Source: Deltaproteobacteria bacterium GWC2_55_46
GTDB taxonomy: Bacteria > Desulfobacterota > GWC2-55-46
Direction: 5' to 3'
DNA length: 64,000 nucleotides
NCBI GenBank assembly: GCA_001595385.3
Contig: LVEI03000001.1
Span: 1,951,501 to 2,015,500 of the forward strand
Part shown: positions 1 through 64,000 of the stretch, piece after piece
Layout: each line of letters begins with the position of its first letter
Position numbering within the stretch: the first letter of the stretch is position 1
The notes under the pieces: model-generated
Seen by the model: the letters and a program-made list of their open reading frames with translations, nothing else
What the model was told of the DNA's origin: nothing
Databases searched by the model: none
Position numbers and translations under genes: made by a program

Positions 1-459
1 ATAGATGCCCTCTCAAGGGAGGGTTCAAGGGACGCGATAACGTTTCCCAGGCCGCTCCTCGGTAAAGGTAACCTTGACTTCAGCTTCAGCGGCTTGAAGA
101 CCGCGATGCTGACATATGTTAAAGGGCTTAAAGCTCTTCCCGTCGACGGGTTGCTTGCCGACCTCTCGGCGAGCTTCCAGGAGTCTGTCGTCGACGTCCT
201 CGTGACAAAAGCCCTCTGGGCCGTCGAGGCCACCGGCGCGAGGAACCTCGTGGTGGCCGGAGGGGTTGCCTCCAACTCAAGGTTCAGGGAGAGCTTGCAG
301 GCAATCGCCCTGGAAAAAGGCTTGAAGCTCTTTATACCGCCTCCGGGGTTCTGCACCGATAACGCCGCGATGGTCGCTTCCCTCGGGTACCGCCAGCTTG
401 GCGCAGGGAAGCTGGCCGGGCTCGATCTCAACGCCAAGCCCACCTGGGAGGGTTTTTAG
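1..459 (+). CDS. tsaD: tRNA threonylcarbamoyladenosine synthase TsaD, C-terminal part
   Basis: The gene is cut by the window edge; the frame is open from base 1, leaving about 152 residues of a protein usually near 335. TsaD transfers the threonylcarbamoyl group to A37 of ANN-decoding tRNAs in the cytoplasm. Recognisable ASKHA-fold motifs are LDFSFSGLKTA near residue 30, VVAGGVASNSRFR near residue 84 and FCTDNAAMVA near residue 120, all highly conserved in the family. Its stop codon overlaps the GTG start of rsmA, so the two are probably co-transcribed. The only oddity is the missing N-terminus, which is an artefact of the window. Confidence 0.95.
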   Translation: MDALSREGSRDAITFPRPLLGKGNLDFSFSGLKTAMLTYVKGLKALPVDGLLADLSASFQESVVDVLVTKALWAVEATGARNLVVAGGVASNSRFRESLQAIALEKGLKLFIPPPGFCTDNAAMVASLGYRQLGAGKLAGLDLNAKPTWEGF

Positions 460-1292
460 TGGGAATGGGGCCCAGGGATGAAAGAGCAGGGGTGCGCCCG
501 AAGAAGCGGTTCGGCCAGCACTTCCTGACAGACAGGAATATAGTCAGGAAGATAGTCGAGGCCGCTGGTGTCGCTCCGGGCGACCATGTCCTCGAGATAG
601 GCCCCGGCACAGGCATGCTCACGGCCGGGCTTATCGAGGCCGGGGCAAAGGTGCTTGCCATAGAGGTCGATCGAGAGCTTGCGGAAGGGCTCAAGGGAAG
701 GTTCCAGCCGGATAGCTTCGAGGTTATGACCGTGGACGCGTTAAAGCTCTCGTACAGAGGGCTTGCCAGTGAGCGCAATGTAAAATACAAGCTGGTCGCG
801 AACCTGCCCTACTACATATCAGGCCCGATACTCTCGAAGCTGCTGGAGGAACGGGAAGCCTTTTCGATAATGGTGCTCATGTTCCAGAAGGAGGTCGCAA
901 CACGCCTGGCCTCAGGGCCGGGGAGCCGCGACTACGGCATACTTTCTGTCATCGCCCAGGCCTTCACCGACGTCAAAAAGGAGTTCGACGTCCCAAGCCG
1001 CCTCTTCTTTCCCAAGCCAAAGGTTGACTCTTCAGTTTTAAGCTTCCGGGTGCTCGATGGGCCCAGGATAGCTCTTGACGACGAGGCCTTCTTTAAAAAG
1101 GTCGTGAGGGGCGCGTTCGGGAGCAGGCGCAAGATGCTCATCAACTCTTTGACTATCCCCGGCCTTGAAAAGAAGGAGATCGGGGAAGCTCTTCTTGAGG
1201 CCTCGATAGACCAGTCCAGGCGGGGAGAGACCTTAAACCTCAATGAATTCGGTAGGTTGGCCCATGCACTCTATTTAAGGAAAAAGGCGTAG
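459..1292 (+). CDS. rsmA: 16S rRNA dimethyladenosine transferase RsmA (KsgA)
   Basis: This cytoplasmic SAM-dependent enzyme dimethylates two adjacent adenines near the 3' end of 16S rRNA during small-subunit maturation. The protein of about 277 residues (normal length) has the N-terminal KRFGQHFL signature, the SAM-binding VLEIGPGTGMLT near residue 45, and the catalytic NLPYYIS motif near residue 115. The GTG start at 459 overlaps the tsaD stop; an ATG at 465 would shorten it by two residues and cannot be excluded. No strong ribosome site is seen, which suits translational coupling to tsaD. Confidence 0.95.
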   Translation: MGMGPRDERAGVRPKKRFGQHFLTDRNIVRKIVEAAGVAPGDHVLEIGPGTGMLTAGLIEAGAKVLAIEVDRELAEGLKGRFQPDSFEVMTVDALKLSYRGLASERNVKYKLVANLPYYISGPILSKLLEEREAFSIMVLMFQKEVATRLASGPGSRDYGILSVIAQAFTDVKKEFDVPSRLFFPKPKVDSSVLSFRVLDGPRIALDDEAFFKKVVRGAFGSRRKMLINSLTIPGLEKKEIGEALLEASIDQSRRGETLNLNEFGRLAHALYLRKKA

Positions 1293-1374
1293 GCAAAGGT
1301 GGGCGAGGCTTTATACATCCTTGACTTTTGGCAATGCCTGAGATAACTTGTTCCTGCTTAATCCTTAAAAAATA

Positions 1375-2016
1375 ATGGAAAAATCAAGATACATAGCTAT
1401 TGAAGGCCCCATTGGGGTCGGGAAATCAAGCCTTGTTGATCTGCTTGCCAGGGAGCTTGGCGGAAGGACCCTGATGGAGGCGGTCGACGACAACCCGTTC
1501 CTTCCAAGGTTCTACGGGGACATAAAGAAGTATGCCTTCCAGACCCAGCTCTTCTTTCTCCTCTCCCGCTACCAGCAGCAAAAGGAGATGTTCCAGCAGG
1601 AGCTTTTCAACACCTCTGTCGTCTCCGATTATCTCTTTGCCAAGGACAGGATATTCGCCTACTTGAACCTCGACGAGAACGAGCTATGCCTCTACGAGCA
1701 GGTCTACAGGCTCCTTGACACAAGGATACCCAAGCCGGACCTGGTGATATACCTTCAAGCCTCTACGGAGGTGCTCCTTGAAAGGATAGCCGGGAGGAAT
1801 ATCGACTACGAAAAGCATGTCAGGGAGGAGTACCTTGAGAGGCTTGTGGACGCATACAACAGGTACTTCTTCTATTACAGCGACACGCCTCTTCTGGTCG
1901 TCAACACGACCGAGATAGACTTCGTCAACAACCCCGACGACCTTTCAAGCCTCGTAAAGGAGATAAGGTCTATGAAGGGCGGCTCCCAGCATTACATACC
2001 TATCGCGTCAAGCTGA
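1375..2016 (+). CDS. deoxynucleoside kinase family protein
   Basis: This 213-residue P-loop kinase is probably a deoxyadenosine/deoxyguanosine-type salvage enzyme that phosphorylates deoxynucleosides with ATP. The Walker A motif (EGPIGVGKSS, residues about 9-18) opens the protein, and a charged DRIFAYLNLDE stretch and a lid region with LLERIAGRNIDYE near residue 145 match the dNK family. Similar kinases sit beside folate/pantothenate genes in other bacteria, as here upstream of panB, although 290 bp with a terminator separates them. Substrate preference cannot be read from sequence. The start ATG has only a weak ribosome site. Confidence 0.85.
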   Translation: MEKSRYIAIEGPIGVGKSSLVDLLARELGGRTLMEAVDDNPFLPRFYGDIKKYAFQTQLFFLLSRYQQQKEMFQQELFNTSVVSDYLFAKDRIFAYLNLDENELCLYEQVYRLLDTRIPKPDLVIYLQASTEVLLERIAGRNIDYEKHVREEYLERLVDAYNRYFFYYSDTPLLVVNTTEIDFVNNPDDLSSLVKEIRSMKGGSQHYIPIASS

Positions 2017-2038
2017 AAAAGCCCTGAAAACATGGATA

Positions 2039-2067
2039 TTGTGCGGATGCCGGAATTGGTCTATAAT
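2039..2067 (+). promoter_or_regulatory. sigma-70-like promoter for a possible small RNA
   Basis: TTGTGC (2039-2044) is separated by exactly 17 bp from a perfect TATAAT (2062-2067). The expected transcription start, near 2074, lies just ahead of two stable hairpins. Confidence 0.45.
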
Positions 2068-2073
2068 AAATCT

Positions 2074-2134
2074 ACCGGGGTCCCATGATTCCCGATGGGG
2101 CCATCCGACCTTCCGGTAAACGGAAGGTTTTTTA
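2074..2134 (+). ncRNA. candidate small structured RNA of about 60 nt
   Basis: The transcript predicted from the promoter at 2039-2067 would contain a 7-bp hairpin (2079-2085 with 2096-2102, one G-U pair) and then an intrinsic terminator at 2108-2134. No open reading frame fits in it. It matches no RNA family I can recognise. It may instead be an attenuated leader of panB, but the terminator lies about 170 bp before the panB start and a repeat element fills the gap. Confidence 0.3.
2108..2134 (+). terminator. intrinsic terminator between the dNK gene and panB
   Basis: ACCTTCCG (2108-2115) pairs perfectly with CGGAAGGT (2121-2128) around a GTAAA loop, followed by a run of T. Confidence 0.8.
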
Positions 2135-2140
2135 ATTTAA

Positions 2141-2270
2141 CAGGCATGAAATAAGTCCATCCGCGTCGTTGGTTTCAGAAGCTTCTACTACGGCGTACCA
2201 AAGAAGTACGCCTCATTCCTCGCTCCCCGATTTAATGGGGGCCTCGCATACGGTTTTTAGAGCAGCCTGA
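2141..2270. repeat. dispersed palindromic repeat, copy A
   Basis: About 130 bp, ending in AGAGCAGCCTGA. It shares ordered blocks with the copy at 61964-62087: a CCATC-GCGTCGTTG block on the left, an inner palindrome CGGCGTAC...GTACGCC, then TCATTCCTC, CCTCGCATA and the GAGCAGCCTG/AGCAGCCTG end. The left end (CAGGCATGAAATAAG) is a decayed version of the copy B left end. The element is non-coding, palindromic overall and behaves like a MITE/REP unit. Confidence 0.8.
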
Positions 2271-2303
2271 GTATAATTGGAGTGTTTGGCAAGGAATTAA
2301 AAA

Positions 2304-3104
2304 ATGAAGAAGATCACAGCCGCGGAAATAGTGAAGATGAAGGAGGAGGGGAGGAAGGTCCCGGTATTGACGGCCTATGACTTCGCTACGGCGAGGGTAT
2401 TGGACGAGGCCGGGGTCCCGGTCCTTCTCGTCGGCGATTCAGCCGGCATGGTCGAGGCCGGCTACGAGACGACCCTTCCGGTCACGGTAGACGAGATAAT
2501 CTATCATACCAGGGCCGTGGTCCGTGGCAGGGTGAACGCGCTTGTCGTGAGCGACATGCCCTTTGGCTCGTACCAGACATCTACAGACGACGCCCGGAGG
2601 AATGCCGCGAGGATGGTAAAGGAAGGCGGCGCCGAGGCCGTGAAGCTCGAGGGCGGGAGGCGGACCGCCGGGGCGATAAGGGCGATAGTCGATATGGACG
2701 TGCCTGTAATGGGGCACGTAGGGCTTACCCCCCAGTCTGTCCACAGGATGGGGGGCTACAGGGTGCAGGGCAGGACAAAGACGGAGGCCGAGCTTATAAT
2801 CGAGGACGCGCTCGCCATAGAAGAGGCCGGGGCCTTCTCGATAGTATTGGAGGGCATCCCGGCGAGCCTGGCGAAGGAGATAACCGGGAGGCTTTCCATA
2901 CCGACGATAGGCATAGGGGCCGGGGCGCACTGCGACGGGCAGGTGCTCGTGGTAAACGACATGCTTGGGCTTACATCCGGGCAGAGGGTCCCCAAGTTCG
3001 TCAAGAGGTACGCTGACCTCCGAAACCTCATCTTCCTCGCTGCCACCGAATATATAAAGGACGTCGCAGAGGGCACTTTTCCTTCAAAGGAGCATTCGTA
3101 TTAG
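2304..3104 (+). CDS. panB: 3-methyl-2-oxobutanoate hydroxymethyltransferase PanB
   Basis: PanB adds a hydroxymethyl group from 5,10-methylenetetrahydrofolate to 2-oxoisovalerate to give ketopantoate, the first committed step of pantothenate/CoA synthesis. The 266-residue protein has normal length, with VLTAYDFATARVLDEAG near residue 21, the metal-site LLVGDSAGMV near residue 42, and the conserved GHVGLTPQSVHRMGG stretch near residue 138. The start ATG follows AAGGA. It heads a tight panB-panC-panD cluster with only 3 bp before panC. Confidence 0.97.
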   Translation: MKKITAAEIVKMKEEGRKVPVLTAYDFATARVLDEAGVPVLLVGDSAGMVEAGYETTLPVTVDEIIYHTRAVVRGRVNALVVSDMPFGSYQTSTDDARRNAARMVKEGGAEAVKLEGGRRTAGAIRAIVDMDVPVMGHVGLTPQSVHRMGGYRVQGRTKTEAELIIEDALAIEEAGAFSIVLEGIPASLAKEITGRLSIPTIGIGAGAHCDGQVLVVNDMLGLTSGQRVPKFVKRYADLRNLIFLAATEYIKDVAEGTFPSKEHSY

Positions 3105-3107
3105 GCG

Positions 3108-3953
3108 TTGATAAGGGTAATAAGTAAAGTAAGGGAGATGCAGGGGGCATCGGTCGCGGCGCGCGCAAGGGGGCAGGAGGTGGTCCTCGTGCCTACCATG
3201 GGCTTTCTCCACGACGGGCACAGGGAGCTACTGCGGCGCGGCAGGGCCCTTGGAGACCTCCTTGTCCTGAGTGTATTCGTCAACCCGGCGCAGTTCGGTC
3301 CGAAGGAGGACCTTGGGGCATACCCGAGGGACCTTGAAGGGGACCTCAAGATGGCCGCCGAGGAGGGTGTCGACATCGCCTTCGTGCCGACGGCCGGGGA
3401 GATGTACCCGGAGGGCTATCAGAGCTATGTGGACGTGGAGGAGCTCTCCCGGCACCTCTGCGGCGCCTCGAGGCCCGGACACTTCAGAGGGGTCGCAACC
3501 GTTGTTCTTAAGCTCCTGAATACGGTTCTTCCCCACAAGGCCGTTTTCGGCAGGAAGGACTTCCAGCAGCTTCGGGTCATAGAGCGGATGGTAGAGGACC
3601 TCGATATGCCTGTAGAGATAATCGGGGTGGAGACAGTGCGTGAAGGCGACGGGCTGGCGATGAGCTCGAGGAACTCGTACCTGAGCGCGGACGAAAGAAG
3701 GGCGGCTTCTGTCATCCCGGCGGCCCTCAAAGAGGCGAGGGAAGCGGCCGCGGGGGGGGAGAGGGACTGTCGCGTAATAGTCGAAAAGGTGAAAAAAATC
3801 ATAGAGAAAGAGCGCCTGGCCGTGATAGACTATATAAAAGTCTCCAGCGGCGCAACACTTGAGGAGATCGACCGGATAGAAGGGGACGCTCTTCTTTTTC
3901 TGGCTGTGAAGATAGGCAGGGCAAGGCTCATAGACAACCTGAGACTTGCCTGA
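3108..3953 (+). CDS. panC: pantothenate synthetase PanC
   Basis: PanC condenses pantoate with beta-alanine using ATP through a pantoyl-adenylate. The 281-residue protein carries the nucleotide-binding [13 protein letters not shown] near residue 29, [15 protein letters not shown] near residue 146 and the KMSKS-like SSRNSYLS near residue 186. The start is TTG at 3108, three bases after the panB stop; no upstream ATG is available without overlapping panB. Its 3' end lies just ahead of panD. Confidence 0.96.
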
Positions 3954-3978
3954 AGTAACCGAGGAGGGTTCTACCGAA

Positions 3979-4359
3979 ATGCAGCGTGTCATGCTAAAAA
4001 GCAAGATACACAGGGGCACCGTCACAGACGCAAACCTCGACTATGAAGGTTCTGTGGCGATAGACGAGGCCCTTATGGAGGCCGCCGGCATATACGAGTT
4101 CGAGCAGGTCCAGATATACAATATCAAAAACGGCAACCGCCTCACCACCTATGCCATAAAGGGCGAGAGGGGGAGCGGGGTGATATCCATCAACGGCGCG
4201 GCCGCGCACCTGGCCGACAGGGGCGACCTGGTCATCATCGCGAGCTACTCGGTCCTCGAAGATGAGGAGGCGAGAAAGCACTCGCCTGTCCTCGTTTACG
4301 TGGACGCCGATAACTCGATAAAGAAGGTGGCCGCGGAGCTTTCGGCGCATCGCCTATGA
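3979..4359 (+). CDS. panD: aspartate 1-decarboxylase PanD (proenzyme)
   Basis: PanD makes beta-alanine from aspartate with a pyruvoyl cofactor generated by self-cleavage. Starting at ATG 3979 gives 126 residues, the classical length, with [16 protein letters not shown] at the N-terminus and the Gly-Ser self-processing site in YEGSVAID near residue 24. The ribosome site GAGGAGGG (about 3961-3968) supports this start over a TTG at 3946 inside panC. The stop overlaps the next gene's ATG by 4 bp. All three dedicated pantothenate steps are therefore adjacent, except for the ketopantoate reductase. Confidence 0.96.
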
Positions 4360-5015
4360 CAAAGATATTCAGAGGGTATTTCATAACAGGGCTACTCGTT
4401 GTGGTGCCCCTGTACTTCTCCATCTACGTCCTTACGATAATCGTCGGGTTCATGGACAGCATACTGAACCTGCTCCCCAGGATCGCTCACCCCGATACCT
4501 ATCTTCCCATCCATATACCGGGCCTCGGCATAATCTTTACCGTCTTCTCGATATTTCTGGTAGGCGTTTTTACCACCAACCTCCTTGGGAAAAGGCTCCT
4601 TGCCGTCGCTGAAAAGATAATGTCCAAGGTACCGGTGGTCCGGATGGTATATAACGCCACAAAGCAGTTCATGGAGACCTTCTTTACCAAGGGCGCGCAG
4701 GGCTTCAGGAAGGTCGTGCTGATAGAGTTTCCCAGAAAAGGCATCTACTCCATGGGCTTCATGACGAGCAGGATAAGCGGGGGCGAGCTGAGGGAGAAGA
4801 CCAGCGTGCCTTCCGTCTGCGTCTTTGTCCCGACTACGCCAAACCCTACGTCCGGATACTTCGCCGTGGTGCCTGAAACCGATATAATAGCGCTCGATAT
4901 GAAGGTTGAGGACGCCTTCAAGGTCATAATGACGGGCGGGATGGTCATACCAAACAACGACGACTTCAAGCTCTACGTCAAGAACCCTGCCCACGGCGAT
5001 CTGGTCGGCAAGTAG
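4356..5015 (+). CDS. DUF502 family inner-membrane protein
   Basis: This 219-residue protein has two predicted membrane helices near residues 7-32 and 55-76 and a soluble C-terminal part. The pattern [19 protein letters not shown] at the start, and [24 protein letters not shown] and [12 protein letters not shown] further on, are characteristic of the DUF502 family. Its biochemical role is unknown. The ATG overlaps the panD stop, so it is translationally coupled to the pantothenate genes, though no functional link to CoA is evident. Confidence 0.85.
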
Positions 5016-5170
5016 CAAGGCTGTATACTTAAAAATACCTGATCTCCAGAGATTCCCCTGTCCCCCCTCAACCGCCGGTTTTCTGCTTAAAAACGCGCAA
5101 CTTTTCCTGTTGTTTTTCCCTCAGATTTGTTAAGATTCAATCTCTTCAGAATGCCCTTGTAGAGGCCTTG

Positions 5171-7222
5171 ATGGAAAAGAAAGCACGTTCATACAAGTTT
5201 GAATCCCTCGATGAAATGTCCATAAATACCATAAGGTTTCTCGCGGTCGACGCCGTTGAGGCGGCCAACTCGGGGCACCCTGGAATGCCGATGGGAGACG
5301 CACCGATGGCCTACGTCCTCTGGAAGCATTTCTTGAGGCACAATCCCTCAAACCCGCAGTGGGCGGGCAGGGACAGGTTCATCCTCTCGGCAGGGCACGG
5401 CTCGATGCTCCTTTACGCCCTGCTGCACCTTGCCGGTTACCCGCTCCCAATCGAAGAGCTCAAAGGCTTCAGGCAGTGGGGGAGCCATACGCCGGGCCAC
5501 CCTGAGCACGACCCAAAGATAGGGATAGAGACGACCACCGGGCCGCTCGGACAGGGCTTTGCCAACGGGGTCGGGATGGCGATGGCCCAGAGGTATCTCG
5601 GAGAGAGGTTCGGGAAACCGGGGTATCCGCTCTTCGATTACAATATCTACGCTGTCTGCAGTGACGGGGACCTCATGGAGGGCGTAAGTAACGAGGCCGC
5701 CTCAATCGCCGGGCACCTCAAGCTCGGCAATATCATATACCTTTACTCGGACAACAGGATAACGATAGAGGGCTCGACCGACATCTCTTTTTCGGAGGAC
5801 GTCGGCAAGAGGTTCGAGGCATTGGGCTGGCACGTCCAGCACGTGGGCGGCAATGACCTCGACTCTATCGCCAGGGCGATAGAGTCCGCGAAGGAAGAGG
5901 CCGGAAGGCCGTCGATCATCATCGCGAGGACGATAATCGGCTTCGGAAGCCCCGGCAAGCAGGACACCGCGGAGGTCCACGGCGCGCCTCTCGGCACAGA
6001 CGAGGTGAAGGCCACGAAGGAGAAGCTCGGCTGGCCGCTTGAGCCGACGTTCTTTGTCCCGGATGAGGTGCGGGAAGGATTTAAAAACGCGCTCTCCAGA
6101 GGAGAGGCGCTTGAGAAGGATTGGCTCTCCACGCTCGCCAGATACGAGCGGGAGTATCCTGAGGAGGGCCGCCAGGTACGGGCGATAATAGAGGGCAAGG
6201 CAGATAGGGGTTGGCTTAAGGAGCTTCCGGCCTTTACTGAAAAAGACGGGGCGATGGCCACGAGGAGCGCCTCCGGGAAGGTCCTTAACGCGATCGCGAA
6301 GAGCGCCCCGTTCCTTATAGGCGGCTCTGCCGACCTCGCGCCATCTACCAACACCATAATGAAGGGCATGGGAGATTTTCTGCCAACGGGGGCAGGCCGG
6401 AACCTCCACTTCGGTGTGCGTGAGCACGCCATGGGCTCCATCATGAACGGCATGGCCCTTACAAAGGGGGTGGTCCCTTATGGCGCTACCTTCCTTATAT
6501 TCTCGGATTATATGAGGCCGCCTGTGAGGCTCGCCGCCCTCATGGGCCTTCAGGCGATATATGTCTTCACCCACGATTCCATCGGCCTTGGCGAGGACGG
6601 CCCGACGCACCAGCCCATAGAGCAGCTCGCGGCTTTAAGGTCTATCCACAACCTCACGGTCATAAGGCCGGCTGACGCGAACGAGGTCGCAGAGGCCTGG
6701 AAGGCGGCCCTTTTGAACGAAAGCGGCCCGACAGCGCTTATATTCACACGGCAGAACGTGCCGACGATCGACAGGACGAAGTACGCTTCAGCCGAAGGGC
6801 TTTTGAGGGGCGGCTATGTTCTCGCAGACCCGGCGGAGGGCAAGCCAGAGGTCATAATCATCGCCACCGGCTCTGAGGTGCAGCTCGCCCTTGGCGCCTT
6901 CGATGACCTCGCGGCCAGGGGCGTTAAGGCGCGGGTAGTGAACATGCCGAGCTGGGAGATATTCGATGCCCAAGAGGACTCTTACAGGCGGCAGGTGCTC
7001 CCGCCGGACATCGACGTAAGGGTCGCAGTAGAGGCCGCTTCCCCGATGGGGTGGCACAAGTACGTAGGCATGGACGGGGCAGTGATAGGCATAGAGCGTT
7101 TCGGCGCCTCGGCCCCGTACAAGGTCATCTTCGAGCAGTTCGGCCTTACGGTCGAGAACGTATCGGCAAAGGCGAGCGCCCTGCTCAACAGGAAAAAGGG
7201 CCTCTTCCTTGATAGGATCTGA
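5171..7222 (+). CDS. tkt: transketolase
   Basis: This thiamine-diphosphate enzyme moves two-carbon units between sugar phosphates in the non-oxidative pentose phosphate pathway. The 683-residue protein has the full three-domain length. Visible motifs are [13 protein letters not shown] near residue 35, the TPP-binding [13 protein letters not shown] near residue 162, [12 protein letters not shown] near residue 383 and the pyrimidine-domain [15 protein letters not shown] near residue 413. ATG 5171 is preferred over an adjacent TTG at 5168, with GTAGAGG upstream. It begins the sugar-phosphate gene block and precedes the transaldolase fusion by about 150 bp. Confidence 0.96.
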
Positions 7223-7374
7223 CATCCCTGCTATACTTAACGGCAGGCCGCTCCCCACGGCCTGCCTTGTATTTTGAAGCCAGCCGCGTGCGGCTGATTT
7301 TCCCAAGAGCCCATCTTAAATAGAGAGACCGTTCTTTTTCCGCCGGAAATCCCATCCGGCGTCCAGGAGTCCTT

Positions 7375-10227
7375 ATGAACCCCTTGCTTGAACTTAAGAG
7401 GCTGGGCCAGAGCATATGGTATGACAACCTTAGGAAGACGCTTGTCACCTCCGGGGAACTCAAGCGCATGTCGGAGGAATATGCCGTAACGGGCGTGTCT
7501 TACAACCCGGGCGCCTTCGAGAAGGCCATCATCGGCACGACCGAGTACGACGAGGAGATCTTGAGGCTTATGGCTGTGGGTCTTCCTGACGAGGGCATAC
7601 TGAAGAGGCTTGTTACAAAGGTGGCGAGGCTCGCCGCCGACGTGATGGCCGCTATATACAAAGATACCAGGGGGCTTGACGGCTTTGTATCCGTTGAGGC
7701 AGACCCAGGGCTTTCGACGGACGCTGCCTCGATGATACAGGAAGCCAGGCGCCTTTTTGATGCCGTGGAAAGGCATAACGTAATGGTCAAGGTGCCTGCC
7801 ACAAGGGAGGGCCTGAAGGCGCTTGAGGCCCTGACCTTTGAGGGGCTCTGCGTCAATGTGACCCTCCTTTTCTCGGTCGAACGCTATGAAGAGGCGGCCT
7901 GGGCGTATATAAGAGGGCTTGAGAAGAGGCTCGCCGAAGGCATGCCGATCGACAACATATCGAGTGTGGCGAGCATGTTCGTGAGCAGGGTCGATTCGCT
8001 ATTCGACAGGATCCTGGAGGAGAGGATATCGCGTTCCAGGTCAAATGACGAAAAGGCGAGGCTTAAGGGGCTGCTGGGCAGGGTTGCGGCAGCTAACGCG
8101 AAGGGCGCGTACATGAAGTTCCAGGAGGTATACTCCTCCGAGAGGTTCAGGAGATTGAAAGACGCCGGGGCCAGGCCGCAAAGGCTCCTTTGGGCGAGCA
8201 TCGGCACGAAAAACCCGCGCTATCCTGATACCAAATATATAGAGGAGCTGGTGCAGGGGGGGACCGTCTCCGCCATGCCTATTCATACCCTTCTCGCTTT
8301 CTACGACCACGGGAAGGCCAGGCCCACGCTTACCGAAGACCTTGACGGAGCGCTCAAGGTCTTCTCTGAACTTGAGGCCCTTGGGATAGACTATCAGGCC
8401 GCCACCTTGAGGCTTGAAAAGGAAGGGGTGGCGGCGTATTCCGATTCGTATATGGCGATCCTCCGTGCGATAGCCGAGAAGAGGGAGGCCATTGGGATGA
8501 AGAAGGCCGCTCCGGTGAGATATTCCCTTAACGGGTTCGAGTCGGCTGTGGGAGAGGCGCTCGACGAGGTAGCCAATGAGAACTTTCTACCGCGCCTCTG
8601 GGCCAAGGACCCTACCCTGTGGAAGAGCGCCCCTGACGAGAAGAAGCTCATAAAAGACGCGCTCGGCTGGGTGGCCCTGACCCAGGTGATGGACGACCAT
8701 GTGGGGGAGATAGAGGAGTTTGCCAGCGAGGTCAAGGAGGCTGGCTTCACTGACGTGGTACTGCTCGGCATGGGCGGCAGCAGCCTCGCCCCGCTTGTCT
8801 TCGCCGAGAGCTTTGGGCCCACACCCGGGTACCCGAAGCTCACGGTACTGGACTCTACCGACCCCGAGGCCCTGGGCGCTGTCGACAGGGCCATAGACCT
8901 GGCAAAGACCTTATTTATAGTGTCGAGCAAGTCCGGCTCTACCATAGAGCCGTTGAGCCTTTTCGAATTCTTCCACGCGAAGCTCTTGGCCATAAAGGGA
9001 GAGGCCGCCGGGAGGAACTTCATAGCGATAACAGACCCGGGGACAGCTCTCGAGGGCTTCTCAAGGAAGTTCAGGTTCAGGAAGCTTTTCACCAACCCCA
9101 GGGACATAGGCGGCAGGTTCTCCGCCCTTTCATACTTCGGGCTCGTGCCAGCGGCCTTGATGGGCGTTCAGGTCTCAAGGCTCCTCGATTATGCCTCACG
9201 CGTGCAGATGTCCCTGGACCCATGTGCCGCCGGTGATGAAAACCCTGTCCTCATGCTCGGGGCCGCCCTCGGCACCCTCGGCAGGCTCGGCAGGGACAAG
9301 CTGACCTTCTTCATCTCAAGCGGGATATCGAGCTTCGGCATGTGGATAGAGCAGCTGATAGCCGAGAGCACCGGCAAGGAGGGCAAAGGGCTCGTTCCGG
9401 TAGTGGGCGAGCCCCTGGGCGCGCCGGCTGACTATGGCCATGACAGGGTCTTCATATCTATCACGCTCGGGGATGAGGATGAAAAGCTCGCCAAGGCGAT
9501 GAAGTCCTTTGCAGGGGCAGGCCACCCTGTCATAGACTTGAGGCTCGCGGACGCCTACGAGCTCGGTGGCGAGTTCTTGAGGTGGGAGGCCGCAACCGCC
9601 GTAGCTGGACAGATACTCGGGATAAACCCGTTCGACCAGCCTGACGTGGAGCTTGCGAAAAAGCTGACTATTGCAAGGCTCAGCGGCATCGGAAAGCCTG
9701 GCGCGCTCAAGCCCCCCGGTGTCGGGGCCGAGTCAAACGGCTTCGGGGTCTACTTCGGAAGGCAGACCTTCGAGATGCTGCATCCCGCCGACAACGACGT
9801 GAAAAAGATGCTCAGGGACTTCCTGGGCCTCGTAAGGGAAGGCGACTATATCGGCCTGCTGGCCTATTACAACCCCGTTGACAGGGGGTTCGAAGCCGAG
9901 TTCACCGAGCTTAGGAAGGCGCTGAGGGATTCTACCGGCGCCGCAACACAGTTCGGGTTCGGCCCCAGGTACCTCCATTCAACGGGGCAGCTCCACAAGG
10001 GCGGGCCGAAGAACGGCTTATTTATCATACTCTGCCATGCGCCAAGGGAGGACTTCAAGGTGCCGGGAAGCCCCTTCAGCTTCTCCGACCTCGAGCTTTC
10101 ACAGGCATACGGGGACATGGAGGCGCTCGACTCAAAGGGCTTGAGGGTCGTGCTCGTAGGCTTGAAGGACCCCTCTATCGATTCTCTGAAGGATTTTGAG
10201 CGCCTCATTAAATCCGAAATCTCGTAA
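7375..10227 (+). CDS. tal-pgi: bifunctional transaldolase / glucose-6-phosphate isomerase
   Basis: The 950-residue fusion combines transaldolase (residues about 1-370) with glucose-6-phosphate isomerase (about 390-950). The Tal half shows VSVEADPGLS, the Schiff-base lysine in NVMVKVPAT near residue 140, and LLWASIGTKNPRYPD near residue 280. The Pgi half shows LLGMGGSSLAPLVFAESFG near residue 462 and the phosphate-binding VSSKSGSTIEPL near residue 520. Fused Tal-Pgi proteins are known in several bacteria. The usual transaldolase motif GVTSNPxxF is GVSYNPGAF here, an unusual change. The ATG follows CCAGGAG. The two activities link fructose 6-phosphate to the enzymes encoded downstream. Confidence 0.94.
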   Translation: MNPLLELKRLGQSIWYDNLRKTLVTSGELKRMSEEYAVTGVSYNPGAFEKAIIGTTEYDEEILRLMAVGLPDEGILKRLVTKVARLAADVMAAIYKDTRGLDGFVSVEADPGLSTDAASMIQEARRLFDAVERHNVMVKVPATREGLKALEALTFEGLCVNVTLLFSVERYEEAAWAYIRGLEKRLAEGMPIDNISSVASMFVSRVDSLFDRILEERISRSRSNDEKARLKGLLGRVAAANAKGAYMKFQEVYSSERFRRLKDAGARPQRLLWASIGTKNPRYPDTKYIEELVQGGTVSAMPIHTLLAFYDHGKARPTLTEDLDGALKVFSELEALGIDYQAATLRLEKEGVAAYSDSYMAILRAIAEKREAIGMKKAAPVRYSLNGFESAVGEALDEVANENFLPRLWAKDPTLWKSAPDEKKLIKDALGWVALTQVMDDHVGEIEEFASEVKEAGFTDVVLLGMGGSSLAPLVFAESFGPTPGYPKLTVLDSTDPEALGAVDRAIDLAKTLFIVSSKSGSTIEPLSLFEFFHAKLLAIKGEAAGRNFIAITDPGTALEGFSRKFRFRKLFTNPRDIGGRFSALSYFGLVPAALMGVQVSRLLDYASRVQMSLDPCAAGDENPVLMLGAALGTLGRLGRDKLTFFISSGISSFGMWIEQLIAESTGKEGKGLVPVVGEPLGAPADYGHDRVFISITLGDEDEKLAKAMKSFAGAGHPVIDLRLADAYELGGEFLRWEAATAVAGQILGINPFDQPDVELAKKLTIARLSGIGKPGALKPPGVGAESNGFGVYFGRQTFEMLHPADNDVKKMLRDFLGLVREGDYIGLLAYYNPVDRGFEAEFTELRKALRDSTGAATQFGFGPRYLHSTGQLHKGGPKNGLFIILCHAPREDFKVPGSPFSFSDLELSQAYGDMEALDSKGLRVVLVGLKDPSIDSLKDFERLIKSEIS

Positions 10228-10241
10228 CGGCCGGAGGGAAG

Positions 10242-11156
10242 ATGGATATAGGGATAATAGGCCTGGGGCGCATGGGCCTCAACATGGCCAGGCGGCTTGT
10301 TCGCGGCGGGCACAGGGTGGCTGGATACAACAGGACCGCCCAGGCCACCAAAGACGCTGAGGCCGAAGGCATAGAGGGGGCGTATTCGCTTGCCGGGCTT
10401 GTTGAAAAACTTGAGGCCCCGCGAGTCATCTGGCTCATGCTGCCAGCCGGGAGCGCGGTAGACCTGACGATAGAAGCCTTAAAGCCCCTTCTCTCAAAGG
10501 ACGATATACTGGTGGACGGGGGCAACAGCTACTATAAAGACGATTTGAGGCGTTTTGACGACCTTAAGAAGCTCGGCATAAGCTATGTCGACGCGGGGGT
10601 AAGCGGCGGCATCTGGGGGCTTGAGAACGGCTATTGCACGATGGTCGGGGGCGAAAGGGGCTCGTTTGAACGGATCGAGCCGCTCATCAAAACACTCGCG
10701 CCGCCCGAAGGCTATCTCTACTGCGGCCCCGCCGGAGCTGGGCATTTCACCAAGATGGTCCATAACGGGATAGAGTACGGGATGATGGAGGCGTATGCCG
10801 AGGGCTTCGAGCTCATAAAAGCCTCCCCGTACGGGGAAGGGATAAAAAATTCCGAGCTTGCCCGCCTCTGGAACCGGGGGAGCGTCATAAGGTCATGGCT
10901 CCTTGAGCTCCTTGAGGGGCCGTTCAGCAGGGATGAGGGGCTTTCCTCGGTCATAGGCTACGTTGAGGACTCAGGAGAAGGCAGGTGGATGGTCAGGGAA
11001 GCGGTAGATATGGGGGTAGCGATGCCGGTCATAACCGAGGCGCTCATGAGGAGGTTCCGTTCACGGCAGGAGGAGCCTTTCGCCGAAAAGGTGCTCGCGG
11101 CCTTGAGGCAGGAGTTCGGGGGGCACAGCGTCCGGCGCTCAGGCGTAAAGAGTTGA
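10242..11156 (+). CDS. gnd: 6-phosphogluconate dehydrogenase, decarboxylating (short form)
   Basis: This enzyme oxidatively decarboxylates 6-phosphogluconate to ribulose 5-phosphate. At 304 residues it belongs to the short GndA/YqeC-like form rather than the 470-residue enzyme. It has the Rossmann start IGIIGLGRMGLNMARRL, LVDGGNSYYKDD near residue 90, VDAGVSGGIWGLENG near residue 112 and the catalytic GAGHFTKMVHNGIEYGMM near residue 167. The short form is often NAD-dependent, but cofactor choice is inference. It lies 14 bp after the Tal-Pgi fusion with an AGGGAAG-type ribosome site. Confidence 0.94.
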   Translation: MDIGIIGLGRMGLNMARRLVRGGHRVAGYNRTAQATKDAEAEGIEGAYSLAGLVEKLEAPRVIWLMLPAGSAVDLTIEALKPLLSKDDILVDGGNSYYKDDLRRFDDLKKLGISYVDAGVSGGIWGLENGYCTMVGGERGSFERIEPLIKTLAPPEGYLYCGPAGAGHFTKMVHNGIEYGMMEAYAEGFELIKASPYGEGIKNSELARLWNRGSVIRSWLLELLEGPFSRDEGLSSVIGYVEDSGEGRWMVREAVDMGVAMPVITEALMRRFRSRQEEPFAEKVLAALRQEFGGHSVRRSGVKS

Positions 11157-11196
11157 CGCGTTTCGTTATTAAGATATGTCGCAGCACGATTTTTTT

Positions 11197-11230
11197 AAAG
11201 CAAAGCCCCTCCATTGAGGGGCTTTGCTTT
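11197..11230. terminator. bidirectional-looking terminator after gnd
   Basis: AAAGCAAAGCCCCTC (11197-11211) pairs with GAGGGGCTTTGCTTT around a short loop, with T-runs on both sides. It separates gnd from zwf. Confidence 0.75.
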
Positions 11231-11268
11231 ACGTCCAGCGACAATATCATTCCGAAGGGATACGCAAG

Positions 11269-12819
11269 ATGCGGGAGAATACGGACCATACGATACGCAT
11301 AGGCAAGGTCGCAGAGACCGGCCAGCCATGCGAAGAGATCTCGCCTGACCCATGCGCCCTGGTCATATTCGGGGCCTCCGGCGACCTCACAAGGAAGAAG
11401 CTCATGCCGGCCCTCTTCTTCCTCTTCAAGAACAAGCTGCTTTCGAAGAACTTCTTCATCCTGGGGCTGGCACGGACCGTGATGGACGATCTCTCATTCA
11501 GGGCCGATATGGAGAAGGCGGTAAAGAAGGCCGGCAACTACGACCCCGCGGTCTGGTCCGAGTTCGCTGAAAGGCTCTTTTACATCACGACCGGGTATGA
11601 GAAAGAAGGCTTCGCTGCCGCGAAAAAGCTGGTCGAGGAGAAGGGGAAAGAGTACGCCACCCGCGGCAACAGGATATTCTATCTCGCGACACCCCCTTCG
11701 GCCTATGAAGATATCCTGGAGGCCGCGGCCTCTTCCGGCCTTGCCTCGGATAGCGAAGGCTGGACCAGGGTCGTCATAGAGAAGCCCTACGGCAGGGACC
11801 TTGAGAGCGCGCGCAAGCTCGAAGCGGCGGTGAGCCGCCGTTTCAGGGAGGAGCAGGTCTTCAGGATAGACCATTACCTCGGCAAGGACACGGTGCAGAA
11901 CATAATGATGTTCAGGTTCGCCAACTCCATATTCGAGCCGATATGGAGCAGGCACTTCATCGACCACGTCCAGATAACCGTCTCTGAGACTATCGGCATA
12001 GAGAAGAGGGCGGCCTTCTACGAGGAGGCAGGGGTGCTCCGCGACATCTTCCAGAACCACATGCTGCAGGTGCTCTCTTTCATAGCCATGGAGCCGCCTT
12101 CTGTATACGAATCCGAACTTGTGAGGAACGAGAGGGTAAAGGTCTTGAGGGCGCTCAGGCCGCTTGAAGACTTGAAGGAGGACCTTGTCCTGGGCCAGTA
12201 TGTCGAAGGCGAGTTTGACGGCAGGCACGCCAGGGGCTATACAGAAGAGGAAGGGGTGGCAAGGGATTCCGCGGTGCCGACATTCGCCGCCATGAGGGCA
12301 TATATCGACAACTGGAGGTGGCAGGGCGTGCCATTCTACCTCCGGTCCGGGAAAAGGCTCAAGAGCCGCTTTACCCAGATAACCATACAGTTCAAGAAGG
12401 TGCCGCACCTCATGTTCGGGAACGTCCTCTCCGAGGAGATCGGCCCTAACGCCCTCATAATGAGGATTCAGCCAGACGAGAGGATACAGCTCAGCTTCAA
12501 CGCCAAGAACCCCGGCTCAAGGGTCTGCCTCCGTGACGTCGTCATGGACTTCCCGTACCTGGCGGGCTACGAGGGGCTTGTGCTCGACGCCTATGAAAGG
12601 GTGCTGATGGACTGTATGACGGGGGACAAGATGCTCTTCGTGCGTAGCGACGGCATGGAACTGAGCTGGAAATGGCTCGCCCCGGCGCTTGAGTACTCCG
12701 AGCGCGCCGACCCCGGCAGGCCAGACCTTTATCTCTACAGGGCGGGCAGCCACGGCCCCATAGAGGCCGAGAGGTTCATGGCTCAAGACGGCAGGTCATG
12801 GGTCAACTATGACAAATGA
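11269..12819 (+). CDS. zwf: glucose-6-phosphate 1-dehydrogenase
   Basis: Zwf oxidises glucose 6-phosphate to 6-phosphogluconolactone, the entry to the oxidative pentose phosphate pathway. Starting at ATG 11269 gives 516 residues; GAAGGGA upstream supports this start over a TTG inside the preceding terminator. The nucleotide-binding VIFGASGDLTRKKLMPAL lies near residue 33 and the active-site FRIDHYLGKDTVQNIMMFRF near residue 200. The C-terminal ALEYSE/LYLYRAGSHGP region is typical. The stop overlaps the glucokinase start by 11 bp, so zwf, glk and pgl form one operon. Confidence 0.96.
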   Translation: MRENTDHTIRIGKVAETGQPCEEISPDPCALVIFGASGDLTRKKLMPALFFLFKNKLLSKNFFILGLARTVMDDLSFRADMEKAVKKAGNYDPAVWSEFAERLFYITTGYEKEGFAAAKKLVEEKGKEYATRGNRIFYLATPPSAYEDILEAAASSGLASDSEGWTRVVIEKPYGRDLESARKLEAAVSRRFREEQVFRIDHYLGKDTVQNIMMFRFANSIFEPIWSRHFIDHVQITVSETIGIEKRAAFYEEAGVLRDIFQNHMLQVLSFIAMEPPSVYESELVRNERVKVLRALRPLEDLKEDLVLGQYVEGEFDGRHARGYTEEEGVARDSAVPTFAAMRAYIDNWRWQGVPFYLRSGKRLKSRFTQITIQFKKVPHLMFGNVLSEEIGPNALIMRIQPDERIQLSFNAKNPGSRVCLRDVVMDFPYLAGYEGLVLDAYERVLMDCMTGDKMLFVRSDGMELSWKWLAPALEYSERADPGRPDLYLYRAGSHGPIEAERFMAQDGRSWVNYDK

Positions 12820-13846
12820 GAAGTTGATACTGGCCGGGGATATCGGCGGCACAAAGACCTATCTGGCCCTCTTTACCATCAGGGAACATGTGCTCGAGCT
12901 TGCGCGCGAAGCCTCCTTCTCGAATGCGCGCTACAACGGGCCGGAGGCTATCTTCCGGGAATTCTTCTCCGGCAATGGGGTTTGTATGGTCGAGGCGGCG
13001 GCCCTGGGTGTAGCGTGCCCTGTCGTCGGGAACCGCTGCGCCCTTACCAACCTCGACTGGGTGGTTGACGGCGAGGGGCTTAAAAAGGCCTTTGGGATCA
13101 AAAGGCTCGTCCTTGTAAACGACCTGGCCGCTATCGGCTGGGGCGTTGGCCTCCTTGGAGATAGTGATATCCATATCCTTCAGGAAGGGAGCCCGCTGCC
13201 TGGGAACGCCGCGCTCTTAGCCGCGGGCACCGGCCTTGGCGAGGCCATGCTATTCTGGGACGGGGGCGCGCATACGCCTTCGGCCTCTGAGGGCGGGCAT
13301 ACGGACTTCGCCCCGAGGAACGCCGCCGAAGTAGAGCTTCTGAATTTTCTTATCGCGAAGTACGGCCACGTGAGCTATGAGAGGATAGTCTCAGGCCCGG
13401 GGCTTGAAAACATCTACGAGTTCGTTAAGGCAAGCGGCGGAAGGCCTGAGCCCGAGTACCTTGGAAAGAGGTTTGCCTCCGAAGGTGTTGCCCCGGCGGT
13501 ATCTGACGAGGCGATAAACGGAACGGATGAGAACTGCAGGACGGCCATCGATATATTCGTTACAATATACGGCGCCGAGGCCGGGAACCTCGCGTTAAAG
13601 ACGCTTTCGACCGCAGGGGTATATGTCGGGGGCGGGATAGCGCCCAAGATACTGAAGGCGATGGAGGCGGGGGAATTCCTCTTCGCCTTCAGGGACAAGG
13701 GCAGGTACAGGGAGCTTATGTCAAAGATCCCTGTCAAGGTCATCCTGAACGACAGGGCCGGGCTCATTGGCGCGGCCAACCTTGCCGCTACCCTTGTCGA
13801 CGGCCAAAGGGCAAGGAGAATAATAATGACCGGCGGCCTGGGATAA
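12809..13846 (+). CDS. glk: glucokinase (bacterial Glk family)
   Basis: Glk phosphorylates glucose with ATP, supplying Zwf with substrate. The 345-residue protein has LAGDIGGTKTYLALF near residue 8, LVNDLAAIGWGVGLL near residue 100, the ATP-site LAAGTGLGEAML near residue 138 and SEGGHTDFAPRNAAEVELL near residue 160, all diagnostic of the Glk rather than the ROK family. GGGIAPKIL near residue 277 is also conserved. It overlaps the end of zwf. Free glucose use is implied, although no sugar transporter is visible in the window. Confidence 0.93.
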   Translation: MTNEKLILAGDIGGTKTYLALFTIREHVLELAREASFSNARYNGPEAIFREFFSGNGVCMVEAAALGVACPVVGNRCALTNLDWVVDGEGLKKAFGIKRLVLVNDLAAIGWGVGLLGDSDIHILQEGSPLPGNAALLAAGTGLGEAMLFWDGGAHTPSASEGGHTDFAPRNAAEVELLNFLIAKYGHVSYERIVSGPGLENIYEFVKASGGRPEPEYLGKRFASEGVAPAVSDEAINGTDENCRTAIDIFVTIYGAEAGNLALKTLSTAGVYVGGGIAPKILKAMEAGEFLFAFRDKGRYRELMSKIPVKVILNDRAGLIGAANLAATLVDGQRARRIIMTGGLG

Positions 13847-13854
13847 AGCGGATT

Positions 13855-14583
13855 ATGAGACGGGGCCTTCTGATATATGATGGCAGAGATGAGCTTGCCA
13901 TGGGCGCGGCAGCTTTTTTTATCGACTCCTGCCGGAACGCGATAAGTGAAAAAGGTCTTTTTACCGTCGTCCTTTCAGGCGGAAATACGCCGATAGGGCT
14001 CTACAAGCTCCTTGCTTCCGGGGATTTCGGTGGCACAGTCGATTGGAGGGCGGTGCACCTTTTCTGGGGTGATGAAAGGTCTGTCCCCCCTGAAAGCGCG
14101 GAGAGTAACTTCAATACCGTCCGTCGGAGCCTCATCTCCAAAATAGATATCCCGCCCGGCAATATCCATCGCATAAAAGGCGAGCTTCCCCCGGAAGAGG
14201 CGGCCTCTGCCTATGAAAAGAGCATACGGGACTTCTTCGGCCTCTCGTCAGGCGAACTGCCCAGGTTTGATCTGGTGCTCCTCGGCATGGGCGCCGATGG
14301 GCATACCCTTTCGATATTCCCGGGGACAGAGGCCGCCTGTAATCAGGAAAAGCTCGCGGCGGCGAATTATGTCGACAAGCTCAAGGCCTGGAGGATAACC
14401 CTCACGCTAAGGGCCATAACAGACGCGGTGATGACCCTTTTCCTGGTCTCTGGAAGGGAGAAGGCAGAGGCCCTTAAAGAGGTCCTTGTTGACGGGGAAG
14501 GGAAGTATCCGGCATCCGCCGTAACGGGGCGAAAGCTCCTGTGGCTTGTCGATAAAGAGGCGGCCTTGTTGATGGGGGAGTGA
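13855..14583 (+). CDS. pgl: 6-phosphogluconolactonase (DevB/SOL type)
   Basis: Pgl hydrolyses 6-phosphogluconolactone to 6-phosphogluconate. The 242-residue protein has VVLSGGNTPIGLYKLLAS near residue 38, HLFWGDERSVPPESAESNF near residue 66 and the signature LLGMGADGHTLSIFPG near residue 142, all typical of the NagB-like Pgl fold. It lies 8 bp after glk and closes the block. With zwf and gnd in the same window, the oxidative pentose phosphate branch is complete; epimerase and ribose-5-phosphate isomerase genes are not here. Confidence 0.94.
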   Translation: MRRGLLIYDGRDELAMGAAAFFIDSCRNAISEKGLFTVVLSGGNTPIGLYKLLASGDFGGTVDWRAVHLFWGDERSVPPESAESNFNTVRRSLISKIDIPPGNIHRIKGELPPEEAASAYEKSIRDFFGLSSGELPRFDLVLLGMGADGHTLSIFPGTEAACNQEKLAAANYVDKLKAWRITLTLRAITDAVMTLFLVSGREKAEALKEVLVDGEGKYPASAVTGRKLLWLVDKEAALLMGE

Positions 14584-14591
14584 AGAAAAAA

Positions 14592-14617
14592 AGGGGCGAA
14601 GTATTTACTTCGCCCCT
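14592..14617. terminator. shared terminator between pgl and a convergent cytochrome gene
   Basis: AGGGGCGAAGT (14592-14602) pairs perfectly with ACTTCGCCCCT (14607-14617). A-runs and T-runs flank it, so it can stop transcription from both sides. It includes the stop codon of the minus-strand cytochrome. Confidence 0.75.
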
Positions 14618-14940
14618 ACTTTTGTGTGGCACTTGATGCAGTCGTAAAGCGGAAAGGCCCTCTGGCTGTTATGGCAGTTCGGAGAGCCGCAGAACTTGCC
14701 GTCCATGTTCATCTTCATCGACATGTTATTGGCCCCGCGCTTGTCCTTGAATATCTTCGGGTGGCACTCAGAGCATTTGTAGAGCTTATCGTGCAGCGCA
14801 TGCGGGTATACTACGGGTCCCACACCTGCCTTCCTCATGCTTTTCACTTTCGAGTCAAGCCTGATATCCCCGATCGGAGCCGCCCCGGCGGCAGCCGGGA
14901 CGGTAAGCATCAGCATGAGAGCTATCAGGCCGTTGCGCAT
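14605..14940 (-). CDS. c7-type triheme cytochrome, 111 residues
   Basis: A small exported cytochrome with a signal peptide (MRNGLIALMLMLTVPAAAGAA) and three haem sites: CSECH, CGSPNCH and CIKCH. The middle site is CX4CH rather than CX2CH. Additional His residues (PHALH) can act as distal ligands. The layout resembles small periplasmic triheme c7 domains that pass electrons between the inner membrane and outer partners. It is the last of three related minus-strand genes and lies 3 bp after its neighbour. The redox partner cannot be read from sequence. Confidence 0.85.
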   Translation of the reverse strand: MRNGLIALMLMLTVPAAAGAAPIGDIRLDSKVKSMRKAGVGPVVYPHALHDKLYKCSECHPKIFKDKRGANNMSMKMNMDGKFCGSPNCHNSQRAFPLYDCIKCHTKVGAK

Positions 14941-14943
14941 AGG

Positions 14944-15612
14944 CTATTTCGAGGCAGCCTTCTTGGGGGTTGAATGGCACCTGTTGCAGTCGGTAAGCGG
15001 GAAGGCGACCTTGCCGTGGCACCTTCCGCACCACTCGCCCTGCACGATGCCGACCATGGTCATCTCGTTAGAGCCTTTGGCCGGCACGAATATCTGCGGA
15101 TGGCATACGTCGCACTTGAGCCAGTAAGTGTGCATCTCGTGCGGATATATTACGTCGTTGACGAAGTCTCCCTTGGCAGTTATGACGACGTCCATCTTAA
15201 GAGGCGGGATCTCTTCTTCCTCCGGGTCGAGCGAGGCCTTGGGGCTTATTATGTTCTCCCTTACGAGCCTGGCCCAGTCTACGAGGCCGTACCTGTCCTT
15301 GGGGAGGCCTGAGGCTGAGATGGCCTGCGGGTGCCAACCCATACCCGCCTTGTAAGCCACGCTGGCGGGCTTGCCCGGGTCTCCCGTGCCGGCCGGTCTT
15401 CCTGCGCTGTCGAGATATATAACGCTTGATGGGTCTTTAGGGTCGATCCCGCTGGTAGAGCTCTCCTTTTTCGACGGGGTAGCCTGTGCCTGGTTAGCGC
15501 CCTGCTGCTTCTTCTGCGCCGCGACGGCCGGGCCGCCAACGGTGTAACCGACAGCCACAACAAGCGAGCACAGGAGAGCAGCCTTCAATTTCCTGAATGA
15601 AGATGCTTTCAT
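14944..15612 (-). CDS. c7-type triheme cytochrome with N-terminal extension
   Basis: About 222 residues starting at the ATG at 15610-15612, which is preceded on the minus strand by GGAGAATAG; an in-frame start further upstream lacks such a site. An N-terminal signal segment (ALLCSLVVAVGYTVGG) is followed by a Lys/Gln/Ser-rich low-complexity stretch, a central region without haem motifs (residues about 60-145) and a C-terminal triheme domain with CDVCH, CGRCH and CNRCH. The C-terminal domain is clearly related to the neighbours at 14605 and 15626. The middle region probably mediates partner contacts, but this is inference. Confidence 0.85.
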   Translation of the reverse strand: MKASSFRKLKAALLCSLVVAVGYTVGGPAVAAQKKQQGANQAQATPSKKESSTSGIDPKDPSSVIYLDSAGRPAGTGDPGKPASVAYKAGMGWHPQAISASGLPKDRYGLVDWARLVRENIISPKASLDPEEEEIPPLKMDVVITAKGDFVNDVIYPHEMHTYWLKCDVCHPQIFVPAKGSNEMTMVGIVQGEWCGRCHGKVAFPLTDCNRCHSTPKKAASK

Positions 15613-15625
15613 CTCTATTCTCCTT

Positions 15626-16000
15626 TTAGTCGGTAATCTTTTTGGCTGGGGCGGCATCACCCTTGTAAGAGTGGCACCTGTCGCAGTAAAGCGGTTCCCA
15701 CGCTACGAGCCCGTTGTGGCATTTACCGCAGAAGTCACCGTTCATTATGGACGCCATGTTGATGTCGTTGGCGCCCTTCTTGAGGATGAATATGTCCTCA
15801 TGGCAGACCTTGCATTTGAACCTGATCCTGTGAAACCAGTGGGGGAAGACGACCGGGTCCACGCCTGCTTTTTGCATGCTCTCTGACTTGCTGTTCAGGA
15901 CGATGTCCCCGTATTCCGCGTGGCCGGTCCTGGCGGCTACCAGCCCCGCGGCGATACCAATACAAGCCAGGAGGAGAATCCAGAAGCCAGTTCTCTTCAT
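15626..16000 (-). CDS. c7-type triheme cytochrome, 124 residues
   Basis: First gene of the three-cytochrome operon. A signal peptide (WILLLACIGIAAGLVAA) precedes a domain with CKVCH, CGKCH and CDRCH and a PHWFH motif supplying distal His ligands. The ATG at 15998-16000 has a strong AAAGGAGG site upstream. It shares the layout DIVLNSKSESMQKAGVDPVVFPH with the 14605 gene, so the genes arose by duplication. It likely works in periplasmic electron transfer of an anaerobic respiratory chain. Confidence 0.88.
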   Translation of the reverse strand: MKRTGFWILLLACIGIAAGLVAARTGHAEYGDIVLNSKSESMQKAGVDPVVFPHWFHRIRFKCKVCHEDIFILKKGANDINMASIMNGDFCGKCHNGLVAWEPLYCDRCHSYKGDAAPAKKITD

Positions 16001-16060
16001 CGATTTGCCTCCTTTATGTGGTGTTGCCTGTGATTCGATTTGTCGTAAAACGGATGTTGC

Positions 16061-16091
16061 ATTATAGCCTTGGGTACATACGTACTGTCAA
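16061..16091 (-). promoter_or_regulatory. promoter for the triheme cytochrome operon
   Basis: On the minus strand, TTGACA (16091-16086) and TATAAT (16066-16061) are both perfect consensus but separated by 19 bp. The spacer holds the dyad GTACGTATGTAC. A long spacer with a dyad is the arrangement used by MerR-family activators; no such regulator is nearby. Confidence 0.55.
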
Positions 16092-16283
16092 GACAAAAAT
16101 TGTCTTTCCTGCGTCCACGCGCTTTGAAAAAAACAGCTCTTTATGATATAAAAACAGGTCGATTCCGTACGTCGGGGCGGCATGCGATATTCCCCTTGTC
16201 TTCTGGCTTGATGCAATTTTAATATATCTGCTGTATAATTGTCCGAAAAAGTTTTTTTACAACAGCATACGGAGGTACTTGAT

Positions 16284-18083
16284 TTGCTCGAGAAAATGGG
16301 TAGCTGGAGAAGGAGTTCCTTTTGCGGGGAGCATACGCCCGCCGATATAGGGAAAAAGACCTGCCTCATGGGATGGGTCCAGAGGAGGAGGGACCACGGC
16401 GGCCTTATATTTATAGACTTAAGGGACAGGGCCGGCGTCGTCCAGCTTGTCTTCAGCCCGGACAGCCCCAATAACGTCCATGATAAGGCCCACGGCATAA
16501 GAAACGAGTTCGTGCTCGCGGTCCAGGGCCTTGTAAGGAAGCGCCCGGAGGGGACGGAGAACCCGAACCTTTCTACGGGGCTGGTAGAGATCGAGGTCCA
16601 TGAGCTAAGGGTGCTGAACGACTCCGAATCGCTCCCTTTCATGATAGAGGACGACACCGACGTTGCCGAGACGACGAGGCTTACGTACAGGTACCTTGAC
16701 TTAAGGAGGCCGTCCCTCCAGAAAAAGCTGATGCTCAGGCACAAGGTCGCGATGGCGACGAGGAACTACCTCGCGGAGAACGGCTTTATAGAGGTAGAGA
16801 CCCCGGTGCTTACGAAGAGCACCCCTGAGGGCGCAAGGGACTTCCTCGTCCCGAGCAGGCTTAACCCCGGACATTTCTTCGCGCTGCCGCAGTCGCCGCA
16901 GCTCTTTAAGCAGATCCTTATGGTATCAGGCTTCGACAGGTACTTCCAGATAGTGAAGTGCTTCAGGGACGAGGACCTGAGGGCAGACCGCCAGCCGGAG
17001 TTCACTCAGATAGACGCGGAGATGAGCTTTGTCGACAGGGAGGACGTCATCACTGTCATGGAAGGGCTAGTAGTGCGCATATTCAGGGAGAACGGGGTCG
17101 AGGTAAACCCGCCCTTCCCCAGGCTCACCTACGCCGAGGCCGTCGGCAGGTTCGGGGTTGATAACCCTGACGTAAGGTTCGGCCTTGAGCTTAACGACCT
17201 TACCGCCCTCCTCTCCGGCTCTGGCTTCAAGGTATTCGCGGATACGGCCGCGAAAGGCGGCGTCATAAAGGCGCTTTGCGTCAAGGGGGGAGCCTCTTTT
17301 TCAAGGAAGGACCTCGACGACCTCACCGAGTTCGCCGTCTCCTTCGGCGCAAAGGGGCTCGCGTGGGTAAAGATAACCGACGAGGGGTGGCAGTCTCCGA
17401 TAGCTAAGTTCCTGACAGACGCAGAGAAGGAAGGGATAGCGAAGGGCACCGGGGCCGACAAAGGCGACCTGCTTCTCTTTGGCGCTGACAGGGCCGCGAC
17501 AGCAAATACGGTATTGGGAAGGCTCAGGCTCAACGTCGGCGGAAGGCTCGGGCTCATCCCCAAAGAGGGCTTGAACTTTGTCTGGGTGACTGATTTCCCG
17601 ATGTTCGAGTACGACGAGGCCGACAAGAGGCACGTAGCCGTCCACCATCCCTTTACCGCGCCCATGGACGAGGACCTCGACAAGATAGAGAGCGAGCCGC
17701 TGAAGGTCAGGGCAAAGGCATACGACCTGGTCTTGAACGGCAGCGAGATAGGCGGCGGGTCGATAAGGATACACAGGAGCGACGTGCAGGCCCTGGTCTT
17801 TGAGATGCTCGGCATACATAAAGAGGAGGCGCAGGCAAGGTTCGGCTTCCTCCTTGACGCGTTGAAGTTCGGCACCCCGCCCCACGGCGGCATTGCCTTC
17901 GGCCTGGACAGGGTGATGTCCATAATGACCGGGTCAGATTCCATACGCGACGTCATAGCCTTCCCCAAGACCCAGAAGGGGACGGACCTCATGACCGACG
18001 CGCCCTCTGGTGTCGACCAGAAGCAGCTGGATGATCTCTTCATAAGGGTGGCGAAGAAGCAGCCGGACAAGATAGGGGCTTAA
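16284..18083 (+). CDS. aspS: aspartyl-tRNA synthetase
   Basis: This class II synthetase charges tRNA-Asp (and possibly tRNA-Asn) in the cytoplasm. From TTG 16284 it has about 599 residues: anticodon-binding OB fold with [21 protein letters not shown] near residue 34, catalytic motifs including [17 protein letters not shown] near residue 228, a bacterial GAD insert around 290-420, and [13 protein letters not shown] near residue 537. A GGAGG at 16271-16275 lies 8 bp before this TTG, favouring it over ATG 16296, which would be 20 bp away. It is read divergently from the cytochrome operon. Confidence 0.95.
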
Positions 18084-18114
18084 GGCTTCGCCGGACGGGT
18101 AAATAAATATCCAG

Positions 18115-18150
18115 ACTGGCTCAGGTAAAAAAACCTGGGCCAGTTTTTTT
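18115..18150 (+). terminator. terminator after aspS
   Basis: ACTGGCTCAGGT pairs with ACCTGGGCCAGT across an A-rich loop, followed by TTTTTTT. Confidence 0.85.
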
Positions 18151-18227
18151 GCAGCGGCCGGCCCCCATTGGTCGAGTTTGCTGATATACTTAAGCGAATT
18201 TTTTGATAACACATCCCAGGAGGAGAT

Positions 18228-18551
18228 ATGTCTAAACCTGAAAAATTCCTTTATGTTTGCGTTCACGAGCGGCCTCAGGGGCACCCGAGGGGCTCATGCG
18301 GCCAGAAGGGCAGCAGGGAGGTAGTGATGGCCCTGGCAACGGAGTGCGACAAGCAGGGCGCCTTCGGCAGGGCGAGCCTTGTGCAGACCGCCTGCATGGG
18401 CCTGTGCAATGAGGGGCCGATGGCAGCCGTCTTCCCGGATAACGTCTTTTACAGGGACCTGACCCCGGCAGACGCCCCCACGTTAGTCAAGGAGCACCTG
18501 CTCGAAGGAAAGGCATTATCAAAGAAGGTGATCCCGGACAGGGATTGGTAG
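18228..18551 (+). CDS. (2Fe-2S) ferredoxin-like protein, thioredoxin-fold
   Basis: A 107-residue soluble protein resembling thioredoxin-like [2Fe-2S] ferredoxins and the NuoE C-terminal domain. Four cysteines fit the pattern: one in YVCVHERPQG near residue 11, one in RGSCGQKG near residue 24, and two in TACMGLCNEGP near residues 56 and 60. The C-terminal DRDW is common in this family. AGGAGGAG precedes the ATG. It stands alone between two terminators, so it is probably a monocistronic electron carrier of unknown partner. Confidence 0.8.
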   Translation: MSKPEKFLYVCVHERPQGHPRGSCGQKGSREVVMALATECDKQGAFGRASLVQTACMGLCNEGPMAAVFPDNVFYRDLTPADAPTLVKEHLLEGKALSKKVIPDRDW

Positions 18552-18576
18552 GATTTGCCCTGCGGGTAGGGTATGA

Positions 18577-18608
18577 AAAAGGGGCTACGGCAAACCGTAG
18601 CCCCTTTT
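18577..18608 (+). terminator. terminator after the ferredoxin-like gene
   Basis: GGGGCTACGG (18581-18590) pairs with CCGTAGCCCC across CAAA, flanked by AAAAA and TTTT. Confidence 0.85.
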
Positions 18609-18753
18609 CATTTGTCAGCACTTAATGTCTCACAATGGGACCTGAAATCCCTTGCCTTACAGGCGAAGACTTCCAGTGCGTCTAATGAGATTTTCAAGCT
18701 TACGTCCTATGCCAGGCTGAAAGCGCGATATCAAATGGAAAGCGATGGATATT

Positions 18754-18865
18754 CCTGGTTCCCCTCTTTCCTAAAGAGGGGAACCAGGGGAGATTATCTA
18801 ATCCCCCTTAGTCCCCCTTTAGAAAAGGGGGAGATTTCAGTTTCGTAGGGTGCGCTGTGCGCACC
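18754..18865. repeat. cluster of three intergenic palindromes
   Basis: The 328 bases between the ferredoxin gene and lptG hold no credible gene. Besides the terminator at 18577-18608 there is a 16-bp stem hairpin at about 18754-18788 (CCTGGTTCCCCTCTTT arm), a CCCCCTTT/AAAGGGGG hairpin at 18813-18831 and a GGTGCGC/GCGCACC palindrome at 18849-18865. The CCCCCTTAGTCCCCC style is a common dispersed intergenic repeat in many bacteria. One of these could end the convergent lptFG transcript. Confidence 0.7.
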
Positions 18866-18879
18866 AGTTAGTTAGATTC

Positions 18880-19953
18880 CTATTCCTTCACGTACCCTAT
18901 CATCAGCGCCCCTATGGCGAGGAAAAGAAGGTCGGGAAAGACGGCTGCTACGACAGGCGGGACCATCTGCGCCTGGCCCAATGACCTCGTCAGGGCAAAG
19001 ACCCCCCAGTAACTGAAGGCTATCACGATGCTGAGGCCCACTCCCGCCGCTATGCCGCTGTGCCTGCCGGTCTTCAGGGCGAACGGTATGCCCACGAGCA
19101 CCATGATGAAGTTGACGAGCGGGAAGGTGAGCTTGTCCCAGAGGTCTATTTTGTATTTCGTCGCTTCGTAGCCCTCTTTCTCAAGTTCTTTCACGTAGGC
19201 CCGGAGGTCCGCGAAGCTCAGGTTCTGCTGAAAATTCTCCATGTTCACAAGCTCTTCAGGTTCTACCACACCGCTCAAGACGTATTCGGCGCGCTCTTCC
19301 CGCGCCGCTTCAGCCCCCTCCGTGAAGGCCCAGGCGGTGGCGCCTTCGGCCACCCATTGCTCCCCCGTCCACGCGGCTGACTTTGCCTGGACCCTGCCGC
19401 TTAAGCTGAAGGGCTTCCCGATTATGAAATAGGTTATCCCGTAGAGCCGGTCATTGGCGAAGTCCACGTGCTTTACATTCAGGATGCCTTCGTTTGTCTT
19501 GACCCAGAGCCCTTCCCTGCCGAAGGTGCCCCCATGCTCGCCGAACCACTTATTCCTGAACGAGTCGGCCTTTTTAAGCGCCGCCGGCGCGACATATTCG
19601 TTCATGAGGATGACCGCGAGGCTTATCGCGAGCCCGGCGGCAAGGAGCGGATATACCGCCTTCAGGAGTTTTACGCCACCGGCCTTCATGGCGGTTATCT
19701 CCCCGTGCTTTGAAAGCAGCCCCAAAGACAGGAGCGAAGCAACGAGGGCCGCAATCGGGGACACCTGGCCTATTATGAAAGGCACCTTGTAGAGGAAGAA
19801 GCTGAAGGCGGCAAAGAAGGGGACATCATGCTTTATGAGGTTGTCCATGTTCTCGAAGAGGTCGACGGTTATGAAAAGGACGAGGAAGCCTGCCCCGGCT
19901 ATGGCGAGGAGCTTAAGGAACTCCGAGAGCATGTACCGTTGGAGTATCTTCAT
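18880..19953 (-). CDS. lptG: LPS export ABC transporter permease LptG
   Basis: LptG pairs with LptF in the inner membrane to extract lipopolysaccharide and pass it to the LptC/A/D bridge. The 357-residue protein has the expected layout: helices near residues 12-32 and 55-118, a periplasmic beta-jellyroll domain (about 125-265), and C-terminal helices (about 275-352). The coupling motif GEITAMKAGGVKLLKAV near residue 86 is diagnostic. Its ATG overlaps the lptF stop by 4 bp, so translation is coupled. The pair implies an LPS outer membrane. Confidence 0.92.
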   Translation of the reverse strand: MKILQRYMLSEFLKLLAIAGAGFLVLFITVDLFENMDNLIKHDVPFFAAFSFFLYKVPFIIGQVSPIAALVASLLSLGLLSKHGEITAMKAGGVKLLKAVYPLLAAGLAISLAVILMNEYVAPAALKKADSFRNKWFGEHGGTFGREGLWVKTNEGILNVKHVDFANDRLYGITYFIIGKPFSLSGRVQAKSAAWTGEQWVAEGATAWAFTEGAEAAREERAEYVLSGVVEPEELVNMENFQQNLSFADLRAYVKELEKEGYEATKYKIDLWDKLTFPLVNFIMVLVGIPFALKTGRHSGIAAGVGLSIVIAFSYWGVFALTRSLGQAQMVPPVVAAVFPDLLFLAIGALMIGYVKE

Positions 19954-21098
19954 TGCCTCTTTCCCTTCCCGCGGAGCATTCCATCAAAGGGGTTGGCCGT
20001 CCTGTCGGCAGCGGCCCGCGTGAATATGAAAAGCCCACCTGCCAGAAAGAATATGTCAGATGCCCAGACCGCGAGTACCGGGCTTATCGAGCCGTTCTCT
20101 CCTATGGCCTCAAAGGCGGTGGAAAGGATGTAGTATACGAGGACGACCCCGATGGACAGAGAGAATCCGGTGAACCTCGCCGCGCGGATCCTCTGGATGC
20201 CGAGCGGTATGCCGATGAGCCCGAAGACGAAGACGGAGGCCGGGAGGGCGAACCTCTTGTGCAGGTCTATTACATAAGGAGAGGTGTCCTTGCCCTGGGA
20301 CTCAACCAGGGTTATCTTTTTTTTCAGCTCGCCGACGTAAAGCTCCCTGTTATGCCTGTTCTCCCCTGAGGTGGGCTGGCCTGTGAGGCCGAGCTCGAGG
20401 GTATATGAGGCGAAATCGGCTATGTGGTACGTCCCGTTTGCCTCCGTTTTCCTGTGTATGGCCCCATTGTAGAGCTTAAGATAGACGGTGAAGCGTTCGG
20501 TTGCGGGCGAGAAGACCCCCCTGTCGGCGAAAAAGACGTTAAGCTCCTTCTTGTCGCCGGCCTCCGAGATGAATATGCCTTCCATCTCTCCGGTCTTCAG
20601 GTTTATCTTGTCAACGTAGAGCACGACGCCTTTGAACTTGTCGTAGAAGGTCTTTTCTTCAAGGCCGGATATGAACTTCTCCTTCGACGCCTCGAAGACG
20701 AGGTTTTTGAGGTTCAGGTTGCCCCAGGGGAAAAGATAAAGGGTCACGGCCAGGGTCGCCGCGTAGACCGGTATGGCGAAATAGAGGACCGGCCGGGCCA
20801 GGGTAAAGAGCCCCAGCCCGGAGGCCTTCATGGCGGTAATCTCGCTGTCCGAGCTGAGCCTTGTAAAGGCCGCGAGCACCCCTATCAGAAACGAGATGGG
20901 CAAGGTATATATAAGGAATGACGGCAGGACCGAGAGTAGAAATAAGAATATGAACCTGCCGCCAACCCCCTGCGTGACCAAAAGCTCGATGAGCCTTATC
21001 GACTTGGTAAGGAGGGCCGTGGAGGTGAGGATGGCGAGGCTCAGAAGAAATGGCGCGCCTATCTCCCTCAATATGTAGCGGCTTAGGGTCCCGGGCAT
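19950..21098 (-). CDS. lptF: LPS export ABC transporter permease LptF
   Basis: Partner permease of LptG. From the ATG at 21096-21098 it has about 382 residues: LSRYILREIGAPFLLSLAIL and nearby N-terminal helices, the conserved SDSEITAMKASGLGLFTLARPV near residue 80, a periplasmic domain (about 125-260) and C-terminal helices with LIGIPLGI near residue 280. The N-terminal start is uncertain: no strong ribosome site is visible, and a TTG at 21134 would add 12 residues. The lptB ATPase and lptC/A are not in the window. Confidence 0.9.
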   Translation of the reverse strand: MPGTLSRYILREIGAPFLLSLAILTSTALLTKSIRLIELLVTQGVGGRFIFLFLLSVLPSFLIYTLPISFLIGVLAAFTRLSSDSEITAMKASGLGLFTLARPVLYFAIPVYAATLAVTLYLFPWGNLNLKNLVFEASKEKFISGLEEKTFYDKFKGVVLYVDKINLKTGEMEGIFISEAGDKKELNVFFADRGVFSPATERFTVYLKLYNGAIHRKTEANGTYHIADFASYTLELGLTGQPTSGENRHNRELYVGELKKKITLVESQGKDTSPYVIDLHKRFALPASVFVFGLIGIPLGIQRIRAARFTGFSLSIGVVLVYYILSTAFEAIGENGSISPVLAVWASDIFFLAGGLFIFTRAAADRTANPFDGMLRGKGKRQ

Positions 21099-21263
21099 GG
21101 TGTCAATAATACAATAAAAGCGCCTTGCGGACAATCTGTTAGAGGGTATCAGCCGTTTTTTGTTAAAGAAAACAGCCTGCTCACCCGAAATAAAAATAAC
21201 AGTTTTCTCCGCGCGCTCTCCGGCGTGTCGCGCTCTACCGGCTCTCCTCCGGGGGCGGAATAA

Positions 21264-21292
21264 TTGACAATGCGGCTGATTCAGGTTATTTA
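21264..21292 (+). promoter_or_regulatory. promoter upstream of the HEPN-like gene
   Basis: TTGACA (21264-21269), a 17-bp spacer and TATTTA (21287-21292) fit the sigma-70 pattern and precede the HEPN-like start by about 75 bp. Confidence 0.5.
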
Positions 21293-21365
21293 AACCGCGA
21301 TACAGTCCCCGGACAGGGGCAAAGAGCGGACATGCTCACTCTTTTGTGGTTCAGGAGCGATACTT

Positions 21366-21752
21366 TTGGATTTAAGACGCAGGGACAAGATAAAGTCGGA
21401 GTTCAAAAAGGCAGAGGAACATCTGAACGCGGCAGAGTTGCTCCACAAGCACGCCCTTTTCACCCCTTCAGTGACCATGTGCTATTATTCATCTATCCAC
21501 GCCGCCACAGCCGCTTTCCTTACGGTGGGCGCCAACCCTCACAGGGAGAAGTTTTTGAGCTTTACCAACGCGGTCAAGAAGTTCAGCTCCAAGATCGACC
21601 CGTTCCTGGAAAGGTTCTACAGCTCTCAGGAAGCATGGGGCCTCAACACCGCCATGGAGTATACAGAGAACGAATCGCTCCTGCGAGTCTATCAGACCAG
21701 GGATTTTATGCTCGAGGTCAAAGACTTCCTGAGGAGGACCGTGAGGAGCTGA
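21366..21752 (+). CDS. HEPN-domain-like protein
   Basis: A 128-residue, mostly helical protein. The pattern CYYSSIHAATAAFLTVGANPHREKF near residues 40-64 resembles the second half of HEPN domains (AYYAxFHAARALL type), and a KAEEHLNAAELLH helix precedes it. HEPN proteins are RNases or nucleic-acid-binding partners, often paired with MNT nucleotidyltransferase antitoxins. No MNT gene is adjacent; the next gene is an XRE regulator. A canonical RX4-6H catalytic motif is not obvious. The TTG start at 21366 is supported by AGGAG 9 bp upstream. Confidence 0.6.
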   Translation: MDLRRRDKIKSEFKKAEEHLNAAELLHKHALFTPSVTMCYYSSIHAATAAFLTVGANPHREKFLSFTNAVKKFSSKIDPFLERFYSSQEAWGLNTAMEYTENESLLRVYQTRDFMLEVKDFLRRTVRS

Positions 21753-21826
21753 AGGCTTTTATCCCTTGTTAATCTGTCCGCGAGCTGAGTAACCGGTCTG
21801 AAAACACAAAAAAAACAGTAAGGACA

Positions 21827-22216
21827 ATGGCCAGCATAAATACGCGAGAAATATTGGCGAGACTCAGGTCCCTCCGTAAGGAGATGGCTCTCAGGCAGGA
21901 ACATCTCGCTGGCCGCCTTGGGGTGGACAGGTCCACCTACGTCCGCAAGGAACGCGGCGCGATACCCATTACCACAGATGAATGGCTGAAGCTCGCGAAG
22001 GCGCTCCGCGCCGACCCGTCCTATTTTTTCCGGTCTTCCACGAAGCCCGCCGCAGAGGAAGGCGGCCTCGCGTTGAGGGAGCGTCTGCTGCTCAAGTTTT
22101 ACCGCGCGCTTAAGATAAAGGAGCAAAACGACATGGTCCTGACCGTGTACCTTAAGTTCAAGGGCATAAGGAGAAAGGCGGTTCAGGACGCCCTAAGGAT
22201 GCTCAGGGAGGCTTGA
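21827..22216 (+). CDS. XRE-family helix-turn-helix transcriptional regulator
   Basis: A 129-residue protein with an N-terminal Cro/C1-type HTH (residues about 8-65): ILARLRSLRKEMALRQEHLAGRLGVDRSTYVRKERG matches the family pattern and its second helix. The C-terminal half (LALRERLLLKFYRALKIK...) is helical and may dimerise or sense. It lies 74 bp after the HEPN-like gene on the same strand, so the two may be an operon resembling a toxin-antitoxin or phage-control unit. It is also the last protein gene before the tRNA pair used as an integration site. Confidence 0.8.
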   Translation: MASINTREILARLRSLRKEMALRQEHLAGRLGVDRSTYVRKERGAIPITTDEWLKLAKALRADPSYFFRSSTKPAAEEGGLALRERLLLKFYRALKIKEQNDMVLTVYLKFKGIRRKAVQDALRMLREA

Positions 22217-22257
22217 TTTTTTCACTTGTACGCGGTGATTTTGCCTGGATTTTGGGT

Positions 22258-22286
22258 TTGACAAGCCAGATTCCTTGTGATATTTT
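22258..22286 (+). promoter_or_regulatory. promoter of the tRNA-Lys/tRNA-Glu pair
   Basis: TTGACA (22258-22263), 17-bp spacer and TATTTT (22281-22286), ending 29 bp before tRNA-Lys. Confidence 0.6.
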
Positions 22287-22315
22287 GTCTGGTCTGAATT
22301 TGGCCCACCGGGTAC

Positions 22316-22391
22316 GAGCCGCTAGCTCAGTTGGTAGAGCATCTGCCTTTTAAGCAGGTGGCCCCGGGTTCGAGTCCCGGGCGGCTCACCA
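22316..22391 (+). tRNA. tRNA-Lys (anticodon TTT)
   Basis: A full cloverleaf: acceptor GAGCCGC/GCGGCTC, D-arm GCTCAGTTGGTAGAGC, anticodon loop CTTTTAA, T-arm CCGGGTTCGAGTCCCGG, discriminator A and an encoded CCA. It is 16 bp upstream of tRNA-Glu, so they share a transcript. Confidence 0.97.
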
Positions 22392-22407
22392 TTTAAAACC
22401 AAATAAT

Positions 22408-22483
22408 GTCCCCATCGTCTAGAGGCCAAGGACACCGCCCTTTCACGGCGGCGACCAGGGTTCGAATCCCTGTGGGGACGCCA
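22408..22483 (+). tRNA. tRNA-Glu (anticodon TTC)
   Basis: Acceptor GTCCCCA/TGGGGAC, anticodon stem-loop CCGCC-CTTTCAC-GGCGG, T-loop TTCGAAT and encoded CCA. The 3' 21 bases plus one following base reappear exactly at 27787-27808, so this gene looks like the integration target of the element that follows. Confidence 0.97.
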
Positions 22484-22484
22484 A
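22463..22484 (+). repeat. attachment-site repeat, left copy (tRNA side)
   Basis: 22 bp running from the T-loop of tRNA-Glu through its CCA and one extra A. Exactly repeated at 27787-27808. Confidence 0.75.
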
Positions 22485-22493
22485 TCAAAAAGT

Positions 22494-22545
22494 AGCCGTA
22501 CTTCCGGAGTATTTCTCGTAATACAAAGGAATTACGGCTTTTTTA
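22494..22545 (+). terminator. terminator after tRNA-Glu
   Basis: AGCCGTACTTCC pairs with GGAATTACGGCT (11 of 12), with an inner GTATT/AATAC stem, then TTTTTT. It ends the tRNA transcript at the left edge of the island. Confidence 0.75.
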
Positions 22546-22561
22546 TTACCCCGGCGCGGCT

Positions 22562-22598
22562 GGTATAAGGTGGTATAAACCGGTATAAATCGGTATAG
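22562..22598. repeat. four GGTATAA-type motifs at exact 10-bp spacing
   Basis: GGTATAA starts at 22562, 22572 and 22582, with GGTATAG at 22592. The spacing is one helical turn, so all copies face the same side of the DNA. Such phased arrays are typical of protein-binding sites such as integrase arm sites or iterons. No protein is identified. Confidence 0.65.
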
Positions 22599-23279
22599 GA
22601 TGAATGGCCCCGCACTCGGGGCACCTCAGGGGCGTCTCCCAAGGGTAGCTCTTTCCAAGCGCAAATAATTCTTTTACCTCTACTGAAAAATATAGTACCA
22701 AAGAAATGTTGTTGGAGAGGATAACCGCCGGAGAGACCCTTTGCCAAAAGACCTCCAGGTCATCCTCTTTTTTTTATTCAAGCTATTCTGAGAAAGATTC
22801 TTCTTATATCAAAGGATTGTTAGAAAAAGGAAGGAATTTAGGACAAGATAATCTGAGGCGTTACAGTATATTCTCTGTCGACCACCATCGCGAGGCGTTC
22901 CTCGAAGTTAATCTGGCAGGGGACAGGCTAAGCTGCTTCCTATATTGAGCTTGCAAGGCAGTAGCGTCATGTCATGGGCTTTCCAGTTAAGGGTTTGTTG
23001 GGGGACATATCTTAACCGGAAGACTACTTAAAGAGCATTCAACCGTAAAACGCTTTTAGCGGCCATCTCAAATAAGTCCCAGTGTAAGAGATTTGATTCC
23101 TTAGAGCATCAATCTGATAAACCCCCGATTACCACAAGCCGTTGAAATTTATAAAGCTTGTTAATGGCATTGGTGATCCGCTGACTATCATCTTAGAGCC
23201 ATGCCCTTTGGCAGGCGACACAGAACCCTTTGATGTCACGTCATTTTATGAAAAATAAATGCAATGTAGAAAAATTAAC

Positions 23280-23308
23280 TTGACATTTAGCTGCAATTCA
23301 AATATAAG
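23280..23308 (+). promoter_or_regulatory. strong sigma-70-like promoter for the island surface protein
   Basis: TTGACA (23280-23285), a 17-bp spacer and TATAAG (23303-23308) in AT-rich DNA. It gives a leader of about 260 nt before the gene at 23574. Confidence 0.65.
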
Positions 23309-23368
23309 CAATAAATATAAAATTAAATCAAATATAAAAGGCCAATGATAGGCTTTTTTCGGGTGATG

Positions 23369-23418
23369 GAGCCCTTGCTGGAATCTGTTTATTTTTCCTG
23401 TAAGGGTTCTTTTTTTTT
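23369..23418 (+). terminator. terminator-like hairpin in the leader
   Basis: GAGCCCTTGC (23369-23378) can pair with GTAAGGGTTC (23400-23409) allowing G-U pairs, followed directly by nine T. It lies between the promoter and the gene, so it could act as an attenuator. Confidence 0.5.
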
Positions 23419-23517
23419 GGAACAAATAATTAAAACCTCATGATTCATTCGACGTTAAGCGCGTGAATAGCAATTCTGTAAGCGCCATCCAAGATTATCA
23501 ACCAAGGAGGACAAAAA

Positions 23518-23544
23518 TTGGTTTATCAGTTCTATTTTCTTTAA
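23518..23544 (+). CDS. possible leader peptide MVYQFYFL
   Basis: CCAAGGAGG (about 23502-23510) is the best ribosome site in the region and is followed 7 bp later by TTG and eight sense codons, rich in Tyr and Phe, ending in TAA. The true surface-protein start has its own AAAGGAGGG. It could be a regulatory mini-ORF or a decayed start. Confidence 0.3.
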   Translation: MVYQFYFL

Positions 23545-23573
23545 ATAATAAAAATTAAAAGGAGGGCTTTTTT

Positions 23574-26500
23574 ATGGCGCGGGTGAGCAGTATATTCCTA
23601 TTTCTGGCCATGGCTGTATGGCTGCTGTACCCTGCCGCTGCCGCGGCTACCGACCCGATGCTCTCGGGGGCTGAGTCGGTTGTCGCGTCGGATGTCCTTG
23701 ACCAGAGGCGTCCGAAAGTGGCTTTCGACGGTTCGAGGTACCTGGTGGTCTGGGAGGACAACAGGAGCGGCGCATTTGAGATATGGGGCCGTTTCTATGC
23801 CCGGTCCGGCGTCCCGGACGGCTCCGAGTTCATCATCACCGGCACAAGTAACGCAACTGACAGCAGGCCCGAGTTGAGCTTCAATGGCACCAGGTACCTT
23901 GTGACATGGGGCGATATGAGCGGCGCGGGCGGGACCGAGACTGATATATACGGCCGGTTTGTTGAGACGGATGGGACTGTTGGGGCAGCTTTCGCTATAT
24001 GCACCGCGGCAGGCTTCCAGCAGAAATCTTATATCGAGACCGATGGCTCCAATTTCCTTGTTGTATGGATGGACGGGAGAGACCAGGGCAATAATCGTTT
24101 TGATGTCTACGGACGGTTTGTCTCGGCCTCTGGCGTATTGGGCCCCGAGACGGGGATAGCCGTCGGGGTCGGCTCAGCGGAACGCCCTGAGATAAAGTTT
24201 AACGGTACGAGGTACCTTGTCGTATGGAATGACTCACGCGACCCTTTCAACTTTGGCGTTGACAATTTCAGCTTTAACATATGGGGACGCACCATCGATA
24301 GCTCAGGCAACCTCGGCGGCGAGATAGTCATATCCGGAGCGACGGGAGAACAGACGCATCCGCATGTGGACTTCGACGGCACGAACTACCTCGTCGTATG
24401 GAGGGACTTCAGGAACGACCCTTCAGGCATTCAGGCGGAGATATATGGGCAGAGGTTGAATTCGATAGACCAGGTAACCCCCTTGCTTAACGGTGGCGAG
24501 GTCGCCATAAGCACGGCCCCAGCCTCGGACAAGTATCCGCATAGCCTTATCTATAACCGTGACAAGAGGTACTTCCTCGTATATTCCAGTGGTTTTAATA
24601 ATAATACCACCACCGGCAATGTCTACGGCAGGTTCTTAAAGCAGGCCGGCGATGCTTACGGCCCTGAGATAGTCGTAAGCCAGGATCCCTCCCGGAGGGC
24701 GCGCGCGGCCTTTGACGGAGAGAACTTCCTTGTGGTCTGGGCAGCGCTTGGGAGCGATGATGATGTCCACGCCCAGCTCGTAAAGGATGTCGTAAGCATA
24801 ACAACCGCGAGCCTGCCAGACGGCGCGGCAGGCGCGGCGTATAGCGCGTCGCTTTCCGCCACAGGTGGCGTCGAGCCCTATACATGGGGGTTCGACCCTT
24901 CCAATCCGGGGACGCTTCCTCCCGGGCTCAGCCTCAGCTCCAGCGGCGTGCTCTCAGGGACACCCACCGTGGCCGGCACATATACATTCAGGCCGCGCGT
25001 CTATGACAGCTACTTCTCCTATATCTCCAAAGACTATACGGTGACGATAAATAGCGGGACTGTCACCAATGTCAATGTAACGCTCTCTTTTCCGCCGAAT
25101 GAGCCCGGCTTCACAACTGACGGCCTCAACCCTGACACAGGTGATCCGGCGACTGTCTTCGAGTTCAAGGTCGTCTACACCTCGGCCAATAATACGCCGC
25201 CTCAGTATATGAATGTCTGCATAGACAACCAGTGCTGGCCTATGTGGGATGACGGATGGATCTCCGGAGTGAGCGGCTCAGGTGCGCGTAAGCCAGGGCT
25301 TCTTTTCGACGGGCAATATTCCAACGGAGAGCAGTATGTCTGGCGCGGTTCATTGACCGTTGGTACGCACACCTATAAGTTCAGGGCCTTTGACGGCGCG
25401 GAATACGGGAAGCTCCCATACTCCGGCTCTTTATCTGGCCCGACCGTCTCATCAGCCCCTCCTGCGGATGTGACACCGCCCCAGACGCAGTGGAACGTCA
25501 GTTACGACAACTCCAGCCCTCCCAATAAGGTACTGAGGCTGGGCGCGGCCGATGAGGATGTCAGCAACCCAGGCACCTATTCCATCAATACCGTGCGGGA
25601 GATAAACTACAGCATAGACGGGGGAGCCCTGGTTACCGTCCCCGGAGCTGAAGCCTTCATAACCTTCTCAAACGAAGGCTCATACGATGTGTCTTACTAC
25701 GCGGTAGACACCTCAGGGAATGCGGAGAGCGCCCAGCAGGTAAACGTAACACTTGACCGCACCCCCCCTGTCATCACGGCGGTGGACGGCTCTATTACGT
25801 TGCCACAAGGGGCTTTATACGCTGATTGGCACGATCTGCTTCAGTTCGTGTCTGCTACCGACAACCTTTCCGGCGTACAGCTGCTATACCCGAGCCTAAG
25901 CCAGTTCTACCCGGGATTTTACCCTTATCTGGCCTGGGTCGCCGTCGACTTTGAGAGCAACACCGCCGTGGAACATAATAACATAACGATAAACACCCAA
26001 TCCACGGTCTACGGCCTTCAGCTCGCAGGCGGCACAACAGCGCAGATATCCGTGAACGGCCAGACGCTTTCGAATGTAAGCGCTACCACGGCTGGACCGC
26101 CGCCCCCCGGGGTATTGTTCCCGGTGGGGGCCATATCATACAGCGTGACATCGCCGTCCGGCGGGCAGGTGACGACGACATTTACATTCACGCCGGCCAT
26201 CTCTGGCCCGATAGACCTGTACAAGGTAAACGGAGGTGGGCAAATTACGCCTCTGCCACCATCTGATTGGACGGCGTCAACAGTGGGCTCTTCCACTGTC
26301 ATCACCTTGACGCTTGCCGACAACGGGCCATATGACCTGGACCCCGCTCTGGGTATGATAGAAGACCCTGTGGCTGTCGGGATAATAGTGAACGCTCCTC
26401 CTGTTGCCTCGGTTGGCTCTGACCGGAACGTCTTCACCGGCGAGACGATTGCATTCGATGGCGCCGGCTCCTCAGACCCTGAGGGCGCGTCGCTTTCCTA

Positions 26501-27626
26501 TTCATGGGCGATTGACTCTGCCCCGTCTGGAAGCGCGGCTGTCCTTTCTGGCGCGGATACCGTCTCGCCTACCCTTGTACCCGATGTCGATGGGCAGTAC
26601 ATCGTTTCTCTCGTCGTAAACGACGGGGTGATCTCGAGCGCCCCTGACACGGTCCTTGTGAACGCCACGATGAACATGCCGCCGGTAGTTACGCTTTCGG
26701 CCTCGACCCTCACCGGCGTCGCCCCGGTCACTGTCTCCTTTGACGCTTCTGGCAGTTACGACCCAGAAGGCGGCGCGCTATCCTACTCATGGGATTTCGG
26801 CGACCCATCAAGCGGGCCTGAGAATACCTCGACCGGGGAGAGCACAGTCCACACATACGCCACGGCTGGTTCCTACTCCGCGGTCGTAAAGATAAAGGAT
26901 GCGTTCGGAAACATCGAGAGCGCCTCGGTCGTGGTTGAGGTAACCGCGCCGAACATGCCGCCTTCGGTAAGCCCGATAGGCAGCCCGGCAAGCGGAACCA
27001 TCCCGCTCGTCGTCAACTTCCAGTCTAACGCGAGCGACCCGGAGGGCGGCGCGTTATCCTACTCGTGGGAGTTCGGCGATGGCGCGACATCATCTGAGGC
27101 CGACCCTATGCATGTATATTATGTCCCTGGGGCATATCAGGCAAGGGTCACGGTATCTGACGGAGAGCATAGCGTGACTGGTACGGTTACAGTAAGCGTT
27201 GATTCGGCTCTCAGCATAAATGTCACGGACGCCAAGGCCGACCTCGGAGGAAGGGGCAATGTCATAGGCAAGCTCAATATCAAAGCCTCCTACGACTACC
27301 GTGGGACGCTTGTCCCGTCTGACGTCATACGGGTCGTCTTCGGCGGCATTACCGAGTTCGAAGGGACCTTCGGCAACTTTACGGCCTCTGAGGATGAACC
27401 AGGGGTCTACGAAAGGAAGGATGACAATCTTCATGTGAAGATCGATACCTCGTCAGGTATGATAAAACTGACGAGGCATAAGACGGTGCTCTCTTCGATA
27501 GACAACTCTAACGGTGTGGAGGTGGCCATTACCTTTGGCTACTCTACCGGTGTCGACCGCATCTTTATGGAGGAGAAGAGGAACAGCGGGAGGCTTGAGG
27601 AGTTGACCTATAAAGAGCACTACTAA
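23574..27626 (+). CDS. large secreted repeat protein: propeller-like repeats, Ig and PKD domains
   Basis: A 1350-residue exported protein with a signal peptide (FLFLAMAVWLLYPAAAAA). Residues about 40-400 hold seven copies of a roughly 52-residue unit ending in P-F-G-YLVVW-D-R-IYGR, suggesting a seven-bladed beta-propeller. A putative Ig domain follows (about 410-495, with LPPGLSLSSSGVLSGTPT), then beta-rich modules, a region like choice-of-anchor U domains (about 800-930), three PKD-type domains (about 940-1210; YSWDFGDP, YSWEFGDG) and a unique C-terminal region. No transmembrane or sorting signal is obvious. ATG 23574 follows AAAGGAGGG. It probably binds glycans or proteins at the cell surface. 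It is the main cargo of the putative island. Confidence 0.8.
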   Translation: MARVSSIFLFLAMAVWLLYPAAAAATDPMLSGAESVVASDVLDQRRPKVAFDGSRYLVVWEDNRSGAFEIWGRFYARSGVPDGSEFIITGTSNATDSRPELSFNGTRYLVTWGDMSGAGGTETDIYGRFVETDGTVGAAFAICTAAGFQQKSYIETDGSNFLVVWMDGRDQGNNRFDVYGRFVSASGVLGPETGIAVGVGSAERPEIKFNGTRYLVVWNDSRDPFNFGVDNFSFNIWGRTIDSSGNLGGEIVISGATGEQTHPHVDFDGTNYLVVWRDFRNDPSGIQAEIYGQRLNSIDQVTPLLNGGEVAISTAPASDKYPHSLIYNRDKRYFLVYSSGFNNNTTTGNVYGRFLKQAGDAYGPEIVVSQDPSRRARAAFDGENFLVVWAALGSDDDVHAQLVKDVVSITTASLPDGAAGAAYSASLSATGGVEPYTWGFDPSNPGTLPPGLSLSSSGVLSGTPTVAGTYTFRPRVYDSYFSYISKDYTVTINSGTVTNVNVTLSFPPNEPGFTTDGLNPDTGDPATVFEFKVVYTSANNTPPQYMNVCIDNQCWPMWDDGWISGVSGSGARKPGLLFDGQYSNGEQYVWRGSLTVGTHTYKFRAFDGAEYGKLPYSGSLSGPTVSSAPPADVTPPQTQWNVSYDNSSPPNKVLRLGAADEDVSNPGTYSINTVREINYSIDGGALVTVPGAEAFITFSNEGSYDVSYYAVDTSGNAESAQQVNVTLDRTPPVITAVDGSITLPQGALYADWHDLLQFVSATDNLSGVQLLYPSLSQFYPGFYPYLAWVAVDFESNTAVEHNNITINTQSTVYGLQLAGGTTAQISVNGQTLSNVSATTAGPPPPGVLFPVGAISYSVTSPSGGQVTTTFTFTPAISGPIDLYKVNGGGQITPLPPSDWTASTVGSSTVITLTLADNGPYDLDPALGMIEDPVAVGIIVNAPPVASVGSDRNVFTGETIAFDGAGSSDPEGASLSYSWAIDSAPSGSAAVLSGADTVSPTLVPDVDGQYIVSLVVNDGVISSAPDTVLVNATMNMPPVVTLSASTLTGVAPVTVSFDASGSYDPEGGALSYSWDFGDPSSGPENTSTGESTVHTYATAGSYSAVVKIKDAFGNIESASVVVEVTAPNMPPSVSPIGSPASGTIPLVVNFQSNASDPEGGALSYSWEFGDGATSSEADPMHVYYVPGAYQARVTVSDGEHSVTGTVTVSVDSALSINVTDAKADLGGRGNVIGKLNIKASYDYRGTLVPSDVIRVVFGGITEFEGTFGNFTASEDEPGVYERKDDNLHVKIDTSSGMIKLTRHKTVLSSIDNSNGVEVAITFGYSTGVDRIFMEEKRNSGRLEELTYKEHY

Positions 27627-27655
27627 GGAAGTGGAATAAGGTTTTTCGGAGGACC

Positions 27656-27693
27656 AACCAGGCGCCCATGAAATGGGGCGCCTGGTTTTTTTT
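27656..27693 (+). terminator. terminator after the large secreted protein
   Basis: AACCAGGCGCCCAT pairs with ATGGGGCGCCTGGTT with one bulge, followed by TTTTTTTT. Confidence 0.85.
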
Positions 27694-27786
27694 GAGTCTG
27701 AAAGTTCGACTGCCTGAGCCTGCCTTCAATCCTGCTGAGTATTTTGATCTTCCCCCGAAAAAATGGACACACAGTTAAGCTACATC

Positions 27787-27808
27787 CGAATCCCTGTGGG
27801 GACGCCAA
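27787..27808 (+). repeat. attachment-site repeat, right copy (tRNA-Glu fragment)
   Basis: Exact copy of 22463-22484. It stands alone here without the rest of a tRNA, in otherwise unremarkable DNA, 8 bp before a terminator. Confidence 0.75.
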
Positions 27809-27815
27809 GAAAATC

Positions 27816-27847
27816 AAAGGTGTTACAGCGAAAGCTGTAACACCTTT
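27816..27847 (+). terminator. terminator next to the right tRNA fragment
   Basis: AAAGGTGTTACAGC pairs perfectly with GCTGTAACACCTTT across GAAA, then ATTATTTT. Placed directly behind a tRNA 3' end, it is probably the original terminator of the tRNA-Glu transcript, displaced by the insertion. The 689 bases between the secreted protein and the AddB-like gene hold this, two other non-coding features and tRNA-His. Confidence 0.8.
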
Positions 27848-27938
27848 ATTATTTTGCCTGTGCCTGTCAGGCGCATTGTATCTATGGCCGGTTAGATTAT
27901 GGAATGTAAGGGGAAGTCAGGATGTTAAGGGGAAAAAA

Positions 27939-28015
27939 TGGGGTGGACGAGGGGATTCGAACCCCCAACCCCCGGAGTCACAGTCCAGTGCTCTAACCGT
28001 TGAGCCACGTCCACC
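27939..28015 (-). tRNA. tRNA-His (anticodon GTG)
   Basis: On the minus strand: acceptor GTGGACG/CGTCCAC with the extra 5' G typical of tRNA-His, discriminator C, anticodon GTG in a CTGGA-stem loop, TTCGAAT T-loop and encoded CCA. Confidence 0.96.
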
Positions 28016-28232
28016 ATAGGTCGGTAATATCTTCTGTATAACAAATTTTTTTAACATATGCGTCATCTGCTGTCAATACAAATGCACCCTGAGAAAGAGG
28101 GCGCGCCACCTTCGATAGCCGCTTCCTGCCCGGTTTCATGTCGCGCGATTTTCAGCCTTGAATTTGCCTGTTGAATTAGTATTTAATCATCTTCTGGTCG
28201 AATTCCCCGCAGCTTACCGCGCCTGCATTTGA

Positions 28233-28267
28233 CCCCTCCCTCATATCCACTCCCGTTAAGGGAGGGG
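28233..28267. repeat. intergenic inverted repeat upstream of the AddB-like gene
   Basis: CCCCTCCC (28233-28240) and GGGAGGGG (28260-28267) form a hairpin in a style similar to other dispersed palindromes. It lies inside an apparent N-terminal extension of the next reading frame, arguing that the extension is not translated. Confidence 0.6.
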
Positions 28268-28315
28268 AGGTTTGGAGATATCCATCAGCTTGCTGTGGAG
28301 AGGTTCGTAAACGCT

Positions 28316-30985
28316 ATGACCGATACCCGAACAGACCAGCTCTTTACCGCCCTGAAAAGAGGCGCTGTCGTGCTTACGGCAAACCTGAGGCTTGCGCGCC
28401 ACCTGAGGTCTGATTACGACAGGACAATGGCCGCCTCCGGGCTTCTTTCCTGGCCCACGCCCGAAGTGCTGCCCCTTTCAGCGTGGGCCGCGTCCGTCTG
28501 GGAAGAATATGGTGATAAGCCCGTCCTCGGGGGCGCGGCCTCTTTAGCCTTGTGGGAAAAGGTTATCACAACAGATTCAGGGCAGGCGTGGCCGGGGGGT
28601 GTGGCCAGGAGCGCCTATGAGGCGTATGGCCTGCTGAAGGAGTACGGGATAAGGCTCCCGGAGGAGCTTTATCTTACAGAGGAGGCGAGGGCGCTAAAGA
28701 GGTGGGCTTACGCTTATGATAGCGAGCTTGGAACGCTTGGCTTCATCGACCTATCAGAGGTCTCTGCCAGGGTGAAGGTCATTATCGATAAAGGGGCTGA
28801 GCTCCCGACGGAGGCGGTCTTCGCTGGTTTTGACGAGATGAGCCCCGCTACATCGGCCATTATCTCTGCCCTCAAGGCGAGGGGGGTGGATGTATGGTCG
28901 TGGCCAGGCGATGGAGATGAAGGCGCCTGGGCTGCCGCCAGGGTAAGGGTGAGGCCTTTTGCCGACGAGACAGAAGAGGTCGTCCAGGCCGCGAGGTGGG
29001 CGAGAAAGACCCTGGAGCCCGGCATGAAGATAGGCTTCATAGTGCCTGAGCTTGAAAGGTACAGGGAGTTGATCTTAAGGGAGTTCTCTGCCGAATTAAA
29101 TCCCTCTTCGGTCATCCCCGGGGCGGTTGTGCGAGAGGTCTTTAACATCTCTTTGGGCAGGCCGCTTGCCGATGAGCCGCTTGTAAGGACCGCGCTCGAT
29201 ATACTCTCCATTGGCGAAGGCGACATCGATATGGAAAGGCTGAGCCAGCTCCTGCGCTCGCCGTATTTCGCGGCCGGGGAGGCCACAGCGCTTGCGAGGC
29301 TCGATTACATGCTCAAGGAAGATAACAGGATGGCCTTGAGCATAAAGGAGCTTAGAGACCTTTTTAAAAGGACCGGGAATACGCCGTTCGAGAAGAGGGC
29401 GGACGCATGGGTAAGGTGGCTCAGGGGGGCGAGGACAAAAGAGCTTCCTGCTGACTGGGCCAGGTCATTTACAGACCTCCTCGGCAAGGTGGGCTGGCTT
29501 TCAGGGATAAAGCTCACGGGAAAGGAGTTCCAGGCGCACAAGGCATGGAACTCGTGCCTTGAAAGGTTCGCGGGCCTGGGCGATATACTGGGCAGGGTCA
29601 CAAGGACGGAGGCCCAATCCGCCCTTCAGACTATCGCGCGAGAGACGATCCACCAGCCAGAGACCCCTGAATGCAATATCCAGGTGCTGGGCCTCCTTGA
29701 ATCCACCGGCATTTCATTCGACAGGCTCTGGATAATGGGCTGCCATGACCTGTCGCTGCCGTCCAGCCCCTCGCCAAACCCGTTTATACCTGTATGGCTC
29801 CAGAAAGAACGGAGGCTCCCCCGCTCATCGAGCGAGCGCGAGCTTGAGTTCGCCGCCGCCGCCGTAAAAAGACTCCTTCAAAGCGCGCCGGAAGTAGAGG
29901 TAAGCTACCCCAGGGTAACCGATGAGAGGGAGCGGAGCTGCAGCCATTTTTTCAGCCCCTTCCAGGTGGTCGAAGAGAAGATAGCCGCCTCAGCGAGGCT
30001 TTTAGAGGGCGTGCGGCAGGGCGCGATGGAAGAAGCGCCGGAAGATAAACAGATCCCGGTGGCGGCAGAAGAGAAGGCGGAGATAAAAGGGGGCACGTCG
30101 ATACTCAAGAACCAGTCGATGTGCCCGTTCAGGGCCTTTGCCATAAACAGGCTCAACGCTACCCCGGTCCCCGCTACGATGCTTGGCCTTAAGCCCGAGA
30201 CGAGGGGCACCATAATACACGCAGCGCTAAAGCTGTTCTGGGAGAAGGTCGAGGACTCCGCGAAGCTCAGGGAGCTTGAAGGCTCCGGCAGGCTCGATAC
30301 CTATTTGGAAGAGCTTGCCTCAAAGGCGCTTGAGGAGGCCAGCGTGCCTCCGCCGCTCTCTAAGCGCTTTATCGAGCTTGAGAAAAGAAGGCTCGTCTCG
30401 GTCCTTCAGGGCTGGATAGCGATCGAGCTTTCAAGGGAGGTGGGCTTCAGGGTAAAGGCGCTTGAGGCTCAGAAGGAAATAGAGATAGGCGGACTGAAGA
30501 TAAACGGCAGGGTGGACAGGGTCGATGAGCTTGAAGGCGGGGGCGAGGCGATAATCGACTACAAAAGTGGCAGCCCTGACAGGTACGACTGGCTCTCGCG
30601 GCGACCGAGGGAGCCGCAGATACTTATCTACAGCTCTACAGGCGGCTTCAACGCGGTCTCCTTCGCGAGGCTGGTGCCAGGCGAGTGCAGGTTCGTAGGC
30701 ATCTCAAAGGATAACGCACTGCCAGGCATAAAGCCTTATGAAGATGACAAGGAATTTAAGAAGAAGGCAGAGGAAAGTGATTGGGATGGGCTGATGGAGT
30801 CATGGGCCGGCGCGCTGGAATCGCTCGCAAAGGATTTCATGGAGGGCAAAGCCCAGGCAGACCCGGACGGCGGGGTGACGGGCAGCACAAGCGCCTGCAG
30901 GTACTGTGAGCTTAAAGCTCTTTGCAGGATAACCGAAAGGGGCTTCCATTCGGGCGGGGAAGACGAAGGGGGCGCGGATGAATAG
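28316..30985 (+). CDS. AddB-like PD-(D/E)XK nuclease (probable DNA repair protein)
   Basis: About 889 residues from ATG 28316. The N-terminal part (about 15-550) resembles an inactivated helicase scaffold as in AddB; the C-terminal part carries a RecB-type nuclease core with GRVDRVDELEGGGEAIIDYKSG near residues 755-775. A cysteine in NQSMCPFRAFA near residue 602 and the terminal CRYCELKALC near residue 863 fit the AddB-type 4Fe-4S cluster. It resembles the roughly 900-residue family called 'probable DNA repair protein'. It overlaps the helicase gene by 8 bp, so the products likely form a two-subunit end-resection nuclease. The start is preferred because the upstream extension is a palindromic repeat. 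Confidence 0.82.
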   Translation: MTDTRTDQLFTALKRGAVVLTANLRLARHLRSDYDRTMAASGLLSWPTPEVLPLSAWAASVWEEYGDKPVLGGAASLALWEKVITTDSGQAWPGGVARSAYEAYGLLKEYGIRLPEELYLTEEARALKRWAYAYDSELGTLGFIDLSEVSARVKVIIDKGAELPTEAVFAGFDEMSPATSAIISALKARGVDVWSWPGDGDEGAWAAARVRVRPFADETEEVVQAARWARKTLEPGMKIGFIVPELERYRELILREFSAELNPSSVIPGAVVREVFNISLGRPLADEPLVRTALDILSIGEGDIDMERLSQLLRSPYFAAGEATALARLDYMLKEDNRMALSIKELRDLFKRTGNTPFEKRADAWVRWLRGARTKELPADWARSFTDLLGKVGWLSGIKLTGKEFQAHKAWNSCLERFAGLGDILGRVTRTEAQSALQTIARETIHQPETPECNIQVLGLLESTGISFDRLWIMGCHDLSLPSSPSPNPFIPVWLQKERRLPRSSSERELEFAAAAVKRLLQSAPEVEVSYPRVTDERERSCSHFFSPFQVVEEKIAASARLLEGVRQGAMEEAPEDKQIPVAAEEKAEIKGGTSILKNQSMCPFRAFAINRLNATPVPATMLGLKPETRGTIIHAALKLFWEKVEDSAKLRELEGSGRLDTYLEELASKALEEASVPPPLSKRFIELEKRRLVSVLQGWIAIELSREVGFRVKALEAQKEIEIGGLKINGRVDRVDELEGGGEAIIDYKSGSPDRYDWLSRRPREPQILIYSSTGGFNAVSFARLVPGECRFVGISKDNALPGIKPYEDDKEFKKKAEESDWDGLMESWAGALESLAKDFMEGKAQADPDGGVTGSTSACRYCELKALCRITERGFHSGGEDEGGADE

Positions 30986-33900
30986 CGACGCTTCCGCAAG
31001 AGAGCGCGCGCTGGATGTGTCCGCTTCTTTCGCGGTGCAGGCCCCGGCCGGCTCAGGGAAGACAGAGCTCCTCATGCAGAGGTTTCTCAAGCTCCTCTCT
31101 ATCGTCGAGAAGCCGGAGCAGATACTCGCCCTGACGTTTACGAGGAAGGCCGCCGGGCAGATGCACTCCCGCATCATCGCCGCCATAGGTAAGGCCGCCC
31201 AGGGCTTTGAGGCAGACAAGCCCCATGAGAGGAAGACCATCGAGCTTGCGGCGGCGGCGCTTGAAAGGGACGCCGTTATGGGCTGGCGCCTCCTGGAGAA
31301 CCCCGGCAGGCTGAAGGTCCAGACCATCGATTCCTTCTCATCGACCCTGGCAAGGCAGATGCCGCTTCTCTCCGGCCTTGGGAGCTATACCGTAACCGAA
31401 GAGCCGCTGGAGTTCTACCTGGCGGCGGCAGAGGCAACTGTCGCCCTCGTAGAGGACGATGGGGCTGGCGGAGAGGCTGTAAGAAGGGCCCTCGCTCACA
31501 TGGACAACTCGGTCAAGGGCCTCACCGAAAGGCTCGTGATGATGCTCGGCAGAAGGGACCAGTGGCTGAGGCACGTAACAAGGAGCTCTACAGACAGAGA
31601 GCTTAAGGCCATGCTCGAAGGCTCGCTCAAAAGGCTTGTCGAATCAGAGCTTGAGTCTATCGAGGCGGCCTTTCCTCCTCCGGCTGTCAGCAGCCTTTTG
31701 AGGTGCGCAAGATTCGCGGCCTCGAATATCAATAAAGACAAGAGCGCTATCTTGAACCTCGCGTCTATTGCCCGCATGCCGACGAAAAAGGCCGAGGAGC
31801 TGCCTTTATGGAAGGGTATAGCTGAGCTGCTGCTTACCAAGGAAGGCGGGTTACGCAAGCCCGGCGGCGTGAAAGCCACGAACGGCTTCCCCAGCGGGGA
31901 CGCGGGGGATAGATCGGTCAAGGATGAGTTCAAGGGACTGCTTTCATCACTTGAGGGCGATGACCGCCTCGTAGATGCGTTAGGAAGGGCGCGGAAACTT
32001 CCGAGCCCGGTCTTCGACGAAGAGGAATGGGAGACGCTCCTTGCCCTCGTGCGCCTTTTGCCCATAGCCGACGGAAAGCTCAATGAGGCCTTCACTCAGT
32101 CAGGCTCCGTCGATTTCCAGGCGATAGCCCTTGCGGCGTTAAGGTCGCTTGGCACAGCGGACGAGCCGACGGACCTCATGCTCTCGCTCGATCTCCGTAT
32201 CCAGCATATACTCGTAGACGAGTATCAGGACACCTCTCAGACACAGCTCGCGCTCCTGGAGGCCCTTACAAGGGGCTGGACAGCCGGGGACGGCAGGACC
32301 CTTTTCGTGGTCGGCGACCCGATGCAGTCTATATATCTTTTCAGGGAGGCGGAGGTAGGCCTCTTCCTTGAGGCGAGGCTAAAGGGCATCGGTACGGTAG
32401 GTCTTACCCCGCTGACGCTTTCAAGGAACTTCAGGTCCCAGGAGAAGATCGTCTCCTGGGTGAACGGGACCTTGAGCGGCGCGTTCCCGGACAGGGAAGA
32501 GACCTTTACAGGCTCGGTCACCTACGCGCCTTCGACCGCTGTGAAAGAGGCGATAGATGGCAGGGGGGTCGAGATAAGGCTCCTTGCGAAGGACGACCTC
32601 TTCGAGGCGGGGCAGGTATTATCTATCCTTGAAAATATCCCTTCGGGCGAGACCGCCGCGGTGCTTTGCAGGTCGAGGTCTCACGTCGACAGTATCGTCG
32701 GCGCGCTCACGAGGGAAGGCATCCCGTTCAGGGCAAGGGATATAGACCCGCTCTTCGACAGGACGGTGATACAGGACCTGCTCGCGCTCCTCAAGGCCCT
32801 TGACCACCCGTTTGACAGGGTGGCCTGGCTCGCCTGCCTGAGGGCTCCATGGTGCGGGCTCGGCCTGGGCGACCTCTTCAACCTCTGTTATCTCGACAAG
32901 GCGTCCCCGGTAATGGAGCTTATGCGGGATGAGAGAAGGCTATCTGCCATTCCAGAAGACGGGAGGGTAAGGCTTGAAAGGTTCAGGGAGGGGATGGAGG
33001 AGGCCAGGGAGGTCTGGGGCAGGAGGCCGCCCTCAGAGGTATTAAGGGGGCTCTGGATAGCTATCGGCGGGCCAGCGTGCGTTGACGGCTCCGGGATGCG
33101 GGACGCCGAAGAGTTCCTGGGCCTTGTCGGGTCTATCGAAGAGCCCGGCGGAGTATCTATAGAGGGGCTCGAGGCACGGACGTTCCGCCTCTTCGCCGGA
33201 GGGGGCGTCGAGGATGCCGCCGTCGATATAATGACCATCCACAAGGCAAAGGGCCTCGAGTTCGATAACGTCATCATCCCCGGCCTCGGAAAGAAGCCGA
33301 GGCATGAGGAGAGGCGGCTCCTTGTATGGATGGAAAAGGAGGACGACCTTCTCCTTGCCCCTGTCGAGAAGAAAGGTTCAAAGGACGGAGGGGATATCTA
33401 CAATTACCTCTTCGACATACACAAGAAGAAGGCCGTCCTCGAGGAGACCCGTCTGTTATACGTAGCAGCCACCAGGGCTAAAAAGTCGCTCTACCTCATC
33501 GGCCACGTAGACGAAAAAGAGGACGGGACATTAAGTATGGCGCCAAGGTCTTTCCTGTCGCAGATAAAGCATGCCCTCAATAAAGAGATGCTGCTGGACG
33601 GGCAGGATGGCGGGGAGCGCTCAGAGCCAGGACGCGCCGGAAGGAGGCTCGGCGCCTCATGGGCGCTGCCGGAGGCGGCCCCGCCGGTTATCGTCGAGAG
33701 CGCCGAGAGGCTTATCGAAGGAGAGCCTGAGTTCTACTGGGCTGGCGAGGCCATACGCCACCTTGGTACCGTGGTGCACAGGTACTTCTGCAGGATAGCG
33801 AGGGAAGGGGTCAGCTCCTGGGATAGATTGCGGTTAAGGGGAGAGCAAGGCAGGATAGCAAGGATGCTCCGCTCGCTCGGGCTGGGCAAGGCCGAAGCCG

Positions 33901-34268
33901 CCGGTTACGCGGCAGAGGGCGTAAAGACGATAGTAAAGGCCCTTGAAGATGAAAAAGGGCGCTGGATACTCTCGGAGCACGATGAGGCCGCAACAGAGCT
34001 GCCTCTTACTGCTGTGCTCGGAGGCGAGATAGTCCATATCGTTATCGACAGGACCTTTGTCGACTCCGGCGGGGTCCGCTGGGTCATCGACTATAAGACC
34101 GGGACGCATGAAGGCGGCTCCCTTGAGGAGTTCCTCGCCAGCGAGCGGGAAAGGTACAGGGGGCAGCTTGAAAAGTACGCTCTGGCGCTCGCGATAGGCG
34201 GAGAAAAAAGGGAGATAAGAAAGGGGCTCTATTATCCGGCCCATCGCGCGTGGGTAGAGGTGAGTTGA
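30978..34268 (+). CDS. addA: UvrD/AddA-type helicase-nuclease
   Basis: A 1096-residue superfamily 1A helicase with a C-terminal nuclease, partner of the preceding AddB-like protein in double-strand-break end processing. Motifs in order: Walker A APAGSGKTELL near residue 18, FTRKAAGQMHSR near residue 53, DEYQDTSQTQLALLE near residue 413, IHKAKGLEFDNVIIPG near residue 754, VAATRAKKSLYLIG near residue 830, and the nuclease core VIDYKTGTHEGG near residue 1036. Length is typical of AddA. The symbol is given by family; recognition sequence is unknown. Confidence 0.88.
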   Translation: MNSDASARERALDVSASFAVQAPAGSGKTELLMQRFLKLLSIVEKPEQILALTFTRKAAGQMHSRIIAAIGKAAQGFEADKPHERKTIELAAAALERDAVMGWRLLENPGRLKVQTIDSFSSTLARQMPLLSGLGSYTVTEEPLEFYLAAAEATVALVEDDGAGGEAVRRALAHMDNSVKGLTERLVMMLGRRDQWLRHVTRSSTDRELKAMLEGSLKRLVESELESIEAAFPPPAVSSLLRCARFAASNINKDKSAILNLASIARMPTKKAEELPLWKGIAELLLTKEGGLRKPGGVKATNGFPSGDAGDRSVKDEFKGLLSSLEGDDRLVDALGRARKLPSPVFDEEEWETLLALVRLLPIADGKLNEAFTQSGSVDFQAIALAALRSLGTADEPTDLMLSLDLRIQHILVDEYQDTSQTQLALLEALTRGWTAGDGRTLFVVGDPMQSIYLFREAEVGLFLEARLKGIGTVGLTPLTLSRNFRSQEKIVSWVNGTLSGAFPDREETFTGSVTYAPSTAVKEAIDGRGVEIRLLAKDDLFEAGQVLSILENIPSGETAAVLCRSRSHVDSIVGALTREGIPFRARDIDPLFDRTVIQDLLALLKALDHPFDRVAWLACLRAPWCGLGLGDLFNLCYLDKASPVMELMRDERRLSAIPEDGRVRLERFREGMEEAREVWGRRPPSEVLRGLWIAIGGPACVDGSGMRDAEEFLGLVGSIEEPGGVSIEGLEARTFRLFAGGGVEDAAVDIMTIHKAKGLEFDNVIIPGLGKKPRHEERRLLVWMEKEDDLLLAPVEKKGSKDGGDIYNYLFDIHKKKAVLEETRLLYVAATRAKKSLYLIGHVDEKEDGTLSMAPRSFLSQIKHALNKEMLLDGQDGGERSEPGRAGRRLGASWALPEAAPPVIVESAERLIEGEPEFYWAGEAIRHLGTVVHRYFCRIAREGVSSWDRLRLRGEQGRIARMLRSLGLGKAEAAGYAAEGVKTIVKALEDEKGRWILSEHDEAATELPLTAVLGGEIVHIVIDRTFVDSGGVRWVIDYKTGTHEGGSLEEFLASERERYRGQLEKYALALAIGGEKREIRKGLYYPAHRAWVEVS

Positions 34269-34326
34269 AATCTCCGGGGCTTTAACAGGAGCCTGATTAA
34301 AATCAGTGTTTTTTTAGCAAACTGTA

Positions 34327-34357
34327 TAAAAAGGCCGCCTTTCAGGGCGGCCTTTTT
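34327..34357. terminator. terminator between addA and hemerythrin genes
   Basis: AAAAAGGCCGCC pairs with GGGCGGCCTTTTT; A and T runs on both sides make it usable from both converging genes. Confidence 0.85.
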
Positions 34358-34378
34358 ATCAGCAGGATTGTAATGATC

Positions 34379-34807
34379 TCAGCAGTTTACGACCAGCTGG
34401 TGCTTCAGGTCTTCAGACCTCAGGTACGCGCCAAGGGATTTGTCCATATTGCCGATATGGTTTACGAACCAGTCGACTATGCGTCTCTGTACCTTTAAGA
34501 CCAGCGAGAGCCTGGCGCCTGAGTCCAGCTCGGAGCGGAGCATGGAGATCTCTTGAGCGAGCTTCCTGTGCTCGGCCATATGCGATTTTCTGCCTGAGTA
34601 GCCGCTTCGTTCCATCGCGGACTCCTCGGAGTTGAAGTGCCTGGCGAGGTAGCTTTCCACGAAATCATAGACCGCGTCGACATCCGCCCTCTCCCTGCCG
34701 TATTCGAGGGCCGCCATTAGCTTGCCGAACCTGTCAAGCATCTCCCTGTGTTGCTTTTCCTGCCACCAGACCCCGGTTGATAACTGCTCTTTCCATATAA
34801 GTGCCAT
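34379..34807 (-). CDS. bacteriohemerythrin
   Basis: A 142-residue soluble four-helix protein that binds O2 at a non-haem di-iron site. All seven ligands are present in the family order: His20, His57, Glu61, His76, His80, His117 and Asp122. The N-terminal W residues (VWWQEKQH) are typical. In anaerobes it may carry, store or sense oxygen; here it lies next to a sensor kinase read in the opposite direction, but no direct link is shown. The ATG is preceded by GGAGG on the minus strand. Confidence 0.9.
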   Translation of the reverse strand: MALIWKEQLSTGVWWQEKQHREMLDRFGKLMAALEYGRERADVDAVYDFVESYLARHFNSEESAMERSGYSGRKSHMAEHRKLAQEISMLRSELDSGARLSLVLKVQRRIVDWFVNHIGNMDKSLGAYLRSEDLKHQLVVNC

Positions 34808-35035
34808 GCCAGGCCTCCTTCTTCGTCTCTGAGCTACCCGTTATTCCTTATCGGGAAGGCGCGTGTTTAACTTTAGGGGAAAAATAAAAATTTTCCATAA
34901 TGCAACTATTTGAGATACAAGAGGTTTTAATGCGGCTGAGCGCTTGCGCCGCCTATCCCTGCCCGCTTGACAACCGGTAAGGTTACATAGTACGCTTTTC
35001 AATGGCGGTAAATACCTCAAAACCGGTCAGATGCC

Positions 35036-37525
35036 ATGATACTTAAGAGGTGGGTCCCCTTCCTTGCGCTTTTCCTTGCCCTTTTAGTTACCGTCTTTAT
35101 ATGGCGGGAGCTTTCAAGGTCTCAGCAGGCCGCCTTTGCCAGCCAGATATCGATAAAATCAGCGGCTATAAAAGATGATATAAAGGATAATGTCGCCTTC
35201 AGGGTGCGCTCCCTTTCAAGGGCGGTAAAAAGATGGGAGTACAATGGCAAGCCGGACCTCCGTGGATGGAAGATGGACGCGCGGTCGCTGGAAGGGGACC
35301 CGGGATACAAGTACATAGTCTGGGCAGGCCCGGATAAAAAAGCCATCGTACTGGCCGGGCTCCCGGACAGGTCGGCTGAGCAGGCGATAGACGCCTCCTT
35401 CCCGGAGCTCTTCAGGATAAAGTCGCCTTTCGTCTCCGGGCCGGTAGCCCTTGAAGGCGCAAGGCTGGGGTTCATAGCCTATGCCCCCATGTATGCCGGA
35501 GGCAGCTTCATGGGCGTGCTGGCCGAGGTCTTTGACTCGCAGGAGCTTATTGGCGACATACTTTCAAAGAGCAGGCACGAGCTCGGCCTTTACTCCATAT
35601 CCGTTACCGGCGACGGCGTGGAGCTTTACCGGAGCGGGCCTGAACCGGCTCTTGAGTGGGCGCAAAGGCTTCCGTTAAAGGTCTTCGGCTCGGATTGGAC
35701 CCTCTCGGTGGCTCCCGGGCAAAATCTTGCCGCTTCTTCCATCTCGGCGTTGCCGGCCATTGTGCTTGTAATGGGCGCTCTGAGCTCCATCCTCTTCTCG
35801 TCTCTTATCTACTCCGCCCAGTCCGCAAGCTTGAGGGGAAGGGGGCGGGAGACGGCGAACGCGATGCTGAGGGCTGAGATAGAGGAGCGGGCATGGGCTG
35901 AGGGCGAGCGCGCCAGAAGCGAAGATAAGTTCAGGGCCCTTGTCGAGACATCTTATGACCTTGTATGGGAGACGGACGAGAACGCGGTATATACTTACGT
36001 AAGCCCGCGGGTAAAACAGATGCTTGGTTATGAGCAACATGAGGTGCTTGGAAGGCCGTTCTGGGACTTCATGCTTCCTGACGAGGCGGAAAGGGTCAGG
36101 GAGGAGTTTGCCCGCGTATCCGCCGCAAGGCAGCCATTAAGCCTCCTTGAGAACGTGAACTTGAGCAAGGACGGAAGATGCATAGTCCTGGAGACCAGCG
36201 GCGCGCCGGTATTCGATTCAAAGGGGGCCTTCCTCGGATACAGGGGCATTGACAGGGACGTCACGGGAAAAAAGCTCGCGGAAGAGGCCTTGAGGAGGAG
36301 CGAGGCGAGCCTCGCCAACGCGCAAAGGATCGCGCGCATAGGCAGCTGGGACTGGGACATAGAGAAAGACGAACTGATATGGTCGGATGAGGCATACAGG
36401 ATATTCGGCCTCGACCCGAGCGGGTTCGGCGCCACTTACGAGGCCTTTCTGGGCTGCGTCCACCCGGAGGACAGGCCCATGGTCCACAAATGCGTGACCG
36501 AGTCCCTGACCCTTAAAAAGCCATACTCCATAGAGCACAGGTTGGTGCTGCCGGACGGGACGGAAAAGTACGTGCACGAGCACGGAGAGGTCGCCTTCCG
36601 CAGGGAGGGCAGGCCCGTGAGGATGTCAGGGACCATACAGGACATAACTGAAAGGAAGACGACCGAGGAGCAGCTTAAGCTCTACAGGGAGCACCTGAAA
36701 GAGCTTGTCGATGAGAGGACGGCAGAGCTTAAGCAGCTCAACCGGAAGCTGGCCTTCGAGGTGGATATACGGAAGCAGGCTGAAGACGCCGTAAGCAGCA
36801 TGAACGACGCCCTTGAGAAGAGGGCGGCGGAGCTCGAAAGGGTCAATAAGGAGCTGGAGGCGTTCACCTACTCGGCCTCCCATGACCTCCAGGAGCCCCT
36901 GAGGGTCATATCCGGGTACGTACAGCTCCTGTCGCGAAGGTACAAAGGCAGGCTTGATTCGGAGGCCGACGAGTTCATAGGCTTCGCGGTCGACGGTGTG
37001 GCGCGCATGCAGCGGCTCATAGCAGACCTGCTCCGTTATTCAAGGGTCGGGAAGATCATGGCGCAGCAGCCGGTGGACTGCTCCGCCGCGCTCGGCAGGG
37101 CGATGTCAAACCTGGGCGCGCTCTTGAGCGAGAGCGGGGCGGTAGTGCGCGCCGATGGGCTGCCCACCATAATGGCGGACGAATCACAGATAGACCAGCT
37201 CTTCATGAACCTCCTTTCCAACGCCGTCAAGTACCGGGGGGATAACCAGCCACTTATAACGATAGCGGTTGAAAGGCTGGGGCGGCAGTGGCGCTTCTCG
37301 ATTACCGACAACGGGATAGGCATAGACCCGAAGTACTCGGAAAGGATCTTCGAGCTCTTCCAGCGGCTGCATGGAAACACGGGCCTGCCGGGCACCGGGC
37401 TGGGCCTTTCCATTTGCAAGAAGGTCGTGGAGAACCACGGCGGAAGGATATGGGTGGAGTCGATGCCAGGGGCCGGCTCTACTTTCTACTTCACCATGCC
37501 TGGCGAGGAGGCGGCAAGTGCATAA
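35036..37525 (+). CDS. PAS-domain sensor histidine kinase
   Basis: An 829-residue membrane kinase. One helix near residues 7-25 and another near 235-260 flank an extracytoplasmic sensing region (about 30-230). Two PAS domains (about 300-420 and 430-545) precede a coiled-coil stretch rich in Glu/Leu (about 545-605), the dimerisation/phosphoacceptor region with YSASHDLQEPLRVISG near residue 610, and the HATPase domain with DNGIGIDPKYSERIFELFQRLH and GTGLGLSICKKVVE. The signal sensed is unknown. Two response regulators follow directly, the first overlapping its stop, so phosphorelay partners are encoded next door. Confidence 0.9.
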   Translation: MILKRWVPFLALFLALLVTVFIWRELSRSQQAAFASQISIKSAAIKDDIKDNVAFRVRSLSRAVKRWEYNGKPDLRGWKMDARSLEGDPGYKYIVWAGPDKKAIVLAGLPDRSAEQAIDASFPELFRIKSPFVSGPVALEGARLGFIAYAPMYAGGSFMGVLAEVFDSQELIGDILSKSRHELGLYSISVTGDGVELYRSGPEPALEWAQRLPLKVFGSDWTLSVAPGQNLAASSISALPAIVLVMGALSSILFSSLIYSAQSASLRGRGRETANAMLRAEIEERAWAEGERARSEDKFRALVETSYDLVWETDENAVYTYVSPRVKQMLGYEQHEVLGRPFWDFMLPDEAERVREEFARVSAARQPLSLLENVNLSKDGRCIVLETSGAPVFDSKGAFLGYRGIDRDVTGKKLAEEALRRSEASLANAQRIARIGSWDWDIEKDELIWSDEAYRIFGLDPSGFGATYEAFLGCVHPEDRPMVHKCVTESLTLKKPYSIEHRLVLPDGTEKYVHEHGEVAFRREGRPVRMSGTIQDITERKTTEEQLKLYREHLKELVDERTAELKQLNRKLAFEVDIRKQAEDAVSSMNDALEKRAAELERVNKELEAFTYSASHDLQEPLRVISGYVQLLSRRYKGRLDSEADEFIGFAVDGVARMQRLIADLLRYSRVGKIMAQQPVDCSAALGRAMSNLGALLSESGAVVRADGLPTIMADESQIDQLFMNLLSNAVKYRGDNQPLITIAVERLGRQWRFSITDNGIGIDPKYSERIFELFQRLHGNTGLPGTGLGLSICKKVVENHGGRIWVESMPGAGSTFYFTMPGEEAASA

Positions 37526-37961
37526 GGGGGGGCGAGGCCCGATAGAGATACTCATGGTGGAGGACAACCCCCATGACGTCAGGTTTACGATAGAGGCGTT
37601 CAAGGACGCCAGGGTCCATAACAAGATGCATGTGGCTTCCGACGGGGAAGAGGCCATCGAGTACCTGAGGAGGAAGGGGAGGCATTCCAGGGCGCGAAGA
37701 CCTGACCTCGTCCTGCTGGACTTGAACCTGCCTAAAAAGAACGGCAGGGAGGTGCTCGAAGAGATAAAGTGCGACCCTGAGTTAAGGAAGATACCCGTGC
37801 TGGTCCTTTCTACCTCCGAGGACGAGATGGACATCAAGCGGGCCTATGACCTGCACGTGAACGCCTATATACACAAGCCGGTGGATCTGGACCAGTTCAT
37901 AAAAGTCGCGAAGGCCGTCGAGGACTTCTGGTTTTCCGTGGCAAAGCTGCCGCCGAGGTAG
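37518..37961 (+). CDS. single-domain response regulator (Rcp1/CheY-like)
   Basis: A 147-residue receiver-only protein: ILMVEDNPHDVRFTIEAF at the start, phosphoacceptor Asp in DLVLLDLNLPKKNG near residue 68, and HKPVDLDQF near the C-terminus with the conserved Lys. The form with the PHDV and LNLPKKNG motifs is typical of Rcp1-like regulators that pair with multi-PAS kinases. The start is GTG 37518, which overlaps the kinase stop and has GAGGAGGC upstream. With no output domain it probably relays phosphate or controls kinase activity. Confidence 0.87.
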   Translation: MHKGGRGPIEILMVEDNPHDVRFTIEAFKDARVHNKMHVASDGEEAIEYLRRKGRHSRARRPDLVLLDLNLPKKNGREVLEEIKCDPELRKIPVLVLSTSEDEMDIKRAYDLHVNAYIHKPVDLDQFIKVAKAVEDFWFSVAKLPPR

Positions 37962-37964
37962 GCG

Positions 37965-39374
37965 ATGGAAAAGATACCGTTCATAAAAATACTGCTGGTG
38001 GAGGATAACCCCGCTGACGCGAGGCTTCTGCGTGAGCTTCTGGCAGAATCAGGGTTGAAGGAGCGGTTCGCCATCGACGCGGCGGGGAGCTTGAAGGAGG
38101 CCCTCGCGTGCCTTTGTGCCGGGGGCTTCGACGTGGTGCTCCTCGATCTCATGCTGCCGGATACTACAGGGCTCGATACCTTTACCGCGTTGCACAGGTC
38201 GTACCCGGCTATCCCGGTGGTGCTCCTGACAGGCCTGTCTGATGAGACCCTGGCGGCGCGCGCCGTGAGGGAGGGGGCGCAGGACTACCTAGTAAAAGGG
38301 CAGGCCGCACCGGGCGTATTGGCCCGCTCGATAGTATACGCCATCGAACGGAACGCGGCCGAGAGGGCGGGGAGGGCGGCGATGAGGGCGATGCCCGGCG
38401 AGAGGACCCTGTGCCCGGAGATGGTCGGGACGAGTACCGCGTTAAACGAGGTGAAGTCCCTTATCTCGACGGTGGCGAGGACATCAAACACCTCGGTCCT
38501 CATAACAGGCGAGACAGGCACCGGCAAGGAGCTTGTTGCAAACGCCATCCACTACTCAAGCAGCAGGAAGGACGGCCCCTTAATAAAGCTCAATTGCAGC
38601 GCCATACCGGAGGCCCTCATGGAAGCCGAGATGTTCGGCTATGAAAAAGGGGCCTTCACCGACGCGCGCCAGACGAAAAAGGGGCTCTTTGAACTGGCTG
38701 ACGGCGGGACGATCTTCCTTGACGAGATCGGCGACATGGACATAAGGCTTCAGCCCAAGCTCCTGCAGATACTCGAGAACAGGACCTTGAGAAAGCTCGG
38801 CGGGGTCCAGGACATGAGGGTCGACGTGAGGGTCATCGCGGCCACCAACGTGGACTTGAGCGCGAGGGTGCGCGAGAAGAGGTTCAGGGAGGACCTCTTT
38901 TACAGGCTCAACGTAATGGTCATAGAGCTGCCGCCATTGAGGGAGCGCAAGGAGGACATCCTCCCTATCGCCAGATACTTCATGAAAGAGAACGGGTCAT
39001 CGTTGGATGGCGGCGGCCCCGGCTTGCTCGCTCCGGGGAGTATCGATATCCTCCTTGACCATGACTGGCCGGGCAATATCAGGGAGCTTAAGAACATAAT
39101 AGAGAGGGCGAGGATACTGGCAGGCCCGGATGACATACGTCCGGCGCACATCCATCTCGACGGGGCCTCACAGACCCAGCGCCTCCACGCGCCAGGGCCC
39201 GTCCATGCCCCTGAGTATCCGGCGGATATCTCCCTTGAGGAGCTTGAGAAGGCCCATATAAAGAGGGTCCTCGAAAAGACAGAGGGCAATATCACACACG
39301 CCGCGCGCATACTCGGCATCTCGCGCCTGACCCTCAGGGAAAAGGCGAAAAAATACGCCCTTAAAGAGAATTGA
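37965..39374 (+). CDS. sigma-54-dependent response regulator (NtrC type)
   Basis: 469 residues: receiver (about 1-125, phospho-Asp in DVVLLDLMLPD), AAA+ domain (about 150-385) with Walker A GETGTGKELVA near residue 183, and a Fis-type HTH at the end (GNITHAARILGISRLTLREKAKKY). The sigma-54-contact loop reads GAFTDA instead of the usual GAFTGA (near residues 229-234). A perfect sigma-54 promoter lies about 130 bp downstream of its stop, in front of the next gene. Phosphorylation by the kinase at 35036 is likely from gene order. Confidence 0.92.
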   Translation: MEKIPFIKILLVEDNPADARLLRELLAESGLKERFAIDAAGSLKEALACLCAGGFDVVLLDLMLPDTTGLDTFTALHRSYPAIPVVLLTGLSDETLAARAVREGAQDYLVKGQAAPGVLARSIVYAIERNAAERAGRAAMRAMPGERTLCPEMVGTSTALNEVKSLISTVARTSNTSVLITGETGTGKELVANAIHYSSSRKDGPLIKLNCSAIPEALMEAEMFGYEKGAFTDARQTKKGLFELADGGTIFLDEIGDMDIRLQPKLLQILENRTLRKLGGVQDMRVDVRVIAATNVDLSARVREKRFREDLFYRLNVMVIELPPLRERKEDILPIARYFMKENGSSLDGGGPGLLAPGSIDILLDHDWPGNIRELKNIIERARILAGPDDIRPAHIHLDGASQTQRLHAPGPVHAPEYPADISLEELEKAHIKRVLEKTEGNITHAARILGISRLTLREKAKKYALKEN

Positions 39375-39405
39375 CAGCCTTGTAAAAGACTTTCCGATAA
39401 AAAAC

Positions 39406-39453
39406 TTACCACCCCGGTAAAATTCTTATCAGATAGCTGGTAAATAACTTACC
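39406..39453. promoter_or_regulatory. paired inverted repeats, likely enhancer sites
   Basis: TTACC-N5-GGTAA at 39406-39420 and GGTAA-N5-TTACC at 39439-39453; the second extends to AGC-T-GGTAA...TTACC-G-GCT. They lie about 55-100 bp upstream of the sigma-54 promoter, where an NtrC-type activator normally binds. Confidence 0.6.
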
Positions 39454-39506
39454 GGCTATGCCCCCAGAAATCCCCTAAATAATCCCAATATCAGAAATTT
39501 TCAGCT

Positions 39507-39522
39507 TGGCACGTACGTTGCT
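39507..39522 (+). promoter_or_regulatory. sigma-54 promoter for the PilZ-type regulator
   Basis: TGGCAC-GTACG-TTGCT matches the consensus TGGCAC-N5-TTGCW at every position, with GG and GC 10 bp apart. It is about 90 bp before the next start codon. Confidence 0.85.
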
Positions 39523-39613
39523 TTTAATTCATTTCGTTAGCGGCGACTGTCAAAGGCTTTTCCATCTCTTTGAAGGCGCTATAAACGAAAAATCCTGGAA
39601 AGAGGCATTTGTA

Positions 39614-40309
39614 ATGGACAAAGGGGGGAATATAAGGGTCCTTGTGATCGATGATGAGGAGACGATGCTGGAGGTCTGCTCCGAGGTGCTGGAGAGCGCG
39701 GGATATAGCGTGCGGCGTTCTTACGGGGGGCAGGAGGCGCTTGGGCTGCTCATCGACGAAGACTGGGACGTGGTCCTCACCGACGTGCATATGCCGGGGC
39801 TTGGCGGCGTCGACCTCTTTAAGGAGACCATCGCAAGGAAGAAGGAGATGCGTGGCAGGTTCCTTTTCATGACCGGGGATAAGAGGGCGATAGAGACCGT
39901 AAGCTCGATGGACTCGAACTTCATCAAAAAGCCTTTCAGGGTGAAGGACCTCTTGTCGGCTGTCGAATCCATAATCCCTAACGAGCGCTCGACCCCCAGG
40001 AAAGAAGCGAGGGTCAAGGTGGCCGGATGCGGGGTCGTAGTCGAAGCCGGCGGCGAGCAGGTGGTGAGCGCTGTCACAGAGGACTTCTCAAGGCAAGGTA
40101 TGAGGATAAGATATTCCGGGAGTCCTATCGAGCCAGGCTCAGTCCTGGGGCTTCGCCTTTCGGCCTTGTGCCTGAGCCTTGTAAAACAGGCAAAGGTGGT
40201 CTGGTCCCGGGAGGATGGCAGCCAGGGGGCCTCGTCTGGGCTTTTGTTCACCATGCCCCTGCCGGATTCCGTTATAGCTGACCTGGCTGTGCAGGGCCTT
40301 TATTTTTGA
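39614..40309 (+). CDS. response regulator with C-terminal PilZ-like domain
   Basis: 231 residues from ATG 39614; the frame stays open upstream but a sigma-54 promoter occupies that stretch. Residues 1-120 are a receiver with VLVIDDEETMLE, phospho-Asp in DVVLTDVHMPG and FIKKPFRVKDL. Residues about 130-231 are beta-rich, with RKEARVK and DFSRQGMRI spaced as in PilZ domains; the second PilZ motif is usually D/NxSxxG, and DFSRQG fits. PilZ domains bind cyclic di-GMP, so this could link phosphorylation to c-di-GMP, though c-di-GMP binding is inferred only. Confidence 0.75.
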   Translation: MDKGGNIRVLVIDDEETMLEVCSEVLESAGYSVRRSYGGQEALGLLIDEDWDVVLTDVHMPGLGGVDLFKETIARKKEMRGRFLFMTGDKRAIETVSSMDSNFIKKPFRVKDLLSAVESIIPNERSTPRKEARVKVAGCGVVVEAGGEQVVSAVTEDFSRQGMRIRYSGSPIEPGSVLGLRLSALCLSLVKQAKVVWSREDGSQGASSGLLFTMPLPDSVIADLAVQGLYF

Positions 40310-40363
40310 TAAGCCGGAGTCTTTCGGTAAATTTGTCAAGCGGTACGATACGGAGGAGGAGTC

Positions 40364-41329
40364 ATGATGAGGCAGGGTTTGAGAAAACAGAGTAGCGAGG
40401 CTTTAGGAGGCTTTGCAGGCCGGACGGCCTGGGAGCCGTATGGCGAGGCGAAGCCGGACGCTACGGAGGCTGGGGTACAGGATGGAGGCGCAGAGCACTC
40501 CTGTAGCTCTATAAACATCTATTTCAGGGAGATAAAGAGGTTCAAGCTCCTCAACTCCGTTGAGGAAAGGTCCCTTGCCGGAAGGATAGCCATTGGAGAC
40601 GCCGAGGCAAGGAAACAGATGATAGAGTCAAACCTCCGGCTGGTGGTGAATATCGCCAAGAGGTACGTGAACAGGGGGCTACAGCTCCAGGACCTCATAG
40701 ACGAGGGGAATATCGGGCTTATAAAGGCTGTCGAGCGGTTTAAGGCGGATATGGGCTGCAGGTTTTCAACCTATGCCACTTACTGGATAAGGCAGACCGT
40801 CGAGAGGGCGCTGGCGAACAAGGGGAGCATGATAAGGCTCCCGATACACATAGTCACCGACATGTCCCGGGTGGAGAAGGCCTCAAGGGAGTTCAGGGTC
40901 CTCTCCAACAGGGAGCCGAGCTCGAACGAGGTCTCCGAGAAGACCGGCCTCTCCGGGCGCTATGTGAAAAAACTCGAGACTATAAGCAAGCGTACGATGT
41001 CGCTTGAGTCCCGCGCGGGGCATGATGAGGCCGACCTGTCGCTGCTCGATAGCATCGAGGACGAGCGCACCCCGGTCCCCGTGGAGTACGTCGAGGAGGC
41101 ACGAAGGGCCGAGAGGGTCACAAGCTGGCTCAAGATGCTTAATGAAAACGAGATGAGGATAATAAGCCTGCGGTTCGGCATAGGCGACTTCGCCCCCAGG
41201 ACCCTTGAGACCATAGGCCGCGAGTTCGGCGTCACAAGGGAACGGGTAAGGCAGATAGAGGAGAAGGCGCTTGCCAAACTGAGGGCAATAGCGAGGGAGA
41301 ACGAAACAGGGTCCGCTGACCTGCTTTGA
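40364..41329 (+). CDS. RNA polymerase sigma factor, RpoS/RpoD-like (group 2)
   Basis: A 321-residue sigma-70 family protein. Regions 1.2-2.4 (about 45-190) include YFREIKRFKLL, the core-binding NLRLVVNIAKRYVNRGLQLQDLIDEGNIGLIKAVERF and YWIRQTVERAL; region 3 (about 195-250) follows, and region 4 ends with TLETIGREFGVTRERVRQIE. It lacks the long region 1.1 of housekeeping RpoD, so it is an alternative sigma similar to RpoS. CGGAGGAGGAG precedes the ATG. It follows the sigma-54-controlled gene and could be part of the same regulatory output, but its own promoter is not evident. Confidence 0.88.
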   Translation: MMRQGLRKQSSEALGGFAGRTAWEPYGEAKPDATEAGVQDGGAEHSCSSINIYFREIKRFKLLNSVEERSLAGRIAIGDAEARKQMIESNLRLVVNIAKRYVNRGLQLQDLIDEGNIGLIKAVERFKADMGCRFSTYATYWIRQTVERALANKGSMIRLPIHIVTDMSRVEKASREFRVLSNREPSSNEVSEKTGLSGRYVKKLETISKRTMSLESRAGHDEADLSLLDSIEDERTPVPVEYVEEARRAERVTSWLKMLNENEMRIISLRFGIGDFAPRTLETIGREFGVTRERVRQIEEKALAKLRAIARENETGSADLL

Positions 41330-41361
41330 CCCGGCCAATAGCCGGGGGAAAGGGGCTGACT

Positions 41362-41736
41362 ATGATACGGGTAATGGTCTCGATGGAAGGAAGGCTTTTC
41401 TCTGAAGGTGTCGCGAACCTGCTCGACAGCGCAGGCGGAGTCGAGGTGGCCTGGGTTACCGGTGGTGAAAAAGACACTGTGGAGAAGGCCCGTGCCGTCA
41501 AGCCCGACGTGATATTGACGGACTTGAAGACATTCCGGCGTTCCTTCGAGGGGGGCTGCCCGGAGGGGGCCAGGATACTCCTTGTCGCCCCGAGTGGCGA
41601 GGCGGTCCACCCGGCCTTCTTTGGAAGCCCGGTCTCAGGGAGCATTCCTGACAGCTCTTGCGAACTCATGCTCCAGACCGCGATAAAGGCGGTTGCGCAG
41701 GGTGTCCTCTGGACGGATGGAGCGTTGCCGGCCTGA
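41362..41736 (+). CDS. degenerate receiver-like protein without output domain
   Basis: 124 residues from ATG 41362, with AAAGGGG upstream. The pattern IRVMVSMEGRLFSEGVANLL followed by PDVILTDLKTF resembles a NarL-type receiver. The acidic pair normally near the start (DD or DE) is replaced by SME, and the fold is cut short before any LuxR-type HTH. It may be a pseudo-receiver or a truncated regulator. It is 32 bp after the sigma-factor gene and just before two minus-strand tRNA genes. Confidence 0.55.
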   Translation: MIRVMVSMEGRLFSEGVANLLDSAGGVEVAWVTGGEKDTVEKARAVKPDVILTDLKTFRRSFEGGCPEGARILLVAPSGEAVHPAFFGSPVSGSIPDSSCELMLQTAIKAVAQGVLWTDGALPA

Positions 41737-41760
41737 ATAATGGCCTTGAGTTTTGACAAT

Positions 41761-41837
41761 TGGCGCGCCTGGCTGGGCTCGAACCAGCGACCTACTGCTT
41801 AGAAGGCAGTTGCTCTATCCGACTGAGCTACAGGCGC
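41761..41837 (-). tRNA. tRNA-Arg (anticodon TCT)
   Basis: Minus-strand cloverleaf with acceptor GCGCCTG/CAGGCGC, D-arm GCTCAGTCGGATAGAGC, anticodon loop CTTCTAA, T-loop TTCGAGC and an encoded CCA. Confidence 0.95.
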
Positions 41838-41918
41838 AAAGATGGCAGGCGTATTTCGGTTGCTTTTCGAGAAGGATTTGTTCTTTCTTTGCTTACTTTT
41901 TTCAAAAAAGAGAGTAAG

Positions 41919-41995
41919 TGGTCGGGGCGAGAGGATTCGAACCTCCGGCCCTCTGCTCCCAAAGCAGATGCGCTACCAGACTGCGCTACGCCCCG
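41919..41995 (-). tRNA. tRNA-Pro (anticodon TGG)
   Basis: Minus-strand cloverleaf with acceptor CGGGGCG/CGCCCCG, anticodon loop TTTGGGA, T-loop TTCGAAT and an encoded CCA. Confidence 0.95.
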
Positions 41996-42110
41996 AATCG
42001 AATATGGATAAATACCATGAAAGGGATATTTATTGCAATACCATTTAACCCCCCTCCCTGTCCGCCCCCAGCCGTCCTTGAAAGGCCGCCTTCATCTGTC
42101 CCTGAAATTG

Positions 42111-42138
42111 AAAAAGGCCGGGTAATCCCCGGCCTTCC
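42111..42138 (-). terminator. terminator of the monoheme cytochrome gene
   Basis: Read on the minus strand, AAGGCCGGG and CCCGGCCTT form a hairpin followed by TTT. It lies 20 bp after the stop codon. Confidence 0.8.
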
Positions 42139-42159
42139 CCGCCTTCTTCAGAGGTAAGT

Positions 42160-42489
42160 CTACTGGGCAAGGCTCTTTATCTGGGCGATGACGGACTTGA
42201 TATCGTCGTCGTTCATGGTCTGCTTTGGCATGCCTATGGCGAACTGCTTGTATTTCTTCTCCGCCCCGTTGCGGCCGTTCTTGATGACCTGCGTGATGTC
42301 AGCGTCAGAGGAGGTCTTTATGAACTGGTTGCCCTTGAAGGCCGGCGCCATGGCCGTTCCCTGCCCCTCGGCACCGTGGCAGGTACCGCATTTGGATTTG
42401 AAGATGGAGGCGCCGTCAGCCGCGATGGACATTGAGGCCGAAGCCATTACTACAGCTGCCGCCAGAGTGAAACCCATGATTCTTTTCAT
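42160..42489 (-). CDS. small monoheme cytochrome c (class I)
   Basis: 109 residues: signal peptide (GFTLAAAVVMASASMSIAA) and a class I cytochrome fold with haem site CGTCH near residue 34, GQGTAMAPAFKGN after it and a distal Met in IGMPKQTM near residue 87. It is periplasmic. The ATG at 42487-42489 has a GGAGG upstream; a much longer frame upstream of it lacks a ribosome site. It is a soluble electron carrier, possibly for terminal oxidases or other periplasmic enzymes. Confidence 0.9.
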   Translation of the reverse strand: MKRIMGFTLAAAVVMASASMSIAADGASIFKSKCGTCHGAEGQGTAMAPAFKGNQFIKTSSDADITQVIKNGRNGAEKKYKQFAIGMPKQTMNDDDIKSVIAQIKSLAQ

Positions 42490-42712
42490 TTTGTTACCCT
42501 CCTTATTATCTGGTTTTTTACGGGCTTGGGCCCGCTTTGAGCGGGATTCTGCCAAACCCGCGTCAAGTTGGATTTTTTCAGGGATCGATTTCAGATAAGT
42601 ATATCGTAAGTTCCGCGGAGCGCAACCGGGGCGGGTATTTTTGTAAAATTTCAGGTTTCGTGGCCGTCCAGATGAGTGGATTGGGCAAAAAACAGCCCTG
42701 TCCAGAATTCCC

Positions 42713-42746
42713 TTGACAGAGAGGGTATTTTTGTATACTGTATACA
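42713..42746 (+). promoter_or_regulatory. promoter and palindromic operator upstream of mdh
   Basis: TTGACA at 42713-42718 with TATACT at 42734-42739 (15-bp spacer). The -10 is inside a perfect palindrome TGTATAC-T-GTATACA at 42732-42746. GTATAC-centred sites are typical of GntR/FadR-type regulators. The 382-base gap between the cytochrome gene and mdh holds this and no gene. Confidence 0.6.
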
Positions 42747-42871
42747 CTGAAAATACCCCAGCCACCAGACTCATCCGTTTGTTAAAAAGGTCAGCTCGTT
42801 CCGGTACCCGGGAAGTTACCGTCGGGCCGGCAGGCTCTTTCGTTATAGTGCTTATTCCCTGAGGAGGTCAG

Positions 42872-43807
42872 ATGGCCCGGAAAAAGATAACCGTAGTAGG
42901 TGCCGGCCATGTAGGCGCCCACACCGCCCTCTGGGTGGCTACAAAAGAGCTTGGGGACGTGGTGCTCCTCGATATAGTCGAGGGCGTGCCGCAGGGCAAG
43001 GCCCTGGACCTGATGGAAGCCGCTCCTGTTGAGTGCTTCGACTCCAGCGTGAGGGGCACAAACGACTACAGTGAGACCGCTGGCTCCGACGTGGTCATAG
43101 TCACGGCTGGCATACCCCGCAAGCCCGGGATGAGCAGAAGCGACCTCATCAACACCAACGTAGGCATCCTTAAAAGCGTCATAGAGAATATCGTCAAGTA
43201 CTCGCCCGACGCCCACCTCCTTATAGTAACAAACCCGCTCGACGTGATGGTCTACGCGGCCTGGAAGCTCTCCGGCTTTCCGCCGCAGAGGATCATGGGC
43301 CTTTCCGGAGCGCTCGACGGCTCGAGGATGAGGTCTTTTATCGCCATGGAGCTTGGCGTTTCCATGCGCGACGTGCACGCGATGGTCATCGGCGGCCATG
43401 CCGACGAGATGGTCCCCTTGAAAAGGTACGCTACCGTCTCAGGTATCCCGGTAACCCAGCTTATCGAGGCCGACAGGCTCTCCTCCATCATGGAAAGGAC
43501 AAAGAAGGCCGGTGGAGAGATAGTATCGCTTCTGAAGACCGGGAGCGCCTACTACGCCCCTTCCGCGGCCGTGGCCGAGATGTGCGAGGCCATTATAAAG
43601 GATAAGAAGCGCGTCATGCCATGCGCCGCCTATTTAAGCGGCCAGTACGGCGTCGAAGGCATGTTCATAGGGGTTCCGGTCGTCGTCGGGGCTGGCGGGG
43701 CCGAGAGGATAATAGAGATAGATCTCGACCAGAATGAAAAGAAGGCTTTCATGGATTCCGTCACGGCCGTAAAGGGCCTTATAAACGATCTTGGCATCGG
43801 GAAGTAG
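42872..43807 (+). CDS. mdh: malate dehydrogenase (LDH-like type)
   Basis: NAD-dependent interconversion of malate and oxaloacetate. 311 residues, with [14 protein letters not shown] near residue 8, the loop [15 protein letters not shown] near residue 77 (arginines after GIPR are the malate-type substrate residues), [14 protein letters not shown] near residue 117 and the catalytic His in [11 protein letters not shown] near residue 172. AGGAGG precedes the ATG. It begins the 21-kb plus-strand block and follows a palindromic operator, so its promoter probably controls much of the block. Confidence 0.95.
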
Positions 43808-43816
43808 GAAGAAGGT

Positions 43817-44659
43817 TTGGCTTTGAGACAGGTATCTGTAAAGGATATAGCCGGAAAGGTCAGGGACCTCTGCATAAGCGCGGCCTGCAACCTTGAGCCG
43901 GATGTGGCAAAGGCGCTTAAGGCGGCCTTTAAGTCGGAGGAATCGCAGCTCGGGCGTGAGGTCCTCGGCCAGATAGTCGAGAACTTCGAGATAGCCGAAA
44001 GCGAAAACCTGCCAATGTGCCAGGATACCGGCATAGCGGTCTTTTTTATAGAGGTCGGCAGGGAGGTCTCTCTTGACGGCTCCCTCGAAGACGCTATAAA
44101 CGAAGGTGTGCGCCAGGGCTACAGGGATGGGTACCTGAGGAAATCGGTCTGCCACCCGCTTAAAAGGATCAACACCGGAGACAATACCCCCGCCATAATA
44201 CACACCTCCTTCGTCGAAGGGGACAAGATAAAGATAAAGATAGCCCCCAAGGGCGCTGGCAGCGAAAACATGAGCCGCCTCAAGATGCTCAAGCCCGCCG
44301 AAGGGGTCGAGGGCATAAAGGCCTTCGTGGTCGAGACCATAAAAGACGCTGGCGGCAACCCCTGCCCGCCGATAGTCGTGGGCCTGGGCATAGGCGGCAG
44401 CTTCGAGAAGTGCGCCATACTCGCCAAAAAGGCCCTTCTACGCCCGGTTGGGAGCGTAAACCCTGATGAGGACCTCAAGAAGCTCGAAGCCGAGCTTCTT
44501 GAGAAGGTAAACGACCTCGGGATCGGCCCCATGGGCTTCGGCGGAAGGATAACGGCCCTCGGGGTCCATATCGAGGCACACCCCTGCCACATAGCGAGCC
44601 TCCCGGTGGCGATAAATATCCAGTGCCACGCCGGAAGGCACAAGGAGGCGGTGATCTGA
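43817..44659 (+). CDS. fumA: class I fumarate hydratase, alpha subunit
   Basis: Catalytic-half subunit of the iron-sulfur fumarase that interconverts fumarate and malate. 280 residues; cysteines in MCQDTGIAVFF near residue 68, CPPIVVGLGIGG near residue 190 and CHIASLPVAINIQCH near residue 257 fit the cluster-bearing alpha subunit. The start is probably TTG, at 43817 or 43823: GGAAGAAGG is at 43807-43815 and its spacing fits the second better. The stop overlaps the beta start. Confidence 0.92.
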   Translation: MALRQVSVKDIAGKVRDLCISAACNLEPDVAKALKAAFKSEESQLGREVLGQIVENFEIAESENLPMCQDTGIAVFFIEVGREVSLDGSLEDAINEGVRQGYRDGYLRKSVCHPLKRINTGDNTPAIIHTSFVEGDKIKIKIAPKGAGSENMSRLKMLKPAEGVEGIKAFVVETIKDAGGNPCPPIVVGLGIGGSFEKCAILAKKALLRPVGSVNPDEDLKKLEAELLEKVNDLGIGPMGFGGRITALGVHIEAHPCHIASLPVAINIQCHAGRHKEAVI

Positions 44660-45219
44660 TGGGTGAGCCGGTGAGGATATCCGCCCCATTGACAGATGAG
44701 ATGGTGGGGAAGCTCAGGGCAGGGGACAAGGTCCTTATTACCGGCGTCCTCTATACCGCCCGGGACGCGGCGCACAAGAGGCTCATTGAGCTTCTGGACG
44801 CCGGCAAGGAGCTGCCCTTCGATATAAAGGGGCAGATGATCTATTACGTTGGCCCGACCCCGGAGAAGCCCGGGGAGGTCATCGGCTCTGCCGGGCCTAC
44901 CACAAGCGGCAGGATGGATGCCTATACTCCGAGGCTCCTTGACCTGGGGCTCAAGGGCATGGTCGGCAAGGGCGCAAGGAGCAAGGAAGTCCTTGAGTCG
45001 ATAAAGAAGAACAAGGCCGTATACATGGCGGCCGTTGGGGGAGCTGCCGCCCTCATAAGGCGTTCGATAAAGAAGGCTGAAATAATCGCTTACGAAGATC
45101 TCGGCCCCGAGGCCATAAGAAGGCTTGAGGTGGTCGATTTCCCGGCGATAGTTGTGAACGATATCTACGGAGGGGACCTCTTCCTCCAGGGCGTTGAAAA
45201 GTACAGGAGGGTCTCTTGA
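44659..45219 (+). CDS. fumB: class I fumarate hydratase, beta subunit
   Basis: C-terminal half of the two-subunit class I fumarase. 186 residues from ATG 44659, which overlaps the alpha stop; a start 12 codons upstream would run inside the alpha gene. Motifs are SAPLTDEMVGKLRAGDKVLITG, IYYVGPTPEKPGEVIGSAGPTTSGRMD near residue 70 and a C-terminal PAIVVNDIYGGDLF. Coupled to hdrC, whose TTG overlaps its stop. Confidence 0.93.
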   Translation: MGEPVRISAPLTDEMVGKLRAGDKVLITGVLYTARDAAHKRLIELLDAGKELPFDIKGQMIYYVGPTPEKPGEVIGSAGPTTSGRMDAYTPRLLDLGLKGMVGKGARSKEVLESIKKNKAVYMAAVGGAAALIRRSIKKAEIIAYEDLGPEAIRRLEVVDFPAIVVNDIYGGDLFLQGVEKYRRVS

Positions 45220-45623
45220 AGATAACCCTTGCCAATGCGGACGTTAACAGCGTCGCGGTAAAGCACGTCGAGAGGTTGAGCGGGGAGGACCTCAAAAGGT
45301 GCTACCAGTGCGGCAACTGCTCGGCAGGCTGCCCGGTCTCCTACGCGATGGAGATACCCCCGACCAAGGTCATGAGGTACCTCCAGCTCGGCGACATAGA
45401 GGCTGTAAAGAAGGCCAACACGATGTGGCTCTGCGTTGGCTGCCTCCAGTGCTACTCAAGGTGCCCGAAGGGCTGTAGCGTCGCGGCGGTCCTTGAGGCC
45501 ATGCGGCAGGACGCATTGAGGTGCGGCGAGGGTAAGACCGAGATAAAGGACCTGCCGATGCCGCTTCTCAAGAAGGCGCCGCAGCAGGCCCTGGTATGCG
45601 GGTTCAGGAAGTTTGTTAGCTGA
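45216..45623 (+). CDS. hdrC: HdrC-like two-[4Fe-4S] subunit
   Basis: 135 residues with two clusters: CYQCGNCSAGCP near residue 29 and CVGCLQCYSRCPKGC near residue 73, the HdrC pattern. HdrC passes electrons between HdrA and HdrB of heterodisulfide-reductase-like complexes. The TTG start overlaps the fumB stop. With hdrB, hdrA, mvhD and flx-like genes following, it belongs to a bacterial Flx-Hdr complex rather than the methanogen enzyme. Confidence 0.88.
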   Translation: MKITLANADVNSVAVKHVERLSGEDLKRCYQCGNCSAGCPVSYAMEIPPTKVMRYLQLGDIEAVKKANTMWLCVGCLQCYSRCPKGCSVAAVLEAMRQDALRCGEGKTEIKDLPMPLLKKAPQQALVCGFRKFVS

Positions 45624-45731
45624 GGTCTGTTTTTCATGCCGGTAAACAATGCATCTGCGTCGTAGGGCAGTTTGGATTTATTAGCAAGACGTTCAAGACC
45701 CAGAAGTAAAACTGAACATAAGACGGTCCCT

Positions 45732-46601
45732 ATGAAGATACCTTATTACCCTGGTTGCACACTAAACACGGTCGCCAAGCACTTCGACACCTCCGCGAGG
45801 AATGCTGCCGAGGCCATGGGCTTCGAGATGGCCGAGCTCAAGCAGTGGAACTGCTGCGGGGCGACCTTCCCGCTCTCCCCTGACAACATTATGGGCTTGA
45901 CCGCCCCTGCAAAGGTCCTCTCGGAAGCCCGCAAGGAGGGGGATACCGTTACCACCCTCTGCTCGGTCTGCTATAACGTTTTGAAGCGCACCAACAAGGT
46001 GATGCGGGACAGCAGGGACAAAAGGGGCGTCGTCAACGGCTTCATAGAGGAGGAGTACGACGGGAGCTTGAACGTCCTCCATTACCTCGAGGTGCTCCGC
46101 GACAAGGTCGGCTTCGCGAAGGTAAAGGAGGCGGTAAAGAGGCCCCTTAAGGGCATAAAGGCGGCAGGTTATTACGGGTGCATGCTGCTGCGTCCCTTTG
46201 AGGATATCGGCATAGACAACGCCGAGAGGCCGACGATATTCGAGGACCTCCTGAAGGCGCTTGGGGCTGAAGCCGTAGAGTTCCCTAACAAGATCGAGTG
46301 CTGCGGGGCGCATGTAACGATGAATAACGACGAGGTCGTAACGCGCCTGTCCGGGAGCGTCATGACATCTGCCGTAGGCTCCGGCGCAGAGCTCATCGTC
46401 ACAAGCTGCCCGCTTTGCCAGTATAATCTCGAGAAGAGCCAGCCGGCCGTGCAGAGGCAGAGCGGAGGCTTCGTGCCGGTGCCGGTCGTATACTTTACCC
46501 AGGCCCTGGGATTAGCCCTCGGCCAGGATATAGAGACATTGGGTTTTGAGAAGAACGCGACAGACGTGATGCCGCTCCTTAAGAAAAAGGGTATCGTGTA
46601 G
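45732..46601 (+). CDS. hdrB: HdrB-like CCG-domain subunit
   Basis: 289 residues from ATG 45732. Two CCG domains with cysteines in YPGCTLN near residue 8, NCCGATF near residue 40, CSVCYN near residue 77, YGCMLLRP near residue 153, ECCGAHVT near residue 194 and CPLCQYNLE near residue 231 give the catalytic cluster set for disulfide reduction or its analogue. In the Flx-Hdr complexes this subunit is believed to reduce a thiol/disulfide partner. A decayed repeat-like stretch lies between hdrC and this gene (45624-45731). Confidence 0.9.
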   Translation: MKIPYYPGCTLNTVAKHFDTSARNAAEAMGFEMAELKQWNCCGATFPLSPDNIMGLTAPAKVLSEARKEGDTVTTLCSVCYNVLKRTNKVMRDSRDKRGVVNGFIEEEYDGSLNVLHYLEVLRDKVGFAKVKEAVKRPLKGIKAAGYYGCMLLRPFEDIGIDNAERPTIFEDLLKALGAEAVEFPNKIECCGAHVTMNNDEVVTRLSGSVMTSAVGSGAELIVTSCPLCQYNLEKSQPAVQRQSGGFVPVPVVYFTQALGLALGQDIETLGFEKNATDVMPLLKKKGIV

Positions 46602-46636
46602 TTAAAGCAGGTCCAACGTCCCACGAGGAAAGAGTT

Positions 46637-48610
46637 ATGCCGAGAATCGGAGTCTTTGTCTGCCAGTGCGGGAATAACATAGCGGCTACCGTAGATACCA
46701 GGAAGGTTGCCGAGGATATGTCCCAGTTACCGGGCGTGGCCTACACATGCGACTACAAGTTCATGTGCTCTTCTCCCGGGCAGGAGATGCTCAAGCAGGC
46801 CATAAAGGAGCAGAAGCTCGACGGCGTCATCGTCTCCGCCTGCTCGCCGCACATGCACGAGAAGACCTTCAGGAAGGCCTCCGAGGCCGCCGGTCTCAAC
46901 CCTTACCAGTGCGAGATAACCAACATCCGTGAGCAGTGCTCCTGGGTGCACCACGACAGAACAAAGGCGACCGGGACAGCGAAGTCCATTGACCTCACCA
47001 GGATGACGATTCAGAGGCTCAAGAAGAACAAGCCTCTCAAGAAGATAAAGATACCGGTCAAGAAAAAGGCGCTCGTCATAGGCGGCGGCATAGCCGGCAT
47101 ACAGGCGGCCCTCGACATAGCAGAGGGCGGCAGGGAAGTGATACTCGTCGAGAAGGAGCCTTCGATCGGCGGCAACATGGCCAAGCTCTCGGAGACCTTC
47201 CCCACGATGGACTGCTCGCAGTGTATCCTCACCCCCAAGATGGTCGAGGCCGAGCTCAACGAGCAGATAACGCTTTATACCTACTCTGAGGTCGAGAAGG
47301 TCGAAGGCTACATCGGCAACTTTACCGTTACGGTAAGGAGGAAGGCCAAGTACGTCGACGAGGAGACCTGCACAGGGTGCGGCGAGTGCACTGAGAAGTG
47401 CCCGTTCAAGGTGACAAGCTCCTTTGAGATGGGCTTGAGCAAGAGAAAGGTCATATACACGCCCTTCCCGCAGGCGGTGCCGAACATACCGGTCATAGAC
47501 GCGGCCAACTGCCCTAAGATACAGAAGGACAAGTGCGGCGCGTGCGCCATTGTCTGCGGCCCGAAATCGATAGATTTCAAGATGCAGGACAAGCTCGTAA
47601 CCGAAGAGGTCGGCGCGATAGTTGTGGCCACCGGCTACCAGCTCATGCCCAACGAGCACTTCGGCGAGTACGGCTACGGCAGGATAAAGGACGTAATAAG
47701 CGGCCTCCAGTTCGAGAGGCTCGCCTCATCCTCTGGCCCGACGGGCGGCGAGATAAGGAGGCTCTCGGACGGCAAGACCCCCCAGAGCGTGGTCTTCATC
47801 CAGTGCTCCGGCTCGAGGGACGAGAAGAAGGGCGTCTCCTACTGCTCCAAGATATGCTGTATGTACACCGCCAAGCACACGAAGCTTTACGCCCACAAGG
47901 TGCACGGCGGACAGTCATACGTCTTCTACATGGACATCCGCTCCGGCGGAAAGAGGTACGAGGAGTTCGTGCGCGGCGCCATAGAGCAGGACGGCGCGAT
48001 GTATCTCCGAGGGCGCGTATCGAGGGTATACGAGCGTGACGGCAAGGTCATAGTGCAGGGCGCCGACACGCTTAGCGGTTCTCAGGTCGAGATAGAGGCC
48101 GACATGGTGGTGCTTGCCACCGCGATGGTCGCGAGGGACGGCGCGGATACCGTCGCGCAGAGGCTCGGCATAGGCTACGACAAGGACAGGTTCTATAACG
48201 AGTACCATCCGAAGCTAAAGCCGGTCGAGACGGTCACGGCGGGCATATACCTCGCCGGCTCCTGCATGGGGCCGATGGACATACCCGAGACCGTGGCGCA
48301 GGGCAGCGCCGCCGCGAGCAAGGTGCTGGCGCTTTTCTCGGCGGACGAGATGGCGAGGGAGCCGATTACCTCTGAGGTCAACAAGGCCACCTGTAACGCC
48401 TGCTGGGACTGTGTCACTGCCTGCCCGTACAACGCGATAGACAGGGACGCGGTAAAGGACAGGAACGGCAATATAGTGAGACGCCTCGCGAAGGTCAACG
48501 AAGGCCTCTGCCAGGGCTGCGGGGTCTGCATCGCGGCGTGCAGGTCGAAGTCGATAGACTTGAAAGGTTATACGGACGAGCAGGTTTACGCGGCTATAAG
48601 CGCGTTTTGA
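46637..48610 (+). CDS. hdrA: HdrA-like flavin/iron-sulfur bifurcating subunit
   Basis: 657 residues. An N-terminal cysteine stretch (VFVCQCGNNIA), then FAD-binding VIGGGIAGIQAALDIAEGG near residue 149, PTMDCSQCILTPKMVE near residue 191, a ferredoxin domain with CTGCGECTEKCPF near residue 244 and CGACAIVCGPK near residue 301, and a C-terminal pair CNACWDCVTACP and CQGCGVCIAACRSK. The flavin of HdrA is where electron bifurcation takes place in characterised homologues. It sends low-potential electrons to ferredoxin; in this window Kor would consume them. Confidence 0.92.
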   Translation: MPRIGVFVCQCGNNIAATVDTRKVAEDMSQLPGVAYTCDYKFMCSSPGQEMLKQAIKEQKLDGVIVSACSPHMHEKTFRKASEAAGLNPYQCEITNIREQCSWVHHDRTKATGTAKSIDLTRMTIQRLKKNKPLKKIKIPVKKKALVIGGGIAGIQAALDIAEGGREVILVEKEPSIGGNMAKLSETFPTMDCSQCILTPKMVEAELNEQITLYTYSEVEKVEGYIGNFTVTVRRKAKYVDEETCTGCGECTEKCPFKVTSSFEMGLSKRKVIYTPFPQAVPNIPVIDAANCPKIQKDKCGACAIVCGPKSIDFKMQDKLVTEEVGAIVVATGYQLMPNEHFGEYGYGRIKDVISGLQFERLASSSGPTGGEIRRLSDGKTPQSVVFIQCSGSRDEKKGVSYCSKICCMYTAKHTKLYAHKVHGGQSYVFYMDIRSGGKRYEEFVRGAIEQDGAMYLRGRVSRVYERDGKVIVQGADTLSGSQVEIEADMVVLATAMVARDGADTVAQRLGIGYDKDRFYNEYHPKLKPVETVTAGIYLAGSCMGPMDIPETVAQGSAAASKVLALFSADEMAREPITSEVNKATCNACWDCVTACPYNAIDRDAVKDRNGNIVRRLAKVNEGLCQGCGVCIAACRSKSIDLKGYTDEQVYAAISAF

Positions 48611-48613
48611 CGG

Positions 48614-48736
48614 ATTCTTGCCCTAAACGCCCATCTGCTGTGTCAGGGCTGCGGGCTTGAATCCTCACATACTAAAAAAGTATGCTGCGGTTCAACCCCT
48701 TGCCCTTCCTTGCATCTGGGCATTTATGACAAGAAT
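48614..48736. repeat. 123-bp palindromic element between hdrA and mvhD
   Basis: Outer ends TTCTTGCCCTAAACGCCCA and TGGGCATTTATGACAAGAA match as inverted repeats at 16 of 19 positions. Inner arms carry CCATCTGC and TTGCATCTGGG, and a centre CATACT-AAAA-AGTATG. Size and layout match the 124-bp repeat at 61964-62087, though the outer ends differ. It sits in the operon without a terminator T-run. Confidence 0.7.
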
Positions 48737-48763
48737 GGTTAACGAGAATACGGGAAAACGAAT

Positions 48764-49225
48764 ATGAGCGGACACACTGAAGAGACTACTGCAAGCGGCG
48801 GCTTCGAGCCGAAGATAATGGCCTTTGTCTGCAACTGGTGCACTTACGCGGGCGCTGACCTCGCTGGCACCAGCAGGATGGAGTACAGGCCGAACGTAAG
48901 GATAGTCAAGCTCCCCTGCACAGGGCGCATTGACCCGCTATTTATCCTCAAGGCCTTTGAGAACGGCGCCGACGGGGTCCTGGTCTCTGGCTGCCACCCC
49001 GGCGACTGCCATTACACGACAGGCAACTACCACGCCAGGAGGCGCTGGATAGGCTTCAAGAACCTCCTTGAGTTCGCTGGCGTGGACATGATGAGGCTTC
49101 ATTTTTCGTGGGTATCGGCCTCTGAGGCCATAAAGTGGGTCGACCTCATAAACAGGGTCACAGACGAGGTCAAGGCCCTCGGGCCCTTCATGGAGTACAA
49201 GGGGCTTAAAGAGGTGACCGAATAA
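48764..49225 (+). CDS. mvhD: MvhD/FlxD-type [2Fe-2S] subunit
   Basis: 153 residues. CNWCTYAGAD near residue 23 and the cysteines in VKLPCTGRID near residue 52 and SGCHPGDCHY near residue 75 fit the MvhD family, which links a NAD(P)H- or hydrogen-oxidising module to HdrA. With the flx-like genes downstream it acts as FlxD. ATG 48764 lies 27 bp after the palindromic element. Confidence 0.9.
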   Translation: MSGHTEETTASGGFEPKIMAFVCNWCTYAGADLAGTSRMEYRPNVRIVKLPCTGRIDPLFILKAFENGADGVLVSGCHPGDCHYTTGNYHARRRWIGFKNLLEFAGVDMMRLHFSWVSASEAIKWVDLINRVTDEVKALGPFMEYKGLKEVTE

Positions 49226-49237
49226 CTGGGGGTAGGT

Positions 49238-49459
49238 ATGGGGACCGAGGTCTCTGTAAGCGCGGTGCTCATAGAGAGGGAAGACGGCACGTACAGGGCT
49301 AACTGCCCGGAGCTCAATATCAGCTCCGAAGGCGAAAGCTCGGAAGAGGCCTTTGAGAACCTCAAGGCCGCCGCGCAAAAACATGTAAGGGAAACTGGCG
49401 CGGAGGGTCTCCGGATGAGCCAGGTGAAATGCATGAAGTTCAAGGTAACGATAGATTAG
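49238..49459 (+). CDS. HicB-like small protein
   Basis: 73 residues in the HicB antitoxin/RNase H-like fold: VSAVLIEREDGTYRANCPELNISSEGESSEEAFENLK matches the family's substrate-side pattern. It lacks a DNA-binding C-terminal domain, and no HicA toxin is next to it. It lies 12 bp after flxD and 45 bp before flxC, co-directional in the operon. Its role here is unknown; such orphan domains can be regulators or remnants. Confidence 0.75.
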   Translation: MGTEVSVSAVLIEREDGTYRANCPELNISSEGESSEEAFENLKAAAQKHVRETGAEGLRMSQVKCMKFKVTID

Positions 49460-49504
49460 AAGCGGGGCGGTCCGGGCAAGCCCCGGAGGTCCGAAGAGAA
49501 GGAA

Positions 49505-50398
49505 ATGGAAAATACTTTAAGGCAGAAAGCGAAAGAGCTACTTACCTCCGGCGAGGTAAAGGTCGTAATAGGCTGGGGCTGGAACAAGAAGAAGACCTAT
49601 ACCACCCCTGTCTTCATAACCGACCCTGCCGAGGCTGATCTGCTCGTCTGGAACCCCCGGTGCGTAAACAACCTCTCGGTATACCTCACGAGGAAGTACA
49701 GGGACATCCAGAAGATCGGCACTCCCGCGATAGTGGCCAAGGGCTGCGACATAAAGAACATCGCCGTCCTCATCTCGGAAGCGCAGCTCAAAAGGGAGGA
49801 CGTCTATATAATCGGCGTGACCTGCGGCGGCGTGGCTTACCGTCAGGAGCTCTGGAAGGGTGAGCTTACCCCTCAGATAATGCCGACCAAGTGCCATAAC
49901 TGCGACGTCAGGAATCCGCACATAGCTGATTTCGTTGTCGGGGAAAAATCCTCCTTCGTACCGCCCGAGGCCCCGACCGGCATGGTCTTCGACAAGATCA
50001 AGGAACTCGACTCCAAAAGCTCTTCAGAGAGATGGGCCTTCTGGATAAGCGAGTTTTCCAGGTGCATAAAGTGCTACGCCTGCAGGCAGGTCTGCTCGCT
50101 CTGCTACTGCGAGAGGTGCATAACCGAGAAGAACATGCCGCAGTGGGTAGAGACCTCGGCGCACCCGAGGGGCACCCTCTCATGGAACCTGATCCGGGCC
50201 ATGCACCTCGCTGGAAGGTGTACATTCTGCGGCGAGTGCGAGAGGTCGTGCCCTGTGAACATACCGTTGAACCTTGTGAACCAGAAGCTCATAACGGTTG
50301 TGAAGGAAGCGTTCGATTACAGGTCCGGCTACGACGAGAAGGTCCATCCGCCGATGATCGTCTTTAGCCCCGATGACAGGGAAAACTTCATAAAATGA
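49505..50398 (+). CDS. Flx-type iron-sulfur subunit (FlxC/FlxB-like)
   Basis: 297 residues. N-terminal half without cofactor motifs (VKVVIGWGWNKKKTYTTPVF start, CHNCDVRNP near residue 131), then a C-terminal ferredoxin part with CIKCYACRQVCSLCYCERC near residues 188-206 and CTFCGECERSCP near residues 239-250. It resembles the 4Fe-4S subunit between MvhD/FlxD and the FAD/NAD subunit in Flx-Hdr clusters; the exact letter assignment is uncertain. It would shuttle electrons from NADH oxidation to HdrA. Confidence 0.78.
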   Translation: MENTLRQKAKELLTSGEVKVVIGWGWNKKKTYTTPVFITDPAEADLLVWNPRCVNNLSVYLTRKYRDIQKIGTPAIVAKGCDIKNIAVLISEAQLKREDVYIIGVTCGGVAYRQELWKGELTPQIMPTKCHNCDVRNPHIADFVVGEKSSFVPPEAPTGMVFDKIKELDSKSSSERWAFWISEFSRCIKCYACRQVCSLCYCERCITEKNMPQWVETSAHPRGTLSWNLIRAMHLAGRCTFCGECERSCPVNIPLNLVNQKLITVVKEAFDYRSGYDEKVHPPMIVFSPDDRENFIK

Positions 50399-50432
50399 CC
50401 GCTGGCCCCATGCGCGGAACGGTTGAAAGAAG

Positions 50433-51443
50433 ATGGCAGAGAAGATACTCAGTAAAGACGGCCTTACGGGCCTCATAGCCTCGGTAACTGAAAATGGCGG
50501 GAGGTTCATAGCCCCGACTATTGTCGCCAGGCAGATAGTCTTCAAGAAGGTCGCGGCCGCCTCGGATATAGCCGGGGACTACGTGCTCGCGAGGAACTCG
50601 TTCAAGGAGTTCCTCTTCCCGCAGACAGAGGTCATAGCCGAGTTCAAGCTCGGAAAAGATAAGGTAGAGATGTCCGGCGTCGAGCCCCGGACCCCTTATA
50701 CGGTAGTATTCGGTGCGAGGCCGTGCGAGGCGGCGAGCCTCGCTGGGCTCCGCGCCCTTTTCACCTGGGACTTTGTCGATGAGTTCTTCACGAAGAGGGA
50801 CGAAAAGACCGTAGTCATAACCGTCGGCTGCACCAGGGGCGACGACTCCTGCTTCTGCACTACCGTGAATCTGTCGCCAGAGGCGACCGAAGGCGCTGAC
50901 GTCTACATGAGGGAGACGGAGGACGGAGGCTATTCCGTCAGTCCGCTTACCGACAAAGGCAGGAAGTTCGTGGAGGCTCATGAGTTGGCCTTCAGCTCTG
51001 GCGCGGCGAAGTTAAAGCCCCTCTTCTCCCCTGAGAAGATAAAAGAGGTCGATCTCAAGAGGATCTCTGAGAGGCTCAAGGACAAGTCCCACTACGACGA
51101 CCCGGTCTGGGCGAAGCTCGCGAGAAAGTGCATCGGGTGCGGCGCATGCACCTTCACATGCCCCACTTGCAGGTGCTTTGACATAACCGACGAGGGCACG
51201 GCCTTCGAAGGCGAGAGAAGGAAGAACTGGGACGCGTGCCAGTATGACTCGTTCACGCTGCACGCCAGCGGCCACAACCCCAGGGAGCACCAGTACCAGA
51301 GGTGGAGGAACCGCTTCATGTGCAAGTTCAACTTCTATCCCGAGAAGTTCTCATCCAAGGGCTGCGTCGGGTGCGGAAGGTGCATAAGGGTATGCCCGGT
51401 AAGGCTCGACATAACCGACGTGATGGAAGAGTTCTCGAAATGA
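50433..51443 (+). CDS. Flx-type iron-sulfur subunit, sulfhydrogenase-beta/AsrA-like
   Basis: 336 residues. The N-terminal half has GARPCEAASLAGL near residue 92 and CTRGDDSCFCTT near residue 130; the C-terminal half has two clusters, CIGCGACTFTCPTC near residue 233 and CVGCGRCIRVCP near residue 312. This is the layout of the sulfhydrogenase beta and anaerobic sulfite reductase A families that sit beside an FNR-like partner. The partner gene follows with a 4-bp overlap. FlxB is the probable equivalent, by position and family. Confidence 0.82.
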   Translation: MAEKILSKDGLTGLIASVTENGGRFIAPTIVARQIVFKKVAAASDIAGDYVLARNSFKEFLFPQTEVIAEFKLGKDKVEMSGVEPRTPYTVVFGARPCEAASLAGLRALFTWDFVDEFFTKRDEKTVVITVGCTRGDDSCFCTTVNLSPEATEGADVYMRETEDGGYSVSPLTDKGRKFVEAHELAFSSGAAKLKPLFSPEKIKEVDLKRISERLKDKSHYDDPVWAKLARKCIGCGACTFTCPTCRCFDITDEGTAFEGERRKNWDACQYDSFTLHASGHNPREHQYQRWRNRFMCKFNFYPEKFSSKGCVGCGRCIRVCPVRLDITDVMEEFSK

Positions 51444-52306
51444 GCATGCAAGTCTTAAAGGACGTAGTAGAGATGAACAACATTTATCTGCCGCACCTTG
51501 TTACAATCGATGAAATAATAGAGGAGGCCCCGGACGTAAGGAGCTTTAAGCTCGTCTTCCAGGACCCGGCTCTTCGCGAGAGCTTCGAATTCAAGACAGG
51601 CCAGTTCGCGCTATACTCAGCCTTCGGCCTGGGTGAGTCGACCTTCTGCATAGCCTCTTCCCCCACGAGGAAGGGCTACGTAGAGTGCACTTTCAGGCGT
51701 TCCGGAAGGGTCACTGGCGGGCTTGCCCAGCTTTCGGTCGGCGACACCATGGGCTTCAGGGGGCCTTACGGCAACTACTTCCCGGTAGACGAGTGGAAGG
51801 GCAAGAACCTGGTATTCATCGCCGGAGGCATAGGCCTTCCTCCGGTACGTTCGGTAATATGGAACGTCCTTGACAGGAGAGAGGACTTTGGCAATATAAC
51901 TATAGTGTACGGGGCCAAGACGGTAGCCGACCTTGTATACAAGGAAGAGCTGAAGGGCTGGGATGAGAGGGGGGATGTGACCCTCGTCCAGACCGTTGAC
52001 CCGGGTGGCCAGACCCCTGACTGGAAGGGCAAGGTCGGGTTCGTCCCGACCGTCCTTGAGGAAGCGGCCCCCGCGGCGGAGAACACGGTAGCCGTTACAT
52101 GCGGCCCGCCGATAATGATCAAGTTCGTGCTCAGTACGCTCGGCAAGCTCGGCTTCGCCGATCAAAGCGTATTCACCACGCTCGAGAACAAGATGAAGTG
52201 CGGCGTGGGAAAATGCGGCAGGTGTAACGTCGGAGACGTCTACGTATGCAAGGAAGGCCCTGTCTATACCGCCGCCGAGATAAAGAGGATGTATAACGAC
52301 TTTTAA
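51440..52306 (+). CDS. FlxA-like FAD/NAD(P)-binding oxidoreductase subunit
   Basis: 288 residues from ATG 51440, overlapping the upstream stop by 4 bp; a longer upstream frame runs inside the previous gene. FAD-binding FKTGQFALYSAFG near residue 51 and FCIASSPTRKG near residue 70, NAD-binding VFIAGGIGLPPVRSVIW near residue 125, and a terminal [2Fe-2S]-type C-KCGVGKCGRCNV-C cluster near residue 253. It resembles the gamma subunit of sulfhydrogenases and AsrB. In Flx-Hdr it oxidises NADH and is the electron entry point. Confidence 0.86.
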   Translation: MSMQVLKDVVEMNNIYLPHLVTIDEIIEEAPDVRSFKLVFQDPALRESFEFKTGQFALYSAFGLGESTFCIASSPTRKGYVECTFRRSGRVTGGLAQLSVGDTMGFRGPYGNYFPVDEWKGKNLVFIAGGIGLPPVRSVIWNVLDRREDFGNITIVYGAKTVADLVYKEELKGWDERGDVTLVQTVDPGGQTPDWKGKVGFVPTVLEEAAPAAENTVAVTCGPPIMIKFVLSTLGKLGFADQSVFTTLENKMKCGVGKCGRCNVGDVYVCKEGPVYTAAEIKRMYNDF

Positions 52307-52340
52307 ATGAGCATAACGCAGGAATCCCGGAGAATAAGAA

Positions 52341-53129
52341 ATGGCAGAAGACATTAAAAAACCAGCTACCCTCGCCACCGGCGACAGGACTATACCGCCG
52401 AAAGACGCGAAGATGATACCCATATACATCATGGGCAGGGAGTACATGGTCCCGGAGACCCTGACCATAATGAAGGCGACAGAGTACGCCGGATACTCAT
52501 ACGTCAGGGGCTGCGGCTGCAGGGGCGGCATATGCGGAGCGTGCGGCACATTCTACCGCTTCATGGGCGACTACAGGCTCCGTGCAGGGCTGGCCTGCCA
52601 GACGGTAGCCGAGCCCAATATGGTATTATCCCAGTTGCCCTTCTTCCCGTCCAACAGGCCGGGGTACGAAATAGAGAATACCGGGGGCAACCCCCACGAG
52701 GAGCTCAGGAGCCTGTACCCTGAGGTCTTCAAGTGCGTCGGCTGCGGCACCTGCACCAGGACGTGCCCGATGGACATAGACGTCATGGACTATATCGCCC
52801 TTATGAAGAGGGGCGACCTTAAGGCCGCTGCCCTCAAGAGCTTTGACTGCGTGCAGTGCGGCCTTTGCACCTCGCGCTGCCCGGCGCAGATATCCCAGCC
52901 AAACGCGGCCCAGTTCGTAAGGAGGATCTACGGCAAGTACATGCTCCCCAAGGCCTCTCACCTCTCAAAGAGGGTCGAGGACGTAAAGGGCGGCAAGTAT
53001 GAGGGCATGCTCAAGGAGCTTACCTCCATGAAGCAGGAGGACGTAAAGAAGCTCTATGTCGAGCGCGAGAGGGAGCCGGACCTGGCTGAATCGGGCAAGT
53101 GGATGCCAAAGGACACATCGAAGCTTTAA
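52341..53129 (+). CDS. fumarate-reductase-like iron-sulfur subunit (soluble FrdB-like)
   Basis: 262 residues. An N-terminal [2Fe-2S] region with CGCRGGICGACG near residue 58 and a last cysteine near residue 84 precedes two [4Fe-4S] motifs: CVGCGTCTRTCP near residue 133 and CVQCGLCTSRCP near residue 172. This is the architecture of SdhB/FrdB-like and thiol:fumarate reductase proteins. No membrane helix is present. It is directly upstream of the flavoprotein at 53189 and downstream of the Flx module, so the three probably work together. Confidence 0.85.
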   Translation: MAEDIKKPATLATGDRTIPPKDAKMIPIYIMGREYMVPETLTIMKATEYAGYSYVRGCGCRGGICGACGTFYRFMGDYRLRAGLACQTVAEPNMVLSQLPFFPSNRPGYEIENTGGNPHEELRSLYPEVFKCVGCGTCTRTCPMDIDVMDYIALMKRGDLKAAALKSFDCVQCGLCTSRCPAQISQPNAAQFVRRIYGKYMLPKASHLSKRVEDVKGGKYEGMLKELTSMKQEDVKKLYVEREREPDLAESGKWMPKDTSKL

Positions 53130-53188
53130 AGTACCGTTAAAACGATAATAACCTTTAGAAAGCAAACGGCGTTTATACCGGAGGAAAG

Positions 53189-54841
53189 ATGAGCGGAGGA
53201 TATACCACAGCTCTCAAGGAACTCATAAAGAAGGTCGAGGCCACAAGGGCCGCCAGGGTCGAGAAGGCCAGGAAAGGGGATCACTTCCCGGCGCTCACCA
53301 TGGAGCAGAGGCAGGAGTGGCTCAAGAAGTACCACCCCGACTACAATAACGACGGAAGGCGCGCCGTTGAGGTCGGGCCCAACAAGGGCACGGTATATCC
53401 GGAAGAGGTCTCCACCCTCCTTGAGTCGAAGAGCAGGCTCAATACCAGGGCCGTCGACCTCTCCAAGACCGATTATGAGACAGACCTCCTCGTCATAGGC
53501 GCAGGCGGCGCCGGCACTGCGGCGGCGCTCGCGGCCCAGGAGGCGGGCTTCAAGGTGCTCGTATCCACCAAGCTCCGCCACGGCGATTCCAATACCGTCA
53601 TGGCAGAGGGGGGCATACAGGGCGCCGACCAGGAGGGAGATTCCCCTTACTTCCATTACCTCGACGTTATAGGCGGCGGGCACTTCTCCAACCAGCCCGG
53701 CCTCGTAGCGGCGCTTACTAATGACGCGCCGCTTATCATCCACTGGCTCGAGGGGCTCGGCATGATGTTCGACAAGCACCCGGACGGCAGGATGAAGGTA
53801 AGGCACGGCGGCGGGACCTGCAGGAAGAGGATGCACTCCTCCGGAGATATGACCGGCGCGGAGATAATGAGGGTCGTGAGGGACGAGGCCAGGAACAGGG
53901 CAGAGGGCATAAAGGTGCTGGAATTTACCCCTGCCGTCGAGATACTCCTCGACGAGTCCGGCAACGCCGCCGGGGCGGTACTCTATAACCTCGAAACAAA
54001 GGAATACTACGTGGTGCGGGCCAAGGCGGTCATAGTAGCCACAGGCGGCTTCGGCAGGCTCCATATCCAGGGCTTCCCGACGACCAATCACTACGGCGCT
54101 ACCGCCGACGGGGTCGTCATGGCATACAGGGCCGGGGTCTCGCTACAGGACCTCGATTCGACCCAGTACCATCCGACGGGCGCGATATACCCGGAGCAGA
54201 ACGTGGGTCTGCTTATAACGGAGAAGGTAAGGGGCCTGGGCGCGCAGCTCCTCAACATCGAAGGCGAGCAGTTCTGCTTCCCGCTCGAACCCAGGGACGT
54301 TGAGTCTGCCTGCGTCATACGTGAGTGCCGGGAGATCGGCCAGGGCATAGTGACGCCTACCGGCAGGCACGGGGTATGGCTCGACTCCCCGATGATAGAT
54401 ATGCTCCACGGCGAGGGGGCCGTAAGGAAGGAGCTCCCTGCCAAGTACATTCAGTTCAAGCGCTATGATATAGACATAAGCAAGGTGCCGATGCTCATAT
54501 ATCCAACGCTCCATTACCAGAACGGCGGCATAAGCATAAACGAATGGTCCGAGACGAGCGTAAAGGGCCTCTACAGCGCCGGAGAGGTGGCCGGAGGGGT
54601 GCACGGCAGGAACCGTCTCATGGGCAACTCTCTCCTTGACGTCCTTGTCTTCGGCAGGAGGGCTGGCATCAAGGCGGCCGAGTACATGAAGTCCCATGAG
54701 GCCGGGAAGAAGCTTTCCCTGAACCACGTCGAGAAGTTCAACAAGGAGATCGAGAAGGCCGGAATAGATAACGGCATCGCAAGCCCGCTCCTTCTGCCCG
54801 ACTACGCGCCTGACCACGTCAGGACAAGGCAGGTAGGTTAG
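53189..54841 (+). CDS. soluble fumarate-reductase-type flavoprotein (FrdA-like)
   Basis: 550 residues. An N-terminal charged extension precedes the FAD domain, with LLVIGAGGAGTAAALAAQEAG near residue 100. The active-site regions are recognisable: DSTQYHPTG near residue 324, LITEKVRGLGAQLLN near residue 340 and HGRNRLMGNSLLDVLVFGRRAG near residue 472. At the usual covalent FAD histidine (the SHT/SHS position of SdhA) the sequence is SNT, so FAD is probably non-covalent, as in L-aspartate oxidase and some soluble fumarate reductases. Fumarate reduction is therefore the likely direction. L-aspartate oxidase is an alternative, but the FrdB-like partner argues against it. Confidence 0.82.
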   Translation: MSGGYTTALKELIKKVEATRAARVEKARKGDHFPALTMEQRQEWLKKYHPDYNNDGRRAVEVGPNKGTVYPEEVSTLLESKSRLNTRAVDLSKTDYETDLLVIGAGGAGTAAALAAQEAGFKVLVSTKLRHGDSNTVMAEGGIQGADQEGDSPYFHYLDVIGGGHFSNQPGLVAALTNDAPLIIHWLEGLGMMFDKHPDGRMKVRHGGGTCRKRMHSSGDMTGAEIMRVVRDEARNRAEGIKVLEFTPAVEILLDESGNAAGAVLYNLETKEYYVVRAKAVIVATGGFGRLHIQGFPTTNHYGATADGVVMAYRAGVSLQDLDSTQYHPTGAIYPEQNVGLLITEKVRGLGAQLLNIEGEQFCFPLEPRDVESACVIRECREIGQGIVTPTGRHGVWLDSPMIDMLHGEGAVRKELPAKYIQFKRYDIDISKVPMLIYPTLHYQNGGISINEWSETSVKGLYSAGEVAGGVHGRNRLMGNSLLDVLVFGRRAGIKAAEYMKSHEAGKKLSLNHVEKFNKEIEKAGIDNGIASPLLLPDYAPDHVRTRQVG

Positions 54842-54861
54842 GGTACAGGTAGTTGATACCG

Positions 54862-54920
54862 GGGGCCGGCGTCTGCCGGCCCCGTACAAGCGGGCCGATT
54901 GCCCGCTTCACTTGTTTTTA
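54862..54920 (+). terminator. double hairpin with T-run after the FrdA-like gene
   Basis: GGGGCCGGC/GCCGGCCCC (54862-54883) is followed by AAGCGGGC/GCCCGCTT (54888-54908) and GTTTTT. It probably reduces read-through into sucC. Confidence 0.65.
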
Positions 54921-55017
54921 GAATGTTTTTTCAAGTGTAATAATCATCACCAGTGTCAATGATAAAAGACGTGCTTGACTTAAAAAATCAGCTCTACCGG
55001 ATGGAGGTCGGCTTCTT

Positions 55018-56193
55018 ATGAATATCCACGAGCACCAGGCAAAGCAGATACTCGCCAGGTTCGGCGTCTCCGTGCCCAAGGGCAGGATAGCCTTCACGCC
55101 GTCGGAGGCCGAGGAAGTGGCCCGTGATTTTATCGCCGAAAAGGGCGTATGCGTCGTCAAGGCGCAGATACACGCCGGCGGCAGGGGCAAGGCCGGAGGG
55201 GTAAAGCTCGCCAAAACAAAGGAAGAGGCGGCTAATATCGCGAAAGAGCTCCTCGGCAAGGTGCTGGTCACCCACCAGACAGGTCCTTCCGGCAAGGAAG
55301 TAAAGAAGGTCTACGTCGAGGAGGGCTGCCAGATAGCAAGGGAGCTTTACCTGGGCCTGGTCGTCGACAGGTCGACACAGCGGGTCGTCATGATGGCCTC
55401 TACGGAAGGTGGGGTCGAGATAGAGGAGGTAGCGGCAAAGGCCCCTGAGAAGATATTAAAGGAATACATAGACCCGGTGGCCGGGCTCATACCTTTTCAG
55501 GGCAGGAAGCTCGCCTTCGGCCTCGGCATAGACAAGGCGCAGGTGAACAAGGCCGTAAAGTTCATGACCGCCCTCTATAACGCCTTCGTCGCCTCCGACT
55601 GCTCGATGGCGGAGATAAACCCGTTAGTCGTCACAAAGGACGGGGACATAATCGCCCTCGACGCCAAGATGTCCTTTGACGATAACGCCCTTTTCAGGCA
55701 CAAGGACATAGAGGAGATGAGGGACCTGGACGAGGAGGACCCGAAGGAGGTCGCCGCCTCGAGGTTCAACCTCAACTACGTCTCGCTCGACGGCAACATC
55801 GGCTGCATGGTCAACGGCGCGGGCCTTGCCATGGCCACAATGGATATGATAAAGCTCTCGGGCGGGAACCCCGCAAACTTCCTCGACGTGGGCGGCGGGG
55901 CGAACAAGGAGCAGGTCACAGCCGCCTTCAAGCTCATCACCTCAGACCCTGAGGTCAAGGGCGTGCTCGTCAACATATTCGGCGGCATAATGAGGTGCGA
56001 TATAATAGCCGAGGGCATAATGGCCGCGGCAAAGGACGTGGGGCTCAAGGTCCCCCTTGTCGTAAGGCTTCAGGGGACGAACGTCGAGCAGGGGAGGAAG
56101 CTCCTCGCCGGCTCCGGCCTCAACATAATAACCGCCGAGAACATGGACGAGGCTGCAAGCAAGGCCGTCGAGGCCGCAAAGAAGGCTTCTTAA
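55018..56193 (+). CDS. sucC: succinyl-CoA synthetase beta subunit (ADP-forming type)
   Basis: 391 residues. SucC with SucD interconverts succinyl-CoA and succinate with ATP/ADP. The start [16 protein letters not shown], the ATP-grasp [18 protein letters not shown] near residue 45, LEINPLVV-type [13 protein letters not shown] near residue 199 and [17 protein letters not shown] near residue 268 are standard. GGAGGT precedes the ATG. It likely has its own promoter region after the double hairpin. Confidence 0.96.
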
Positions 56194-56216
56194 AAGAGAC
56201 ATCAGGAGCGACCCCA

Positions 56217-57092
56217 ATGAGCATACTCGTAAATAAGGATACAAAGGTCATCTGCCAGGGTATAACAGGCGAGCAGGGCACCTTCCACACAAGGCAGATG
56301 GTCGCCTACGGCACAAAGATGGTCGGTGGAGTGACCCCCGGCAAGGGCGGCACGAAGGTCGACGATATCCCGGTCTTCGATACGGTCGACGAGGCGGTAA
56401 AGGCCACGGAGGCTGACGCCTCGGTAATATACGTGCCTGCGGCCTTTGCAGGCGACGCTATAATGGAGGCGGTAGACGCAGGGGTCGAGCTCGTCATCTG
56501 TATAACCGAAGGCATACCTGTCCTAGACATGGTAAAGGTCAGAAGGTTCATGCAGGGAAAGCGCTCAAGGCTTGTCGGCCCCAACTGCCCCGGTGTCATA
56601 ACCCCCGGCGAGTGCAAGATAGGCATCATGCCAGGGCACATCCATAAGACCGGCAACATAGGCGTTGTATCAAGGAGCGGGACGCTTACCTACGAGGCCG
56701 TAGACCAGTTGACGAGGCTTGGGCTCGGGCAGTCTACCTGCGTCGGCATAGGCGGGGACCCTGTGAACGGCACGAACTTCATCGACGTCATCGATCTTTT
56801 CCAGAAGGACCCTGGCACAAGCGCCATCGTCATGATAGGCGAGATAGGCGGCACCGCGGAGGAAGAGGCGGCCGAGTTCATAAGGAAGAACGTCACGAAG
56901 CCGGTAGTGGGCTACATAGCCGGCGCTACCGCGCCAAAGGGCAAGAGGATGGGACATGCCGGTGCCATCATCTCCGGCGGCAAGGGCACGGCCGAAGAGA
57001 AGTTCGAGGCCATGCAGAGGGCCGGGATAAGGATCACCAGGAGCACCGCTGAAATAGGCAGGTCGATGTTGGAAGTTCTCCAGAAAGTGTGA
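56217..57092 (+). CDS. sucD: succinyl-CoA synthetase alpha subunit
   Basis: 291 residues from ATG 56217 with CAGGAGCGA upstream; a longer frame starting inside sucC is not credible. [28 protein letters not shown] near the N-terminus is the CoA-binding signature, and the phosphohistidine region [17 protein letters not shown] near residue 245 is intact. It lies 23 bp after sucC. Confidence 0.96.
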
Positions 57093-57122
57093 TAATATAA
57101 TGTATTGCGGGTTGTTGACTCG

Positions 57123-57153
57123 GGGGAAGGTCTGTGTTAAAAGAGACTTCCCC
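57123..57153 (+). terminator. weak hairpin between sucD and korD
   Basis: GGGGAAG (57123-57129 region) pairs with CTTCCCC about 20 bases later, followed by ATTTTAAG. The loop is long, so this may be a partial terminator or a regulatory hairpin. Confidence 0.4.
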
Positions 57154-57215
57154 ATTTTAAGAATTTTCTTAGGCAAAAAGCTCCCTTAGGGGGCCAAAAG
57201 CTATCCGGAGGTTCC

Positions 57216-57422
57216 ATGACAGAGGCGGCGGCGAAGAAACTGCCAAGGATTGAGATAAACGAGAAGAATTGCAAGGGGTGCAGCATCTGCGTTGATTTCT
57301 GCCCCACCAAGGTTCTCGAGATCAGGGGGGCCATCTGCGCTGTAAAGGACCTTGAGGCATGCACAAGGTGTCAGCTCTGCGATCTCAGGTGCCCGGATTT
57401 CGCCATACGGGTCTTTGATTAA
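57216..57422 (+). CDS. korD: 2-oxoglutarate:ferredoxin oxidoreductase delta (ferredoxin) subunit
   Basis: 68 residues with two [4Fe-4S] clusters: CKGCSICVDFCPTK near residue 19 and CTRCQLCDLRCPD near residue 50. It is the small ferredoxin subunit that opens the korDABC operon and passes electrons to or from soluble ferredoxin. GGAGG precedes the ATG. Confidence 0.88.
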   Translation: MTEAAAKKLPRIEINEKNCKGCSICVDFCPTKVLEIRGAICAVKDLEACTRCQLCDLRCPDFAIRVFD

Positions 57423-57469
57423 TAACCTTTCGCCGCTAAAGAGCGGCCTTTCAGGGGGAATCGAATAAA

Positions 57470-58603
57470 ATGGCTGAAAAGAAAAAGAGGCTCATGCAGG
57501 GCAACGAGGCCTGCGTTGAAGGCGCCATATATGCGGGATGCAGGTTCTACTCCGGATATCCAATAACGCCCTCTACCGAGATTGCCGAGGGCATGTCGGT
57601 AAGGCTGCCGAAGCTCGGCGGCAAGTTCATCCAGATGGAAGACGAGATAGGCGGCATCGCGGCAGCCATCGGCGGCTCTGTGGCAGGTATAAAGTCCATG
57701 ACCGCCACATCCGGCCCGGGTTTTTCACTCAAGCAGGAGTGCATAGGCTACGCCTGCATAACCGAAATACCGCTTGTGATAGTCGACGTCATGAGGGCCG
57801 GCCCTTCAACCGGCTATCCGACAGGCCCATCGCAGTCTGATATCATGCAGGCCAAGTGGGGGACCCACGGCGACCATCCGGTCATCGCCCTTACGCCGGC
57901 CTATGTGCCGGAGATACTCACCGAGACGGTAAGGGCCTTCAACCTGGCCGAGAAGTACAGGACCCCGGTGATGGTCCTTTATGATGAAATAGTAGGGCAC
58001 ATGAGGGAGGCCGTAGAGCTTCCGGAGCCCGGCGAGCTTGAGGTCGTCAACAGGGCCAGGCCGGAGTGCAAGCCGGAAGAATACCATCCTTACGACGATC
58101 GCTTCCTCGTGCCGCCTCTCGCCCCGTTCGGCGAGGGCTACAGGTTCCACATCACAGGATTGAACCACAAGCAGGACGGCTTCCCCACGAACGACCCGAA
58201 GCTCATCGACAGGAACAACAGGCGTATCATGGAGAAGATTGAGGTCAACAAGGCCGATATCTGGAAGAACGAGGAAATTTCGCTCGATGACGCCGAGGTA
58301 GCCGTCTTCACCATAGGCTCGACGGCCCGTTCCGCCCGTTTCGCGGTGAACGAGCTCCGTAAGCAGGGCGTAAAGGCAGGGCTTCTGAGGCCGCTTACCA
58401 TATGGCCCTTCCCTGACAATGCCGTCCATGACGTCGCAAAGAGGGTAAAGGCTATAATAGTGCCGGAGATGAACCTGGGGCAGATGTTCCACGAGGTGCA
58501 GAGGGCTGCCCTTGGCGCCTGTAAGGTCGAGGGCCTTTTCAGGGTCGACGGCGAGCCCATAACCCCGGCCCAGATAATGGAAGCCATAAAGAAGCACTGC
58601 TAA
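57470..58603 (+). CDS. korA: 2-oxoglutarate:ferredoxin oxidoreductase alpha subunit
   Basis: 377 residues. LMQGNEACVEGAIYAGCRFYSGYPITPSTEIAE at the start is the KorA signature; FIQMEDEIGGIAAAIGGSVAG near residue 44 and TATSGPGFSLKQE near residue 74 complete the pyrimidine domain. The DHPVIALTPAYV and DEIVGHMRE segments are typical of 2-oxoacid oxidoreductases. The direction, oxidative or reductive carboxylation of succinyl-CoA, cannot be read from this. Confidence 0.93.
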   Translation: MAEKKKRLMQGNEACVEGAIYAGCRFYSGYPITPSTEIAEGMSVRLPKLGGKFIQMEDEIGGIAAAIGGSVAGIKSMTATSGPGFSLKQECIGYACITEIPLVIVDVMRAGPSTGYPTGPSQSDIMQAKWGTHGDHPVIALTPAYVPEILTETVRAFNLAEKYRTPVMVLYDEIVGHMREAVELPEPGELEVVNRARPECKPEEYHPYDDRFLVPPLAPFGEGYRFHITGLNHKQDGFPTNDPKLIDRNNRRIMEKIEVNKADIWKNEEISLDDAEVAVFTIGSTARSARFAVNELRKQGVKAGLLRPLTIWPFPDNAVHDVAKRVKAIIVPEMNLGQMFHEVQRAALGACKVEGLFRVDGEPITPAQIMEAIKKHC

Positions 58604-58660
58604 ACAGCTGTTCCAAGCCCGCGGATGCTGGCGTGAACGGATAACGACCCGGAGGAACCA

Positions 58661-59521
58661 ATGTCAACAACGGTTGCTGAGAAGAAGGAAAAGATAAGCG
58701 TACCCTTCGATTACGATAAGTACCTGAGGCCCAATAAGCTCCCGCACATATGGTGCCCGGGCTGCGGCCACGGGATAGTCCTGAAGGCTATGCTCCGCGC
58801 CATAGACAAGGCGGGCCTCGACAAGAACAATGTCTGCATGGTCTCCGGCATAGGCTGCTCATCCAGGACCCCCGGCTACGTCGACTTCAACACCATGCAT
58901 ACCATACACGGAAGGGCCCCGGCCTTCGCTACCGGCATCAAGCTCGCCAAGCCAGAGATGAAGGTAATAGTCATAACCGGCGACGGTGACGCGCTCGCGA
59001 TAGGCGGAAACCACTTCATACATGTCTGCAGGCGCAATATCGACATGACCATACTGGTGATGACCAACGCTACATACGGGATGACAGGTGGGCAGTTCTC
59101 CCCGACCTCGCCTATGAACACGGTCTCGACGACCAGCAGGTACGGCAGCATAGAGCCGCCTTTCGATGCCTGCGAGATGGCCAAGGCCGCCGGGGCGACA
59201 TTCGTCGCCAGGGGCACGGCCTATCACACGATCGAGCTTGAAAAGACGCTCTTTGAGGCGATCCAGCACAAGGGGACCTCTGTGGTAGATATCATCGACG
59301 CCTGCCCGACCTACTTCGGAAGGGCGAACAACCTGAAGAGCGCGTCCCAGATGATGGACGTGATAGAGAAGGACGGCACGGTGAACGTAAAGCAGGCTGA
59401 TAAGCTGCCGCCGGAGAAGCTCGAGGGGAAGTTCCTCCGTGGCATCCTGCACAGGGCCGAGAGGCCGGAGTATACCGAGGCCTACCAGACCATGGTAACC
59501 GAGAAGGCGGCGAAGAAGTAA
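58661..59521 (+). CDS. korB: 2-oxoglutarate:ferredoxin oxidoreductase beta subunit
   Basis: 286 residues. The thiamine diphosphate-binding segment ITGDGDALAIGGNHFIH near residue 105, with NATYGMTGGQFSPTSP near residue 132, and a cluster Cys set in WCPGCGHGI near residue 33, GIGCSS near residue 64 and DACPTYFG near residue 210 match KorB. CCCGGAGGAACC precedes the ATG. It follows korA by 57 bp. Confidence 0.94.
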   Translation: MSTTVAEKKEKISVPFDYDKYLRPNKLPHIWCPGCGHGIVLKAMLRAIDKAGLDKNNVCMVSGIGCSSRTPGYVDFNTMHTIHGRAPAFATGIKLAKPEMKVIVITGDGDALAIGGNHFIHVCRRNIDMTILVMTNATYGMTGGQFSPTSPMNTVSTTSRYGSIEPPFDACEMAKAAGATFVARGTAYHTIELEKTLFEAIQHKGTSVVDIIDACPTYFGRANNLKSASQMMDVIEKDGTVNVKQADKLPPEKLEGKFLRGILHRAERPEYTEAYQTMVTEKAAKK

Positions 59522-59557
59522 GACAGAAACACAACCGAATCCGGAGGCTTCATTAAA

Positions 59558-60103
59558 ATGAGCGACAGGTACGAGATACGTTTCAGCGGCTCTGGCGGAC
59601 AGGGCATGATACTGGCCGGTATAATCATGGCCGAGGCCGCTGCCATATACGGGGGCAAGAACGCGGTGCAGAGCCAGTCTTACGGGCCTGAGTCGAGGGG
59701 AGGCGCCAGCAAGGCGGAGGTTATCATCTCTCACGGCTCGATAGACTACCCGAAGGCGACCTCCATAGACTGCATGCTGGCCATGACCCAGGAGGCATGT
59801 ACCAAGTACCATTCCGACGTGAAGGAAGGCGGCATACTCCTCATAGACAGCGACGAGGTGAAGGATGTGCCAAAGGGCAAGTTCAGGACCTTGAGCTACC
59901 CGATAATCGCCACAGCGAGGGAAGAGCTCGGCAAGACCATAGTCGCGAACATCATCTCTCTTGGCATGATAGCCGAGCTTACCGGAGTCGTCTCCCATGA
60001 GGCCATCGAGAAGGCGGTCCTCTCAAGGGTGCCGGCGGCCTTCCTTGAGCTCAACAAGAGCGCCCTGCAGATAGGCTTTGACAGGGCGAAAGAGCTTAAG
60101 TGA
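59558..60103 (+). CDS. korC: 2-oxoglutarate:ferredoxin oxidoreductase gamma subunit
   Basis: 181 residues with the gamma-subunit start EIRFSGSGGQGMILAGIIMAEAAAIYGGKNAVQSQSYGPESRGGASKAEV, a recognisable CoA-interacting domain. GGAGG precedes the ATG. A strong terminator follows, so korDABC ends here. Confidence 0.94.
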   Translation: MSDRYEIRFSGSGGQGMILAGIIMAEAAAIYGGKNAVQSQSYGPESRGGASKAEVIISHGSIDYPKATSIDCMLAMTQEACTKYHSDVKEGGILLIDSDEVKDVPKGKFRTLSYPIIATAREELGKTIVANIISLGMIAELTGVVSHEAIEKAVLSRVPAAFLELNKSALQIGFDRAKELK

Positions 60104-60116
60104 TCTTTTTCTTATC

Positions 60117-60150
60117 AAGGGCCGGCCTTTTTGGCCGGCCCTTTTTTTTT
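60117..60150 (+). terminator. strong terminator after korC
   Basis: AAGGGCCGGCC pairs with GGCCGGCCCTT across a T-loop, followed by T8-9. Confidence 0.9.
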
Positions 60151-60292
60151 ACCGAAATCACTCCACGCAAATTGACGTGATGTAATAAAGCTGTTAAGCT
60201 TTCAAAAGCCTGTCGGTTTAAAAATCCTTTTCAGAAAAAATCTTCCATGTACTCTCGTTTCCTTATAAATTGGTTTTTACGGAGGCATACAG

Positions 60293-61963
60293 CTGGTTAC
60301 CCATGATTGCGTAATAGTCGGCGCCGGCCTTGCCGGGATGAGGGCCGCGATAGAGGCGGCCCGGGCAGGACTCAACGTCGCGGTAGTCTCGAAGATATAT
60401 CCGGTGAGGAGCCATTCGGTGGCGGCCCAGGGCGGCATAAACGCCGTTTTGAAGGAGACAGATTCCTGGGAAGCGCACATGTTCGACACCGTTAAGGGGA
60501 GCGACTACCTTGGCGACCAGGCCGCCATAGAGGTCATGTGCAAGGAAGGGCCCGGCGATATCCTTGAGCTCGAGGGCATGGGCGCCATCTTCAGCCGCGG
60601 CATCGACGGCAGTATCGCCCAGAGGCCATTTGGCGGGGCAGGTTATCCCAGGACCTGCTATCTCGCCGACAGGACGGGACATGCGATGCTGCACGTCATG
60701 TACGAGCAGCTCGTGAAGCACGGTGTTCTGATCTACGACGAATGGCACGTGGTGAGGGTCGTGACCCAAGACGGGGCCGCAGTGGGCGTTATCGCCATAG
60801 AGCTCGACACCGGGAAGCTCCACAGGCTCAACTCGAAGGCTGTTATCATAGCCACAGGCGGATACGGCAGGGTCTACAGGACCACCACCAACGCCATCTC
60901 CTCGACAGGCGACGGGCTGGGGCTCGCGCTTGATGCCGGGCTGCCGCTCATGGACATGGAGTTCGTCCAGTTCCATCCAACTGTCCTTAAAAGGACCGGG
61001 ATACTCATGACCGAGGGGGCGAGGGGCGAGGGAGCCTATCTCCTCAATTCGCTCGGCGAGAGGTTCATGGAGAAGTACGCCCCCAAGGTGAAGGAGCTTG
61101 CCAGCCGTGACGTCGTAAGCCGCGCCGAACAGATGGAAATAGAAGAAGGGCGGGGCGTGGACGGCTGCGTCTTTCTTGATCTAAGGCACCTCGGGGCAGG
61201 CAAGATCAAAGAGAGGCTCTCCCAGATAAGGGACCTTGCGATAAACTTCGCCGGGGTAGACCCCGTTGAGGCGCCTGTGCCCGTAAAGCCCGGGGCCCAT
61301 TACTCGATGGGCGGCATAGCTACCGACGTCGACGGGCAGACCGGCATACACGGGCTTTTCGCGGCTGGCGAGAGCGCCTGCGTAAGCGTCCACGGAGCGA
61401 ACAGGCTCGGAGGCAACTCTCTTCTTGAGACAATCGTCTTTGGCAGGAGGGCCGGTAAAAAAGCGGCAGAGTACTGCGCATCCACGCAAGTGGCGCCTTT
61501 CCCGGATTCAGCGCTTGCCGACGCCTCCCACGAGGTGGCCAGGCTCGTAAGCAGGGAGGAGGGAGAGTCTCCGCACGCCATAAAGGAAGAGATGACAGCG
61601 GCCATGGAGGATTTCTGCGGCATCTTCCGGAACAGGGAGAGGCTCGGCAAAGGATATGAAAAGATAAAAGAGCTTAAAGAAAGATATGAGATGGTGGCCC
61701 TGACCGACAGGGGCGATTACTTCAATAACGAGCTCCTTGAGGCAATAGAGCTCGGGGGCATGCTCGACGTCTGCGAGACGATATTCGTCGGGGCTTTGAA
61801 CAGGGAAGAGTCCAGGGGCTCGCATTACAGGACCGATTTCCCAAAAAGGGACGACTTGAAGTGGCTCAAGCATACGCTTGTCTACAAGCGTGGCAGAGAG
61901 ATTGCCATCGAGTACAGGGATGTCTCCATCACGAGGTTCAAGCCAGAGGAGAGGAAGTACTAA
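60293..61963 (+). CDS. sdhA: succinate dehydrogenase/fumarate reductase flavoprotein SdhA
   Basis: About 556 residues. The covalent-FAD site [13 protein letters not shown] near residue 40, the active-site [29 protein letters not shown] near residue 225 and the [16 protein letters not shown] loop near residue 370 are all intact. A start at the first ATG (60338) would remove the FAD-binding GxGxxG. The frame reads [18 protein letters not shown] upstream of it, following CTG at 60293, seven bases after GGAGG (60281-60285). No ATG, GTG or TTG fits there, so CTG is the probable start. ATT at 60269 and ATA at 60287 are poorly placed. Confidence 0.9.
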
Positions 61964-62087
61964 CAGGCTGCTGAAAAAACCCCATCTGCGTCGTTGTCAT
62001 CGTCGCTCGTCACTGCGGCGTACAAGGTGAGTACGCCTCATTCCTCTCTCCTTGACGCCTCGCATATGGAGCTTTTTGAGCAGCCTG
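61964..62087. repeat. dispersed palindromic repeat, copy B, between sdhA and sdhB
   Basis: 124 bp with near-perfect terminal inverted repeats: CAGGCTGCTGAAAAA on the left and TTTTTGAGCAGCCTG on the right. The body repeats the block order of the copy at 2141-2270 (CCCATCTGCGTCGTTG, CGGCGTAC...GTACGCC, TCATTCCTC, CCTCGCATATGG). It separates two genes of a single complex and has no T-run for termination. It begins one base after the sdhA stop. Confidence 0.85.
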
Positions 62088-62123
62088 AACAAAAAGGTGT
62101 CCGTCAGGCGAGGACCGTATCTT

Positions 62124-63089
62124 ATGAAGATAAAATTCCGCATAAGGCGATATAACCCCTCCGACAGGGAGAACCCTGAGCCCTACTACCAGGCCTACCC
62201 GGTCGAGGTAACCGAGGGGATGACGGTGCTTGAGGCCCTCATCAGGATATCAGAGGAAGACCCGACGCTGTCGTTCAGGAAGTCCTGCCGCTCGGCCATC
62301 TGCGGCTCCTGCGCCATGAACGTGAACGGCTTTGCCCGCCTTGCGTGCAACCTGCAGGTCATACCCGAGTACAGGAAGATGGGCGAGATGACCATAGAGC
62401 CGCTCGCCAACCACAAGCCCTTGAAAGACCTTGTCGTCGACATGGACCCCTTCTGGAAGAAGATGGAGAAGGTCACGCCTTTCCTCATGCCGTCCGATGA
62501 GAGCGCCAGGAACCGGGTAGCCGCCGGGGACCAGGCGAGGATTGACGAGAGCCAGAGGTGCATCATGTGCGGCTGCTGCAACGCAGAGTGCAATAGTCTC
62601 GAAATAGACGGGGAGTTCATAGCACCCGCGGCCCTGGCCAAGGCGTGGAGGTTCGTTGGGGACGTAAGGGAGGGCCATCAGACGAAGAGGCTCGAGAGGC
62701 TCTCGGCAGAGCACGGCATGTGGGACTGCGTGCGCTGCATACACTGCACCCAGTACTGCCCAAAGGACGTGAAGCCGCTTAAGCAGATAGAGCTTCTGCG
62801 CTCGGAGTCGATGAAGGCCGGCGTGCTCGATAACCACGGCGCGAAGCACGTGGCGTCCATGGCCGAATCGGTGGAGAGGGTCGGCAGGCTCGACGAGGCC
62901 GCAATGACATTCAAGACACTCGGCTTCCTTCGCACGATCGGCAAGATCCCTTTCGGCCTCAAGATGGAGAGGCACGGCAAGATGCCGCACCCGTATATCC
63001 TCCCCCAGATAAAGGACATCGACGAGGTCAGGAAGATATTCGAGGAGATGGGAAAAAAGGCCGCCAGGGCCAGGAAGGCGGAGGATTAG
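62124..63089 (+). CDS. sdhB: succinate dehydrogenase/fumarate reductase iron-sulfur subunit
   Basis: 321 residues from ATG 62124; an earlier in-frame start would be inside the palindromic repeat. [2Fe-2S] cysteines in CRSAICGSC near residue 56 with a fourth near residue 75, and 4Fe-4S sites in CIMCGCCNAECN near residue 149 and CVRCIHCTQYCP near residue 204. It is longer than the usual 240-residue SdhB because of a C-terminal tail of about 90 residues. The CCG-type subunit follows. Confidence 0.9.
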   Translation: MKIKFRIRRYNPSDRENPEPYYQAYPVEVTEGMTVLEALIRISEEDPTLSFRKSCRSAICGSCAMNVNGFARLACNLQVIPEYRKMGEMTIEPLANHKPLKDLVVDMDPFWKKMEKVTPFLMPSDESARNRVAAGDQARIDESQRCIMCGCCNAECNSLEIDGEFIAPAALAKAWRFVGDVREGHQTKRLERLSAEHGMWDCVRCIHCTQYCPKDVKPLKQIELLRSESMKAGVLDNHGAKHVASMAESVERVGRLDEAAMTFKTLGFLRTIGKIPFGLKMERHGKMPHPYILPQIKDIDEVRKIFEEMGKKAARARKAED

Positions 63090-63090
63090 G

Positions 63091-63963
63091 ATGGCTGCTT
63101 TGAGATACGCCTATTATCCCGGGTGCGCCTCCCAGCACATGACCAGGGAGGCGAGCGACGCCACGAGGCTCGTTGCCGAAAGGCTTGGCATAGAGCTCCA
63201 TGATATGCCCAAGGCCAACTGCTGCGGCGCGGGGCTGCTCACAGATTACGACTATCCACTATCGATTGCCTTGAACGCCCGCATCTTCGCAGAGGCCGAG
63301 GCGATGGGCATGGATATAATGACCGTATGCTCGACCTGCCTCATGGTCATGTCTACGGCGAACAGGGATCTGAGGAAAGACCCGAAGCTCCTGGAACAGA
63401 CCAACAGGACGCTCGCCGGTGTTGGGCTCAAGTACAGCGGCAAGACCGAGCTAAAGCAGTTCCTGTGGGTGCTCGCGGGCGACTACGGCCTCGACAAGCT
63501 CAAGGGGCAGGTAACAAAGCCGCTCAGCTGGCTTAAGGTGGCGCCCTTTTACGGGTGCCATAGTCTGCGTCCCTCGGACGCTCTCGGTTTTGACGACCCG
63601 GAAAGGCCATGGTCGCTTGAGGCAACGATCAAGGCCCTTGGCGCCGAGCCGGTCGAGTACAGGGGAAAGACCAAGTGCTGCGGCTTTCAGGTAGACCTTG
63701 TCGCTGAAGGCACTGCCGAGAAGATGACAGGCGTAAGGCTCCTCGACGGAAAGGCGAAGGGCGCGAACTGCTTTGTTACGCCATGCCCCTTCTGCCATAT
63801 CAACCTCGATAATTACCAGAGGCTCGCCGAGAAGGCGGTCGACGAAAAGATAGAGATGCCGGTATTCCACCTCTCGCAGCTCGTTGGCTTGTCCATGGGC
63901 TTTAGCCCGAAGGAGCTTGGCCTCGGGCGGCACCTGGTGTCGCCGGAGAAGGTGATTAAGTAG
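63091..63963 (+). CDS. HdrB-like CCG-domain subunit (SdhE-type) of the Sdh/Frd complex
   Basis: 290 residues. Two CCG domains: YYPGCASQ near residue 8, NCCGAGLL near residue 43, CSTCLMV near residue 78, FYGCHSLRP near residue 151, KCCGFQVD near residue 195 and CPFCHINLD near residue 231. Such subunits form the membrane-association partner of class E succinate:quinone reductases (SdhABEF type) and also the disulfide-side of thiol:fumarate reductases. GGAGGATTAGG precedes the ATG. No haem-anchoring SdhC/D type protein is in the window; a fourth subunit could follow outside it. Confidence 0.85.
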   Translation: MAALRYAYYPGCASQHMTREASDATRLVAERLGIELHDMPKANCCGAGLLTDYDYPLSIALNARIFAEAEAMGMDIMTVCSTCLMVMSTANRDLRKDPKLLEQTNRTLAGVGLKYSGKTELKQFLWVLAGDYGLDKLKGQVTKPLSWLKVAPFYGCHSLRPSDALGFDDPERPWSLEATIKALGAEPVEYRGKTKCCGFQVDLVAEGTAEKMTGVRLLDGKAKGANCFVTPCPFCHINLDNYQRLAEKAVDEKIEMPVFHLSQLVGLSMGFSPKELGLGRHLVSPEKVIK

Positions 63964-63969
63964 GTTTTG

Positions 63970-64000
63970 CAGGCCCTCAAAAAGTCCTTCTGCTTCGTTG
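63970..64000. repeat. dispersed palindromic repeat, copy C, cut by the window end
   Basis: CAGGCCCTCAAAAAG, then TCC, then TTCTGCTTCGTTG match the left end of the copies at 2141 and 61964. Only the first 31 bases are present. Confidence 0.6.

Follow-up and report, generated by a model that had tools for sequence, protein, structure and literature searches.

A 5.3-kb segment behind tRNA-Glu of Deltaproteobacteria bacterium GWC2_55_46, a probable relic of an integrated prophage or island

Cis-mobilizable elements (CIMEs), known among the ICESt1-related elements of Streptococcus thermophilus, carry no integration or transfer genes and keep their attachment (att) sites (PMC5704250). In Dehalococcoides, islands are found serially at ssrA, some of them without an integration module, and are bounded by a 20-bp repeat (PMC3146451); of published systems, they come closest to a series of islands of which some have an integration module and others do not. 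A window of 64,000 nucleotides (G000:C1:1951501-2015500) from the 2.79-Mb genome of Deltaproteobacteria bacterium GWC2_55_46 (G000) was analysed here and holds a 5.3-kb segment behind tRNA-Glu. We read this segment, with a probability of roughly 0.78, as what is left of an old prophage or island that insertion of IS elements and deletion have stripped to a CIME-like relic.

The 22-bp repeat and its insertion site in relatives

tRNA-Glu (UUC), the insertion target, was located by ARAGORN and the Rfam tRNA model at 22408-22483 (+), behind tRNA-Lys (22316-22391); in the Rfam search of the region, tRNAs alone exceeded the gathering score. The 22 nt at the end of the tRNA-Glu region (CGAATCCCTGTGGGGACGCCAA, T-loop to 3' end) occupy 22463-22484 (+) and occur again at 27787-27808 (+), 22/22 identical, exactly as a previous reading of the letters and open reading frames (the sequence-only reading) had reported. 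Across the 2.79-Mb genome, the tRNA-Glu end has no match besides its own gene and this right copy. Assemblies can be misled by tRNA repeats in general, but the segment lies inside a 2.59-Mb contig and the chance expectation for an exact 22-mer within 6 kb is ~3e-10, so that a coincidence or an assembly artefact is scarcely credible. The segment thus has the borders of an integrative element, with a direct repeat of the tRNA 3' end on both sides and a complete, rebuilt tRNA-Glu on the left; the left copy is read as the attL core, and the right copy as the attR core, the displaced 3' end of the original tRNA-Glu. Upstream of tRNA-Lys, a HEPN-like protein (21366-21752) adjoins an XRE-type regulator (21827-22216), possibly as a toxin-antitoxin-like pair, and comparable small ORFs precede tRNA-Lys in several members of the family.

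Each repeat copy is followed by a terminator, as had been noted, and both fold strongly against shuffles, with z = -5.0 on the left (22484-22548) and z = -9.0 on the right (27806-27856). The left hairpin (22488-22545, +), behind the rebuilt tRNA gene, resembles the left end of a prophage in G001, a genome of the same genus, and is taken as element-borne. The right hairpin (27816-27847, +) had been suggested to be the original tRNA-Glu terminator, and the flank agrees with this: the right copy is followed by GAAAA, as in the empty site of G002 (same genus); the 27 nt from the attR core on (CGAATCCCTGTGGGGACGCCAAGAAAA) are identical to tRNA-Glu and downstream DNA of G002; and the spacer behind the right copy (GAAAATCAAAG) resembles the native tRNA-Glu spacer of G001, G002 and G007. 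Since the right flank starts like native flanks, the right terminator is probably the original one, and this is a sound reading. Past it lie tRNA-His (opposite strand) and then an addB-like gene.

The tRNA-Lys/tRNA-Glu pair is common across 40 relatives, and the DNA behind the pair varies. In G002 the site is empty: a terminator comes directly after tRNA-Glu, and then an 894-aa gene on the minus strand. G001 has the upstream DNA of G002 (92%), then tRNA-Glu and an integrase-bearing prophage of ~45 kb, with a 401-aa tyrosine integrase next to tRNA-Glu and genes for ParB, primase, GpA terminase, a lambda-type portal and capsid. Behind this prophage are two copies of the tRNA-Glu 3' end, and the terminator and gene behind the second copy are those of G002 (88% over 636 bp). 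With G002 empty and G001 occupied, the tRNA-Glu 3' end is therefore an attachment site in the genus. The right flank of G000 (tRNA-His, addB) is unlike that of G001 and G002, and so the comparison of empty and occupied sites holds at genus level and for a segment other than that of G000. Within that scope, the empty site and the occupied one, together with the left end common to G000 and G001, bear out the earlier proposal that an element inserted into the tRNA-Glu 3' end, with the gene rebuilt on the left and the old 3' end displaced, together with its terminator, to the right.

Positions 22488-22601 match the left end of the G001 prophage at 77% identity over ~114 bp (86 bits; 5.9e-18, G001 genome); elsewhere among 30 family genomes a single further, weaker match was found, in G007. 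The part in common with G001 consists of the hairpin terminator and four direct repeats of GGTATAANNN (22562-22601, +). The repeats (GGTAT) start at 22562, 22572, 22582 and 22592, with a spacing of exactly 10 bp, and their equivalent in G001 is four 10-bp-spaced repeats at 2423-2453 of the oriented region, with the integrase adjoining. In lambda, attL has a P' arm with tandem arm sites of 10 bp, set off from the core by some tens of bp. By position and spacing, the GGTATAANNN repeats are candidate arm-type sites of a P' arm to which an integrase may bind. Because the left ~115 bp are akin to the left end of the G001 prophage, the left junction is read as a phage-type attL. No viral contig of IMG/VR was found with the left-end terminator, a G001-type integrase or the cargo protein described below; two viral contigs contain the 21-mer tRNA-Glu core, one of them inside a complete tRNA-Glu and the other alone with unrelated flanks.

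In five relatives (G001, G007, G009, G030 and G031), the gene directly behind tRNA-Glu is a PF00589 integrase. In G016, a 38-aa remnant (71%) of a G001-type integrase is found behind tRNA-Glu, from which it follows that such decay happens elsewhere too. A second type of insert, with motifs like ATTGAAGAT and CCTTACCGGGGAGG, was seen in G016 (1864), G012 (2634) and G034 (259; oriented regions L100, L130 and L132), and ends in a tRNA-Glu 3' copy ~170 bp behind tRNA-Glu. Integrase-less units behind tRNA-Glu were also seen in G001 (L093; C1 ~183160-184990; 1.8 kb, in tandem with the prophage) and in G005 (L097; C17 ~562730-563840; 1.1 kb). The two units have left and right ends in common and differ in cargo (a TPR protein and an M23 peptidase; a T5orf172 protein).

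Cargo, IS debris and loss of mobility genes

One large ORF lies between the 22-bp copies (23574-27626, +; 1350 aa), with its own terminator at 27656-27687 (+). The protein has an N-terminal hydrophobic leader, YLVVW repeats, a choice-of-anchor U domain and PKD domains (Pfam PKD; NCBIfam choice_anch_U and OmpL47-type). No full-length relative was found in genomes of the genus or family, where domain matches were partial, and among public genomes the N-terminal part had a single distant match, in a WOR-3 MAG. Models of defence systems gave no match, and PHROG gave one weak tail match via the PKD region (E = 0.007). GC and GC3 of the gene are near the genome values, and hence it does not look recently acquired. 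The product is an intact, lineage-specific exported protein, probably at the cell surface; we infer that the gene was carried as cargo.

The 1.1 kb behind the left end holds IS21 and IS481 debris, in a stretch of 40% GC. It includes a fragment of an IS21 istB gene (22866-22907, -; 88% over 42 nt to istB at C1:314238 of the same genome) and the end of an rve-transposase, IS481-like element (22985-23057, -; 73-77% to a multi-copy IS end in G009, G010, G013, G017 and G044). On the right, the outer ~41 bp of an IS3-type element (27745-27785), truncated on its inner side, end 1 nt before the repeat. Copies in G014 match this stub at 40/40 positions and one copy in G007 at 39/40, and further copies of the IS3 end lie within G000 at C2:98470 and C1:2. 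Neither the IS debris nor the IS3 stub had been remarked on in the sequence-only reading; with them, remnants of three different IS elements lie within the segment. Complete IS3 copies (L167) have their interior, with orfB, on the side that is here taken by the 22-mer (the attR side). A deletion thus extended from inside IS3 to within 1 nt of the repeat. On the left, the attL core is kept together with the arm repeats, and of attR the core is kept with the IS3 stub directly before it; the element side of attR is lost, and the 5' limit of the right repeat is uninformative on the original crossover. In the IS3 copy of G007 (L167 ~1545-1570), the end of orfB (CGAACTCCTGTGGAGAC) is 14/17 identical to the tRNA-Glu core (CGAATCCCTGTGGGGAC), perhaps by chance or perhaps with relevance to the IS/att junction.

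No integrase was found in the segment by ORF listing, by Pfam or by tblastn with the tRNA-Glu integrases of two relatives (G001 and G007), in agreement with the previous reading. A complete integrative element at a tRNA 3' end would carry an integrase gene; as none was found in the segment, it is classed as a remnant. A decayed integrase between 22486 and 23573 was looked for with the same two queries, which gave chance matches only, and a 75-aa zinc-ribbon-like frame (22549-22773, -) was rejected, with no family relative and sub-threshold Pfam matches.

The relic would have arisen as follows. A tyrosine-integrase element of the G001 kind, a prophage, would have entered the tRNA-Glu 3' end by site-specific recombination, rebuilding the tRNA with its own terminator behind it and displacing the old 3' end and terminator rightward. 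IS21-, IS481- and IS3-type elements would afterwards have landed in it, and deletions would have removed the integrase along with the phage genes, and also the attR flank on the element side. Left over would be the attL half with its arm repeats, IS debris, the intact cargo gene and a bare 22-bp attR core, which together would presumably no longer move.

The segment could instead be a satellite or CIME that is still mobile, with a working attL and attR, moved, alone or in tandem with it, by a phage or island that arrives with an integrase. Its attL core and 10-bp arm repeats are retained, integrase-less units stand between tRNA-Glu 3' copies in G001 (1.8 kb) and G005 (1.1 kb), and CIMEs and tandem integrase-less islands are known (PMC5704250, PMC3146451). 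However, IS debris lies in the segment, the right core is preceded by an IS3 stub alone, no second copy of the segment was found in any relative searched, and a cognate integrase was not found in G000, where no close relative of the G001 integrase turned up and the closest matches to it are Xer-like recombinases (34%). A phage satellite would also be known by its genes, and no satellite-specific regulator, packaging gene or replication module was found in the segment, which has one large exported protein only. Given the decayed IS pieces, the severed attR and matches to Xer-like recombinases only, a satellite awaiting an integrase, as the sequence-only reading had envisaged, is unlikely. That reading was right that the segment holds one large ORF for a secreted protein, but the protein is no evidence for a satellite.

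The small units of G001 and G005 each end in a tRNA 3'-end copy. It is conceivable, at rather long odds, that tRNA-Glu of this family gathers such integrase-less units in the manner of cassettes moved in trans by phage integrases, with the 5.3-kb segment as a large and damaged member.

Structured repeats in tRNA T-loops

A repeat of ~90 nt with four hairpins is dispersed through the family, and some tRNA-end copies in relatives are T-loop repeats of this kind, not phage scars. Among 20 copies read, roughly half or more lay exactly inside a tRNA T-loop (for example GGGTTCGA[...]GAATCCC, then the tRNA 3' end). One copy is in G000 (L181 447-581, -; G000:C1 ~1228546-1228680), where an additional tRNA-Ser(GGA) next to the intact gene contains it, and G003 has the same arrangement; further copies are at L182-L184, L186-L191, L196, L198 and L101 6655-6955. 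Compensatory changes were found in 7 of 16 consensus pairs, and single copies fold at z of -3.5 to -4.1. Two hairpin loops have conserved AGGA/ANGGA motifs, which we take to resemble CsrA/RsmA sites; Rfam CsrC matches were weak and far below the gathering score. The repeat was present in 16/22 csrA-bearing and 0/8 csrA-less family genomes (Fisher 5e-4, uncorrected for phylogeny), with csrA present and the repeat absent in six. As a possible hypothesis from these features, the repeat may be a tRNA-hosted CsrA-sponge RNA.

In G007 (C3:6581-6950; L101), two tandem units of ~175 bp lie behind a phage-type attR, each made of a T-loop repeat, a tRNA-Glu 3' end and a terminator-like hairpin. These units are reminiscent of the E. 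coli tyrT/rtT repeats; literature searches on palindromic insertions in tRNA T-loops and on rtT repeats found nothing relevant.

Could the right 22-bp copy be the last piece of a tRNA-Glu-derived unit of the G007 kind, cut by the IS3 deletion, and not an attR? Many tRNA 3'-end copies in relatives have one and the same starting point in the T-loop, owing to a structured insert at that place, and the 5' edge of the right copy is set by the IS stub. Such units, however, leave GAGATG or similar before AATCC, not ATC before CGAATCC; the covariance model of the ~90-nt repeat found no copy in the window; and the phage-type left end would stay unexplained. We regard this origin as improbable and retain the reading of the right copy as the attR core of a decayed prophage or island.

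Comparison with known systems

For this lineage, a hotspot at tRNA-Glu is documented: the site was seen empty, occupied by a prophage with its integrase, and with relics in several cases. The segment illustrates one end state of tRNA-targeted islands, in which the attachment arm and a cargo gene outlast the IS-driven loss of mobility genes. It also advises caution: where a short repeat of a tRNA end comes with no integrase, it is often a relic, and the edge of such a repeat may be set by an IS deletion, so that its length is no measure of the att core.

The G001 prophage shares with the segment the target, the left-end terminator and the 10-bp repeats, and differs in its 45 kb with an integrase and structural genes, neither of which the G000 segment has. 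The Dehalococcoides ssrA islands are alike in their 20-bp repeat of the 3' end of an RNA gene, in the crossover in the T-loop and in that some have no integrase (PMC3146451); there the target is ssrA and the enzyme a serine recombinase, whereas here they are tRNA-Glu and tyrosine integrases. As in CIMEs, att sites flank the segment at the 3' end of a gene, integration and transfer genes have been lost, and the state arises by decay of an integrative element; unlike them, it has a prophage-like parent, a right att site without its element side and no accretion partner in G000, such as would mobilise a CIME in cis. The segment is thus of a known kind, an ordinary relic at a repeatedly used insertion site, and fits the CIME kind save for its damaged attR.
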